Part shown: in pieces, positions 1-37,873 of the stretch
How positions within the stretch are numbered: the stretch's first letter is position 1
How the letters are laid out: each line of letters opens with the position of its first letter
Origin: Anaeroplasmataceae bacterium
GTDB lineage: Bacteria > Bacillota_I > Bacilli_A > Acholeplasmatales > Anaeroplasmataceae
Direction: 5' to 3'
Assembly (NCBI GenBank): GCA_029057785.1
Contig: JAIDZC010000001.1
Coordinates: forward strand, 1-37,873
Length of the DNA: 37,873 nucleotides
Notes under the pieces: model-generated
The model's database searches: none
Told to the model about the DNA's origin: nothing
Seen by the model: only the letters and a program-made list of their open reading frames with translations
Made by a program: the position numbers and the translations under genes

Positions 1-64
1 CAACTCCTATTAGTGATACTATTGCTATTACTAGTGAACATAACATTAATTTTAAATGCTTCAT
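1..64 (-). CDS. Partial exported protein, N-terminus only
   Basis: The reverse strand opens with ATG at 64 and reads 21 codons to the window edge without a stop. The residues form a lysine start followed by a hydrophobic stretch (LMLCSLVIAIVSLIGV), as in a signal peptide or first membrane segment. A strong ribosome site, GGGAGG, lies about seven bases upstream. The rest of the gene is outside the window, so no function can be given. Confidence 0.6.
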   Translation of the reverse strand, partial: MKHLKLMLCSLVIAIVSLIGV

Positions 65-309
65 AGTATTTACCTCCCTCACTTTTTTCACTGAAATGCA
101 TGTTTGTTCTTCAACTTTTAGACCTCAGTTATTTTATGTCAAATTCTGTTTTCAAATTTAACATTTGATACCACCCTCTTTACTTCTCTTTTCTTATTAT
201 AATTTTATCATTCTGCATAATATTTTGTCAACATATATTTTGTTAAAAGGTATTGTGTAAAAATTTATTTTATGCTATATTTAAAATTGCTAATTTAGGA
301 TGTGATATA

Positions 310-648
310 ATGACGTGGGAAAAGGATATAGAGGAAAATTTTAAGGTAGGATTATTAGACTTATTGATTCTTAAACTTCTCTCTAAAGAAGATATGTATG
401 GTTATCAGTTAAAACAAGAACTTCTATCTCAAAGTAACAACTCTATTGAAATTAAAGAAGGTTCATTATATGGACCATTTTACCGTTTAGAAAATAAAGG
501 ATTTATTACTTCTAATAAAGTATTAGTTGGAGCTAAGAGGTTTAGAGTTTATTATCATCTAACGGAAAAAGGGAAGGAATATTTGGAATGTGGTAGCCAA
601 GTATTTGATAAAATATATGCTGGAGCAAATGCAATTCTCAAGGGGTGA
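310..648 (+). CDS. PadR-family transcriptional regulator
   Basis: A 112-residue winged-helix repressor. The block GLLDLLILKLLSKEDMYGYQL followed by IKEGSLYGPFYRLENKGFI and YYHLTEKGKEYL is the PadR N-terminal helix-turn-helix and wing. PadR proteins act as dimers and usually control the gene cluster they sit in. An upstream in-frame ATG at 253 exists, but AGGATGTGAT at 297-306 stands three bases before the ATG at 310 and decides the start. The gene is followed eight bases later by a one-TM HAAS-like protein, a pairing common in Bacillota, where PadR and HAAS/DUF1700 proteins form signalling pairs. The effector is unknown. Confidence 0.9.
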   Translation: MTWEKDIEENFKVGLLDLLILKLLSKEDMYGYQLKQELLSQSNNSIEIKEGSLYGPFYRLENKGFITSNKVLVGAKRFRVYYHLTEKGKEYLECGSQVFDKIYAGANAILKG

Positions 649-655
649 ACTTAAT

Positions 656-1009
656 ATGTTAAATAAAAATGATTTGAAAAATTATTATTCTCTTATCAAA
701 AAGAACTTATCTTGTTCTTTCAATATGAAGTCTGTATTTATGAAAGACTTAAATGATAGAATTAATGAATTCTTAGTGGATAACCCAAATTCAACAATTG
801 ATACTATCATTGAGAACTTTGGTACACCTGTAGAAATTGCAAAAAGTTTCGATAAAGATAATGACCATTTAATAAAGAAAGCTAAAAATAGGTTGATCAT
901 AGAAATTGTTTTATTAGCATCATTGCTTGTTTGTATTGCAATTTTCGGCATTGTCATTTATAGCATCTTAGAAAATCTTGGAGGAAACATAACAGTAACA
1001 ACAGAGTAA
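656..1009 (+). CDS. HAAS/DUF1700-like one-TM protein next to PadR
   Basis: A 117-residue protein. The N-terminal part (about residues 1-70) has the pattern of HAAS/DUF1700 or DUF6120-type domains: a short helical start, then FLVDNPNSTIDTIIENFGTPVEIAKSF, where F/L-G-P/T-P near the end of the domain is typical. Residues about 83-105 (RLIIEIVLLASLLVCIAIFGIVIYSIL) form a single membrane helix with a short outer tail. It starts eight bases after padR with AGGGG/GGTG before ATG 656, so the two are probably co-transcribed. I infer that it works with the PadR protein to sense or export something at the membrane; the exact role is not known. Confidence 0.7.
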   Translation: MLNKNDLKNYYSLIKKNLSCSFNMKSVFMKDLNDRINEFLVDNPNSTIDTIIENFGTPVEIAKSFDKDNDHLIKKAKNRLIIEIVLLASLLVCIAIFGIVIYSILENLGGNITVTTE

Positions 1010-1026
1010 AAAAGGGGGAAATAAAA

Positions 1027-1527
1027 ATGAAGAAAATTATATGTGTTGTATGTTTACTATTTGTACTTTTGATTTCAACAAATCAAAAAGTTTCTGCAAG
1101 TGAAAATAGTCTTTTAAATGATTTTAAATTAATCACAAAGGAAACAGAACATTTTGAAGATGGTAGTTACATTATTTATGAAACTTATGAACAAATAAAT
1201 GATGTAGTTCTTCTTTCTACTTCTTATAGTAAGACTGGAAAAAGAACCGTAACAAAAACTGGAAGTGATGGGAAAGTGTTATGGACTTACATTCTTTCAG
1301 CTGAATACTGGATTGAGGAAGGTATTTCTGTATCATGCACTAAAGCAGATTATTCTACTACTATCAATAATTCTTCTTGGAGTTTTAATGATGGATCTGC
1401 TAGTTATAGTGGAAACACAGCTTATGGAAAAGGAAAATTCACATATAAGGTCTTATGGATTTTTCCTACTCAAGATGTTAATATAGATATAAAACTTTCT
1501 TGCGATAGCTATGGTAATCTATCTTAA
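1027..1527 (+). CDS. Small secreted protein of unknown function
   Basis: A 166-residue protein with a clear Sec signal peptide (MKKIICVVCLLFVLLIS, likely cleavage after KVSA-S). The mature part is rich in Ser, Thr, Tyr and Gly and looks like a beta-sheet domain (EDGSYIIYETYEQINDVVLLSTSYSKTG and later repeating short strands). No enzyme motif is visible. It follows the HAAS-like gene by 17 bases with AAGGGGGA as ribosome site, so it completes a PadR-HAAS-secreted operon. It resembles small secreted DUF6147-type proteins found in similar settings, but this is from memory and is weak. It could be a bacteriocin-like or surface protein. Confidence 0.6.
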   Translation: MKKIICVVCLLFVLLISTNQKVSASENSLLNDFKLITKETEHFEDGSYIIYETYEQINDVVLLSTSYSKTGKRTVTKTGSDGKVLWTYILSAEYWIEEGISVSCTKADYSTTINNSSWSFNDGSASYSGNTAYGKGKFTYKVLWIFPTQDVNIDIKLSCDSYGNLS

Positions 1528-1570
1528 TTAGTATCAAACCACATTTGATTTTAAAAATTGAAAAAAGCAA

Positions 1571-1598
1571 AAAATGAGAGGATTCTTCCTCTCATTTT
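1571..1598. terminator. Bidirectional terminator hairpin
   Basis: A perfect 12-bp stem (AAAATGAGAGGA with TCCTCTCATTTT) around a 4-base loop. It lies between two convergent genes. The A-run before it and T-run after it suit termination from both sides. Confidence 0.85.
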
Positions 1599-1626
1599 AA
1601 TTTGTATTGATTTTTATTAGAACTTG

Positions 1627-2574
1627 CTAGTTTATTGATGATTCTGATGTTTCTTCATCCTGCAATTCTGTAATAATTTCTACCAACCACGTTTTATGCT
1701 TATATGAAATAATTCCATCTGGTATCTTTTGTAAATTGGCAATGAATTTTGAAAAGTTATTTTCTTTATATTTTTCTTTAACGAATTCCGAAATTTCATT
1801 ATCAATACTATCTTGATTAAACATATCAAAATATCTTTCAATAATGGTTGCAAAAATACAATAATAATAAAAATTATCTACTAAAATCGGAATATTGAGT
1901 GAGTTAAAAATTTCATTTTGGCTTTTCTCAAATTCGTCATTAGTCATACTATACAGAATGGACTTGATTGGCGTTATATAATATCTTGAAGCTCTTTCAT
2001 TTATAATTGCTTGCTTAGCAAACGCGTGAAAATACAATCTCAAATTTTGTTCAAAAAACACTTTTCGACTTCCTTTTTTGTTTGCAGGAGCATATCTTAA
2101 ATCATAAATAGGAATACATCTTTGCTCGGATAAATAAACTGATTTAACTTGATATTTTTTTGATGACAATGTTGAAATATCTATTGCTATCCCTTGTAAT
2201 TTTACCTGCATAGAATATACTTCAACTGTATCTGGTTGGTCCATCAATGCAATTATCCTACTATTTTCTTTTGATATGCTGGTTTCTTCTCTAGGATCTA
2301 GCCCTAGTTTTCCCTTAGTAACAGCACAAGTGAAAAATACTTTTTGTTGTGCCAAATCATTTCTAAAAGCATTTAACATATTCAAAAGCAACGTTCTATT
2401 TTTGCTTTCCAAATATATTGAATCACTCATTATAATAAATGATATATCTTTATCTTCTGTTACAATGCTCACAAAAGATTTTTTTATATTTTGTATTGTC
2501 TTAGTATATAAATTTCGATCGGAGCATGCAAGTTGCTTTGTTCCTAGAAAATCTAAAAATGCAATATATTTCAT
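1627..2574 (-). CDS. Nucleotide-cyclase-fold (palm-domain) protein, putative defence enzyme
   Basis: A 315-residue protein. The N-terminal 100 residues match the outline of class III nucleotide cyclase/palm domains: IAFLDFLGT with Asp8 and Gly11 (first metal-binding Asp), IIMSDSIYL with Asp51 (second Asp, in place of the GD pair), and CAVTKGKL with Gly88. Bacterial proteins of this type include Pycsar cyclases, but many related ones are uncharacterised. The ATG at 2574 is chosen over a GTG at 2586 because AAAGGTG precedes it at normal spacing. It lies just downstream of an unknown 324-residue gene and ends at a shared terminator. Cyclase activity is an inference; the C-terminal two thirds show no motif I know. 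Confidence 0.55.
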   Translation of the reverse strand: MKYIAFLDFLGTKQLACSDRNLYTKTIQNIKKSFVSIVTEDKDISFIIMSDSIYLESKNRTLLLNMLNAFRNDLAQQKVFFTCAVTKGKLGLDPREETSISKENSRIIALMDQPDTVEVYSMQVKLQGIAIDISTLSSKKYQVKSVYLSEQRCIPIYDLRYAPANKKGSRKVFFEQNLRLYFHAFAKQAIINERASRYYITPIKSILYSMTNDEFEKSQNEIFNSLNIPILVDNFYYYCIFATIIERYFDMFNQDSIDNEISEFVKEKYKENNFSKFIANLQKIPDGIISYKHKTWLVEIITELQDEETSESSIN

Positions 2575-2596
2575 TTTGTATTTCACCTTTCAACCA

Positions 2597-3571
2597 CTAT
2601 TTTAATTCATAAATAGAAATAAAATCTGTCAACTGGAGAAGGTGATGAATCTTTTTACCAGATACAACACATATTTTTCCATAACCATATTGTTTCAAGC
2701 CCATAAGTTGTCTTAGTTCTTCTCTCTTTGACTTTTTATGCGGTCTTCTTTCAATTCTTATTAAGTAATTCTTTGGCCCTCGATAGTTTTTCATTATCTC
2801 TGCAACTAATTTTCTCTCACTTATTTGATGACGTTTTTCATGGTTTTCCATTACATTACGTGCAATTATTACAGCCTTTGCATAAGAAATGCTTGATTTC
2901 TGTAGAGATGTAGGCTCAGAGATAGGTGTGTCAATAACAAGCTTATCTTTGGAATAAAAGTAATTGTTTTCTCTCAAACATGTGACAAATTTTGCCCACA
3001 ACTTAACATAAGACTCAAAATCAAATCCATTTTCCAAAATAAAATAGCATAGAAAATTAACATAAGTTTGGTCTTTAGAAACTTTATAACCTTCATTTAC
3101 AAGAAAATCTTTTTTAATCAAATTGAATTCTCGTTTTTGTGAAGTTGTTTTAAAATTAGCATTTAAGCAATAATAATAAAACATAACAATATCAAAATAT
3201 ATTGCTTTTATATAACTCAATCCTTGTTCATATGTTTTTATTATTATAGTCCAATCATACTCTGTAGAAGCACTTCCTTTGGTTTTTATTAAAACATAGT
3301 GTGATAAGTCCTCTTTCTTATAGCCCTCAAGACTAAAATTGCCATCTTCTGTAACCACTATTCTAACTTCTTCTTTTGAACTTTGACCTTCTATTTCTGT
3401 ATGTTTTTTTACATCGAAATCTACGTTTGGAAGTTGTCCTAATATTTTGCTTAGTTGTCTTTTATCAGCAGTATAAAAAAAGGTTTTTGATGCTTCTTCA
3501 TAAATACTATCAATGATTGTACCTCCATTACAGCAATTAACGGCAACTGTCCTTCTATGAATCGTTTTCAT
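2597..3571 (-). CDS. Unknown protein paired with cyclase-fold gene
   Basis: A 324-residue soluble protein that I do not recognise. No signal peptide or membrane helix is evident. It has a mixed N-terminal part (residues 1-110), an aromatic-rich central helical part (AIYFDIVMFYYYCLNANF) and a very basic C-terminal section (RGPKNYLIRIERRPHKKSKREELRQL) that could bind nucleic acid. It starts at ATG 3571 with AGGGAG upstream and ends 22 bases before the start of the cyclase-fold gene, so the two form an operon. If that gene makes a nucleotide signal, this protein is the natural candidate sensor or effector, but no known effector domain is visible. Confidence 0.5.
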   Translation of the reverse strand: MKTIHRRTVAVNCCNGGTIIDSIYEEASKTFFYTADKRQLSKILGQLPNVDFDVKKHTEIEGQSSKEEVRIVVTEDGNFSLEGYKKEDLSHYVLIKTKGSASTEYDWTIIIKTYEQGLSYIKAIYFDIVMFYYYCLNANFKTTSQKREFNLIKKDFLVNEGYKVSKDQTYVNFLCYFILENGFDFESYVKLWAKFVTCLRENNYFYSKDKLVIDTPISEPTSLQKSSISYAKAVIIARNVMENHEKRHQISERKLVAEIMKNYRGPKNYLIRIERRPHKKSKREELRQLMGLKQYGYGKICVVSGKKIHHLLQLTDFISIYELK

Positions 3572-3763
3572 TATGTGACACTCCCTTTCTCAAATTTATA
3601 CACTACAAGCACAAAAAAACTACGACCATATAACTATTTTTTTTACATAATACGACTTAATACAAGGTTATTATATGGCTTCTTATTTATCAATGCAAGA
3701 AAAAAATAAATAAAAACGTTTTACATCGTTCAAACTGTAAATCTCAGAGAAAACATTAAAATC

Positions 3764-3816
3764 TAAAATAAAAAACTATAAATGCCTTTTAGTAGTTTAA
3801 AAACACATTTATAGTT
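3764..3816 (-). terminator. Terminator after the DprA/PRTase operon
   Basis: An 11-bp stem (AACTATAAATG at 3774-3784 with CATTTATAGTT at 3806-3816) and a 21-base loop. Read on the minus strand it is followed by TTTTTATTTT. It lies 33 bases after the PRTase stop. The long loop lowers confidence. Confidence 0.55.
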
Positions 3817-3848
3817 GCATAAGTTATATTCTTCGTTTTTGAGTTTCA

Positions 3849-4976
3849 TTAATCCTTCCAATCATTCAGATGAATCATACCATAAATAAAATAATATATT
3901 TTAAACAAATATATTTTAGCTCCAAATTTTTCATTGCATTCAGGATTCTTACAAACTAAAAAAGGGTCACCATTTGCATTTCTATATCGTATTTGAACGA
4001 GAGATTTACATTTCGGACATGGTATTTCATTTGCTTCTAAATATGACTGATAAGTTTGAGCCAAAGAAAGAACTGTCACTTTTTCTGCTCCATTAGCATA
4101 CAAAACTTTAACAACTTCATTTAGAGATGTTCCAGTTGTTATAACATCATCTACAAAAAGTATCTTTTTTCCTCTTACATCAATACCTTCGACAACACTT
4201 ATAGAGCCTTCCATTTCTTTTTCACGTTCTACCTGATTCTTTTGTTTTAATGAATCAACTTCTCTATTTAATTTTAATATATTGTTTGGTATTGCTTTCT
4301 TAAATCTATCAAATTGATCCTTCTTTGCTGGAATATAACAAAAATAATCATATGTAGTAGAGGATCTTTCCAAAAAATACTCAAGTGAATTTTTAATAAA
4401 ATTTGATAAAACATCCAATTGGTGCTGCGTTTTACTATACTTCATTTCTATCTTACTTGATAAAAAGTCCATATTATCAGCACGCTTATGACGTCCATAA
4501 AATCTCCCTAAAGAATAAACTGAAATAACATCTTCAGTTTCTTCATCAAATTCATCTCCTAATGAAATTCGAGAATATATAGCAGTAGTATTTTTCTTAG
4601 ATAATGTAAAATCGTTAGTAAAAGCATACTTTTCAGAAAAAAGAGTATAAATATTACCTTGAATGAAATCATCTACTGTCTTAGCTTTTGCATCAACAGA
4701 ACCTTCATTGTTCTTTTGCCACCACTTTAGGTTATGATCTATTTGTATCAATGTCGGATACCATTGCTTTCCATCACTATCTACAATAAAATAATTTCTA
4801 CTTGATCTTGAAACATAAATAGTATCAAATCGAGTCCCCTGTACATTTTCAAAACCAAAAGTAAAAAAATCATCTATTTTAGAATCTATGAAATCACAAT
4901 TTTTAAAAGAAGACTTGATTTTATTATTTTCCTCTTCTGTGATAGTATTTTCATCAATAATTATTTGTATTTTCAT
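3849..4976 (-). CDS. Phosphoribosyltransferase-domain protein, ShosT-like
   Basis: A 375-residue protein. Residues 270-300 carry the type I PRTase PRPP-binding loop, VDDVITTGTS (275-284), after a hydrophobic beta strand. Next comes a four-cysteine zinc ribbon: C320-x2-C323 and C342-x4-C347. The N-terminal 250 residues are not recognisable and contain a basic coiled stretch at about 230-257. It begins three bases after the DprA-like gene. A PRTase gene paired with a DprA-like gene is the layout of the ShosTA toxin-antitoxin defence module, in which the PRTase protein is the toxin. I infer the same role here. A competence ComF-like origin is possible for the zinc/PRTase combination, though the size and order differ. 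Confidence 0.75.
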   Translation of the reverse strand: MKIQIIIDENTITEEENNKIKSSFKNCDFIDSKIDDFFTFGFENVQGTRFDTIYVSRSSRNYFIVDSDGKQWYPTLIQIDHNLKWWQKNNEGSVDAKAKTVDDFIQGNIYTLFSEKYAFTNDFTLSKKNTTAIYSRISLGDEFDEETEDVISVYSLGRFYGRHKRADNMDFLSSKIEMKYSKTQHQLDVLSNFIKNSLEYFLERSSTTYDYFCYIPAKKDQFDRFKKAIPNNILKLNREVDSLKQKNQVEREKEMEGSISVVEGIDVRGKKILFVDDVITTGTSLNEVVKVLYANGAEKVTVLSLAQTYQSYLEANEIPCPKCKSLVQIRYRNANGDPFLVCKNPECNEKFGAKIYLFKIYYFIYGMIHLNDWKD

Positions 4977-4979
4977 ATT

Positions 4980-5867
4980 CTATTCCACTCCCAATTTTTC
5001 CTTTAATAATCTTTTTAAGTCGTCAAAATGATTAAACTTATAAACATTTGTATATTCTTTTTTGAAATTATGTGGCCAACTATTATAAGGGTCATCAAAC
5101 ACTGATGCAGGAACAAACAGTGATTTTCCATTTTTAAGTGTGCTTCTTGCTTGGCTTACAGTTCCACTTGTGTCACCAGCTTGCATTACTATTGTTGAAT
5201 CTGAAATTGAACTCATTATATAATTACGCCTTAAAAAGTTCCATTTTAAAGTGGGTTCAAAATCTGCAAATTCTGTAATCAATAAACCATTTTTTTCAAT
5301 ATATTCTTGTATAACACGGTTTTCTTTCGGATAATACTTTTTTAAAGGTGTACCAATTACTGCTATAATATTTTTATAACCTGCATTAAAACAAAAGTTA
5401 TGTGTAGTCACATCTATACCTTTAGCAAGACCTGACACAATACATATATTTTTTGAAATTAAAAACTTAGTAATTCTAATGGTATCGGTTACTGCTCTTT
5501 CAGATGGATTTCTAGTACCAACTATGCTTAATGATACATTCTTTAGCAAATCAAGATTTCCTTCATAAAATAAAACGATAGGATGCTCTGTAGTATTTTT
5601 AACCTTATTTGGAAATATGTCATCTTCAATGAATATTATTTGATTCTCATACTTTTCAAAACAAGCTTCTGCTTTGCTCTTAATTTCATGAGTCAAATTT
5701 TTATATATATCTTTATCTTTATTATCTAAATCAAAAATACAATCTTCAATTCTTTTATTTAATACTTGAATATATCGCATAAAGAAAGAACGTGCTACTT
5801 CTCTTTTATATTGAAAGATTTGTAAAATAATGAAATAATTAATTATTTTATTTTTTCTATCATTCAT
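4980..5867 (-). CDS. DprA/Smf-like Rossmann protein, ShosA-like
   Basis: A 295-residue protein with the DprA core: VLFYEGNLDLL, SIVGTRNPSERA, IVSGLAKGID, IGTPLKKYYPKEN, and FLRRNYIMSS plus GDTSGTVSQARSTLKNGK. In DprA these surround the nucleotide/ssDNA-binding Rossmann pocket. There is no C-terminal winged helix of standard DprA; the N-terminal 95 residues are helical. ATG 5867 is used rather than ATG 5885, because AAAGGATGTG lies between them at proper spacing. It is the first gene of an operon with a PRTase gene, matching ShosTA, where the DprA-like partner neutralises the PRTase toxin. It is unlikely to be the housekeeping dprA, given its partner and location. Confidence 0.8.
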   Translation of the reverse strand: MNDRKNKIINYFIILQIFQYKREVARSFFMRYIQVLNKRIEDCIFDLDNKDKDIYKNLTHEIKSKAEACFEKYENQIIFIEDDIFPNKVKNTTEHPIVLFYEGNLDLLKNVSLSIVGTRNPSERAVTDTIRITKFLISKNICIVSGLAKGIDVTTHNFCFNAGYKNIIAVIGTPLKKYYPKENRVIQEYIEKNGLLITEFADFEPTLKWNFLRRNYIMSSISDSTIVMQAGDTSGTVSQARSTLKNGKSLFVPASVFDDPYNSWPHNFKKEYTNVYKFNHFDDLKRLLKEKLGVE

Positions 5868-5892
5868 AAAAACACATCCTTTCATTTTTTTT

Positions 5893-5921
5893 ATTATATC
5901 ATTTTATAACGTACATAGCAA
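5893..5921 (-). promoter_or_regulatory. Promoter of the DprA/PRTase operon
   Basis: On the minus strand, TTGCTA (5921-5916), a 17-base spacer and a perfect TATAAT (5898-5893) lie 26 bases before the start codon. Confidence 0.65.
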
Positions 5922-6052
5922 ACAATTATATTTATTATCAAACTTATAAAACAAGTTTCTTTTTAGATAGTACTATAAACATAACCAATTTACAAAAAAA
6001 TCAACTTCATTCTTCTAAAACCTAAAAATTCCATATGATACATTTAGTTCAA

Positions 6053-7264
6053 TCAAAAAGATATATTTTTCACTTCTTTGAGAAAAAGCAAATACTCATC
6101 AAAATAATAAAATAAACTATGTGCATAATTCACCATATTATCATATGTTGGTGCTGGTAGAACAGGTAAAATCGTATTAAAAGAAAAATAGGAACTCAAA
6201 TTATTAAAAGAAAAAACATATCCTCTACTTTTTGCACTTGGTCCATTGCCTTTTTTTAAAATACCTAATTCTGAATTACCAAAAACAAAACTATTAAAAT
6301 AACCTATATTTAATGAATCTGACACCTTTATTTTTTTTATAATATTTCCATATTTTTTCCTTGACACAAAATCTAAAATAGGAATAGCTAAATTGGCTGA
6401 TGTAAGATTTCCTTTCTGAATTCTTGTACTTCTATATGCAATACCAATACATTTACTATTAAGATACTGCATAAGTAATTGTGGAAATAAATATTCCACC
6501 TTAAATTTTCTATTACTATTATTATCATAAACAACTGAGCAAGCAATAACCAAAGGTATCACTCTTAATGTTTTTATTGTCGAAAGAATTTGCTTGTCCA
6601 AGAGTTGATAAGTTTCAACATGCTCTAAAGCATCATAAAACAATTCAATATAATAAGATAAATCTATTATATTCTCATTTAATAATTCTTTTAAATCAAA
6701 ATTTGAAATTGTCAATTGATCTAATGATGGATTCCTTAACTCATTCCATAAAATATACGAATTTTGAGAAAGATACAATCCTGGCACTCCTGGAATACTA
6801 TATCTATATGTATCAACATTTTCTCGCATATTTAATGGGATATGAAGCATTTCTTCAGCAGGTAATTCCTTATGTGGTTCTACTATTCTGCCTCTAACTA
6901 AATACAGTTCATCTAACTCTTCTTCAAAATCAACATACATACTATTCCCTTTAAATGCATAAGCCTTTTTTATAGGATGGATCAGTATATCTTTATTATC
7001 TTTTATTATTTTATGCACTATTTCAATTGATTTTTGTTGTCTCCCTTTTAAATAGTAATTAAAAGCATTTCCAATTAATTTTTGCTGATTTTTCAACTTT
7101 TTTAAAGAAGCTGTAAACTCTTTTTTAAATTTACTTAAGCTAGACATACTAGTTAACAGATTTAGTTGATTATAATAGTAGTCAACTTTTTTATTAAATG
7201 CTTTTAAATATTCATCTGTCTGTGTAATATGTAGTGGTAAGCTAAAATCATTCCAGTTTTTCAT
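6053..7264 (-). CDS. RES-domain protein, probable NAD-degrading effector
   Basis: A 403-residue protein. Residues 118-290 fit the RES fold: LYLVRGR (Arg124/Arg126), TYRYSIPGVPGLYLSQNS, ILWNELR (Glu175) and GIAYRST (Ser279), giving the Arg-Glu-Ser triad that names the family. Known RES toxins degrade NAD+ and arrest growth. The N-terminal 115 residues are a helical extension not present in short RES toxins, and residues 290-403 form an extra C-terminal part. The start is ATG 7264, as AAGGAG precedes it by about eight bases; a GTG at 7273 is too close. It is third in an operon with a HEPN-like and a nucleotidyltransferase gene, so I infer it is the killing effector of a defence system. Confidence 0.75.
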   Translation of the reverse strand: MKNWNDFSLPLHITQTDEYLKAFNKKVDYYYNQLNLLTSMSSLSKFKKEFTASLKKLKNQQKLIGNAFNYYLKGRQQKSIEIVHKIIKDNKDILIHPIKKAYAFKGNSMYVDFEEELDELYLVRGRIVEPHKELPAEEMLHIPLNMRENVDTYRYSIPGVPGLYLSQNSYILWNELRNPSLDQLTISNFDLKELLNENIIDLSYYIELFYDALEHVETYQLLDKQILSTIKTLRVIPLVIACSVVYDNNSNRKFKVEYLFPQLLMQYLNSKCIGIAYRSTRIQKGNLTSANLAIPILDFVSRKKYGNIIKKIKVSDSLNIGYFNSFVFGNSELGILKKGNGPSAKSRGYVFSFNNLSSYFSFNTILPVLPAPTYDNMVNYAHSLFYYFDEYLLFLKEVKNISF

Positions 7265-7282
7265 ATGTTTCACTCCTTCTTT

Positions 7283-7948
7283 TTAATTTGATTTTTTTTG
7301 CAAAACTTCATTGACTGCCTCAACTAATAAAGAAAATGAATGAGGTCTATCATCTTTGCGAAGACTTTGGACCGCTTCTTTCTTTGATTTATAAATCTTC
7401 CTTAAAAGATTCCATTTCTTTGAAGAATTAATTTTTTTATATTTATTATTAAAATTTTTACTATTTGACAAGGGGATATAATGATAATCTTCCTCACCTT
7501 TGCCTTTTTTTTCATTTTTTAAAATAGTATATTCATTATTTGAATTATATCTTAATATGGCAATATCATATGAATAAATGATTTGTCCATTAAAATCTAA
7601 TTTTTTTGTTGTTAAAACATGAGTAGAGTCTTCACAATTTGATAAATCTAATCCAAGTTCTTCAAATGCTTTATCAAAATATTCTTTAAATTTCAATTTT
7701 GTTTCTTGGGCTTTTTTCCTGTATTCAGAAGGCATTTTATTAAATCTTAACTGATAGTCTAAATCAAATCCTTCATTTCCAACTAAAATCAAGTTTCTTT
7801 TAGCACTTCCAACTAAAAAAACATCAAATATCCATTGGTTTTTTCCAAAGTCTCTCCTTATATACTCTCGTACTTTCTTTAAAATTTTATTTTCAAATAT
7901 ATCTCTAGCTTCACGCTTTGTTGGATCTTTTTTTGCTATATATTTCAT
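7283..7948 (-). CDS. Nucleotidyltransferase (pol-beta/MNT-CD-NTase fold)
   Basis: A 221-residue protein with the pol-beta-type active site: FLVGSAKRN (Gly47-Ser48), FDLDYQL (Asp62 and Asp64) and YSYDIAIL (third Asp, 128). All three metal-binding acids are present, so it should be active. It is longer than minimal MNT antitoxins and shorter than most CD-NTases of CBASS. Its ATG overlaps the stop of the upstream HEPN-like gene by one base, and the RES gene follows after 18 bases, so translation is coupled. It may add nucleotides to the HEPN or RES protein, as MntA does to HepT, or make a nucleotide signal. The choice cannot be made from sequence. Confidence 0.8.
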   Translation of the reverse strand: MKYIAKKDPTKREARDIFENKILKKVREYIRRDFGKNQWIFDVFLVGSAKRNLILVGNEGFDLDYQLRFNKMPSEYRKKAQETKLKFKEYFDKAFEELGLDLSNCEDSTHVLTTKKLDFNGQIIYSYDIAILRYNSNNEYTILKNEKKGKGEEDYHYIPLSNSKNFNNKYKKINSSKKWNLLRKIYKSKKEAVQSLRKDDRPHSFSLLVEAVNEVLQKKSN

Positions 7949-8721
7949 TATCTATTAAATCTCCCATCTTTAAATTTATGTAAACATATAAGATTTTCAT
8001 AAGGTGGCTGATTAATGTCACCATCTTTAAAATTGCTTTTGTTTATATCTTGTGTTAACCCACCAACTAATTTACCATTTTGAATAGAGCCTTCTTTAAA
8101 TACCTCAGTTGGCATTAGTCTATACAAAGCCTCAACTCCATCCTCTATTTCTTTTATTTCTCTCTCAATTTTACTTTTATCTGTATGATAAGATAGTAAT
8201 AACATATTATGATGCATTACTTTATTTCTTAATTTTTTTCGCACCATAACTATATCATTTTGATCAATACTATATTTTATTGCTAAGTCATATTTTTCAA
8301 ATATCTTTTCTATTGTTCCAAAATCAAAGAATCTTGAATAAGAGTACTCATATAAATTTGAATTAAGATTGCTTTTATCTTTGTTTTGTAAGGCATCAAT
8401 ATCAAGTTTTTTATTTTCATTGTCTTCAAATTTTTCTAATGTTTCTAGTTCTTCAAAAATTATATTACGCAAGTGCTCTTCTGCTACACATAAGTATTTG
8501 TAAAGCTTGTCTCTTATACTTTTATCATATCGTATAAGATTTTTAAAATGCTCATATTTGATAGAACAATTTGTTTGCCAATTGCACAGGGCATCATAGA
8601 CTTGCTTATATAAAAAAATGCCCTTAGATTTTAAATTTTGTAAAAAAAGTTTCTCTTCTTCTTGGTTTTCAAAAACTAATAATGGAAAACATTCAGAGAT
8701 ATTTATTTCATTAAAATACAT
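7948..8721 (-). CDS. Abi_2 (AbiD/AbiF)-like HEPN protein
   Basis: A 257-residue protein resembling Abi_2 abortive-infection proteins. YDKSIRDKLYKYLCVAEEHLRN (about 65-86) matches the family's helix of the type YD-LR-l-iE-lR. KLRNKVMHHN carries the HEPN Rx4-6H motif, here Arg165-x4-His170. HEPN proteins of this type are usually RNases that act under phage infection. The C-terminal 50 residues contain a repetitive stretch (GSIQNGKLVGGL, GDINQPPY) and look flexible. The start at ATG 8721 is preceded by GGGAGGT; ATG 8739 has no such site. It opens the HEPN-NTase-RES operon. Confidence 0.7.
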   Translation of the reverse strand: MYFNEINISECFPLLVFENQEEEKLFLQNLKSKGIFLYKQVYDALCNWQTNCSIKYEHFKNLIRYDKSIRDKLYKYLCVAEEHLRNIIFEELETLEKFEDNENKKLDIDALQNKDKSNLNSNLYEYSYSRFFDFGTIEKIFEKYDLAIKYSIDQNDIVMVRKKLRNKVMHHNMLLLSYHTDKSKIEREIKEIEDGVEALYRLMPTEVFKEGSIQNGKLVGGLTQDINKSNFKDGDINQPPYENLICLHKFKDGRFNR

Positions 8722-8751
8722 TATTATACCTCCCAACATGATGTTTTCTAT

Positions 8752-8780
8752 ATTTTACCAAAAAATGACAAAATTGTTAA
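8752..8780 (-). promoter_or_regulatory. Promoter of the HEPN-NTase-RES operon
   Basis: On the minus strand, TTAACA (8780-8775), 17 bases and TAAAAT (8757-8752). Its -35 hexamer overlaps the -35 of the plus-strand promoter at 8774, so the two promoters are back to back. Confidence 0.6.
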
Positions 8781-8803
8781 GCCTTTAAAAATATTTTTAT
8801 ACT
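8774..8803 (+). promoter_or_regulatory. Promoter P1, left side of the inverted-repeat segment
   Basis: TTGTTA (8774-8779), an 18-base spacer and TATACT (8798-8803). The expected transcription start falls at the outer edge of the repeat copy at 8814-8845, so P1 itself lies outside the segment that could invert. Confidence 0.6.
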
Positions 8804-8813
8804 CCAAATTCTT

Positions 8814-8845
8814 CTCAAAATAATAATGGATTATTGGGAGGAAAA
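8814..8845. repeat. Left copy of perfect 32-bp inverted repeat, possible recombination site
   Basis: Identical over 32 bases to the reverse complement of 12501-12532. Inside is a dyad: left arm CTCAAAATAAT (8814-8824), spacer AATGG (8825-8829) and right arm ATTATTGGGAG (8830-8840). The right arm's reverse complement, CTCCCAATAAT, matches the left arm at 9 of 11 positions. Counted as 10-bp arms, the spacer is 7. This is the size and form of a tyrosine recombinase core site. The right arm also holds the GGGAGG ribosome site of the ATP-grasp gene. Confidence 0.9.
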
Positions 8846-8846
8846 T

Positions 8847-9836
8847 ATGAAAAATAAATTTTATGTTACAGCAGAATTTAGAGAGGATTATCCAAACGAT
8901 ACAGAACTAGCAAAAAATTTTAATGACCATATTAAAAAAGAAAGTATAGATTGCTTAGTGTCAACTATAAATAAATTAGGCTATGAATGCAAATTCTATG
9001 GAGGAATTAATAGTTTACTAAAAATAAACACTTTTGAACAAAATATCATTTTTATTAATTACAATTATGGTAAGACCGAGCAACACAAACGAGCTCAAGC
9101 CCCACTACTTTTGGAAATGGCAAATGTTAAATATAGTGGCTCTGATCCATTTGTATCATTATTGGTTAATGATAAGGCATTTACAAATAAAATTTTAACT
9201 GCAAGTGATATTACTACGCCCCAACATATTTTATACTATAAAAATAGTGTATTGCCAAAAGAAATTCAATTTCCTGTTATTGTTAAACCTAATGCTTCAT
9301 CCTCTTCATTAGGGATTACACAAAACTCAATAGCATATAATTATGAAGAACTTTCTCAAATACTTAATAAGCAAAAAAAATATCTACCTTTAATAATAGA
9401 GAATTATATTTCTGGATATGAAATAACAGTTTGGATTATAGGAAACAAAGATAGATTCTCTTTAGTTGCACCATTATTAATTTCAAAAAAAGAGAAGGAA
9501 TTTTTCATGAAAAAAGATGTTTTTACGTTTGAAGATAAAGCAAATCATCAAAGGTTTTTTCATAATCCATATAATATCTTGTCTAAAGAATTAGTTTCCA
9601 AAGTATGTGAAATCGCAAAGCGATGTTTTACAATTTTAAATATGAGAGATTACGGAAGATTAGATTTTAGAGTAGATGAGAGTGGAAATATATTTTTCCT
9701 AGAAGCAAACGCATTGCCTGGATTTAGTATGAGCACAGATATCGGGTATGTATGTCAATTCTATGACTATAAATATGAAGACATTTGTTCCAAATTAATT
9801 GAAACTGTTTTGTCTAGATTTAATGACCAAAACTAA
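8847..9836 (+). CDS. Standalone ATP-grasp ligase, D-Ala-D-Ala-ligase-like
   Basis: A 329-residue ATP-grasp protein. Conserved parts are FPVIVKPNASSSSLGI (ATP-binding strand and Gly/Ser loop), PLIIENYISGYEITVWIIGN (hinge) and YGRLDFRVDESGNIFFLEANALPG (metal-binding Asp, Glu and Asn, as in DdlA/DdlB). The N-terminal 90 residues resemble the Rossmann-like part of Ddl but lack clear substrate residues, so the amino-acid or peptide substrate is unknown. GGGAGG before ATG 8847 selects this start over ATG 8826. The ribosome site sits in the 32-bp inverted repeat. The gene runs tail to tail into the STAND gene with a 17-base overlap. Its place in a defence-like island suggests a role other than cell wall synthesis. 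Confidence 0.8.
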   Translation: MKNKFYVTAEFREDYPNDTELAKNFNDHIKKESIDCLVSTINKLGYECKFYGGINSLLKINTFEQNIIFINYNYGKTEQHKRAQAPLLLEMANVKYSGSDPFVSLLVNDKAFTNKILTASDITTPQHILYYKNSVLPKEIQFPVIVKPNASSSSLGITQNSIAYNYEELSQILNKQKKYLPLIIENYISGYEITVWIIGNKDRFSLVAPLLISKKEKEFFMKKDVFTFEDKANHQRFFHNPYNILSKELVSKVCEIAKRCFTILNMRDYGRLDFRVDESGNIFFLEANALPGFSMSTDIGYVCQFYDYKYEDICSKLIETVLSRFNDQN

Positions 9837-12123
9837 TAACCCAAGGAACAAGTTCTGTTGATTTAACGTATAAATCACATCGATCTGTTTTAATCTGACT
9901 TGCATCAAGCATTTCTTCATCACAACCTAATTCAATGCATAATGCATTGTATTTTAATTTTTCATATCTTAGCATAATTTCTTTTGATTCTTTCAAGTAA
10001 TATTTTGCTTCTTCAATATCGTTTGTAATTTTTGCACTAACCACTAAAGACAAATAGATATATCTTTTGGCACGCACATCATAATTTACATTTTTTATGT
10101 TTGAATATATATTTTTTCTGCATTCTCTTAAGAATTGCAATTTGATTAAATTAGCATTATTCATAATATAATAAGAATTAGCAATTAGCCATCCTGTTTT
10201 GGCTATATTTCTTGCATAATATGATCTAGCATACATATTTGCTAAAGAATATGTTTGAATAGCTTTTTCGAGATAACTATTTGTACGCGTTTTAATATAT
10301 AAATACATATAAAAGGTTCCTTTATTTACTAAAGGGTAAGCGGCTTCATGAAATAAATTTTTATTTTTAAAATAATCAAATACTTGATCAAACTCTTCAA
10401 CATAGTTTAAATCCACCACATTATCATACAGAGCTAATTTCATCATAGTTATGTTATGCTGTATTTTATAATATTCTTCTGATTTATTCTTACATAATGA
10501 CAATGCCTTTGATGTTAATTTTATTGATTCTGAGAAAGGCATTATATTATTTGAATACCTATATAATCTATATATTTCCTCCGAATCTTTGTATTTTTTT
10601 AAAGTTTCTTTAAACAACTTTTCAGCGTGGTTTATACTGATAGTATCTTTTTTAATAGAAAGAGCCATTATTAATTTAGATACAACTTCTAATTCCTCGA
10701 TAGCATTAGAAGAAATATTAAGAGCTAACTTATAAGTATCACTACAAGATGGTAAAGATAGCAAAAATTCTATATCTCCTATTAATATAAGGTTTTTATA
10801 TTGATTTTTATCGATTAGACTTGCATATTTATAAGCAGATTCATAATATCCATTTATAAATAGCAACTCTGCATAGCTATGAATACTTTTTGGCAAAAAA
10901 GAATTCTCTATTATAAAGTATTGTGAAAAATAGTCAATCAAAAATATTTTTTCTTCAATGTTTTTGGTTGAATTAATTAAATTCAATAGAACCCCCTTTA
11001 ATTCAAACTCATTAGGGTTCTTTATTTTTTTTAATAATTTGGATGTTATCGTAAATCTATTCGTATCCAATAAAAAAAACTGTATTAAAAGGTTAATTAC
11101 TATTTTTTCTTCATCACTTGTAAGTTTAAGTAAATTATAATAAAAATATGATAAAGAATATACTGGTCTACCCATCATCATTCCACTTATATAACAATAT
11201 TTATCAAAAACTTCATCTGGCAAAGATAATCCTAAAATCTCAGCAATTTCGTCTTTTGTAAAATTCTCTTCACTAATTACAAAAATGGCAAAAAATAATT
11301 TAATTGTTTTATTTAAATTCGTTTCTTCATTAAATTTTTCTCTTATGAAATCTATAAATTGACGTATACTATTTGGATTTATCACATTATGCTGAAACTC
11401 TTTTATCGAGTTGACTAATAATCCAGGGTTTCCTTTTAAAAGGGTATATAATATTCTTGTGGAATCAGTCTTTTCACTTTCACTTTCAAAAAGGAAAAAT
11501 TGTGATAAAAGAAGTGCATAGTCATTTATCTCTTTAAATTCTTTTATATTAACTGAAGTTATATTTTTCAATGAATCCTTCACTAACTCGCTCTTCCAAT
11601 TTAATTTTGTTTCGTCATAAGTAAAATATACTTTTCTATTATTTAATGATTGCAATTTTTTAATTTTATCTAAACTTATACTATCAATCATAAATGTATC
11701 ATCAAAGCAAAAATAAGTATACTCTTCTTTAGGGAAAATATTATTTATTGCTTGATAAAAATCAAATTCTGAAATACTCAAGCTGGATAGTTTTTCTACT
11801 ACCTCTTGGATTACATTTAAATCGTCAAAAGAATTTATATTTGAAAATGTTTGAATTAAATTTTCATTAGTATGAATTATTTTCAATAGTTCATCAATCT
11901 TTTTTTCTTCATATAACCATTTTGAAACAAATTCCACCCAATAACTTCTAGCATCTGTCAATATATCATATTGAAATATAAGACCCTTTTTATCTTTCAA
12001 ATACTCATGCATAAAAGCACTTTTTCCGATTTGAGGATCTTTTCCAACAATTACTATGAAAATATCATTTATACTTGCATCAAGAATATCTTTAGTTTCT
12101 TGTCTATCTATAAATTTTCCCAT
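9820..12123 (-). CDS. STAND/NLR-like ATPase with helical-repeat C-terminus
   Basis: A 767-residue protein. It starts like many STAND ATPases (MGKFIDRQETKDIL, then a hydrophobic strand). The P-loop IVGKDPQIGKSAF (Gly27, Gly33-Lys34-Ser35) has one more residue than the usual GxxxxGK. YFCFDDT (Asp141, Asp142) is Walker B, and LLKGNPGLL (231-236) is the GNP signature of STAND proteins. From about residue 340 the protein is a long run of helix pairs like TPRs, fit for recognising a target. No N-terminal effector domain is fused; the small membrane protein encoded just upstream may supply that role. GTG 12159 lacks a ribosome site, so ATG 12123 is preferred. This gives a 20-base overlap with the upstream gene. 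Confidence 0.75.
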   Translation of the reverse strand: MGKFIDRQETKDILDASINDIFIVIVGKDPQIGKSAFMHEYLKDKKGLIFQYDILTDARSYWVEFVSKWLYEEKKIDELLKIIHTNENLIQTFSNINSFDDLNVIQEVVEKLSSLSISEFDFYQAINNIFPKEEYTYFCFDDTFMIDSISLDKIKKLQSLNNRKVYFTYDETKLNWKSELVKDSLKNITSVNIKEFKEINDYALLLSQFFLFESESEKTDSTRILYTLLKGNPGLLVNSIKEFQHNVINPNSIRQFIDFIREKFNEETNLNKTIKLFFAIFVISEENFTKDEIAEILGLSLPDEVFDKYCYISGMMMGRPVYSLSYFYYNLLKLTSDEEKIVINLLIQFFLLDTNRFTITSKLLKKIKNPNEFELKGVLLNLINSTKNIEEKIFLIDYFSQYFIIENSFLPKSIHSYAELLFINGYYESAYKYASLIDKNQYKNLILIGDIEFLLSLPSCSDTYKLALNISSNAIEELEVVSKLIMALSIKKDTISINHAEKLFKETLKKYKDSEEIYRLYRYSNNIMPFSESIKLTSKALSLCKNKSEEYYKIQHNITMMKLALYDNVVDLNYVEEFDQVFDYFKNKNLFHEAAYPLVNKGTFYMYLYIKTRTNSYLEKAIQTYSLANMYARSYYARNIAKTGWLIANSYYIMNNANLIKLQFLRECRKNIYSNIKNVNYDVRAKRYIYLSLVVSAKITNDIEEAKYYLKESKEIMLRYEKLKYNALCIELGCDEEMLDASQIKTDRCDLYVKSTELVPWVISFGH

Positions 12124-12496
12124 TTTTGAATTTAACTCTCTTTTCTTTATTTTTTTCACTTGTATAGGTGATTGATTTTAGTAATTTAAAATCATAATTA
12201 GGAAAAAGTGCAAAATTGATAACATAATTTTTAAAATTTTCTTGATTTGAAAGCATCAAAAACTCTTTTTCTCCCATTACGTCAATTGATTTGCCATCTA
12301 AGAAATGCAATTTTATATTTTTTATAATGGAAATCTTATTTCTGTTTGAAAAAAAGTATATTGTCATTGAATTAGAGGATAATTTATAACTAACGCTCAC
12401 CTTGGCTTTGTAGAGGATTAATGTAAAAAGTCCTATAATCATAGTTAGTGTTTGCAAAGACATTAAAATTATTGAAGCAATCTCAAATTCACTCAT
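12104..12496 (-). CDS. Small membrane protein upstream of the STAND gene
   Basis: A 130-residue protein. Residues about 6-29 (IASIILMSLQTLTMIIGLFTLILY) form one membrane helix. The remaining 100 residues are a soluble, strand-rich domain (KVSVSYKLSSNSMTIYF, then charged strands) facing the cytoplasm if the positive-inside rule holds. GGGAGG within the 32-bp repeat stands eight bases before ATG 12496. The gene overlaps the STAND ATPase start, so the two are translationally coupled. I infer a membrane effector or anchor controlled by the STAND protein. I know no family for it. Confidence 0.65.
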   Translation of the reverse strand: MSEFEIASIILMSLQTLTMIIGLFTLILYKAKVSVSYKLSSNSMTIYFFSNRNKISIIKNIKLHFLDGKSIDVMGEKEFLMLSNQENFKNYVINFALFPNYDFKLLKSITYTSEKNKEKRVKFKNGKIYR

Positions 12497-12500
12497 ATAT

Positions 12501-12532
12501 TTTTCCTCCCAATAATCCATTATTATTTTGAG
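12501..12532. repeat. Right copy of perfect 32-bp inverted repeat
   Basis: The reverse complement of 8814-8845, base for base. It includes the same 11-5-11 dyad and the GGGAGG ribosome site used by the membrane/STAND operon. The outer edge is three bases from the -10 box of the minus-strand promoter P2. The two copies bound a 3,719-bp segment. The bases just outside (TTTA against TCTT) and just before the ATGs differ, so the identity ends sharply. Confidence 0.9.
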
Positions 12533-12535
12533 TAA

Positions 12536-12564
12536 ATTATACAATAAAATGTTATAATTTACAA
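12536..12564 (-). promoter_or_regulatory. Promoter P2, right side of the inverted-repeat segment
   Basis: On the minus strand, TTGTAA (12564-12559), a 17-base spacer and a perfect TATAAT (12541-12536). It is closer to consensus than P1 and lies outside the repeat. A weaker plus-strand promoter for the recombinase (TTGAGT at 12528, TATAAT at 12553-12558, spacer 19) overlaps it. Confidence 0.7.
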
Positions 12565-12592
12565 TTAGAAATCGAATTTTGGAGGAAAATAA

Positions 12593-13501
12593 ATGAATTT
12601 AATAAAGTATAGGGAGATATTTATAGCAAAAATGATGGTATCTAAAAACTTGGATATGAAAAGTATCAAAGCCTATACATCAGATTTAAACCACTTGATT
12701 GACTACACAAATGGGAAAATATCTCAAGAATCTATTATGAGTTATATACAATACCTAACTCAAAAATATAAGGATACTACTGTTTCAAGAAAACTAATCA
12801 CAATCAAGATGTTCTTTAGATTTATTGAGGAAGAAACGAAATGGATAAATCCATTAGATAAATATAAAATTAAAATTAAAAAAGAAAAAAGATTACCTAA
12901 AACAATACCTGTAAAAGATGTTAGTAAGTTGTTAGATTATATGTATGAGAATCTTAATAAAGCTACTACTTCTTTTGCATACTTTCAAGCTGTTAGAGAT
13001 TTATGCATTATAGATCTTCTTTTATCTACTGGAATGAGAATAGCTGAAGTATCTAATTTAAAGTTAGAAGATATTATTACTTCTGAACGTGTATTACTTG
13101 TTCATGGTAAAGGAAAGAAACAAAGACTTTTATATATTTCCAGTTTAGAAACTTGGAATAATTTAAAGTCTTGGATAAATATAAGAAAAAAGCTTAAAGT
13201 AAATCACGACTATTTATTTGTAAATAAATATCATAATACTTTAAGTATTTACGGAATTGAAAATATATTTACTAAATACCGAGATAAAAGTGGTATATCT
13301 CCGTCTGCTACACCACATTATTTAAGGCATACGTTTGCTACGAACTTGTTAGCTAATGGGGCTGATTTAAGAAGTGTTCAGGAACTACTAGGACATTCTT
13401 CTATTTCTACTACAGAAATTTATACTGAAGTTAATACTGTCAGAAAGAAAATTGTTTTAAAGAAATATAACTTAAGAAATAAACTTACGAAAAATTCATA
13501 A
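12593..13501 (+). CDS. Tyrosine recombinase (Xer/phage-integrase family)
   Basis: A 302-residue site-specific recombinase with both normal domains. Residues 1-90 are the SAM-like core-binding domain (SIKAYTSDLNHLIDYT, TVSRKLITIKMFFRF). Residues 100-295 are the catalytic domain with the full set: Arg149 (STGMRIAE), Lys173 (GKGKKQR), His242 and Arg245 (PHYLRHTFAT), His268 (LLGHSSIS) and the nucleophile Tyr277 (TEIYTEV). GGAGG precedes ATG 12593. It lies directly beside one copy of the 32-bp inverted repeat, which has a dyad of suitable size, so I infer it inverts the 8814-12532 segment. It is too isolated to be a clear prophage integrase; a role in moving the island is the main alternative. Confidence 0.9.
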   Translation: MNLIKYREIFIAKMMVSKNLDMKSIKAYTSDLNHLIDYTNGKISQESIMSYIQYLTQKYKDTTVSRKLITIKMFFRFIEEETKWINPLDKYKIKIKKEKRLPKTIPVKDVSKLLDYMYENLNKATTSFAYFQAVRDLCIIDLLLSTGMRIAEVSNLKLEDIITSERVLLVHGKGKKQRLLYISSLETWNNLKSWINIRKKLKVNHDYLFVNKYHNTLSIYGIENIFTKYRDKSGISPSATPHYLRHTFATNLLANGADLRSVQELLGHSSISTTEIYTEVNTVRKKIVLKKYNLRNKLTKNS

Positions 13502-13541
13502 TCAAACAAATTGATAAAAGTTTTCTTCATTTATTTTTCGA

Positions 13542-13970
13542 CTATTCAGTTTTAGCTTCATCAAATATAGTTGGTCTTTTAAAATAGAAGTTTCCCTGTA
13601 ATTCATCTATTAAATTATCAATAACATCAGTTGCCTCAAATATTAAAAATTGTATGTCATTTAATATGTTTTCTATTTCTTTAAAATCCTTATGAAAGTC
13701 TTTTAAAAAGAATTCGTGATTGATGTAATTTCTTTTATTAATAACACCTTCTAAATCTCTATATTGTTTTTCATTTAGATGATTTTCTTTCTTTAATGCA
13801 TTATTTAAAGTATTCAGTGAAGCTACATCAATTTTTTTGATTGGGATTTGAAGTATAGTAGCAAGTTTCTTATACTCTTGTTCCCATTCCTGTGAATACA
13901 TTATAATCTTTCCAACTGCTTTAAAAACATCATTTGGATAATCATTTATCTTAATATCTTTTCCAAGCAT
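13542..13970 (-). CDS. Small HEPN-like protein with DUF2971 partner
   Basis: A 142-residue, mostly helical protein. The segment KRNYINHEFF carries Arg80-x4-His85, the RNase motif of HEPN domains, between long helices (residues 14-40 and 95-120). Length and layout suit a minimal HEPN unit. It lies 34 bases downstream of a DUF2971 gene on the same strand, so the two may be one toxin-antitoxin or defence module. The start at ATG 13970 lacks a strong ribosome site, with only AAAGGAA some bases upstream. The HEPN call rests on the motif and predicted helices alone. Confidence 0.6.
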   Translation of the reverse strand: MLGKDIKINDYPNDVFKAVGKIIMYSQEWEQEYKKLATILQIPIKKIDVASLNTLNNALKKENHLNEKQYRDLEGVINKRNYINHEFFLKDFHKDFKEIENILNDIQFLIFEATDVIDNLIDELQGNFYFKRPTIFDEAKTE

Positions 13971-14004
13971 TTCGTCTATATTCCTTTCAATTATTAGTTC
14001 TAAC

Positions 14005-14967
14005 TTAATTTCTTTCTATTAACTTAATATCCATTCTCTTACAATATTCCATCATCTTAATCTTATTTTCTTTAGACACATTTTTACCTAAATAGATTGC
14101 TATTATTTTTGGTGCGATTGGTTTTTCTCCTGCATCTCCAATCAATCTCCATTCTCGTTGATATTTCCATTGCGTGTTTTTGGTTAGAAACAATCTTAAA
14201 TATTGTGTTATATCTGCTTTTATCTGCCCGTTACTCAAACTACTTATCCATTGTCCTATAAGATTTGAAACCAATTGAATTATAATATTTGTCTCTCGTA
14301 TATCTTCATATACTACAGGGAAAATGCTTTGATTGAAAGGATAATCAGATACATCATACGCGATACAACAACCTGTTTCATCTTCAGCATAATAATTATT
14401 CCACATTTCATCAATGTCTTTAGATTCGCTTAAAGAACATATTCCTACCCTTTCTTTAGAATATACTCCATAGGAAAGAAGTTTCTCAAGCTGAGGCTTA
14501 ATTGAAGGTTCATTTAACATATCAGGTATTGCAATAATGTAATTAACAAAAGGTGCTATATCTACGCTTGGAACTAGTTTTTGAAGTTCAGGGGCTATTT
14601 CCATCATATAATTTGGTCGTATTGTTCCATCAGGTTTTGTTATTCTTTTAACCATTGTTTCTAGTTTTTCATAGTTTTCAGGGGAAGTATAAGGTTTTAT
14701 CATCATTTGAATAATTTGATCAACACACTCTCTTTTCAAATTATTAGTTTCTAAATCCATTAGTCTATAAAAATCTAATGATGTGTTGCATTCAGATTCA
14801 TCATCTAAATCCTTAGCAGGACAAAGATATAGATAATTCTTTTCTAGCATATCAAAAGTATATTCATTAAAAGGTTTATACTTATATAAAATAGCAGGTC
14901 CAGAATATTTAATTTCTTCTTTTGTATTGATAACTAAATTCAAATAATCAATTTTGTTAATTTCCAT
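14005..14967 (-). CDS. DUF2971 family protein
   Basis: A 320-residue protein with the DUF2971 landmarks: LYKYKPFNEYTFDMLEKNYLY near the start, LCPAKDLDDESEC, VGICSLSESKDIDEMWNNYY, GCCIAYD and the closing KYQREWRLI. The family is common in defence islands; its biochemical activity is not settled as far as I know. AAGGAG lies eight bases before ATG 14967. A promoter with TTGTAA-18-TAAAAT sits upstream, and the next gene is a small HEPN-like protein in the same operon. I infer a two-gene defence or toxin-antitoxin unit. Confidence 0.75.
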   Translation of the reverse strand: MEINKIDYLNLVINTKEEIKYSGPAILYKYKPFNEYTFDMLEKNYLYLCPAKDLDDESECNTSLDFYRLMDLETNNLKRECVDQIIQMMIKPYTSPENYEKLETMVKRITKPDGTIRPNYMMEIAPELQKLVPSVDIAPFVNYIIAIPDMLNEPSIKPQLEKLLSYGVYSKERVGICSLSESKDIDEMWNNYYAEDETGCCIAYDVSDYPFNQSIFPVVYEDIRETNIIIQLVSNLIGQWISSLSNGQIKADITQYLRLFLTKNTQWKYQREWRLIGDAGEKPIAPKIIAIYLGKNVSKENKIKMMEYCKRMDIKLIERN

Positions 14968-15010
14968 ATATTAGCTCCTTATAAATCACTTAATCTTTTT
15001 TACTAATAAA

Positions 15011-15040
15011 ATTTTACCACAAAAGATTTGGAATTTACAA
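15011..15040 (-). promoter_or_regulatory. Promoter of the DUF2971-HEPN operon
   Basis: On the minus strand, TTGTAA (15040-15035), an 18-base spacer and TAAAAT (15016-15011). It is divergent from the RNA promoter at 15044-15072, with only three bases between the two -35 boxes. Confidence 0.6.
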
Positions 15041-15043
15041 ACA

Positions 15044-15072
15044 TTTACAAAATTTTATTTTTGTTGTATAAT
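15044..15072 (+). promoter_or_regulatory. Strong promoter of a short RNA
   Basis: TTTACA (15044-15049), a 17-base spacer and a perfect TATAAT (15067-15072). No protein gene with a proper stop before the terminator follows it. Confidence 0.75.
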
Positions 15073-15078
15073 AAGAAA

Positions 15079-15222
15079 TGTCAATAAAGGGGGTGGTATC
15101 TTGAAGGCTCTAATTAAAGCTCTTATGATACTTCTTAGGCTCCAACTCGGTTTTACCATTGGATTCCCCTTTATTTCCATAAAAAAAAACACTAGAGGTA
15201 TTGTTCCTCTAGTTTTTATTTT
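15079..15222 (+). ncRNA. Predicted structured RNA of about 145 nt, unknown class
   Basis: Between a consensus promoter and a terminator (stem ACTAGAGG/CCTCTAGT at 15191-15213 followed by a T-run) lies a compact transcript. Its 5' end AATAAAGGGG (15083-15092) pairs perfectly with CCCCTTTATT (15166-15175), just before the terminator. Such end pairing occurs in type I toxin mRNAs, where it hides the ribosome site (here GGGGGTGG), and in retron and regulatory RNAs. A TTG-started frame from 15101 (MKALIKALMILLRLQLGF) is hydrophobic but has no stop before the terminator, so I do not call it a gene. It is not antisense to a known gene. The start of the transcript is estimated from the -10 box. Confidence 0.6.
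15191..15222 (+). terminator. Terminator of the short RNA
   Basis: An 8-bp perfect stem, ACTAGAGG with CCTCTAGT, and a 7-base loop, followed by TTTTTATTTTT. Confidence 0.9.
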
Positions 15223-15242
15223 TAGTGATATAAAATTAGGTT

Positions 15243-15286
15243 GTGCGGGATTGTGCGGGGAAAAATCGTGCGGGATTTTTCACGGG
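15243..15286. repeat. GC-rich GTGCGGG repeats with hairpin
   Basis: GTGCGGG occurs at 15243-15249, 15253-15259 and 15268-15274, the first two in a 10-base period, followed by CACGGG at 15281-15286. A perfect 8-bp hairpin, GAAAAATC (15260-15267) with GATTTTTC (15274-15281), has GTGCGG in the loop. The base make-up is unlike the AT-rich surroundings. The remaining stretch to 15461 holds only short GAAGTTAT direct repeats and no gene that I can support. Confidence 0.7.
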
Positions 15287-15461
15287 AAACTTATATAAAT
15301 TATTAAAACAATATAGAAGTTATGGAAGTTATATAGAACTATTTTAAAAGATATTGTTCATTTTATAAAGAATATTAAAGAAAAAATAAGATATTGAAAG
15401 TTGGTCACTTTGCTTCTAATCCATTGGGCAAATAAGATTATTCTCTTAAAACGCCCCATTT

Positions 15462-16553
15462 CTACTCATCTTTCCCTGATAAGCCTAGGCGATGCTTCTT
15501 TCTAATGTTTTTAGCTAGGAAATACATGGATGAGTCTATATCTGTCATACCTGGAACATCACGAATTAAAACCGCCTGTCTTAGACCTTCTACAAGAGAT
15601 TTGTTATCAATCATTATATCATGCTGATTAGAACCAATTGCCTCACTTACCAAATGAGTAAAGTCTGAATCCCTTGAACGTTCAAATGCATTTTCTTTAA
15701 ATTCGGAATTTTCATAAGAAATACTATAGGTATCTAAGGTATCCTTATTTCTAGCTACTATTGTAGAAATAATGGAAGAATCTAGACCACCTGATAGGAA
15801 TGTTGATAAATCTACATCTGAAACCATTTGTCTTTGAATTGCTCGATCTAATAGGATTCTAACCTTTCTCTTTGTTTCCTCATAGTTATATTTATATTCT
15901 TTTGCTTCTAATTGATAATACACATGCTCTTCTATTGGTGCACCCTTTTTAAATTTCAGATAATGTCCTGGTCTAAGCTCATAGATGCCCTTGAATACTG
16001 TTTTAGCCTGACTATGTGAAGGCCCCATCCCAAGAAGTTCACAAAGTCCTTCTTTATCTACAATTCTTTTATCTGTATACTCTAATATGGACTTTATCTC
16101 AGAAGATACGATAATATCTTCATCATAGAAGGTATAGTAAAGAGGCTTTACTCCAAACATATCTCTTACAATCCATACCTCATCCATATGGGTATATACA
16201 AACGCAAAGATTCCATTTAAATCCTTTAAGATATCTTCCTTATATTTTATCAATAGCTTTAATAGTAATAAGGTATCACTATTAAATTCTAACGGAGTAT
16301 CTAATTTTTTTACCAATTCATTTTGATTATAAATCTCCCCGTTATAAATCAAATGATCATTTAGGATACTCATCGGTTGTTTCGCATTAACTACATCTCG
16401 AATAGCTAGACGCTTATGTCCAAAGGAATGCTCCTTATTGAATAAAAACCCATAATCATCTGGACCACGATGATTTAATAAATTACATGCTTTTATAAAT
16501 TTTACTTCATCTGTATTTGTATAAAAATTACTCTTATAAAATATACCACACAA
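15462..16553 (-). pseudogene. asnB: Asparagine synthetase (AsnB type), 3'-truncated
   Basis: A 363-codon frame. Residues 1-190 form the class II glutaminase (Cys2 nucleophile, RGPDDYG, YNGEIYN, RDMFGVKPLYY). Residues 205-363 begin the ATP-pyrophosphatase synthetase domain with SGGLDSS (254-260). AsnB proteins go on for about 150-250 residues after the motif SGE-ADE-FGGY; here the frame stops right there, at LGLSGKDE. The bases beyond do not encode the missing part in any frame I read, so this is a truncation rather than one frameshift. The start is TTG 16553, with AGGAAGTGG upstream, which places Cys2 correctly. It might still supply glutaminase activity, but synthesis of asparagine should be lost. 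Confidence 0.75.
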
Positions 16554-16609
16554 TTTTTACCACTTCCTATATTAAGGTATGATAAATTCATTAAAGTGTG
16601 ACTATGTAC

Positions 16610-16637
16610 AAAAGAAAAAACGTATCATAAAGATACG
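16610..16637 (-). terminator. Terminator after the ferritin-like gene
   Basis: Stem CGTATC/GATACG (16621-16637) with a 5-base loop, followed on the minus strand by TTTTTTCTTTT. It starts directly after the stop of the gene at 16641. Confidence 0.8.
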
Positions 16638-16640
16638 CTT

Positions 16641-17081
16641 TTATAAGAATTTACGAATTTGAATTGCTAATTTTTCTTCTTGATTAATTAGACGCTTTGT
16701 AATATCTTTAGTATATTCATCTGCAGCCTTATATTGATTTAAATAACGATTTAAGGATTTTACACCCATATTACAGCCATCTGTAATTAAATCTGCAACT
16801 GTAGTGTCACATTCCTTCATCTTAATCCTCATATTCGTTTTAATCCAAGACATCCCCTTTACCATAGGATTTGGATTTTTACCCTCATCTTGATACTTAT
16901 CTAAAAGCTCTTGGATTTCTTCTTTTAACTTATCATGGTCTTTTTTGCAGGTCTTTAAAACAGATTTAAACTCTTCATCCTTAACATAATCTAAAACCTC
17001 TTCAATTGCAGAACCACCCATTTTAATTCCCGAGTCACACTCTCTTAATAATTTTATTGTATCTGATTCAATCATTCTCAT
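16641..17081 (-). CDS. Ferritin-like helical protein, DUF2383-like
   Basis: A 146-residue all-helical protein. The block DTIKLLRECDSGIKMGGSAIEEVL and the following HDKLKEEIQELLDKYQDEGK resemble ferritin-like/DUF2383 helical bundle proteins, which are common in anaerobic Bacillota. The Glu and His ligand pattern is only partly visible, so metal binding is not certain. Two starts are possible: ATG 17081 lies only three bases after AAAGGA, and ATG 17075 at nine bases is better spaced. It is monocistronic, with its own terminator. Confidence 0.65.
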   Translation of the reverse strand: MRMIESDTIKLLRECDSGIKMGGSAIEEVLDYVKDEEFKSVLKTCKKDHDKLKEEIQELLDKYQDEGKNPNPMVKGMSWIKTNMRIKMKECDTTVADLITDGCNMGVKSLNRYLNQYKAADEYTKDITKRLINQEEKLAIQIRKFL

Positions 17082-17126
17082 TTATCCTTTCTACTTATTA
17101 GTATGGAGAAAATTGAACATTTCATA

Positions 17127-17161
17127 CAAGTTAAAAATCCCCAAAATAAAATTTTTGAGGA
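17127..17161 (-). terminator. Terminator after the InlB-repeat lipoprotein
   Basis: On the minus strand, TCCTCAAAA pairs with TTTTGGGGA (17138-17161, one G-T pair) and is followed by TTTTTAACTT. Confidence 0.7.
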
Positions 17162-17206
17162 CTCATAACATCAATTGATAAATATTTATTAGAATGATAG
17201 AAAACT

Positions 17207-19000
17207 TTAATAATTCTCTGACATTTCCAAATAACGTATTTTAGCTTTATTTTTACCAGGATATAGGCTATTTGAAAAAGTGAGAGCTTCATCTCTAAAA
17301 ATTTCCCAAACAGTTTCTAAATTCCATATTCCAGAAGATGAAGTAAATAATAAAATATCATCAAATCTTTGTGGATAGACATTATTATTGTTTGCTATTA
17401 TGTTACACTTTGTTTGATAAATGATGGTTTCATGATCTTGAATTTCTCCATTATAAACATTCGCTGTAATAGGTTCTAATTCATAACTTGCACTGACTTG
17501 ACAGTTAATTTTTTGTTCGTTATAAATAACCTCAATGTTTAAAGCATCAAAACTCAAATAATAGGATTGTAGTTCACCATTTTCTAGATATATAGGCTTA
17601 TAAGTCTTATCCTCTTGAAAGATTTCTCCATTAGAATCAAAGTCTGTATTATATACCCAAAAATACTTAATATTCCAATCTTCATTAAAGTAAACATTTA
17701 TAGATTTACCTAATTCTTCTCCTGAAGTTGAAAAATACGGAGATGTGGCGGTTAAATCATAAAGACCAAAATATTTATTTCTTAATTCTTCTGTAAACTT
17801 TCCTTGTTCAAGAATTAATTTTGCACACCTCCAAGATTCTTCATTATAACGCAATATATATTCTGGATTATAGGCAAACCAATTTAAATAATCACGATAA
17901 TTTTTTTCTCCAGATAAAATCTCTGCAAATAATTTTTCGTTTTCTTCGCTTCCCAATTCATATGAATTGTCGTTAATATCTGCAAAAAGATCCATGATTT
18001 GATTATCATCATTATTAGTAGTAAACATTTCTTCCCATAAAGACCACTTTGCATAAAGCACAATCCCATTTTCAGCTTCCTTATCAAAATGATAACTAGT
18101 ATTGTATTCCTCGTCTAAATACCACCCTGTAAAAAGCTTATTAGAGTTTTTAGGAGTAACAGGTGCTTCAAAAATAAAAATTTCATCTTTTTTTACAGCA
18201 TATAATATTTCTTCTTTTTGACCATTTCCAAAAACTAAAGTTGCATGTGGAATTGCTTCCCATTGGGCTACAATAGTGATATTTGTAGTAATTGCTTCTT
18301 CCATTGTCCAAGCAGCATCATTAACTGTCCAGCCAGTAAATTCATACCCTTCTCTTGTTGGCTCAGAAACTCCTGTTAGCTTCTGTCCTTTTTCAACTTG
18401 TTTTGCTGTTGGGGTTGTACCATCATTTAAGTCAATGGTTACTGTCCAATATTCTTTTGCTGGTGGGTTTGCTGTCCACTGAGCAACAATGGTGATATTT
18501 CCTGTGATTGCAGTATCCATTTTCCATTCAGCACCATTTACTTTCCAACCAGCAAATGTATATCCTTCTCTTGTAGGCTCAGAAACTCCTGTTAGCTTCT
18601 GTCCTTTTTCAACTTGTTTTGTTGTTGGGGTTGTACCATTATCTAAATCAATGGTTACTGTCCAATATTCTTTTGCTGGTGGGTTTGCTGTCCACTGAGC
18701 TACAATCGTAATGTTGCCTGTAATAGCTTCATCCATTGTCCAAGCAACATCATTTGCTTTCCAACCAGCAAATGTATATCCTTCTCTTGTAGGCTCAGAA
18801 ACTCCTGTTAGCTTCTGTCCTTTTTCAACTTGCTTTGTTGTTGGGGTTGTACCATTATCTAAATCAATGGTTACTGTCCAGTATTCTACTACTGGAGTGT
18901 CTTGTTCCTTTGGTTTTGTTTGACAGCTTGTTAAGGCAGTAGCTGATACGCCTAATAGTGCTGATAAACAAAGAAGAGAAATCAAAAATTTTCTTTTCAT
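17207..19000 (-). CDS. Surface lipoprotein with InlB B-type repeats
   Basis: A 597-residue lipoprotein. The signal peptide ends in the lipobox LTSC (Cys26), so it is anchored on the outer face of the membrane. Three near-identical 72-residue Listeria-Bacteroides (InlB B) repeats follow from residue 39, each with GYTFAGWK/EFTGW, W-A-Q-W and an NPPAKEYW linker. A fourth, diverged copy ends in LYAKWS at about 320. The C-terminal 270 residues are an unknown domain rich in Tyr, Trp and acidic residues. ATG 19000 has AAGGAG at good spacing; an in-frame start at 19054 does not. A promoter, TTGATT-18-TATAAT, lies at 19025-19054. The likely role is surface binding or adhesion. Confidence 0.85.
   Translation of the reverse strand: MKRKFLISLLCLSALLGVSATALTSCQTKPKEQDTPVVEYWTVTIDLDNGTTPTTKQVEKGQKLTGVSEPTREGYTFAGWKANDVAWTMDEAITGNITIVAQWTANPPAKEYWTVTIDLDNGTTPTTKQVEKGQKLTGVSEPTREGYTFAGWKVNGAEWKMDTAITGNITIVAQWTANPPAKEYWTVTIDLNDGTTPTAKQVEKGQKLTGVSEPTREGYEFTGWTVNDAAWTMEEAITTNITIVAQWEAIPHATLVFGNGQKEEILYAVKKDEIFIFEAPVTPKNSNKLFTGWYLDEEYNTSYHFDKEAENGIVLYAKWSLWEEMFTTNNDDNQIMDLFADINDNSYELGSEENEKLFAEILSGEKNYRDYLNWFAYNPEYILRYNEESWRCAKLILEQGKFTEELRNKYFGLYDLTATSPYFSTSGEELGKSINVYFNEDWNIKYFWVYNTDFDSNGEIFQEDKTYKPIYLENGELQSYYLSFDALNIEVIYNEQKINCQVSASYELEPITANVYNGEIQDHETIIYQTKCNIIANNNNVYPQRFDDILLFTSSSGIWNLETVWEIFRDEALTFSNSLYPGKNKAKIRYLEMSENY
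18239..18886 (-). repeat. Three tandem 216-bp repeats in the InlB-type lipoprotein
   Basis: The units run from 18886 down at a 216-bp period (18886-18671, 18670-18455, 18454-18239). Each encodes 72 residues. DNA identity between the copies is very high, which points to recent duplication or gene conversion and makes copy number change likely. Confidence 0.85.
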
Positions 19001-19024
19001 AAAGACCAACTCCTTTATAATTGT

Positions 19025-19054
19025 ATTATACCATATATTCTTTTTTGTAATCAA
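19025..19054 (-). promoter_or_regulatory. Promoter of the InlB-repeat lipoprotein
   Basis: On the minus strand, TTGATT (19054-19049), an 18-base spacer and a perfect TATAAT (19030-19025). Confidence 0.65.
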
Positions 19055-19113
19055 TTACTTTCTCCATATCAATTAAGCTAGTTTTATATAAATATATTAT
19101 TTTATTTATAAAG

Positions 19114-19150
19114 AAAAGTGGAATGACTATATCTCAATCATTCCACTTTT
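19114..19150 (-). terminator. Terminator overlapping the end of the GerE-like gene
   Basis: A perfect 13-bp stem (AAAAGTGGAATGA with TCATTCCACTTTT) around an 11-base loop. The left arm, in the minus-strand sense, lies in the last codons of the GerE-like gene, and its TAG stop is in the loop. Confidence 0.85.
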
Positions 19151-19333
19151 AGCTAACAATATAATTGCTTGAGTTCTACTTGTGACTCCAAGCTTACCTA
19201 TCACATTTGAAATGTGATTACGAACTGTTTTATCACTGATATGTAATTTATCAGCAATTGATTTTGTTGTTTCATTTTGAATTAATAATTTAAATATTTC
19301 TAGCTCTCTAGGAGTTAAAAAGTGACCGTTCAT
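19127..19333 (-). CDS. GerE-like single-domain LuxR-type regulator
   Basis: A 68-residue protein made of a LuxR-type helix-turn-helix alone: LTPRELEIFKLLIQNETTKSIADKL, then HISDKTVRNHISNVIGKLGV and RTQAIILL. Size and order match GerE of spore-forming Bacillota, where it is a late mother-cell regulator. With no other spore gene in view, that role is unproven. GGAGG five bases before ATG 19333 fixes the start; ATG 19354 lies upstream of it. No sensor domain is present, so activity should be set by its amount. Confidence 0.8.
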   Translation of the reverse strand: MNGHFLTPRELEIFKLLIQNETTKSIADKLHISDKTVRNHISNVIGKLGVTSRTQAIILLAKSGMIEI

Positions 19334-19402
19334 AGGAACCTCCATTATTTCCATTTTATAGTATGCAATGAAAATATAAAAGGTTAATGGTTTTACAATA
19401 TT

Positions 19403-19633
19403 TTATTCTTCTACTAGCTCAAAACGATACTTTTGAGTGACTTCTGGATATTTCTTGTGATCTACTTCACTTAAAAACATTTCAAGAGGTCTAACCCACA
19501 AGCTTCTATCCTCATATAGTCTTCGATAAACAACCATTTTCTGTTTTGTTTCAGAATCATACGCAATATCTTCTACAAAATAATACTTCCCTTTAAAATG
19601 ACGATAAATTCCTTTAATCTTTAATTCTCTCAT
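19403..19633 (-). CDS. DUF1653 family protein
   Basis: A 76-residue protein that fits DUF1653 along its whole length: [21 protein letters not shown], then [21 protein letters not shown] and the tail YRFELVEE. The family is small, widespread in bacteria and of unknown function; the fold is a compact beta barrel-like domain with conserved Tyr and Trp. AGGAG lies just before ATG 19633. It follows the CotH-like gene by eight bases on the same strand, so it may be transcribed with it. Confidence 0.9.
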
Positions 19634-19641
19634 AGTTTCTC

Positions 19642-21594
19642 CTATTGCTTAGTTATAAGAATTCTTTGGTGATCTGTTCCATAATCTATTATTTCTATTT
19701 TGTAAGTGCCTGATTGCTTTACACTTATATTCTTATTGCTTCCTACTGAATTAAATAAACTATTATCAACTAGATCAGAATAATTAAATTCAGAAGTCCA
19801 AGAGGAATCAGCAACTTTGAATGCTTGATTTTCTTCCAAATGAATCAGTATTGTTGGTATTCCATTTTCAAGTCTTAAATTATATTTCTTTTCAATACCA
19901 TCCCAACCATTCATTTCTCCTCTTAGATAGTAGTTCGTATAAGTGGCTTCTTCCTCTTTATTCCAACTAAAAGAGGTAAAGGTTTCTTTTTTCTTCTGAA
20001 AATACACTCCTATTGATAAATTCCAACTATCAGATAAATTATCTACTTCCTTCAAAGAAAATTCTAGTTTATTCCCATTGACCTTATCTCCTAATGCTAA
20101 GACTGAGCTATAATTTTTCTTTGCCTTATTGTAATATGCTTCAAAGGTTTCTATGTCTAACCACTTTGCAGATAGAATAGAGGAAATGGATTTCAAATAA
20201 TCTTCTTTTATTGTAATATTTCCAGATTCTAAAATGCTTTTATTAAAAAAGGCAGTTGTATTTTTTGCATATCCCGTTGTATCATCAAATGGTTGATTTA
20301 AGGCACCATGATGATTGGTTGGATTTCCACTTCCACCAGTAGAACCTAAGACTCTATCATGATCTGTAGGAATAAAAATTGCTTGATTTGTATCTTTTAT
20401 AAAATATAGATAGGTATTATTTGAATTGCCTCTCAAATCATCAGGATCTCCTAATAGATAGGATATTGCAAGATATTTCATCGTATAATCATAAACCATA
20501 TCTGATTTCATAAAAGTATCAAACTGGTTTGTAGGTGTGTCTATAATTTTTTGAATAAAACTCTTGATTAATTCATGATTGGATGTTTTTTTATTTGTCT
20601 TCAAATCATATGTAAAACCAATTTGTTTATAGCTTTGATTTTCCTGGATTTGATATTCTACACCAAATAAAGAGGAATTTAAATTATCTAGAGTGGCTCC
20701 AACATTCGTCCAGCCCATTTTATATAAATCTCCACCTGCAGAGTCTTTAACTAAATTTCTTTTTATAAAGGATTTATCAATATCCTCTACTCCCAAATAC
20801 ACTCCTAGGTTTTGAGTATCTCCATCAATTTTCATTTCGACTTGCATAGGAGAAGTATGTGGTGCCAAAACACCATTTTGACGATACATTTCAAAAGCAT
20901 AATATTCTCTTAAATATGTTGATTCTTGATTTCGATTCCAACGAATATTTAATTTTTCTAGTCCAAAAAAGTTTCGGTTATCTCGATATTCATAAGCTGC
21001 ATCATCGGTCCATGATATAGGCGTCTTCGTAAATTCATCATCAAAAGTTGCCGTAAAATTAAGCTTGTAATGGCGTAAGTTTATATTCTCTTTATTATCT
21101 AAAATGGCACCTCTTGAGGTATTCCCCTTCTGCCTGATTCCTACCTGTTCATAATGAAATAATAAATCTCCCATCTCTATATTTAAATTACAAATACGAT
21201 AAGATTCTTTATTTCCAGTTTGATAATCCTCATCTAATTTTTTTAATTCTTCTTTACTAATATCAATGGTAAGCTTAATTTTTTCATCAATAGAAAAGAA
21301 TTTCAATAAGCCTAAGCAATAGTTAGATTGAAAAACACCATTTGCTTTCTCTTTCTTCTTTTCAGTTAAACTTAAATAATCAGCTTCTAAAGTACTTGTA
21401 TCTTTTGTGTCATCTATGTATTTAACATAATCCCCATACACTCCAAGTGGATAAACTATAGCATCTGGCTTATCCGTATCTGTAGGAACTTCTGGCTTTT
21501 CCTTGTCAGCTGGGTCATCTGAATTAGGGGTGTTTGTCTTACATCCAACCAAAAAAAGTAATACTACCAAAAAGCAAAAACCTAATTTTTTCAT
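19642..21594 (-). CDS. CotH-family surface lipoprotein
   Basis: A 650-residue lipoprotein with lipobox LVGC (Cys18). The CotH kinase-like domain spans about residues 130-450: [60 protein letters not shown] and [11 protein letters not shown], the last with the catalytic-type Asp pair. CotH of Bacillus phosphorylates spore coat proteins; secreted lipoprotein forms are less well understood. A C-terminal section ([10 protein letters not shown]) resembles a starch/glycogen-binding type beta domain. GAGGG placed six bases before ATG 21594 favours it over ATG 21600. A promoter lies at 21626-21654. Confidence 0.85.
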
Positions 21595-21625
21595 ATTCAT
21601 CCCTCATATCGTTTTATGTATCTTT

Positions 21626-21654
21626 ATTATAGTATAAAAATGCGTTTAATGCAA
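21626..21654 (-). promoter_or_regulatory. Promoter of the CotH lipoprotein
   Basis: On the minus strand, TTGCAT (21654-21649), 17 bases and a perfect TATAAT (21631-21626). Confidence 0.65.
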
Positions 21655-21677
21655 ATCAAAATCGCTAGATAAATCAA

Positions 21678-21713
21678 TAAAAAAAAGACTATTGATGAAA
21701 AATATCAATAATC
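21678..21713 (-). terminator. Terminator after the OB-fold-like lipoprotein
   Basis: A 10-bp stem, GATTATTGAT with ATCAATAGTC on the minus strand (one G-T pair), a 7-base loop and an eight-base T-run after it. Confidence 0.85.
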
Positions 21714-21723
21714 TTTTTTTGTA

Positions 21724-22488
21724 TTAATTACTCTTAGTAACCTTTGTGATGTGTGGTTGAGCACCATTATACCAATATAAGAATGCTTCAATAGTTATAA
21801 CATCACCAATTTGTAATGCTTCAACTGCTTTGTAAACATCAGAATTTTCATCACATAAATATGATTCAACAACTGCGGAAAGAGTGTTTGTACCATCAGT
21901 TAGTGTTATGTATAGGTCATCGCCTCTAGTTCCAGAATTATTCCACTTATACATAAATGCAGCCGTATGCTGTTCTTTATTTTCATCTTCATAGGTTGAA
22001 GCTGCAACCTCTAAATTCTTAAAGGTAACTGCCATATTTTGTGATACTAATAAATCTTTTCCTAAATCTTCTGTTACATCCTTAGGGTTTGCAATAAATT
22101 TCTTAGCATTTAAAACCTTATAAGTTGCCTCTGCTCCTTCTGTTAAACCATCTATCTCAACTTCTCCAGACCATTCTGTCTTATTTCCAGTAACTTGAAT
22201 CTTAGTACCTGCAGTTAACTTCTTATCGTAATCATCCTTTGTACAAGGTAAATTATATACGAAATATCCACCATCTTGATCTTGTAAATAGAAAGATGCA
22301 ACTCCAATACCATTATTCTCCCACCAAGATTGTTTTCCTTGAATATAAGCTTCTATTGTGACAGTTGAACCCTTTTCAGCAGCCAAATATTCTGCATGAG
22401 TCAAAGCCTCAGTTGCTTCCTCTTTTGCACAAGAAACAAATAAGCATAAAGATAATATACCTATAAATATCGCAAAAACTTTTTTCAT
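21724..22488 (-). CDS. OB-fold-like lipoprotein of unknown function
   Basis: A 254-residue lipoprotein with lipobox FVSC (Cys20). Two similar halves contain strand patterns such as TVTIEAYIQGK, FYLQDQDGGYFVYNLP and KIQVTGNKTEWSGEVEI, as in OB-fold/DUF5689-like modules found in secreted nucleases and surface proteins. No catalytic motif is visible. It has its own perfect promoter, TTGACA-17-TATAAT, and its own terminator, so it is a strongly expressed single gene. It lies between a CotH protein and a sugar transport binding protein, which suggests a cell-surface role. Confidence 0.7.
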   Translation of the reverse strand: MKKVFAIFIGILSLCLFVSCAKEEATEALTHAEYLAAEKGSTVTIEAYIQGKQSWWENNGIGVASFYLQDQDGGYFVYNLPCTKDDYDKKLTAGTKIQVTGNKTEWSGEVEIDGLTEGAEATYKVLNAKKFIANPKDVTEDLGKDLLVSQNMAVTFKNLEVAASTYEDENKEQHTAAFMYKWNNSGTRGDDLYITLTDGTNTLSAVVESYLCDENSDVYKAVEALQIGDVITIEAFLYWYNGAQPHITKVTKSN

Positions 22489-22523
22489 TTTGAAATCCCC
22501 TCAAATCTTTTAATTTCATACTT

Positions 22524-22552
22524 ATTATATTTTTTTTGATAAAATATGTCAA
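22524..22552 (-). promoter_or_regulatory. Consensus promoter of the OB-fold-like lipoprotein
   Basis: On the minus strand, TTGACA (22552-22547), 17 bases and TATAAT (22529-22524): a perfect sigma-A promoter. Confidence 0.85.
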
Positions 22553-22593
22553 TAAATCTATGAAAATAATTGAAAAAACACTACTTTTTTCTA

Positions 22594-24030
22594 TTATTTT
22601 ATCTCATATGTCGAAAGCTTATACCTAGTGTTTACTATAGAATATAATTCCTGAACACCCTTTTTATCTTGATATTTTTTATTAAACATTGCCTCTATGA
22701 GATACCCAGCAGCTGATCTGCATAAGGAAGACCCATTAAATACCGGTGTCACAAAGGTATGATCAATTTGATCCATAATAAGCTTTGTTGCAGCTCTCTT
22801 CACTTCATATTCTTCTTCATTTTCTAAATAAGCTTTAAACTCTTCTGATTCTACCGCAGAGCTTGTAACAGGAAGATACCCTTCTGTTTTAGAAAATGCA
22901 ATTTGTGTTTCATTAGTTAAAAGATACTGCATAAATAGCCAAGAGGCCAATACCTCCTGGGGATCTTCCTTATAGAATAAACACATGGATGGTCCTTGTG
23001 ATATCATATAAGGGTGAGTTACATTCACTTGAGGAATCATCGTAACAAGAGTTTCAAAGTCTACCAATTCAGATTCAGGAATATCTAAAAGTGGAGCCTT
23101 AGTACCAATCCATGTCGATCCTGCAGTAGAATCAATCGCAAAAATACATTGCCCCTTATTAAAGAAATTTCCAGGATAGCTGACTCTTTTAAACGTATCA
23201 AAATAGCCTTTTTCTATTGGTTCTACTAAACTAAGGAGCATGTCACTAACATCATCACTTAAAAACATAACCTTTCCCTTTGAATCTGTATACTCATACT
23301 CATATTGCTTACAAAGCTGAATGAACATATTATCTGTAGATTTATAGATTAAAGGAATCATTGTCGTTCCTTCCTTTAAAGATTTTCCCTTTGCATAGGA
23401 ACAAATCTCCCATACATAGTCCCAAGTAAAAACCTCTGGAATAGAAAATCCATTTTCCTCTAAATAGGTCTTGTTCACATAAAGAGCTTCTGTAGAACGC
23501 ATAAAAGGCAGAATACAGTAGTGATCTGAAATTTTACATTCTGCTAAGAATTTTGGTAAAATATCCTCTTCCTTTATGGAATCAAATTTAACCTCACTCC
23601 CTCCAAATCCATATTTTTCATTCTTCATTAATGTATCAAGTGGTACAATAACATCTCCGCCCTCCATATAGGTAGCTACATGGTCAGGGTAAGCAATGGA
23701 GATATTTGGTGTGGTTTTTGTGGAAATATTAGTGATAACATCTGAATATATTTTTGTATAATCATTATATTGAACTACATTGATATGGATATTTGGATAA
23801 AGTTCTTCAAAGCTTTCTACTGCTTGATTGAAAATAGCTTGTTGAACCTTATTTGTATCATTCTTTGCCCAAAAAGTGAGTTCATGTGACTTCGTTTCAT
23901 CAAAGCTTTCTGGAACCTCAAAATCAATAAGCTCCACACCATTTTTTTTAGGAACAAGCTTCCCATGACAGGAAGCAAGTATACATATCACTGATATAAG
24001 GCTTACACATAACATAAACTTCTTCTTCAT
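22594..24030 (-). CDS. Sugar ABC transporter substrate-binding lipoprotein
   Basis: A 478-residue family 1 extracellular solute-binding protein with lipobox LASC (Cys21). Typical parts are HELTFWAKNDTNKV, YPNIHINVVQYNDY, NISIAYPDHVATYMEGGDVIVPLDTLM, RSTEALYVNKTYLEENG and VFTWDYVWEICSYAK. It binds an oligosaccharide or sugar-phosphate outside the cell and hands it to the two permeases encoded just upstream. The gap to the permease is five bases, with AAAGGGG as ribosome site. The sugar cannot be told from the sequence. Confidence 0.9.
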   Translation of the reverse strand: MKKKFMLCVSLISVICILASCHGKLVPKKNGVELIDFEVPESFDETKSHELTFWAKNDTNKVQQAIFNQAVESFEELYPNIHINVVQYNDYTKIYSDVITNISTKTTPNISIAYPDHVATYMEGGDVIVPLDTLMKNEKYGFGGSEVKFDSIKEEDILPKFLAECKISDHYCILPFMRSTEALYVNKTYLEENGFSIPEVFTWDYVWEICSYAKGKSLKEGTTMIPLIYKSTDNMFIQLCKQYEYEYTDSKGKVMFLSDDVSDMLLSLVEPIEKGYFDTFKRVSYPGNFFNKGQCIFAIDSTAGSTWIGTKAPLLDIPESELVDFETLVTMIPQVNVTHPYMISQGPSMCLFYKEDPQEVLASWLFMQYLLTNETQIAFSKTEGYLPVTSSAVESEEFKAYLENEEEYEVKRAATKLIMDQIDHTFVTPVFNGSSLCRSAAGYLIEAMFNKKYQDKKGVQELYSIVNTRYKLSTYEIK

Positions 24031-24035
24031 AGCTT

Positions 24036-24875
24036 TTACCCCTTTGATCCACTTCTAGCAACGCCAGACATAATTTGCTTCCTAAACACAACAAATAATA
24101 AAAGTAATGGTAAGGAAACACACACTACGGCAGCCATCATTCCTGGGATATCTGCCTTACCCATACTTTGTTCTTTAATCAATTGAATACCATTACTTAC
24201 TAAATAATAATCTTTATCCGTTGTAATAAGTCTTGGCCAAACATAAGAATTCCAGCATTCAATCAATTTTAAAATTGTGATTGTAATAATTGTAGGCTTA
24301 GATAGTGGAACTAAAATCTTCCACAAATATTTAAAATCTGAAGTACCATCTACCTTTGCAGCAAAATACACATCATCTGATACTTGCATAAAATTTTGTC
24401 TCAATAGGTAGATATAAAATACAGATAAAATAGATGGTAAGATTAGACCTGTAAAGGTATTTCTCCAATCTAAATTGACTATACTTACATAATTTGTAAT
24501 AATGACTAATTCATTGGGTACCATCATCATAGCCAAGAATAAAACAAACACTACATTTTTTCCTTTAAAATCAAGCCTTGCAAAAGCAAAAGCGGCCAGT
24601 AAAGAAACAATGACCATAAGAAATGTAGTCGTTATGGAAAACACTAGAGTGTTTAACATATACTGTCCAAGTTTGGCTACTGTCCAGGCAGAGATATAAT
24701 TCTCAAAGGTTGGTTTAAGAACAATAAACTGAGGTGTTGTTTCTGAATTATAAGCTGCATAGGTTTTAAAGGAAGTCAGGATCATCCAAAAAAATGGAAA
24801 AATGACCAGAATTGCCCAAACAGACAAAAGAATGTAAATGAGAATATTTCTAAATATTATACTTTTATCTTTCAT
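24036..24875 (-). CDS. Carbohydrate ABC transporter permease (MalG/UgpE type)
   Basis: A 279-residue protein with six predicted membrane segments. The EAA loop YFAAKVDGTSDFKYLWKILVPLSKP (about residues 176-200) is the site that docks the ATPase subunit. The opening ILIYILLSVWAILVIFPFFWMILTSFK is typical for MalG-like permeases. AGGAGGT lies six bases before ATG 24875. It is placed between the partner permease and the binding protein in one operon. Confidence 0.92.
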   Translation of the reverse strand: MKDKSIIFRNILIYILLSVWAILVIFPFFWMILTSFKTYAAYNSETTPQFIVLKPTFENYISAWTVAKLGQYMLNTLVFSITTTFLMVIVSLLAAFAFARLDFKGKNVVFVLFLAMMMVPNELVIITNYVSIVNLDWRNTFTGLILPSILSVFYIYLLRQNFMQVSDDVYFAAKVDGTSDFKYLWKILVPLSKPTIITITILKLIECWNSYVWPRLITTDKDYYLVSNGIQLIKEQSMGKADIPGMMAAVVCVSLPLLLLFVVFRKQIMSGVARSGSKG

Positions 24876-24886
24876 CTTATGACCTC

Positions 24887-25774
24887 CTAATAGTATACCT
24901 TCTTCTTACTAATCAACAGGTTAATACAAGTGATTGTAAGAATAATGCAGAATAATAAAATGGCAGCAGCTGCAGCATAGGATGGATAACCGCCGGTTTC
25001 AAAATAGAGCATATTATAGACATATCCTACAATCGTATTCATCTCTGAGGAATTCAAATCCTCTCCGAATAAAGCTACTGCATTGTTATATTCTTTGAAT
25101 GCTCCAATAAAGCCTGTAATAATCAAATAAGATATCATAGGAGAAATCATAGGTACTGTAATCTTACGAAACATAGTAAAACGTGTTGCATTGTCTAGCT
25201 TTGCAGCATCATAATATTGTTTGTTTACAGATTGTAGAGCTCCAACTAAAACGAGAATTTTAAAAGGCATTACAGTCCAAATGATATAAAACCCTAAAAC
25301 AAACATTTTTGCCCAATAGGGACCACGGATAAAATCAATCGGTTCGATATGAAACCATCCTAAAATCATATTGGCAAAGCCATTACTCATCGGTGTTTTA
25401 TCAAACAAAATCAAAAAAACTAAACCAACTGCCAAAGTGTTTGTTACATATGGCAAAAAGAAAATGGTTTGAAATATTTTTCTTAATGGTTTAATGCTAT
25501 TTAATCCGACCGCTAATAGAATAGCAATTATCGTTGAAAGTGGAACCGTGATTAAAATGATAAATGTATTTTTAACAGCACTTATGAAATCAGGATCTTT
25601 TAAAACATATTGATAGTTTTCTACTCCTACTCCTGTATAGGTCTGACTCACAAAGGTAAAGTTTTCTTCAAAGGAATAGATGACTACATCTAGTAAAGGA
25701 TATAGCATAAATACCCCTAATAAAAGCATAGCAGGTAATAAATAAAGCCATGCCTTCCAATTGTTCTTTTTCAT
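24887..25774 (-). CDS. Carbohydrate ABC transporter permease (MalF/UgpA type)
   Basis: A 295-residue protein with six membrane segments. The EAA loop is YYDAAKLDNATRFTMFRKITVPMISP (about residues 185-210). The start LYLLPAMLLLGVFMLYPLLDVVIYSF is characteristic of the MalF/UgpA branch. It forms the channel with the MalG-type permease that follows 11 bases later. It begins only 17 bases after the uvrC stop, so transport and repair genes share a transcript. No ATPase gene is present; a shared MsmK-type ATPase elsewhere probably powers it. Confidence 0.92.
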   Translation of the reverse strand: MKKNNWKAWLYLLPAMLLLGVFMLYPLLDVVIYSFEENFTFVSQTYTGVGVENYQYVLKDPDFISAVKNTFIILITVPLSTIIAILLAVGLNSIKPLRKIFQTIFFLPYVTNTLAVGLVFLILFDKTPMSNGFANMILGWFHIEPIDFIRGPYWAKMFVLGFYIIWTVMPFKILVLVGALQSVNKQYYDAAKLDNATRFTMFRKITVPMISPMISYLIITGFIGAFKEYNNAVALFGEDLNSSEMNTIVGYVYNMLYFETGGYPSYAAAAAILLFCIILTITCINLLISKKKVYY

Positions 25775-25791
25775 TTGGGATTCCTCCCCTC

Positions 25792-27561
25792 TTACTTCTG
25801 TTCTTCCTGTTTATGAAAATAATCATAGATCGTCTGTGCTAAAGGCCCTGGCATGCTGGCCTTTTTCAATTCCTCTACTGATGCTTCTTTAATGTGATCT
25901 ATGCTTATAAAATAAGCTAAAAGCTGTTCTTTTCGTTTTGGTCCTAATCCTGGAATAGGATCTAGCAGAGATGAAAATAATCCTTTTGCCTTATTGCTTC
26001 TAAAAAAGCTGATAGCAAAATCATGGACTCTTTGAGAAATATCTGCTAATAATAAATAGATAGGTGAATTCTTATCTAAATCAAATAAAGTTTCTTCAAA
26101 GAAAATCTTAGAAGCCTTATGTCGGTCATTCTTTTGGATTCCCATAACTGGAATAGATAGGTTTAAGCTTCCTAAGACATCTAAGGCAGCATGGACCTGA
26201 ATTTCTCCACCATCCATAACAATCAAATCTGGAAACTCCCCTTCTTCCATCATCAATCTGAAATATCTTCTATAAATAACTTCCTTCATAGATTCATAAT
26301 CGTTTGCTCCAACAACGGTTTTAATATGATATTTTCTAAACTCCTTTGGAGCTGGCTTACCATTGATATAGCATACCATGGCAGATACTGGATATTCTCC
26401 ATAAAGGTTAGAGTTATCAAAGGCTTCTATTCTTCTAGGAGTAGGTATACCTAAAAGGTTCCCTAATTCCTCAATTGTTTCTAGCTTCTTCAACACTTGA
26501 TTTCGATAGATATTTCTTTTATTCTCTAGATTAAATTTGGCATTATCATTTGCCATATCTAAAATTTCTTTTTTCTTTCCTAGCTTTGCCTCATAAATTT
26601 CTACACCCAATACACTTGAAAGCAATTCTGCGTCAAAGGCCTTAAAACATATCTCCTTAGGTTTAGAATTCATCTCATAAAACTGAATTAGATAGTTTAT
26701 CGTTTCATCCTCTAGACTATCATATTTATTAATAATGGTTTGATGATTTTGAACAATATTTCCATGTCGAGTAATAATTATGTTTATTGAAATATCATCT
26801 TCATCATTATAAATACCAATATAATCTCTACTTGTCATATCATTAATGGAAATCTTTTGCTTTGCGACAGTATCCTCTATAGCCATCTTTAAATCACGAT
26901 ATTCCTTCGCCTTTTCAAACTCTAGATTTTCTGAGGCTTCCTGCATTCTTGAAACAATATCATCTAATACTTCCTTTGCATCCCCATTTAAAAAGCTAGA
27001 TACCTTTGATTTGTAGCTTGAGTAATCTAATTTTTCTTTGTGAATACAAGGACCTAAGCATTGATGCATATGGTAATACAAGCATTCCTTTTTAGGAATA
27101 TTATAGCATTTTCGAAACGGATAAATTTGATTTAAAACATCTATCGTTGTTCTGGCTGCCCTAACGTTAGGATAGGGACCAAAATATCTAGCAAAATTTC
27201 TTTTTCTTTGATTTCTTGTCACAATCAAGCGAGGGTTATCCTCATTGGTTAAGGCAATATAAGGATAGGTTTTATCATCCTTCAGCATAATGTTATACTT
27301 AGGATCATATTCCTTAATCATATTAATTTCTAAAACAAAGGCCTCAAGCTCACTTGCGGTAATCACATAAGTGAAATCGGTAATCTCACTAACTAGCCTT
27401 GTTGTTTTGGCATTATGTGCACCATGAAAATAGCTTCGCACACGATTCTTTAAATTCTTCGCTTTGCCTACATAAATGATTGTATTATCTTTGTCTCGCA
27501 TTTGATAACAGCCAGGTCGGTCTGGCAAGAGCTTTAATTTCTCTTCAATAATAGGAAGCAC
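25792..27561 (-). CDS. uvrC: UvrABC system protein C
   Basis: A 589-residue excision repair nuclease subunit that makes both cuts around a DNA lesion with UvrB. Domain order is normal: GIY-YIG (PGCYQMRDKDNTIIYVGKAKNLKNRV, residues 15-40), Cys-rich FRKCYNIPKKECLYYHMHQCLGPC, the UVR motif at about 200-235, the RNase H-like nuclease (IEAFDNSNLYGEYPVSAMVC, then DLIVMDGGEIQV) and C-terminal HhH (DPIPGLGPKRKEQLL). Length is normal for the family. The start is GTG, overlapping the stop of the upstream gene by one base (TAGTG), so translation is coupled. Confidence 0.97.
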   Translation of the reverse strand: MLPIIEEKLKLLPDRPGCYQMRDKDNTIIYVGKAKNLKNRVRSYFHGAHNAKTTRLVSEITDFTYVITASELEAFVLEINMIKEYDPKYNIMLKDDKTYPYIALTNEDNPRLIVTRNQRKRNFARYFGPYPNVRAARTTIDVLNQIYPFRKCYNIPKKECLYYHMHQCLGPCIHKEKLDYSSYKSKVSSFLNGDAKEVLDDIVSRMQEASENLEFEKAKEYRDLKMAIEDTVAKQKISINDMTSRDYIGIYNDEDDISINIIITRHGNIVQNHQTIINKYDSLEDETINYLIQFYEMNSKPKEICFKAFDAELLSSVLGVEIYEAKLGKKKEILDMANDNAKFNLENKRNIYRNQVLKKLETIEELGNLLGIPTPRRIEAFDNSNLYGEYPVSAMVCYINGKPAPKEFRKYHIKTVVGANDYESMKEVIYRRYFRLMMEEGEFPDLIVMDGGEIQVHAALDVLGSLNLSIPVMGIQKNDRHKASKIFFEETLFDLDKNSPIYLLLADISQRVHDFAISFFRSNKAKGLFSSLLDPIPGLGPKRKEQLLAYFISIDHIKEASVEELKKASMPGPLAQTIYDYFHKQEEQK

Positions 27562-28316
27562 TACTTCTCATCCTTATCATTCAAATGCTTTGCAATAAAT
27601 TCACTAATACTCAAACGTTTCTTTCCTTTACCGACCTTACGTAAAGAAACATTTGGATATTTAGAGATCAATTCTTTTAACTTTAACGCAATAGCTGTAT
27701 TGGATAAATACTCTTTAGTTTCTGAAAACTTTTCTGAAGCACTAGCTTTCAGTTCTTTCAATTTATCTGTAGCTTCTTCTGTAAACTGATTGATTTTTGC
27801 AACAACCTTAGCAATATTGATATTCTTAATCGTTGAGAATATGAAATCCACAATTAATCCAGTTAAAAAAATACTATTTAGAACTCGAATAGGAATTGTT
27901 CCCATCGCTTCCATTAGCTTTGATACTAGTGGGTGTAAACCGTAAATGACAAGCATAACTAAAGCACCAAACATCAAAGAATTTCTTAAACATACCCTAC
28001 CATTAATATTCAGTTTTCTTTTGGAATAATCCCACCAACGCATATGGAAAATAAGCTCCATAACATAGCTTGTAAGGTATTCTAATCCAGAAGTTAATAA
28101 AATACCTAAAATTAAAACCAAATACCACATATTGGATATAGGGAGCATAGATAAAAGAATGAGGATAGCGCCACAGCCATAGATTGGACAAATAGGCATA
28201 TACAAATAACCACGATTAACTAATTTTCTTTGACAAATAGAACAATATGCCACTTCACATAAATATCCTAAAAAAGCATAAACAAAAAAACAAAAAATAT
28301 ATTGTTCAACATTCAT
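27561..28316 (-). CDS. Putative ABC-transporter type IV membrane protein (CmpB family)
   Basis: A 251-residue membrane protein. The N-terminal motif FFVYAFLGYLCEVAYCSICQRKLVNRGYLYMPICPIYGCGAI is the signature of the PF06541 family, annotated as a putative ABC transporter permease; its true role is not known. Four to five membrane segments occupy residues 1-165, followed by a basic, coiled cytoplasmic tail (KINQFTEEATDKLKELKASASEKF). GGAGG lies eight bases before ATG 28316. It is the first gene of the run with uvrC and the sugar transporter. Confidence 0.85.
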   Translation of the reverse strand: MNVEQYIFCFFVYAFLGYLCEVAYCSICQRKLVNRGYLYMPICPIYGCGAILILLSMLPISNMWYLVLILGILLTSGLEYLTSYVMELIFHMRWWDYSKRKLNINGRVCLRNSLMFGALVMLVIYGLHPLVSKLMEAMGTIPIRVLNSIFLTGLIVDFIFSTIKNINIAKVVAKINQFTEEATDKLKELKASASEKFSETKEYLSNTAIALKLKELISKYPNVSLRKVGKGKKRLSISEFIAKHLNDKDEK

Positions 28317-28335
28317 CTTTCTCGCCTCCTCTTAG

Positions 28336-28375
28336 AAAAAAATGTGGCTAATAGCTTAGCTCCACTATTAACCAC
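28336..28375 (-). terminator. Terminator after rpoZ
   Basis: On the minus strand, GTGGTTAATAG pairs with CTATTAGCCAC (28344-28375, with G-T pairs), then ATTTTTTTC. It separates gmk-rpoZ from the uvrC run. Confidence 0.85.
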
Positions 28376-28381
28376 CCTTTA

Positions 28382-28603
28382 TTACTTAAATGTCATCTTA
28401 GTTTTGCCAACTAAAATTTCTTCTAATGCTTGACCAACAGGCTTAACACACATTCCATCTTCATAAGAAGTGAAATCTTCTTCTTCGATGATTTTAGCTC
28501 TTTTAGCTGCTGCATAAGCTAATTTATATTTAGAGTCAATTTTATCAAGTAATGCATCTACAGAAGGGTAACGCATACCATCATAATTCTTTTTATTTGA
28601 CAT
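28382..28603 (-). CDS. rpoZ: RNA polymerase omega subunit
   Basis: A 73-residue protein. MRYPSVDALLDKIDSKYKLAYAAAKRAKII is the omega helix-turn region (YPS-D-L-K--SKY-LV-AAKRAR), and KPVGQALEEILVGK is the second conserved part. It helps RNA polymerase assembly. AAAGGA eight bases before ATG 28603 favours this start over ATG 28609. It follows gmk on the same strand, a standard order in Bacillota. Confidence 0.95.
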   Translation of the reverse strand: MSNKKNYDGMRYPSVDALLDKIDSKYKLAYAAAKRAKIIEEEDFTSYEDGMCVKPVGQALEEILVGKTKMTFK

Positions 28604-28667
28604 ATTCATCTTCCTTTCAAGGTCTAAAAATATTATAACATATTTAGAGAAAAAATAAAGAAAAAAT

Positions 28668-29288
28668 TTAATTTTCCTCTATCATTTCCATATATTTATG
28701 GATAGAACGCTCCGTTTTTGCATGCTCTGCACGGATAATAGCCATAATTCTATCTGCAGCGTTATTTACCTCATCGTTTACAACGATATAATCATATAAA
28801 TGCGCAACCTTAAACTCACGATTTGCCTTTTCAATTCTTTCTCTTATGATAGGCTCAGATTCTGTACCTCTGCGCTTTAAACGATCATACAACGCTTGCT
28901 TCCCAGGTGGAACAATAAAAATCATCACACAATCTGGCATTTTCTTTTTTACCTGCTGAGCTCCATCTACTTCTATTTCTAAAACAACTTCATTACCTAA
29001 ATCAAGCTGTTCATTAACTTTATCTAGTGGAGTACCATAATAATTTCCTACAAACTCAGCCGTTTCCAAAAACTTACCACTGGTCTTACGTTTTTTAAAT
29101 TCTTCTTTTGAGACGAAATAATAGTCTACTCCATCGACCTCTCCTGGCCGTTTTTCTCTTGTTGTCATAGACACACTATAAACCAAATTATTATTTGGCA
29201 AATTAAAAAGAGCTCTACGCACTGTCCCCTTACCAACTCCAGAGGGACCTGATATAACAACTAGTAAACCGCGGTCATTTAATTTCAT
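28668..29288 (-). CDS. gmk: Guanylate kinase
   Basis: A 206-residue enzyme that converts GMP to GDP using ATP. The P-loop VVISGPSGVGKGTVRRAL (residues 9-26), the GMP-binding SVSMTTREKRPGEVDGVDYYFVS and the lid RGTESEPIIRERI are all present; length is normal. GGAAGG lies before ATG 29288. It is the first gene of the gmk-rpoZ pair, as in Bacillus. Confidence 0.97.
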   Translation of the reverse strand: MKLNDRGLLVVISGPSGVGKGTVRRALFNLPNNNLVYSVSMTTREKRPGEVDGVDYYFVSKEEFKKRKTSGKFLETAEFVGNYYGTPLDKVNEQLDLGNEVVLEIEVDGAQQVKKKMPDCVMIFIVPPGKQALYDRLKRRGTESEPIIRERIEKANREFKVAHLYDYIVVNDEVNNAADRIMAIIRAEHAKTERSIHKYMEMIEEN

Positions 29289-29363
29289 GCTTACTACCTT
29301 CCCTTTGACTTATTTTATCACTATATGATAAAGGATACAAGAAAAAAACATTTAAAAGCGTTT

Positions 29364-29750
29364 TTATAGTACGTCAATTAGCGTCTCAACAGCGTATAAA
29401 CTGTCGAAGATTGTATCTAAAGCTAAAGGATCTATTTCATTTAAAATACATCTATACTCTAACGAAACAATTCCTTCTTCTGTTAGAAATGCCTTGAAAA
29501 ACTTAGATTGCTTGTTAAAATCATTGAGTCTTTCATAATTAAATCCCTTGACTGAATGCTCAATAACATTAATATTTATACTACATAAATTTTCCTCAAT
29601 TGTGATATAAGGATATAGCATATAAGAAAGATTCTTAAAATATAGCTCCATTTGAATTCTCAAATTCTCTTCATCATATTCAAAAGGAATTTGTTTAGAT
29701 TCTAAGTATTGTCCTAGTCTAGCTAAAAATTTTTTTCTACTCCAAGCCAT
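29364..29750 (-). CDS. Small hypothetical protein, possibly YbjN-like
   Basis: A 128-residue soluble protein with no known catalytic motif. The pattern of an N-terminal helix (SRKKFLARLGQYLESKQI) and alternating strands (RIQMELYF, YITIEENLCSININV, VSLEYRCIL) with a last helix (ALDTIFDSLYAVETL) recalls the YbjN/type III chaperone-like fold, but the link is tentative. AAAGGAG nine bases before ATG 29750 selects it over ATG 29756 and TTG 29759. It is divergent from rqcH. Confidence 0.6.
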   Translation of the reverse strand: MAWSRKKFLARLGQYLESKQIPFEYDEENLRIQMELYFKNLSYMLYPYITIEENLCSININVIEHSVKGFNYERLNDFNKQSKFFKAFLTEEGIVSLEYRCILNEIDPLALDTIFDSLYAVETLIDVL

Positions 29751-29865
29751 TTTCATCAACTCCTTTTGATTATTTTAACATATTTTTTTAAATATTAAAA
29801 GAAATATCCATTTTAATGTTTTATTAATGTTAAAAATTATGCTATACTTAAGAGTGGTGATGATT

Positions 29866-31503
29866 ATGAGTTTTGATGGCGTATTTTTACATAAGCTGAT
29901 TGAAGAGCTGAATGTTCTAAAAACAGGAAGAATTACAAAGATAATGGAATCTGGTGATACAGATTTTATTTTGGCGATTCGTTCTAATCATCAAAACTAT
30001 GCAATAATGATTAGCTTATCTTGCGATTTTGCAAGAATCCATTTAACAAATAAAACCTATGATTCACCAACTAATCCAAGAAGTTTGACTATGCTTTTAA
30101 GAAAACATATAGAAGGCTTTTTCATTGAAGATATATATCAATATAAAAATGATAGAATTGTAGTCTTCAAACTTGCTGGATATAATGAAATGAGAGATTT
30201 CACACACAAATATCTTATTTGCGAAATTATGGGAAGATATTCTAATTTAATTTTAGCAGATGAAGCATATAAAATTTTAGAGGTTTTAAAGCATACTGGA
30301 GTTACTGAATTCGGACGCACCATGCTACCAAATGCAATTTATCAATTTCCTGAAGCTTCTAAATTGAATCCATTTTCTTTGTCCTTAAAGGAGTTAGAAG
30401 ATTTAAAAATAGAATCTCCTAAAGATCTTTGTAATCAATTAGAGGGTGTTTCTATTGCACTCGCAAACTATGCTTTTACTAAAGAACAGGCCATCTCTCA
30501 TTTTTATGAAATATTACACAAATGTGCTGCTCCTTCTATCTTTACAACTCCTCAAGGGAAAAAGGATTTTTACTTTTTTCCATTATCTAGTTTAGAAAAG
30601 GAGGCATATCCATCTTTATCTCAACTTTTAGATGACTATTATTTTCAAGCAGACAATCAATCTAAGATAAAGCTCAAAACCAATGATTTAGTATCCTTCA
30701 TTCAAAGACAAATTCATAAAAATGAAAAGAAAATAAAAAAGTTAACTACTGAGGCACTAGAAGCCTCTCATGCAGAGGAATACAAAATAAAAGGAGAGCT
30801 TTTATTAAGCTATCCAAATTTAAAAGCAAAAGAATCTAAGGTCTCTATCTTTAATTATTATACGAATCAGGAGGAAGTTATTGATTTAGATATCAAATAT
30901 GATGTCATCACAAATAGTCAAAAATACTATAAAAAATATCAAAAAACAAAGACTGCTATTCATTATATTGAAGAACAATTAAAACTAGCAGAAAGTGAGA
31001 TTGAGTATTTCCAAATGCTTTTAGATCAGCTTAAATGTGCAAGTATCAATGATGCTATAGAAATTAGACAAGAGCTTATAGAAAATAAATACCTTTTAGA
31101 AACAACAAATAAATCCAAGAAAAAGATAAAACCAAACTACTTAACCTATATTGTAGAAGATACCATCATTTATGTAGGGAAAAACAATTTACAGAATGAA
31201 TATCTTACTCATAAACTTGCAAAGTCAACTGATTATTGGTTTCATGTGCAAAATGCAAGTGGAAGTCATGTTATCGTATGTACAAATGAATTGACAGAAA
31301 ATATATGCAGAATTGCTGCAATGCTAGCTGCAAATTATTCTTCTTTAAATGAATCCTCTTCTATCCCCGTTGACTATACCTTAGTAAGAAATATTAAAAA
31401 AATTCCTGGAAAAAGAAACTGCTTTGTGACCTACACAAAACAAAAAACAATCTATATTGATATCGATAAAAAAATACTAGAAAACTTAAAGGTGAAAAAA
31501 TGA
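29866..31503 (+). CDS. rqcH: NFACT-family ribosome quality control protein RqcH
   Basis: A 545-residue NFACT protein (also called FbpA-like). It binds stalled 50S subunits and adds Ala tails to the nascent chain. The NFACT-N domain holds the Asp96-Arg97 pair (KNDRIVVF), which RqcH needs for tRNA/tail synthesis. A central coiled section spans about 280-410. The NFACT-R/DUF814 domain ends the protein (TIIYVGKNNLQNEYLTHKLA, DYWFHVQNASGSHVIVC). The start is ATG 29866 after GGTGAT; the earlier ATG 29827 lies in the promoter area. It overlaps the methyltransferase gene by four bases. Confidence 0.93.
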   Translation: MSFDGVFLHKLIEELNVLKTGRITKIMESGDTDFILAIRSNHQNYAIMISLSCDFARIHLTNKTYDSPTNPRSLTMLLRKHIEGFFIEDIYQYKNDRIVVFKLAGYNEMRDFTHKYLICEIMGRYSNLILADEAYKILEVLKHTGVTEFGRTMLPNAIYQFPEASKLNPFSLSLKELEDLKIESPKDLCNQLEGVSIALANYAFTKEQAISHFYEILHKCAAPSIFTTPQGKKDFYFFPLSSLEKEAYPSLSQLLDDYYFQADNQSKIKLKTNDLVSFIQRQIHKNEKKIKKLTTEALEASHAEEYKIKGELLLSYPNLKAKESKVSIFNYYTNQEEVIDLDIKYDVITNSQKYYKKYQKTKTAIHYIEEQLKLAESEIEYFQMLLDQLKCASINDAIEIRQELIENKYLLETTNKSKKKIKPNYLTYIVEDTIIYVGKNNLQNEYLTHKLAKSTDYWFHVQNASGSHVIVCTNELTENICRIAAMLAANYSSLNESSSIPVDYTLVRNIKKIPGKRNCFVTYTKQKTIYIDIDKKILENLKVKK

Positions 31504-32198
31504 ATGAATATAAGCGTTTTGCCTACTACTATGATGATGTATATGAAGAACTAGATTATACCTTATGGTTAGAATTTATAGAACCTTATTTAAAGTCTTC
31601 CTCTTCTATTTTAGATTTAGCCTGTGGAAGCGGTACTCTAGCTATTCTATTAAAATTAAAAAATTATTCAGTAGAAGGATTAGATTTATCAGAATCTATC
31701 ATTGAAATTGCCAAGGAAAAGGCAAAGATGAATCATTTGGAGATTCCCTTCTTTGTTGGAGATATGACAAATTTCAAATTGGATAAAACCTATGATGTCA
31801 TTACTTGTTTTTTTGATTCTGTTAATTTTTTAAAAACCAAGGAAGACATCCAAAATCTTTTCTCTTCTGTTCAGAAACACCTAAATCCTAATGGTATATT
31901 TATCTTTGATATATTTTCAAAAACCTTATTAGAAGAATATAGACATCACACTTTCAAAAAGAAATACCCTACTCACTCCATTCAATGGACTACAAGCAAA
32001 CAAGATAGGACTCTTAAGCATTCCATCCGCATTCAAGAAGGAGATTTAAAGCTAGAGGAGACCTATTATGAATATTATCATGATATTAAAATCTTGTGCT
32101 TTGATGGATTTGATGTTTTAAAAATCAGTGGAGACTTTAATGAGGATTTAGAGGATGAGGATGAAAGAATCCTTGTAGTATTAAAAAAAATTGCATAA
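31500..32198 (+). CDS. Class I SAM-dependent methyltransferase
   Basis: A 232-residue enzyme. Motif I ILDLACGSGTLAILL (about residues 38-52) binds SAM; VEGLDLSESII holds the acidic residue for the ribose, FFVGDMTNFKL is motif III-like and YDVITCFFDSVNFL is motif IV. The substrate is unknown; the opening FAYYYDDVYEELDYTLW is typical of small-molecule or uncharacterised members. Its ATG overlaps the rqcH stop (ATGA), so it is translated together with rqcH. A terminator follows. Confidence 0.85.
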   Translation: MNEYKRFAYYYDDVYEELDYTLWLEFIEPYLKSSSSILDLACGSGTLAILLKLKNYSVEGLDLSESIIEIAKEKAKMNHLEIPFFVGDMTNFKLDKTYDVITCFFDSVNFLKTKEDIQNLFSSVQKHLNPNGIFIFDIFSKTLLEEYRHHTFKKKYPTHSIQWTTSKQDRTLKHSIRIQEGDLKLEETYYEYYHDIKILCFDGFDVLKISGDFNEDLEDEDERILVVLKKIA

Positions 32199-32202
32199 CA
32201 AA

Positions 32203-32242
32203 AAAGACCCCATTAAAAATCACTTCAAACATGGGGTTCTTT
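32203..32242. terminator. Terminator between convergent genes
   Basis: CCCCAT (32208-32213) pairs with ATGGGG (32231-32236), extended by AAGA/TTCTT, with A- and T-runs on both sides, so it can serve the methyltransferase gene and the aminopeptidase gene. Confidence 0.75.
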
Positions 32243-32253
32243 CTATTTTCTTA

Positions 32254-33546
32254 TTAAAAAGTAATTTTTTCTTCTTGAATGGTTTTGATGGAACTTGAAT
32301 AAAATTCTTTTATCGCTTGGATAAAATATTCCAAATCCTTTGTTCCGGCAGTTTCATATGAAGAATGCATGGCAAGCTGTGCTAAACCTATATCTACCGA
32401 AGGAATAGAGACATGAGTTAAAGAGATTGCTCCTAGGGTAGAGCCTCCTCTTACATCACTTCTATTCGTAGTAAATTGGGTGGGTACCCCCGCCTTTTTG
32501 CAGATAGCCTGGAATAATGCACTGGATAAAGCACTTGTTGTATAAGATCCATTTGCAGCATTCTTAATCACAATTCCTTCATTCATAAAGCATGGATTAG
32601 ATTCATCATATTTAGAAGGATAATTTGGATGATATCCTTGAGCATTATCTGCAGAAATCAAGAAAGAATTTCCTAAATTCATCAAATGCTCTTCTTCTGT
32701 TTTATGCAAAGCCAAACTAATTCTTTTTAATGTGTCAGCTAAAAAGGTTGAATTCGCTCCTTGAAGTGTTGATGAGCCTATTTCTTCATTATCAAATAAA
32801 GCACAAACATTAACCGAATCTTTAGGTTGAGAATGTAGGAGTGCTTCTATTAATCCATAAGAGCATTCCAAATTATCAATCTGAGGTGCCATCATAAATT
32901 CCTCATTTGCACCTACTAAACAGCCTCGGTCTAAACAGGTCAAATATAAGTCACTACTAACAATTGCTTCTTCTTTTACATGTAAAACTTCTGCAATCAT
33001 CTGATATAAAGAATTTATCTTCCCCTTAGATTCAGCAAATAATGGAAGCATATCTACTTGAGGATTTAACTCTACTCCTTTATTTACATTACGATTGTAA
33101 TGAATAGGCAAATTTGGTATACATAGCATAGGTTTATCTATATTTACTAATTTTGCTTGTAGAACATTATTCTCTAACACAAAGACTCTTCCTGCAATTC
33201 CTAAAGGACGATCCATCCAAGTAGAATAGATTGGTCCCCCATAAACTTCTGTATTCAGTTTAATGTACTTTCCCTTCTCTAAAGTGAAATTTGGTTTCAG
33301 CTTAAAGGTAGGAGAATCTAAATGGGCTGCAGTAATATGGAACCCCTTTAAAGTATCCTTAGGTAATACAAAAGCAAGTAATGATGACATATTTCTTCCA
33401 ATGAAATACTTTCCTCCTAAGGATAATTTCCAAGATTCATTTTCCTTTAATTCAATAAATCCTTCCTTTAATAGTTTTTCTTTAATTTTAAAGCTTGCAT
33501 GAAATGCAGTTGGTGTTTCCTTTATAAATTCTAAAAATTCTTTCAT
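32254..33546 (-). CDS. M18-family aspartyl aminopeptidase
   Basis: A 430-residue zinc aminopeptidase. Metal ligands and family motifs are present: TAAHLDSPTFKLKP (His and Asp), ALFDNEEIGSSTLQGA (the Glu pair), LISADNAQGYHPNYPSKYDESN, and the closing DVRGGSTLGAISLTHVSIPSVDIGLAQLAMHSSYE with the last His. It trims acidic N-terminal residues from peptides in the cytoplasm. Length fits the bacterial members (about 430). It starts inside the thioesterase stop (ATGA), so the two are coupled. Confidence 0.95.
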   Translation of the reverse strand: MKEFLEFIKETPTAFHASFKIKEKLLKEGFIELKENESWKLSLGGKYFIGRNMSSLLAFVLPKDTLKGFHITAAHLDSPTFKLKPNFTLEKGKYIKLNTEVYGGPIYSTWMDRPLGIAGRVFVLENNVLQAKLVNIDKPMLCIPNLPIHYNRNVNKGVELNPQVDMLPLFAESKGKINSLYQMIAEVLHVKEEAIVSSDLYLTCLDRGCLVGANEEFMMAPQIDNLECSYGLIEALLHSQPKDSVNVCALFDNEEIGSSTLQGANSTFLADTLKRISLALHKTEEEHLMNLGNSFLISADNAQGYHPNYPSKYDESNPCFMNEGIVIKNAANGSYTTSALSSALFQAICKKAGVPTQFTTNRSDVRGGSTLGAISLTHVSIPSVDIGLAQLAMHSSYETAGTKDLEYFIQAIKEFYSSSIKTIQEEKITF

Positions 33547-34277
33547 AGCTTATCCACTCCTATCAAACATTCAAAGCATATTTCTTCATTAACGTAGCCA
33601 ATAAAGGCTTCTTTATCTTCTAATTTAAAATGTCCTATTTGAATTTCATCCTTATGCTTAGCTTCCTTCACATAGGCTATTTCTACATCCTTTATATACT
33701 CTTTACTCCCATATTCAAAAAAATGATTTTGAATTATATTCATATATCTCGCATTATTCATATGTCCATTATGATCAATATCCTCTAACGTCACTGTATA
33801 ATGGAAGGTATCTATAATTTTTGTTGCATCTAAGTCTAGCTTTCGTTTACATTTTTCTGGATAATTTGTAAAGCTCTCATATTCTCCATTAAAATTGATT
33901 TTATCTGATCGAACTAATCCTCTTGTATTTAGATCAATGATGACCCAATTTGAAATTCCCTGAACTAATACTTGTTCTTCTTTATCCTTTAAAAGATATT
34001 CACGTTCAAATTCTAAACGATTTTTAGGTTTAGGCCAAGTTACAAGCTGAACCGTATTTAAATAAGGGGGTATCTTTTTTATTTCATAGCGCTGATATAA
34101 TACTACCCAAGCGTAATTCTTTTCTTTTAAATCCTGATATCCAACACCTAAATCCTCTGCATGAAGACCAGCCAAATCCTGAAACATATCTAATATGGCT
34201 GTAGGTCTTATGACATCATTATAATCTACATCCTTCGTATGAATGAAAAATTCCATTTTTCTTTTCATGAGACTCAT
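33543..34277 (-). CDS. Acyl-ACP thioesterase (FatA/FatB family)
   Basis: A 244-residue double hot-dog enzyme that frees fatty acids from ACP. First half: RPTAILDMFQDLAGLHAEDLGVGY, with YAWVVLYQRYEI and TWPKPKNRLEFEREYLL. Second half: the active-site-type DIDHNGHMNNARYM. GGTGAT before ATG 34277 fits this start better than 34289. It is transcribed from a perfect promoter at 34381-34409 across a leader hairpin and is followed by the coupled M18 gene. Confidence 0.92.
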   Translation of the reverse strand: MSLMKRKMEFFIHTKDVDYNDVIRPTAILDMFQDLAGLHAEDLGVGYQDLKEKNYAWVVLYQRYEIKKIPPYLNTVQLVTWPKPKNRLEFEREYLLKDKEEQVLVQGISNWVIIDLNTRGLVRSDKINFNGEYESFTNYPEKCKRKLDLDATKIIDTFHYTVTLEDIDHNGHMNNARYMNIIQNHFFEYGSKEYIKDVEIAYVKEAKHKDEIQIGHFKLEDKEAFIGYVNEEICFECLIGVDKL

Positions 34278-34332
34278 TAACATCACCATATAGAATTATA
34301 GAACAAAATTGTAAAAATTGCACGATATTTTT

Positions 34333-34375
34333 AAAATAAAAAAAATATCAATAAAGGACACGTCCTAAATTGATA
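34333..34375 (-). promoter_or_regulatory. Leader hairpin with T-run before the thioesterase gene (attenuator-like)
   Basis: On the minus strand, TATCAAT-TT-AGGAC-GT-GTCCT-TT-ATTGATA (34375-34346) forms a 7+5-bp stem with an internal TT/TT loop. Eight T residues follow. It lies at the expected transcription start, so it could stop transcription or be a protein-binding operator. Confidence 0.6.
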
Positions 34376-34380
34376 CTATA

Positions 34381-34409
34381 ATTATATTCACTTTTACAAA
34401 ATGTGTCAA
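34381..34409 (-). promoter_or_regulatory. Consensus promoter of the thioesterase-aminopeptidase operon
   Basis: On the minus strand, TTGACA (34409-34404), a 17-base spacer and TATAAT (34386-34381): a perfect sigma-A match. Confidence 0.8.
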
Positions 34410-34481
34410 TAAATACACTTATGAAAACGTAATCATAGATTTTATTTTTCAAATATGATACAATAGTTGATGGTGATCAAT

Positions 34482-35363
34482 ATGAACAATTATTTACAAA
34501 AGGCCTATGCCTTTGATGGAACTGTAAGAATATATGCTGCCATTACAACAGACCTTGTACAGGAAGCCCAAAAGATCCATAAGCTTTGGCCTACTTCTTG
34601 TGCAGCCCTGGGAAGATGTCTAACGATAGCAAGCATTATGTCATGTACTTATAAATCTGGCGAGCATTTAACCATTAAGGTTTGTGGAGATGGTCCTATA
34701 GGACAAATCACAATGGAAGCCACAGATGGACATGTACGCGGATTTGTTCATAATCCAGGAGTTTATCTTTCCTATAACAATGGGAAACTCAACGTTGGTG
34801 ATGCTGTAGGAAGAAACGGATATATTGAAGTTATAAAGGATTTACATATGCGTGCTCCCTTCTCTTCAACCTGCGAAATTGTGAGTGGAGAAATTGCTGA
34901 AGACTTTACCTACTATTTTGCAAAATCAGAACAAATCCCATCTTCTGTTGGATTAGGTGTTCTAATCGATCCAGATGGAAATGTTTTAAGTGCTGGCGGA
35001 TTTCTCCTTCAAATTATGCCAGGCTGTAAAGAGGAAACACTTCTAAAGCTTGAGAATCGTCTGAAAACACTAAAAAGCTGTTCTGAAATGATTCAAGAGG
35101 GCTACTCTGCTGAAGAAATGATTGAAGAAATCACAGAAGGAGATTATGAGCTTTTAGAAACAAAGGAGCTTTCCTACTTCTGTCCTTGTAGTAAAGAACG
35201 CTTTAGGAAGGGACTTATGAGCCTTGGTAAAATAGAACTTGAAGATATTCTAAATACTGATCATAAAGCTTCCATAACTTGTAATTTTTGTGGTAAATCC
35301 TATGAGTTCGACTCTAAGGATTTAGAAGAAATGATTTCTTCTTTATCCCTTAAAGAAGCTTAA
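34482..35363 (+). CDS. hslO: Redox-regulated chaperone Hsp33
   Basis: A 293-residue chaperone that turns on under oxidative stress. N-terminal domain: YAFDGTVRIYAAITTDLVQEA, GPIGQITMEATDGHVRGFV and the substrate part SSVGLGVLIDPDGNVLSAGG. The C-terminal redox switch has all four zinc cysteines: CPC in YFCPCSKERF and CNFC in ITCNFCGKSYEF. The start is ATG 34482 after GGTGAT. Its 3' end overlaps the convergent DUF6512 gene by 21 bases, and its own terminator lies inside that gene. Confidence 0.96.
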   Translation: MNNYLQKAYAFDGTVRIYAAITTDLVQEAQKIHKLWPTSCAALGRCLTIASIMSCTYKSGEHLTIKVCGDGPIGQITMEATDGHVRGFVHNPGVYLSYNNGKLNVGDAVGRNGYIEVIKDLHMRAPFSSTCEIVSGEIAEDFTYYFAKSEQIPSSVGLGVLIDPDGNVLSAGGFLLQIMPGCKEETLLKLENRLKTLKSCSEMIQEGYSAEEMIEEITEGDYELLETKELSYFCPCSKERFRKGLMSLGKIELEDILNTDHKASITCNFCGKSYEFDSKDLEEMISSLSLKEA

Positions 35364-35804
35364 ACTTGGTGGATAAAAGCTAAATACAGAAAATAAAACA
35401 ATCATAATTAAGAGAAAGACGACACTGTTAGAAAAACTAACAAACGTCTTTTTTTTATAAATCAAAAGGAACCCTATCAAAACTGCAACATAATAAAGGA
35501 TGATATTTACTGCATCAACATCATATCCTAAAATTCCACTATAGGTATAGTAGCCTACAACTATAAATGCGATAGTAGCTAATATTGCTGATACAAAGAA
35601 AGAAAAAAGTTGACTCTTATCCTCTTTATAGAAAGGAAGACAGCATAGATAAAAAATTAAAAATGGAAAGAGAACTAGTTTACAATGCTCAAATATACTT
35701 TCATTCATAGGGAAAATAAAAAGGGGTACCCAATCATACATAAAATGAAAAAGAGTTCCTAAAGAAAAAACCACAAGAACTCCTATAATTGTTAATTTCT
35801 TCAT
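35343..35804 (-). CDS. DUF6512 family membrane protein
   Basis: A 154-codon frame (153 residues) with five membrane segments and no soluble domain. The N-terminal stretch TLFHFMYDWVPLFIFPMNESIFEHCKL is typical of the DUF6512 family (HF-YDW, NES-WEH). Function is unknown. GAGGTGG five bases before ATG 35804 fixes the start; the in-frame GTG at 35813 is part of that site. The 3' end overlaps hslO on the other strand and holds the hslO terminator hairpin. Confidence 0.8.
   Translation of the reverse strand: MKKLTIIGVLVVFSLGTLFHFMYDWVPLFIFPMNESIFEHCKLVLFPFLIFYLCCLPFYKEDKSQLFSFFVSAILATIAFIVVGYYTYSGILGYDVDAVNIILYYVAVLIGFLLIYKKKTFVSFSNSVVFLLIMIVLFSVFSFYPPSLSFFKG
35416..35456 (+). terminator. hslO terminator inside the convergent gene
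   Basis: Stem AAGACG (35416-35421) with CGTCTT (35445-35450), and inner stem TGTTAG with CTAACA (35426-35442), followed by a run of eight T. It lies 53 bases after the hslO stop, inside the DUF6512 coding region. Confidence 0.8.
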
Positions 35805-35845
35805 ATCAACCACCTCTAATAATAGTATGTATGAAGAAAATCTAT

Positions 35846-36463
35846 TTATGCAAAAAGCTTTAATAGTAATGCAGAAAAATCATCAACAAAATCATCTGCA
35901 ATCTTTACAAATGTTTCCATAACATAATGATCTTTTAATTGATAAGAAATACACTCTGTAAAATACTGCCATAGCTTCAAACAAACATCTTTCTTCACTT
36001 GAAGAACTAAGGACTTTTTTTCAATTTTCTTTTTAATTTGATTCAAAGTTTCATGCTGTGCCTGAGTTAACTCTCGATATGCCATTCCCATTGTTTCTTC
36101 TGTAAACACATCATTTAAAGGACGATATTTTACAATATGACAAGGGTATGTATAGGTTTTGCCATCTTTGATTAATTCCTCAGTGTATTCTTTATCATCA
36201 ATTTCTGTAACCACATAAATATCATCCTTATTTTGTAGCTTAAATATTGTGTGGACTAGAATATCATCTTTAAAGGAGGTAATTGGAATATACAACTGCT
36301 CTTCTCCTTCAAAAACCTGTTTTGTAACAAAGCCACCTAAGTTTGGTTTACTATAAATAATCATTTGAAAGCTAGCAGAATACCTTTTTAATTCGCTATC
36401 TCCCTTTTCAATTGTCTGTTTTATTTTTTGTTTTGCTTGATTTAAAGCTTCTTTGATTCCCAT
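35846..36463 (-). CDS. Hypothetical soluble protein
   Basis: A 205-residue protein that I do not recognise. The first 30 residues form a basic helix (KEALNQAKQKIKQTIEK), the middle is strand-rich (FQMIIYSKPNLGGFVTKQVF, DDIYVVTEIDDKEYTEEL) and the rest is helical (TQAQHETLNQIKKKIEKKSLVLQVKKD). No signal peptide, membrane segment or catalytic motif is seen. GAGGTG precedes ATG 36463. It lies between recQ and the DUF6512 gene on the same strand. Confidence 0.6.
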   Translation of the reverse strand: MGIKEALNQAKQKIKQTIEKGDSELKRYSASFQMIIYSKPNLGGFVTKQVFEGEEQLYIPITSFKDDILVHTIFKLQNKDDIYVVTEIDDKEYTEELIKDGKTYTYPCHIVKYRPLNDVFTEETMGMAYRELTQAQHETLNQIKKKIEKKSLVLQVKKDVCLKLWQYFTECISYQLKDHYVMETFVKIADDFVDDFSALLLKLFA

Positions 36464-36506
36464 TTAGAAACACCTCTATTATTTATTATAAGACAATTCT
36501 ACCATT

Positions 36507-37697
36507 TTATCTACTCTTTTTGATGCAATTATCACATGCTTGTTTACAATTTTCTTTTCTTTGACCAAAATAAGAGCTAATATAGCGATGCCTACATTTC
36601 TTAGTTAAACAATATTCTACTAATGCCTCTAGTTTTTTTTGATTTTGTTTTTGAATAATGGAATTCTCTTGTTGACTAATGAAGTATTCAACTGTATCTA
36701 TATCCTTAAAAGAAAAAAGTACAATTCCTTCCCCATAAGTACCATCACGTGAGGCTCTTCCCATCTGCTGAACCAAATCTTCTAAGGACTGAGGCAAATC
36801 ATATTCTATTACAAATCGAATATCTGGAATATCAATTCCCATTCCAAAAGCATTAGTGCATATCATAAGCTTTTGACTACCTAACGTAAAGGCTTCTTGA
36901 TTCTTTTTTTTAAGTTCTACTTCTAGTCCTCCATGATAGTAAGCATTTGGAAAGCCTAACCCTAAAAGCTTAGAGTGCAATTCTTCCGTTTTCTTGCGGG
37001 TAAGACAATAAATGATTCCCCTATCCTTTTGATGAGATTTTAAATATTTCACAAGATAATTCATTTTATTATCCAGTGAAATTACTTTATAAAATAAGTT
37101 AGGTCTATCCATCGGAACCTCAACAACTATAGGATTATCCAAATGTAAATATGCCCTTATTTTTTGAACTGTAGAATGTGTCGCAGTGGCCGTCAATGCT
37201 AGAAGCTTTGGTCTTTTTTCGAGTTGTTCGATAAAGGAATAAATTTTTCCAAAGGCCTCTCTAAACCCTTCTGCCCATAATATCGTATGAGCTTCATCAA
37301 CAACAACCATAGAAACCTTAATACCTTTTAAATGCTTTAAGAAAACTGTGTTTTCTAAGCGCTCTGGAGAAACATAAATCAACTTGTATTTTTTGATATT
37401 TGAATAAATCACAAATTGTTCTTCATAGGACAGATTGGAATTTAATACTGTTGCAAGAATCCCTTTCTTTCTTAAAGTCTTCACTTGATCCTCCATTAAG
37501 GCAATTAAAGGAGAAATAACGATACTTACACCTTCTAGAATTAGTGCAAGCACTTGAAAGATAATGGATTTTCCAAATCCAGTTGGTAAAAGACCTATAA
37601 CCTCCTTATCCTCTAAAACGAAATCAATGATTTCATCTTGAGGATATTTAAACTTCTCATATCCAAAATACTTTTTTAAAACACTATATTTATCCAT
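36507..37697 (-). CDS. recQ: Short RecQ-type DNA helicase
   Basis: A 396-residue superfamily 2 helicase. Motif I is LLPTGFGKSIIFQV, motif II VVDEAHTILWAEGFREAF, motif III ALTATATHS, motif V GMGIDIPDIRFVIEYD and motif VI QQMGRASRDG. It ends right after the RecQ zinc module (CRHRYISSYFG, then C-x3-CDNC). The winged-helix and HRDC domains of full RecQ (about 590 residues) are absent, giving the short form found in some Bacillota. AGGTG before ATG 37697 sets the start rather than GTG 37706. Confidence 0.9.
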   Translation of the reverse strand: MDKYSVLKKYFGYEKFKYPQDEIIDFVLEDKEVIGLLPTGFGKSIIFQVLALILEGVSIVISPLIALMEDQVKTLRKKGILATVLNSNLSYEEQFVIYSNIKKYKLIYVSPERLENTVFLKHLKGIKVSMVVVDEAHTILWAEGFREAFGKIYSFIEQLEKRPKLLALTATATHSTVQKIRAYLHLDNPIVVEVPMDRPNLFYKVISLDNKMNYLVKYLKSHQKDRGIIYCLTRKKTEELHSKLLGLGFPNAYYHGGLEVELKKKNQEAFTLGSQKLMICTNAFGMGIDIPDIRFVIEYDLPQSLEDLVQQMGRASRDGTYGEGIVLFSFKDIDTVEYFISQQENSIIQKQNQKKLEALVEYCLTKKCRHRYISSYFGQRKENCKQACDNCIKKSR

Positions 37698-37776
37698 TTT
37701 ATTCACCTATGCCTATTATACAAAATTACAAAAGAAAATGCTTAAAAAAAGGATTGGATAAAATATTTTTTTTCTA

Positions 37777-37809
37777 TAAAGAAAAACCTCTTAGTTATTC
37801 ACTAAGAGG
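37777..37809 (-). terminator. Terminator after the partial gene at the right edge
   Basis: A perfect 9-bp stem, CCTCTTAGT with ACTAAGAGG (37787-37809), and a 5-base loop, followed on the minus strand by TTTTTC. It starts eight bases past the stop at 37817. Confidence 0.85.
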
Positions 37810-37816
37810 ATAAAAT

Positions 37817-37873
37817 TTATTCATTTTCATATCCATTTGGATTGTTTTTTTGCCAGTTCCATGCATCTCTTGC
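37817..37873 (-). CDS. Partial CDS, C-terminal 18 residues
   Basis: From the right edge the minus strand reads ARDAWNWQKNNPNGYENE and then TAA at 37819-37817. It is open to the edge and followed by a good terminator, so it is the end of a real gene. The product is not identifiable from so short a piece. Confidence 0.55.
   Translation of the reverse strand, partial: ARDAWNWQKNNPNGYENE

Follow-up and report, generated by a model that had tools for sequence, protein, structure and literature searches.

The window analyzed here, a stretch of 37,873 nucleotides, contains two minus-strand genes separated by 34 bases, and both open reading frames reported by the first-pass annotation were confirmed. 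The upstream gene (positions 14005-14967, ATG start) encodes a 320-amino-acid protein that matches DUF2971 (PF11185, 28.4 bits, above the cut-off of 22) and the PADLOC family PDC-S31 (E 9e-27), where PDC presumably stands for "phage defence candidate". The downstream gene (positions 13542-13970, ATG start) encodes a 142-amino-acid HEPN-like protein, recognized from its open reading frame, an AF2 four-helix model and its relatives. A sequence scan found no terminator-like site between the two genes. Comparison of the window with a sister species, i.e., one genome pair, gave a dN/dS of 0.15 for the HEPN-like gene (10 non-synonymous changes) and 0.24 for the DUF2971 gene (17 non-synonymous changes), so that both genes look to be under purifying selection.

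The island and a putative divergent transcript

The gene pair lies at one end of an island of approximately 13.9 kb that carries ShosTA-like defence genes; the island in turn adjoins a shortened asnB. The ShosTA-like pair, a PRTase-like gene and a DprA-like gene on the minus strand (3849-5885; PF00156 and PF02481), is so described from its PADLOC names (ShosA, E 1e-63; ShosT, E 1e-8). A tyrosine recombinase gene on the plus strand (12593-13501; PF00589, E 3.5e-42) is convergent with the HEPN-like gene, and the island also holds a gene of 779 amino acids in which a P-loop-like motif was recognized by eye. The asnB-like gene at the island edge (15462-16553, minus strand) encodes 363 amino acids and does not have its 3′ part, compared with 596 amino acids in genome G044 (L124, 1918-3708). 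Both this gene and the stretch on the left of the island (window 132-1552) are present on one contig of that genome (G044:C26), where they are 1.07 kb apart, compared with 13.9 kb in the window; the 1.07-kb gap includes a gene of 109 amino acids and the 3′ part of the 596-amino-acid asnB. Of 11 genomes of the genus, three, counting that of the window, contain the left stretch; in the sister species (G047) a RES-like gene comes after it, and the HEPN-DUF2971 block comes next. This block, common to the window (13521-15422, with no strand assigned) and G047, aligns by blastn at 93.9% over 1906 columns. Taken as a whole, the island in the window looks like a defence-type hotspot.

Several weaker features were observed in these regions. 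An Abi_2-like gene in the window (7948-8739) scores 24.7 bits, below the Pfam cut-off of 25.6. The RES-like gene that directly follows the HEPN gene in G047 (L042, 13650-14753) likewise scores below its cut-off (PF08808, 21.1 bits against 23.2) and occupies the place taken by the recombinase gene in the window. In L042, the margin of the shared block (approximately 11563-11610) looks by eye like the 3′ portion of a tRNA gene and is a possible attachment site; ARAGORN found no whole tRNA there.

Upstream of the DUF2971 gene, on the plus strand, our scan identified a putative divergent small transcript (15044-15222), in which a strong promoter-like TTTACA-17-TATAAT sequence leads into a short, heavily folded stretch (RNA fold z -4.6) with an open reading frame from a TTG at 15101, followed by a terminator-like hairpin; it resembles the mRNA of a type I toxin or a leader RNA. 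The small open reading frame is hydrophobic, and its ribosome-binding site is predicted to pair with the 3′ part; the frame comprises approximately 30 codons in G047, and in the window it reads past the hairpin. Copies of the small transcript without the DUF2971-HEPN pair occur in G042:C38 and G035:C2; for a further copy, located where G047:C31 begins, only one side is visible. Two Rfam matches fell far below the gathering scores and were taken as chance.

Fold and motifs of the small protein

AF2, run with five sequences, models the small protein as a bundle of four helices (pLDDT 86.7), and R80 and H85 are located within helix 3 (the alignment begins after the initial methionine of the window protein, and model numbering is therefore one less). 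Among the 50 structural matches listed are HepT (6m6u, 5yep), HI0074, YutE, Csm6 and MtlR chains, all of which we take to be HEPN-type; designed or unrelated helical bundles are interleaved with these and score within 1 Z of them, a range that any helical bundle may reach. The best match is 1wwp, with a Foldseek probability of 0.99 and an E value that is not significant (0.41), and with a VIA superposition of Z 8.0 and rmsd 3.3 over 107 residues; 1wwp is classed as HEPN in PMC3710099.

The predicted RNase motif, R80-N81-Y-I-N-H85 (codons at 13716-13733, minus strand), retains its R, N and H in all 11 full-length family members, the window protein included. A second motif, E30-x3-K34 (codons at 13869-13883, minus strand), has an invariant glutamate and a lysine kept in at least 90% of 10 aligned rows. 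Across ten sequences, eight positions are invariant (G20, I23, Q27, E30, L73, R80, N81 and H85). Both motifs fit the HEPN signature as set out in PMC3710099, i.e., Rx4-6H with a polar residue after the arginine, here N81, and in many families an additional Ex3[KR]. Since R-x4-H arises in 6.0% of shuffled copies of the window protein (and R-x4-6-H in 17%), its occurrence in a single protein is weak evidence, and it is the conservation of R-N-x3-H in 11 of 11 members that makes the motif more than chance.

Profile searches gave matches near to, and below, the thresholds of described families. The HepT-like family PF01934, searched at E values up to 1, matched 7 of the 11 family sequences scanned (the truncated L085 copy among these 11) with a best E of 6.7e-5, and the best relative scored 23.0 bits against a cut-off of 23.5; no family member scanned passed a curated Pfam HEPN cut-off. 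One relative (L084) matches the PADLOC Cas13a profile (E 2e-4). For the window protein itself, searches of Pfam, NCBIfam and PADLOC at E 1 returned nothing, and the sole match was to a PHROG without a name, at a weak E of 2e-4. No HEPN protein emerged when PDB sequences were searched with profiles of the small-protein family, and comparison with a viral structure library gave nothing convincing. Because the window protein has no match beyond the weak, unnamed PHROG and none of the relatives scanned passes a Pfam HEPN cut-off, this family seems to be undescribed within the well-known HEPN superfamily. Four-helix model, HEPN top match and the conservation of R-N-x3-H and E-x3-K together argue that the protein is very probably a member of that superfamily. 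The first-pass annotation had proposed a small, helical, HEPN-like protein carrying Arg80-x4-His85, and these points stand: the motif is present as RNYINH, and the helical fold is supported by the model.

Distribution and neighbours of the two families

Our scan of a genome collection identified four relatives of the window HEPN protein, one in the sister species (L002, the same record as G047:C8; 94% identity) and three in Clostridia (L003, L004 and L005; 61, 54 and 45% identity). Profile searches recovered members from 3 of the 160 genomes searched in the order (G061 being additional), 3 of 392 in the phylum (G318 additional) and 5 of 396 in a Clostridial order (G834, G643, G681 and G557 additional), which shows the family to be rare; a search of membrane-protein flanks added one further genome (G654). 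No relatives were found in phage records, plasmid records or viral contigs, one of these searches having used the L003 protein. In a tree of 11 members, one of eight inner branches was well supported, and the tree was set aside as too weak.

What lies upstream of the HEPN gene varies by lineage: a DUF2971 gene occupies the place in this genus, a gene for a small membrane protein does so in Clostridia, and other copies of the HEPN gene are alone or have different neighbours. No relative of the window DUF2971 protein was detectable in the 10-kb loci L003, L004 and L005. Immediately upstream of the HEPN gene, all three instead contain a gene for a small protein with hydrophobic segments, and the two genes overlap by 4 bases (ATGA) in L003 and are 14 and 4 bases apart in L004 and L005. 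The same layout occurs in L120 with a more distant HEPN protein, and in L110 a broken HEPN remnant follows the same membrane-protein gene. The Clostridial membrane protein and HEPN protein may thus be regarded as a candidate module in their own right, with four intact cases and one remnant. The small membrane protein is present in 15 of 396 genomes, and in the short flanks of the 14 genomes besides L004, the HEPN profile finds one intact gene and one remnant.

Further HEPN loci have other surroundings. The gene in L086 is apparently alone, the one in L083 sits at the start of a contig, and a truncated copy in L085 lies behind a Fic-like gene (named by eye). In L084 (4846-5298), no base separates a HEPN-like gene from the stop codon of the preceding scpB-like gene, and an RNase III-like gene in L041 (5108-6585) is overlapped at its end by a small HEPN-like gene, both neighbours being named by eye. 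Since neighbours differ from locus to locus, the family appears to be mobile and to have no constant partner.

DUF2971 was located at 33 places in 27 of the 160 genomes of the order. A HEPN gene adjoins it at two of these, the window and G047:C8, which represent one shared 1.9-kb block in two sister species, and so the link may be a single event. At the other 31 places, the profile found no member of the HEPN family among closed open reading frames of at least 50 amino acids within approximately 3 kb on each side; seven of these 31 loci reach a contig end and have one short flank, and in L073 no DUF2971 open reading frame was found. Likewise, no Pfam HEPN family was detected at E 0.01 among 30 small neighbours of DUF2971 (up to approximately 230 amino acids, with one duplicate dropped). 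Of 13 distant places on plasmids, six were examined through an incomplete gene table, and no neighbour there was annotated as HEPN; at one distant plasmid place, an "abortive infection family protein" lies approximately 1.1 kb away on the opposite strand. The closest other DUF2971 protein found (L061, 53%) adjoins a gene that by eye resembles a type I specificity subunit. We therefore reject a recurrent DUF2971-HEPN two-gene system, and the repeated pairing whose absence the first-pass annotation had set as a refutation is largely lacking. Nor was a toxin-antitoxin pair supported, the HEPN family having no fixed partner and the pairing being limited to two sister species. Most occurrences of either family lack the other, and DUF2971 is therefore not an obligate antitoxin for the HEPN proteins.

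The placing of DUF2971 in a defence context, also put forward at first pass, fared better, given the PDC-S31 match, the ShosTA-like genes in the window island and defence-type neighbours elsewhere. Among the families listed (25 of 94), these neighbours include GmrSD, type I restriction, AbiH and BrxL proteins; the set scanned comprised 56 proteins, 55 chosen by script and one by hand. TIR-like genes were noted by eye near the DUF2971 genes of L055 and L058, and one of the 30 small neighbours matches TIR_2 (E 0.0056). Alignment of 16 DUF2971 proteins showed E272 and R274 to be invariant (E272-W-R274, codons at 14146-14154, minus strand). The AF2 model of the DUF2971 protein is poor (pLDDT 51), and a sequence profile run against the PDB returned chance-level matches. 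By eye, the LYKY start and the late E-x-R recall ADP-ribosyltransferase folds, a candidate likeness; DarT and RES families sought for profile comparison were not found in 120 genomes each. In the literature searched, we found no published function for DUF2971, whose name turned up in a single paper, and no mention of PDC-S31 or PF11185.

Interpretation and comparison with known systems

We consider it about an even call that the small protein belongs to an unnamed family of HEPN-fold ribonucleases and that its role is to arrest growth as the effector of a mobile gene unit of anti-phage type. According to this reading, the HEPN protein would dimerize and, when released or triggered in infection, would cut RNA by means of R80 and H85, most likely serving as an abortive-infection-type RNase that arrests growth, by analogy with HepT or Tha. 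With less confidence, we suggest that whichever gene precedes the HEPN gene, DUF2971 in the window, is transcribed together with it and senses or restrains the HEPN protein. A more general form of this proposal, in which a family of small Rx4H HEPN effectors carries a swappable upstream module (a membrane protein in Clostridia, DUF2971 in this genus), each serving as sensor or restraint of the same RNase, we regard as unlikely. If it were true, DUF2971, which is common beside defence genes, would be linked to RNase-based defence and would gain a first testable role, as a regulator of a HEPN effector. If the slot is not exchangeable, the case is a caution against inferring a toxin-antitoxin pair from adjacency inside a defence hotspot.

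The strong rival, which we judge possible while leaning against it, is that the two genes are unrelated cargo, chance neighbours in a defence hotspot that each work alone, with the 34-base gap functionally meaningless. It accounts for the same data with fewer assumptions than an exchangeable regulator. In its favour, DUF2971 occurs without this HEPN at 31 of 33 places, the HEPN gene occurs without DUF2971 in L003, L004 and L005 and seemingly by itself in L084 and L086, and the closest other DUF2971 protein found, in L061, is beside the gene that by eye resembles a type I specificity subunit. However, the two genes share a strand and a short gap free of any terminator-like site, and they have been kept as a block in two species even though the adjoining genes differ.

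That the genes form a toxin-antitoxin pair specific to this genus, with the HEPN toxin neutralized by DUF2971, possibly through enzymatic modification as by MntA on HepT, is in our view improbable. The operon-like layout and the apparent purifying selection on both genes agree with such a pair, as does the precedent of HepT, which is silenced through modification of the tyrosine in RX4HXY (PMC7641770); yet the pairing is not recurrent, the corresponding position in the window protein is a phenylalanine (RNYINHEF), and no Pfam nucleotidyltransferase was present among the neighbours scanned. Least probable of all is a HEPN-like bundle that has no RNase activity and binds nucleotides or a protein partner, since, although HEPN domains with a lost motif exist (PMC3710099) and bundles of nucleotidyltransferase-associated and MtlR type are among the structural matches, every full-length member retains R, N and H, which also belong to the eight invariant positions.

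The reading of the small protein as a growth-arresting HEPN ribonuclease can be set beside four known systems or families. With respect to DUF2971 and PDC-S31, the upstream gene clearly belongs to the family, and the genes that neighbour DUF2971 vary across its loci. The likeness to HepT-MntA consists of a similar predicted fold, the Rx4H motif and the sub-threshold HepT-like matches of relatives, but the window protein itself has no HepT-like Pfam match; it has HxF rather than HxY (the tyrosine being present in 2 of 11 members, L084 and L041), and its immediate neighbours are DUF2971 and the tyrosine recombinase, with no adjoining MNT nucleotidyltransferase. Control of the HepT type by tyrosine modification is therefore unlikely here.

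The HEPN-TM system of phage-inducible islands, named in PMC11087260 and PMC12948488, combines HEPN with a transmembrane component and so recalls the Clostridial membrane-HEPN loci, with which we liken it by layout; it differs from the window pair, where neither the HEPN protein nor the DUF2971 protein contains a hydrophobic segment. Finally, Tha, as presented in PMC11087260, is a phage-activated HEPN RNase with anti-phage function from Staphylococcus aureus prophages that is inhibited by a separate protein, Ith. At 301 amino acids with an N-terminal region, Tha is considerably longer than the 142-amino-acid window protein, and the two have R-N-x3-H in common, which in Tha reads RNSIMH.

What the first reader, a model, noticed from the sequence alone, without database searches (positions are those of the whole stretch)
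15044..15222. Isolated structured RNA with strong promoter and paired ends
Seen: TTTACA-17-TATAAT, a 10-bp perfect pairing between the transcript's start and the stretch before the terminator, and a clean terminator. The ribosome-like site GGGGGTGG is locked in the pairing. This form suits a type I toxin mRNA, a regulatory RNA or an RNA partner of a defence enzyme. It sits at the edge of the defence island, divergent from the DUF2971 operon.
Basis: partly seen in the sequence, partly recalled or inferred. Interest (0 to 1): 0.6.

Follow-up and report, generated by a model that had tools for sequence, protein, structure and literature searches.

The report
Self-locked small RNA with ribosome site
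The stretch encodes a short, strongly transcribed RNA that folds its own tail back over its ribosome-binding site, and the same fold with matching base changes turns up in scattered gut bacteria, so it is a real, undescribed RNA family whose exact job (perhaps a hidden toxin message, perhaps a regulator) is still open.

Summary
In detail: TTTACA-17-TATAAT, a perfect 10-bp pairing of 15083-15092 with 15166-15175, and an intrinsic terminator define an isolated ~145-nt transcript (fold z = -4.2). It is not chance. I found 17 copies in 14 genomes: Acholeplasmatales, other Bacilli and Clostridia. Each has a near-consensus Shine-Dalgarno (SD) followed by a start codon (lost or shifted in one copy) and a downstream strand that pairs with the SD; most have a sigma70-type promoter at a fixed distance. 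A covariance model built on eight copies recovered three more with no sequence pre-selection. Eighteen of 36 pairs show changes on both sides (shuffles: 7.9). No Rfam family matches. The start codon opens a 17-58-codon frame (MKAxxKALM...). Only the first nine codons look constrained, and they lie in a stem; further on, pairing overrides the amino acids. In the window the frame has no stop before the terminator. I read it as a small transcript whose translation start is locked by a 5'-3' helix, like type I toxin mRNAs (hok, aapA). It is not filed as one: I found no conserved antisense promoter, and toxicity could not be tested. Four loci lie beside defence genes; most do not, and no partner gene is shared.

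The parts
15044..15072 (+). sigma70-type promoter TTTACA-17-TATAAT; predicted transcript start near 15079
   Evidence: 11/12 consensus; in the short-form copies the -10 end lies 25-29 nt before the start codon in six, 33-55 nt in the other five; 56-61 nt in five of six Clostridia, the sixth (L062) having no promoter above 8/12
15083..15092 (+). 5' arm of the closing helix P1 (AATAAAGGGG)
   Evidence: covariation in P1 across members
15089..15096 (+). Shine-Dalgarno GGGGGTGG; GGnGGTG kept in 16 of 17 copies (G007 has GGGGAGTG)
   Evidence: sequence
15095..15132 (+). hairpin P3, holding the start codon and codons 2-11
15101..15298 (+). open frame from TTG: MKALIKALMILLRLQLGFTIGFPFISIKKN...; no stop before the terminator here (relative G003a has two fewer A and stops after 30 codons)
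15141..15163 (+). hairpin P5 (TCCAA...TTGGA with inner GGT/ACC); preceded by the GGCTCC motif
15166..15175 (+). 3' arm of P1 = anti-SD strand (CCCCTTTATT; TCACCTCC in most Clostridia)
15191..15222 (+). intrinsic terminator, 8-bp stem then T-run; bidirectional
15079..15222 (+). predicted whole transcript, about 145 nt, isolated between DUF2971 (14005-14967, minus) and a minus-strand asparagine-synthetase-like gene ending at 15462

Best explanation
This is a short messenger-like RNA that is transcribed strongly but kept untranslated by its own fold. Shown in silico: the 3' anti-SD strand pairs with the SD, the start codon lies in the adjoining stem, and this fold is maintained by compensatory changes in unrelated genomes. 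Inferred: as the transcript is completed the 3' strand closes over the SD, making the full-length RNA silent; trimming of the 3' end or attack on the RNA (for instance during phage infection or stress) opens it, and ribosomes then make a short cationic peptide starting MKA--KALM. The output is most likely growth-inhibiting, as for type I toxins (inferred, untested). It works like a type I toxin mRNA but is not shown to be one.
For: Seventeen copies in 14 genomes keep the SD, the 3' pairing strand and, in 16, a start codon at SD distance. Model R1, built on eight copies, finds three more in 392 genomes at E 5e-11 to 3e-6 with no peptide selection, and all three carry SD + ATG AAA GCN; it also finds the Clostridia copies at E 3e-7 to 8e-14. 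Covariation 18 pairs against 7.9 +/- 1.9 in shuffles, 0/500. SD predicted 61-99% paired in all 14 copies tested. Codons 2-9 favour synonymous change (8 syn: 3 nonsyn between members found by DNA similarity, P = 4e-4). Peptides are basic in all 12 tested. Aap-type mRNAs use the same 5'-3' lock opened by 3' trimming (PMC6733600).
Against: Beyond codon 9 the peptide is unconstrained: Clostridia codons 10-19 give dN/dS about 1.1, and L106 against L108 differ by 13 nonsynonymous and 1 synonymous changes, several of them compensatory. The frame runs past the terminator in the window and in L087, and G007 has no ATG/GTG/TTG in frame. Hydrophobicity varies (GRAVY -0.13 to 1.2). No conserved antisense promoter. 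No transcript or toxicity data.
Confidence: 0.42

Rival explanations
1. A regulatory RNA in which the fold and the act of ribosome binding matter, not the peptide: the SD captures or senses 30S subunits, or the C-rich anti-SD and GGCUCC strands, once freed, pair with SDs of other mRNAs.
For: Pairing overrides amino acids past codon 9; start or stop codon missing in some copies; conserved GGCUCC motif 5' of P5; codons 2-9 lie in the stem that holds the start codon, so their conservation may also be structural.
Against: A start codon at good SD spacing is kept in 16 of 17 copies, and no unpaired conserved seed is evident in the predicted folds.
Confidence: 0.38
2. A component or controller of neighbouring anti-phage systems (guide, antitoxin or sensor RNA).
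For: Window and G003: DUF2971/PDC-S31 at 130 nt; G490: PtuB-like HNH with a methyltransferase and a GHKL ATPase; G185: FRG-domain gene and another DUF2971; G163: SMEK/ABC-3C genes 217 nt downstream, AbiD nearby.
Against: No gene is shared between loci; G007, G028, G259 and the Clostridia copies show no specific defence neighbour within 1.5 kb. The control set near chance matches gave mainly ATPase-type hits, so the enrichment is only suggestive.
Confidence: 0.1
3. A leader or attenuator of the next gene.
For: SD sequestration and a terminator after a short frame are the anatomy of attenuators (general knowledge; anatomy).
Against: The next gene is on the opposite strand in the window, L070, L078, L091 and L092; where it is on the same strand the genes are unrelated.
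Confidence: 0.04
4. Chance fold in AT-rich intergenic DNA.
For: Promoter-like sites are common in such DNA (7 found, 3.9 expected).
Against: Conservation, covariation and recovery by the covariance model in other families.
Confidence: 0.02

Closest known systems
Type I toxin mRNAs with 5'-3' long-distance pairing (hok; aapA of Helicobacter, PMC6733600)
   Same: Short transcript with its own promoter and terminator, SD hidden by a 3' anti-SD strand, small basic peptide, further hairpins next to the SD.
   Different: No antisense antitoxin promoter found; peptide conserved only at the N-terminus; different hosts; frame sometimes lacks a stop before the terminator.
Membrane-associated type I toxins (Fst, TisB, SprA1; PMC8309996)
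   Same: Under 60 residues and cationic; the Acholeplasmatales copies are hydrophobic.
   Different: Clostridia and G259 peptides are short (17-28 aa) and not clearly transmembrane.
T-box riboswitches
   Same: Clostridia copies carry UGGYACCGCGGG or close variants (T-box-like core).
   Different: No stem I or specifier loop, motif sits in a hairpin loop, absent in the window, no Rfam T-box match.
C-rich regulatory RNAs of Firmicutes (RNAIII, RsaE/RoxS)
   Same: Structured RNA with anti-SD C-rich strands; RNAIII also contains a short frame (own knowledge).
   Different: Only a sub-threshold RsaE match (19 bits against a 79 cut-off); the C-rich strands are paired here.

Membership tests
Type I toxin-antitoxin toxin mRNA | primary transcript with SD sequestered by an anti-SD | tested here: met
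   predicted fold and covariation, (in silico only)
Type I toxin-antitoxin toxin mRNA | antisense RNA antitoxin (cis promoter on the other strand) | tested here: not met
   no antisense promoter at a conserved place or above 9/12 consensus in 14 copies; trans-encoded antisense not excluded
Type I toxin-antitoxin toxin mRNA | small hydrophobic peptide, usually with a transmembrane helix | tested here: inconclusive
   17-41 aa, basic, GRAVY -0.13 to 1.21; no toxin family hit in NCBIfam or Pfam
Type I toxin-antitoxin toxin mRNA | peptide inhibits growth | not testable with these tools
   needs expression
T-box riboswitch | stem I with specifier loop and antiterminator bulge | tested here: not met
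   no Rfam T-box match even at E<=10; UGGN not kept in window, G003, G007, L091
Any Rfam 15 family (6S, ToxI, known sRNAs) | match at gathering score | tested here: not met
   only chance-level matches at E<=10
Type III toxin-antitoxin RNA (ToxI-like) | tandem RNA repeats upstream of a ToxN-type nuclease | tested here: not met
   a single unit, no adjacent ToxN-like gene

The most novel reading that the evidence does not exclude
A mobile RNA-only module: a strongly expressed RNA whose locked ribosome site is sprung when the RNA is cut or unfolded during phage attack, with the ribosome-binding act or a loosely specified peptide as the harmful output and no separate antitoxin.
Probability: 0.12. 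Interest if true: 0.82.

Novelty: new variant of a known kind. Interest (0 to 1): 0.55.

Why it matters
It is a new, covariation-supported RNA family, absent from Rfam 15, spread sparsely across Bacilli and Clostridia (uncultured gut lineages where named, among them an Acholeplasmatales MAG), sometimes at the edge of defence islands. If it is a toxin message it would extend 5'-3' locked toxin mRNAs, known mainly from Proteobacteria and Helicobacter, to these groups; if the peptide does not matter it would be an unusual RNA whose conserved feature is a hidden ribosome site.

Tried and rejected
Rfam at gathering and permissive thresholds: nothing. NCBIfam and Pfam on the peptide: only a sub-threshold AimP match. 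Phage, plasmid and IMG/VR searches: no true member. Literature search for the peptide strings: none. T-box relation: considered for the Clostridia UGGYACCGCGG motif, rejected because it is not conserved and sits in a different structure. Pattern hits L064-L067, L069, L073, L074, L076, L077: chance. R2 hit in G963: chance match in a coding region. DUF2971 as dedicated partner: near the RNA in the window/G003 locus and again 4.9 kb away in G185, not elsewhere. First impression of a conserved peptide was weakened after seeing that the pattern used to find the Clostridia copies selected for it, and that L106/L108 change amino acids to keep pairs.

Full report
What is there. The window carries TTTACA-17-TATAAT at 15044-15072, a 10-bp perfect pairing between 15083-15092 and 15166-15175, and a bidirectional intrinsic terminator at 15191-15213. 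The predicted 145-nt transcript folds far better than shuffles (z -4.16). The SD GGGGGTGG (15089-15096) is shared between the 10-bp helix and the next hairpin and is about 86% paired in the ensemble. A frame starts at TTG 15101 with good SD spacing.

Relatives. DNA similarity gave two copies in G003 (one at the same locus, one elsewhere), one in G007 and a weaker one in G028. A peptide profile over 160 genomes of the order gave only these. A degenerate DNA pattern of the first codons, scanned over 84,980 species genomes, recovered the G003 and G028 copies and four Clostridia copies. DNA similarity from these gave two more Clostridia copies, and the peptide profile followed by DNA similarity gave three copies in one other Bacilli genome, G259. 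Three further copies (G490, G185, G163) came from the covariance model alone. That is 17 copies in 14 genomes. Distribution is sparse: 4 of 297 genomes in the Clostridia order searched (true members), 6 of 392 in the phylum sample. Between Clostridia copies the similarity is confined to the transcript region (about -77 to +112 around the start codon) and the flanks are unrelated. No member was found in phage, plasmid or viral-contig collections.

Anatomy of the family. Two forms occur. The short form (window, G003, G007, G028, G259, and G490, G185 and G163, of which G490 and G163 carry extra stems) is a three-way junction: P1 (SD with anti-SD), P3 (holding the start codon) and P5. The long form (Clostridia) adds P2, which pairs the start codon region GUUYAUG with CAURAAU, and a hairpin P4. 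A promoter-like site precedes the start codon: in the short form the -10 ends 25-29 nt before it in six copies and 33-55 nt in the other five; in Clostridia 56-61 nt in five of six, the sixth (L062) lacking one above 8/12. Terminator-like hairpins follow in most, judged by eye apart from the window; none is obvious in G490, G185 and G163.

Is the structure real? Model R1, built from eight short-form copies, found all six Clostridia copies at E 3e-7 to 8e-14 and, in 392 genomes, G490, G185 and G163 at per-genome E 5e-11 to 3e-6. Those three were not chosen on any peptide, yet all have SD + ATG AAA GCN. On the 11-sequence structural alignment, 18 of 36 pairs have changes on both sides (shuffles 7.9 +/- 1.9, 0 of 500) and the score falls at every slide of the pairing; that alignment is fitted to the structure and leans towards it. 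On the unfitted alignments the signal is weaker but in the same direction (A3: 9 pairs against 5.7, 14 cells against 6.5; A4: 5 pairs against 2.9).

Is the peptide real? The SD (GGnGGTG) is kept in 16 of 17 copies and a start codon in 16 of 17. Codons 2-9 favour synonymous change, also when only members found by DNA similarity are compared (8:3, P = 4e-4); but these codons lie in the stem with the start codon, so structure may contribute. From codon 10 on there is no sign of coding constraint in Clostridia (ratio about 1.1). Between L106 and L108 the frame shows 13 nonsynonymous and 1 synonymous change, and three pairs inside the frame change on both sides to keep pairing: here the RNA outranks the peptide. 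The window and L087 have no stop before the terminator; in the window this is due to two extra A in a run of A relative to G003a, which could be an assembly error. G007 lacks ATG, GTG or TTG in frame.

Context. The window locus lies between a DUF2971 gene (PDC-S31 in PADLOC) with further defence genes (a ShosA-like gene, Abi_2-like) and housekeeping genes. Three other loci are in defence neighbourhoods: G490 (methyltransferase, GHKL ATPase, PtuB-like HNH), G185 (FRG-domain gene, a PD-Lambda-2_B-like gene, DUF2971) and G163 (AbiD, PDC-S01, SMEK and DUF2326 of an ABC-3C system). L088 follows genes with weak phage tail and regulator matches, and L071 follows a serine-recombinase-like gene (by eye). 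The remaining loci show no specific defence genes within 1.5 kb. A control set near chance matches gave mainly ATPase-type hits among the families shown, so the association is suggestive only.

How it most likely works. The layout matches the non-translatable primary transcripts of type I toxins, in particular Aap-type mRNAs, where a 5'-3' interaction hides the SD until 3' trimming (PMC6733600). Shown in silico: the lock and its conservation. Inferred: silence of the full-length RNA, opening by trimming or damage, translation, and harm. No conserved antisense promoter was found, so it is not filed as a type I system. The main rival, a regulatory RNA that uses its ribosome site or C-rich strands directly, is nearly as likely because the peptide is poorly conserved.

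Noticed in passing
window 15241-15310: A GTGCGGGATT-containing repeat just behind the terminator recurs at 96% identity elsewhere in the same genome (C10:63832-63900) and, degenerated, behind the G007 copy; probably a separate short repeat.
   Followed up: partly
window 4980-5885 and 3849-4976: A ShosA-like (DprA-related) gene beside a gene with a phosphoribosyltransferase-like stretch: looks like a ShosTA defence pair (only ShosA was confirmed by profile).
   Followed up: partly
window 14005-14967 and L113:41-1126: DUF2971 (PDC-S31) genes occur near the RNA in two unrelated loci (130 nt in the window, about 4.9 kb in G185).
   Followed up: partly
window 15057-15084: A minus-strand promoter-like site (TTGACA-16-AAAAAT) overlaps the RNA's promoter and could drive the DUF2971 operon, so the two promoters may compete.
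   Followed up: no
L114:6230-9124 (G163): SMEK + CTD10 + DUF2326 genes of an ABC-three-component system start 217 nt downstream of an RNA copy.
   Followed up: partly
L118 and L119 (G259): Two RNA copies in one genome share the same convergent 313-aa gene of unknown family 144 nt downstream, hinting at a duplicated unit.
   Followed up: no
L062, L068, L070, L071 (Clostridia): The P5 loop carries UGGYACCG followed by CGGG or UGGG, close to the T-box core motif, and an upstream GGUGCC could pair with GGCACC as a pseudoknot.
   Followed up: partly
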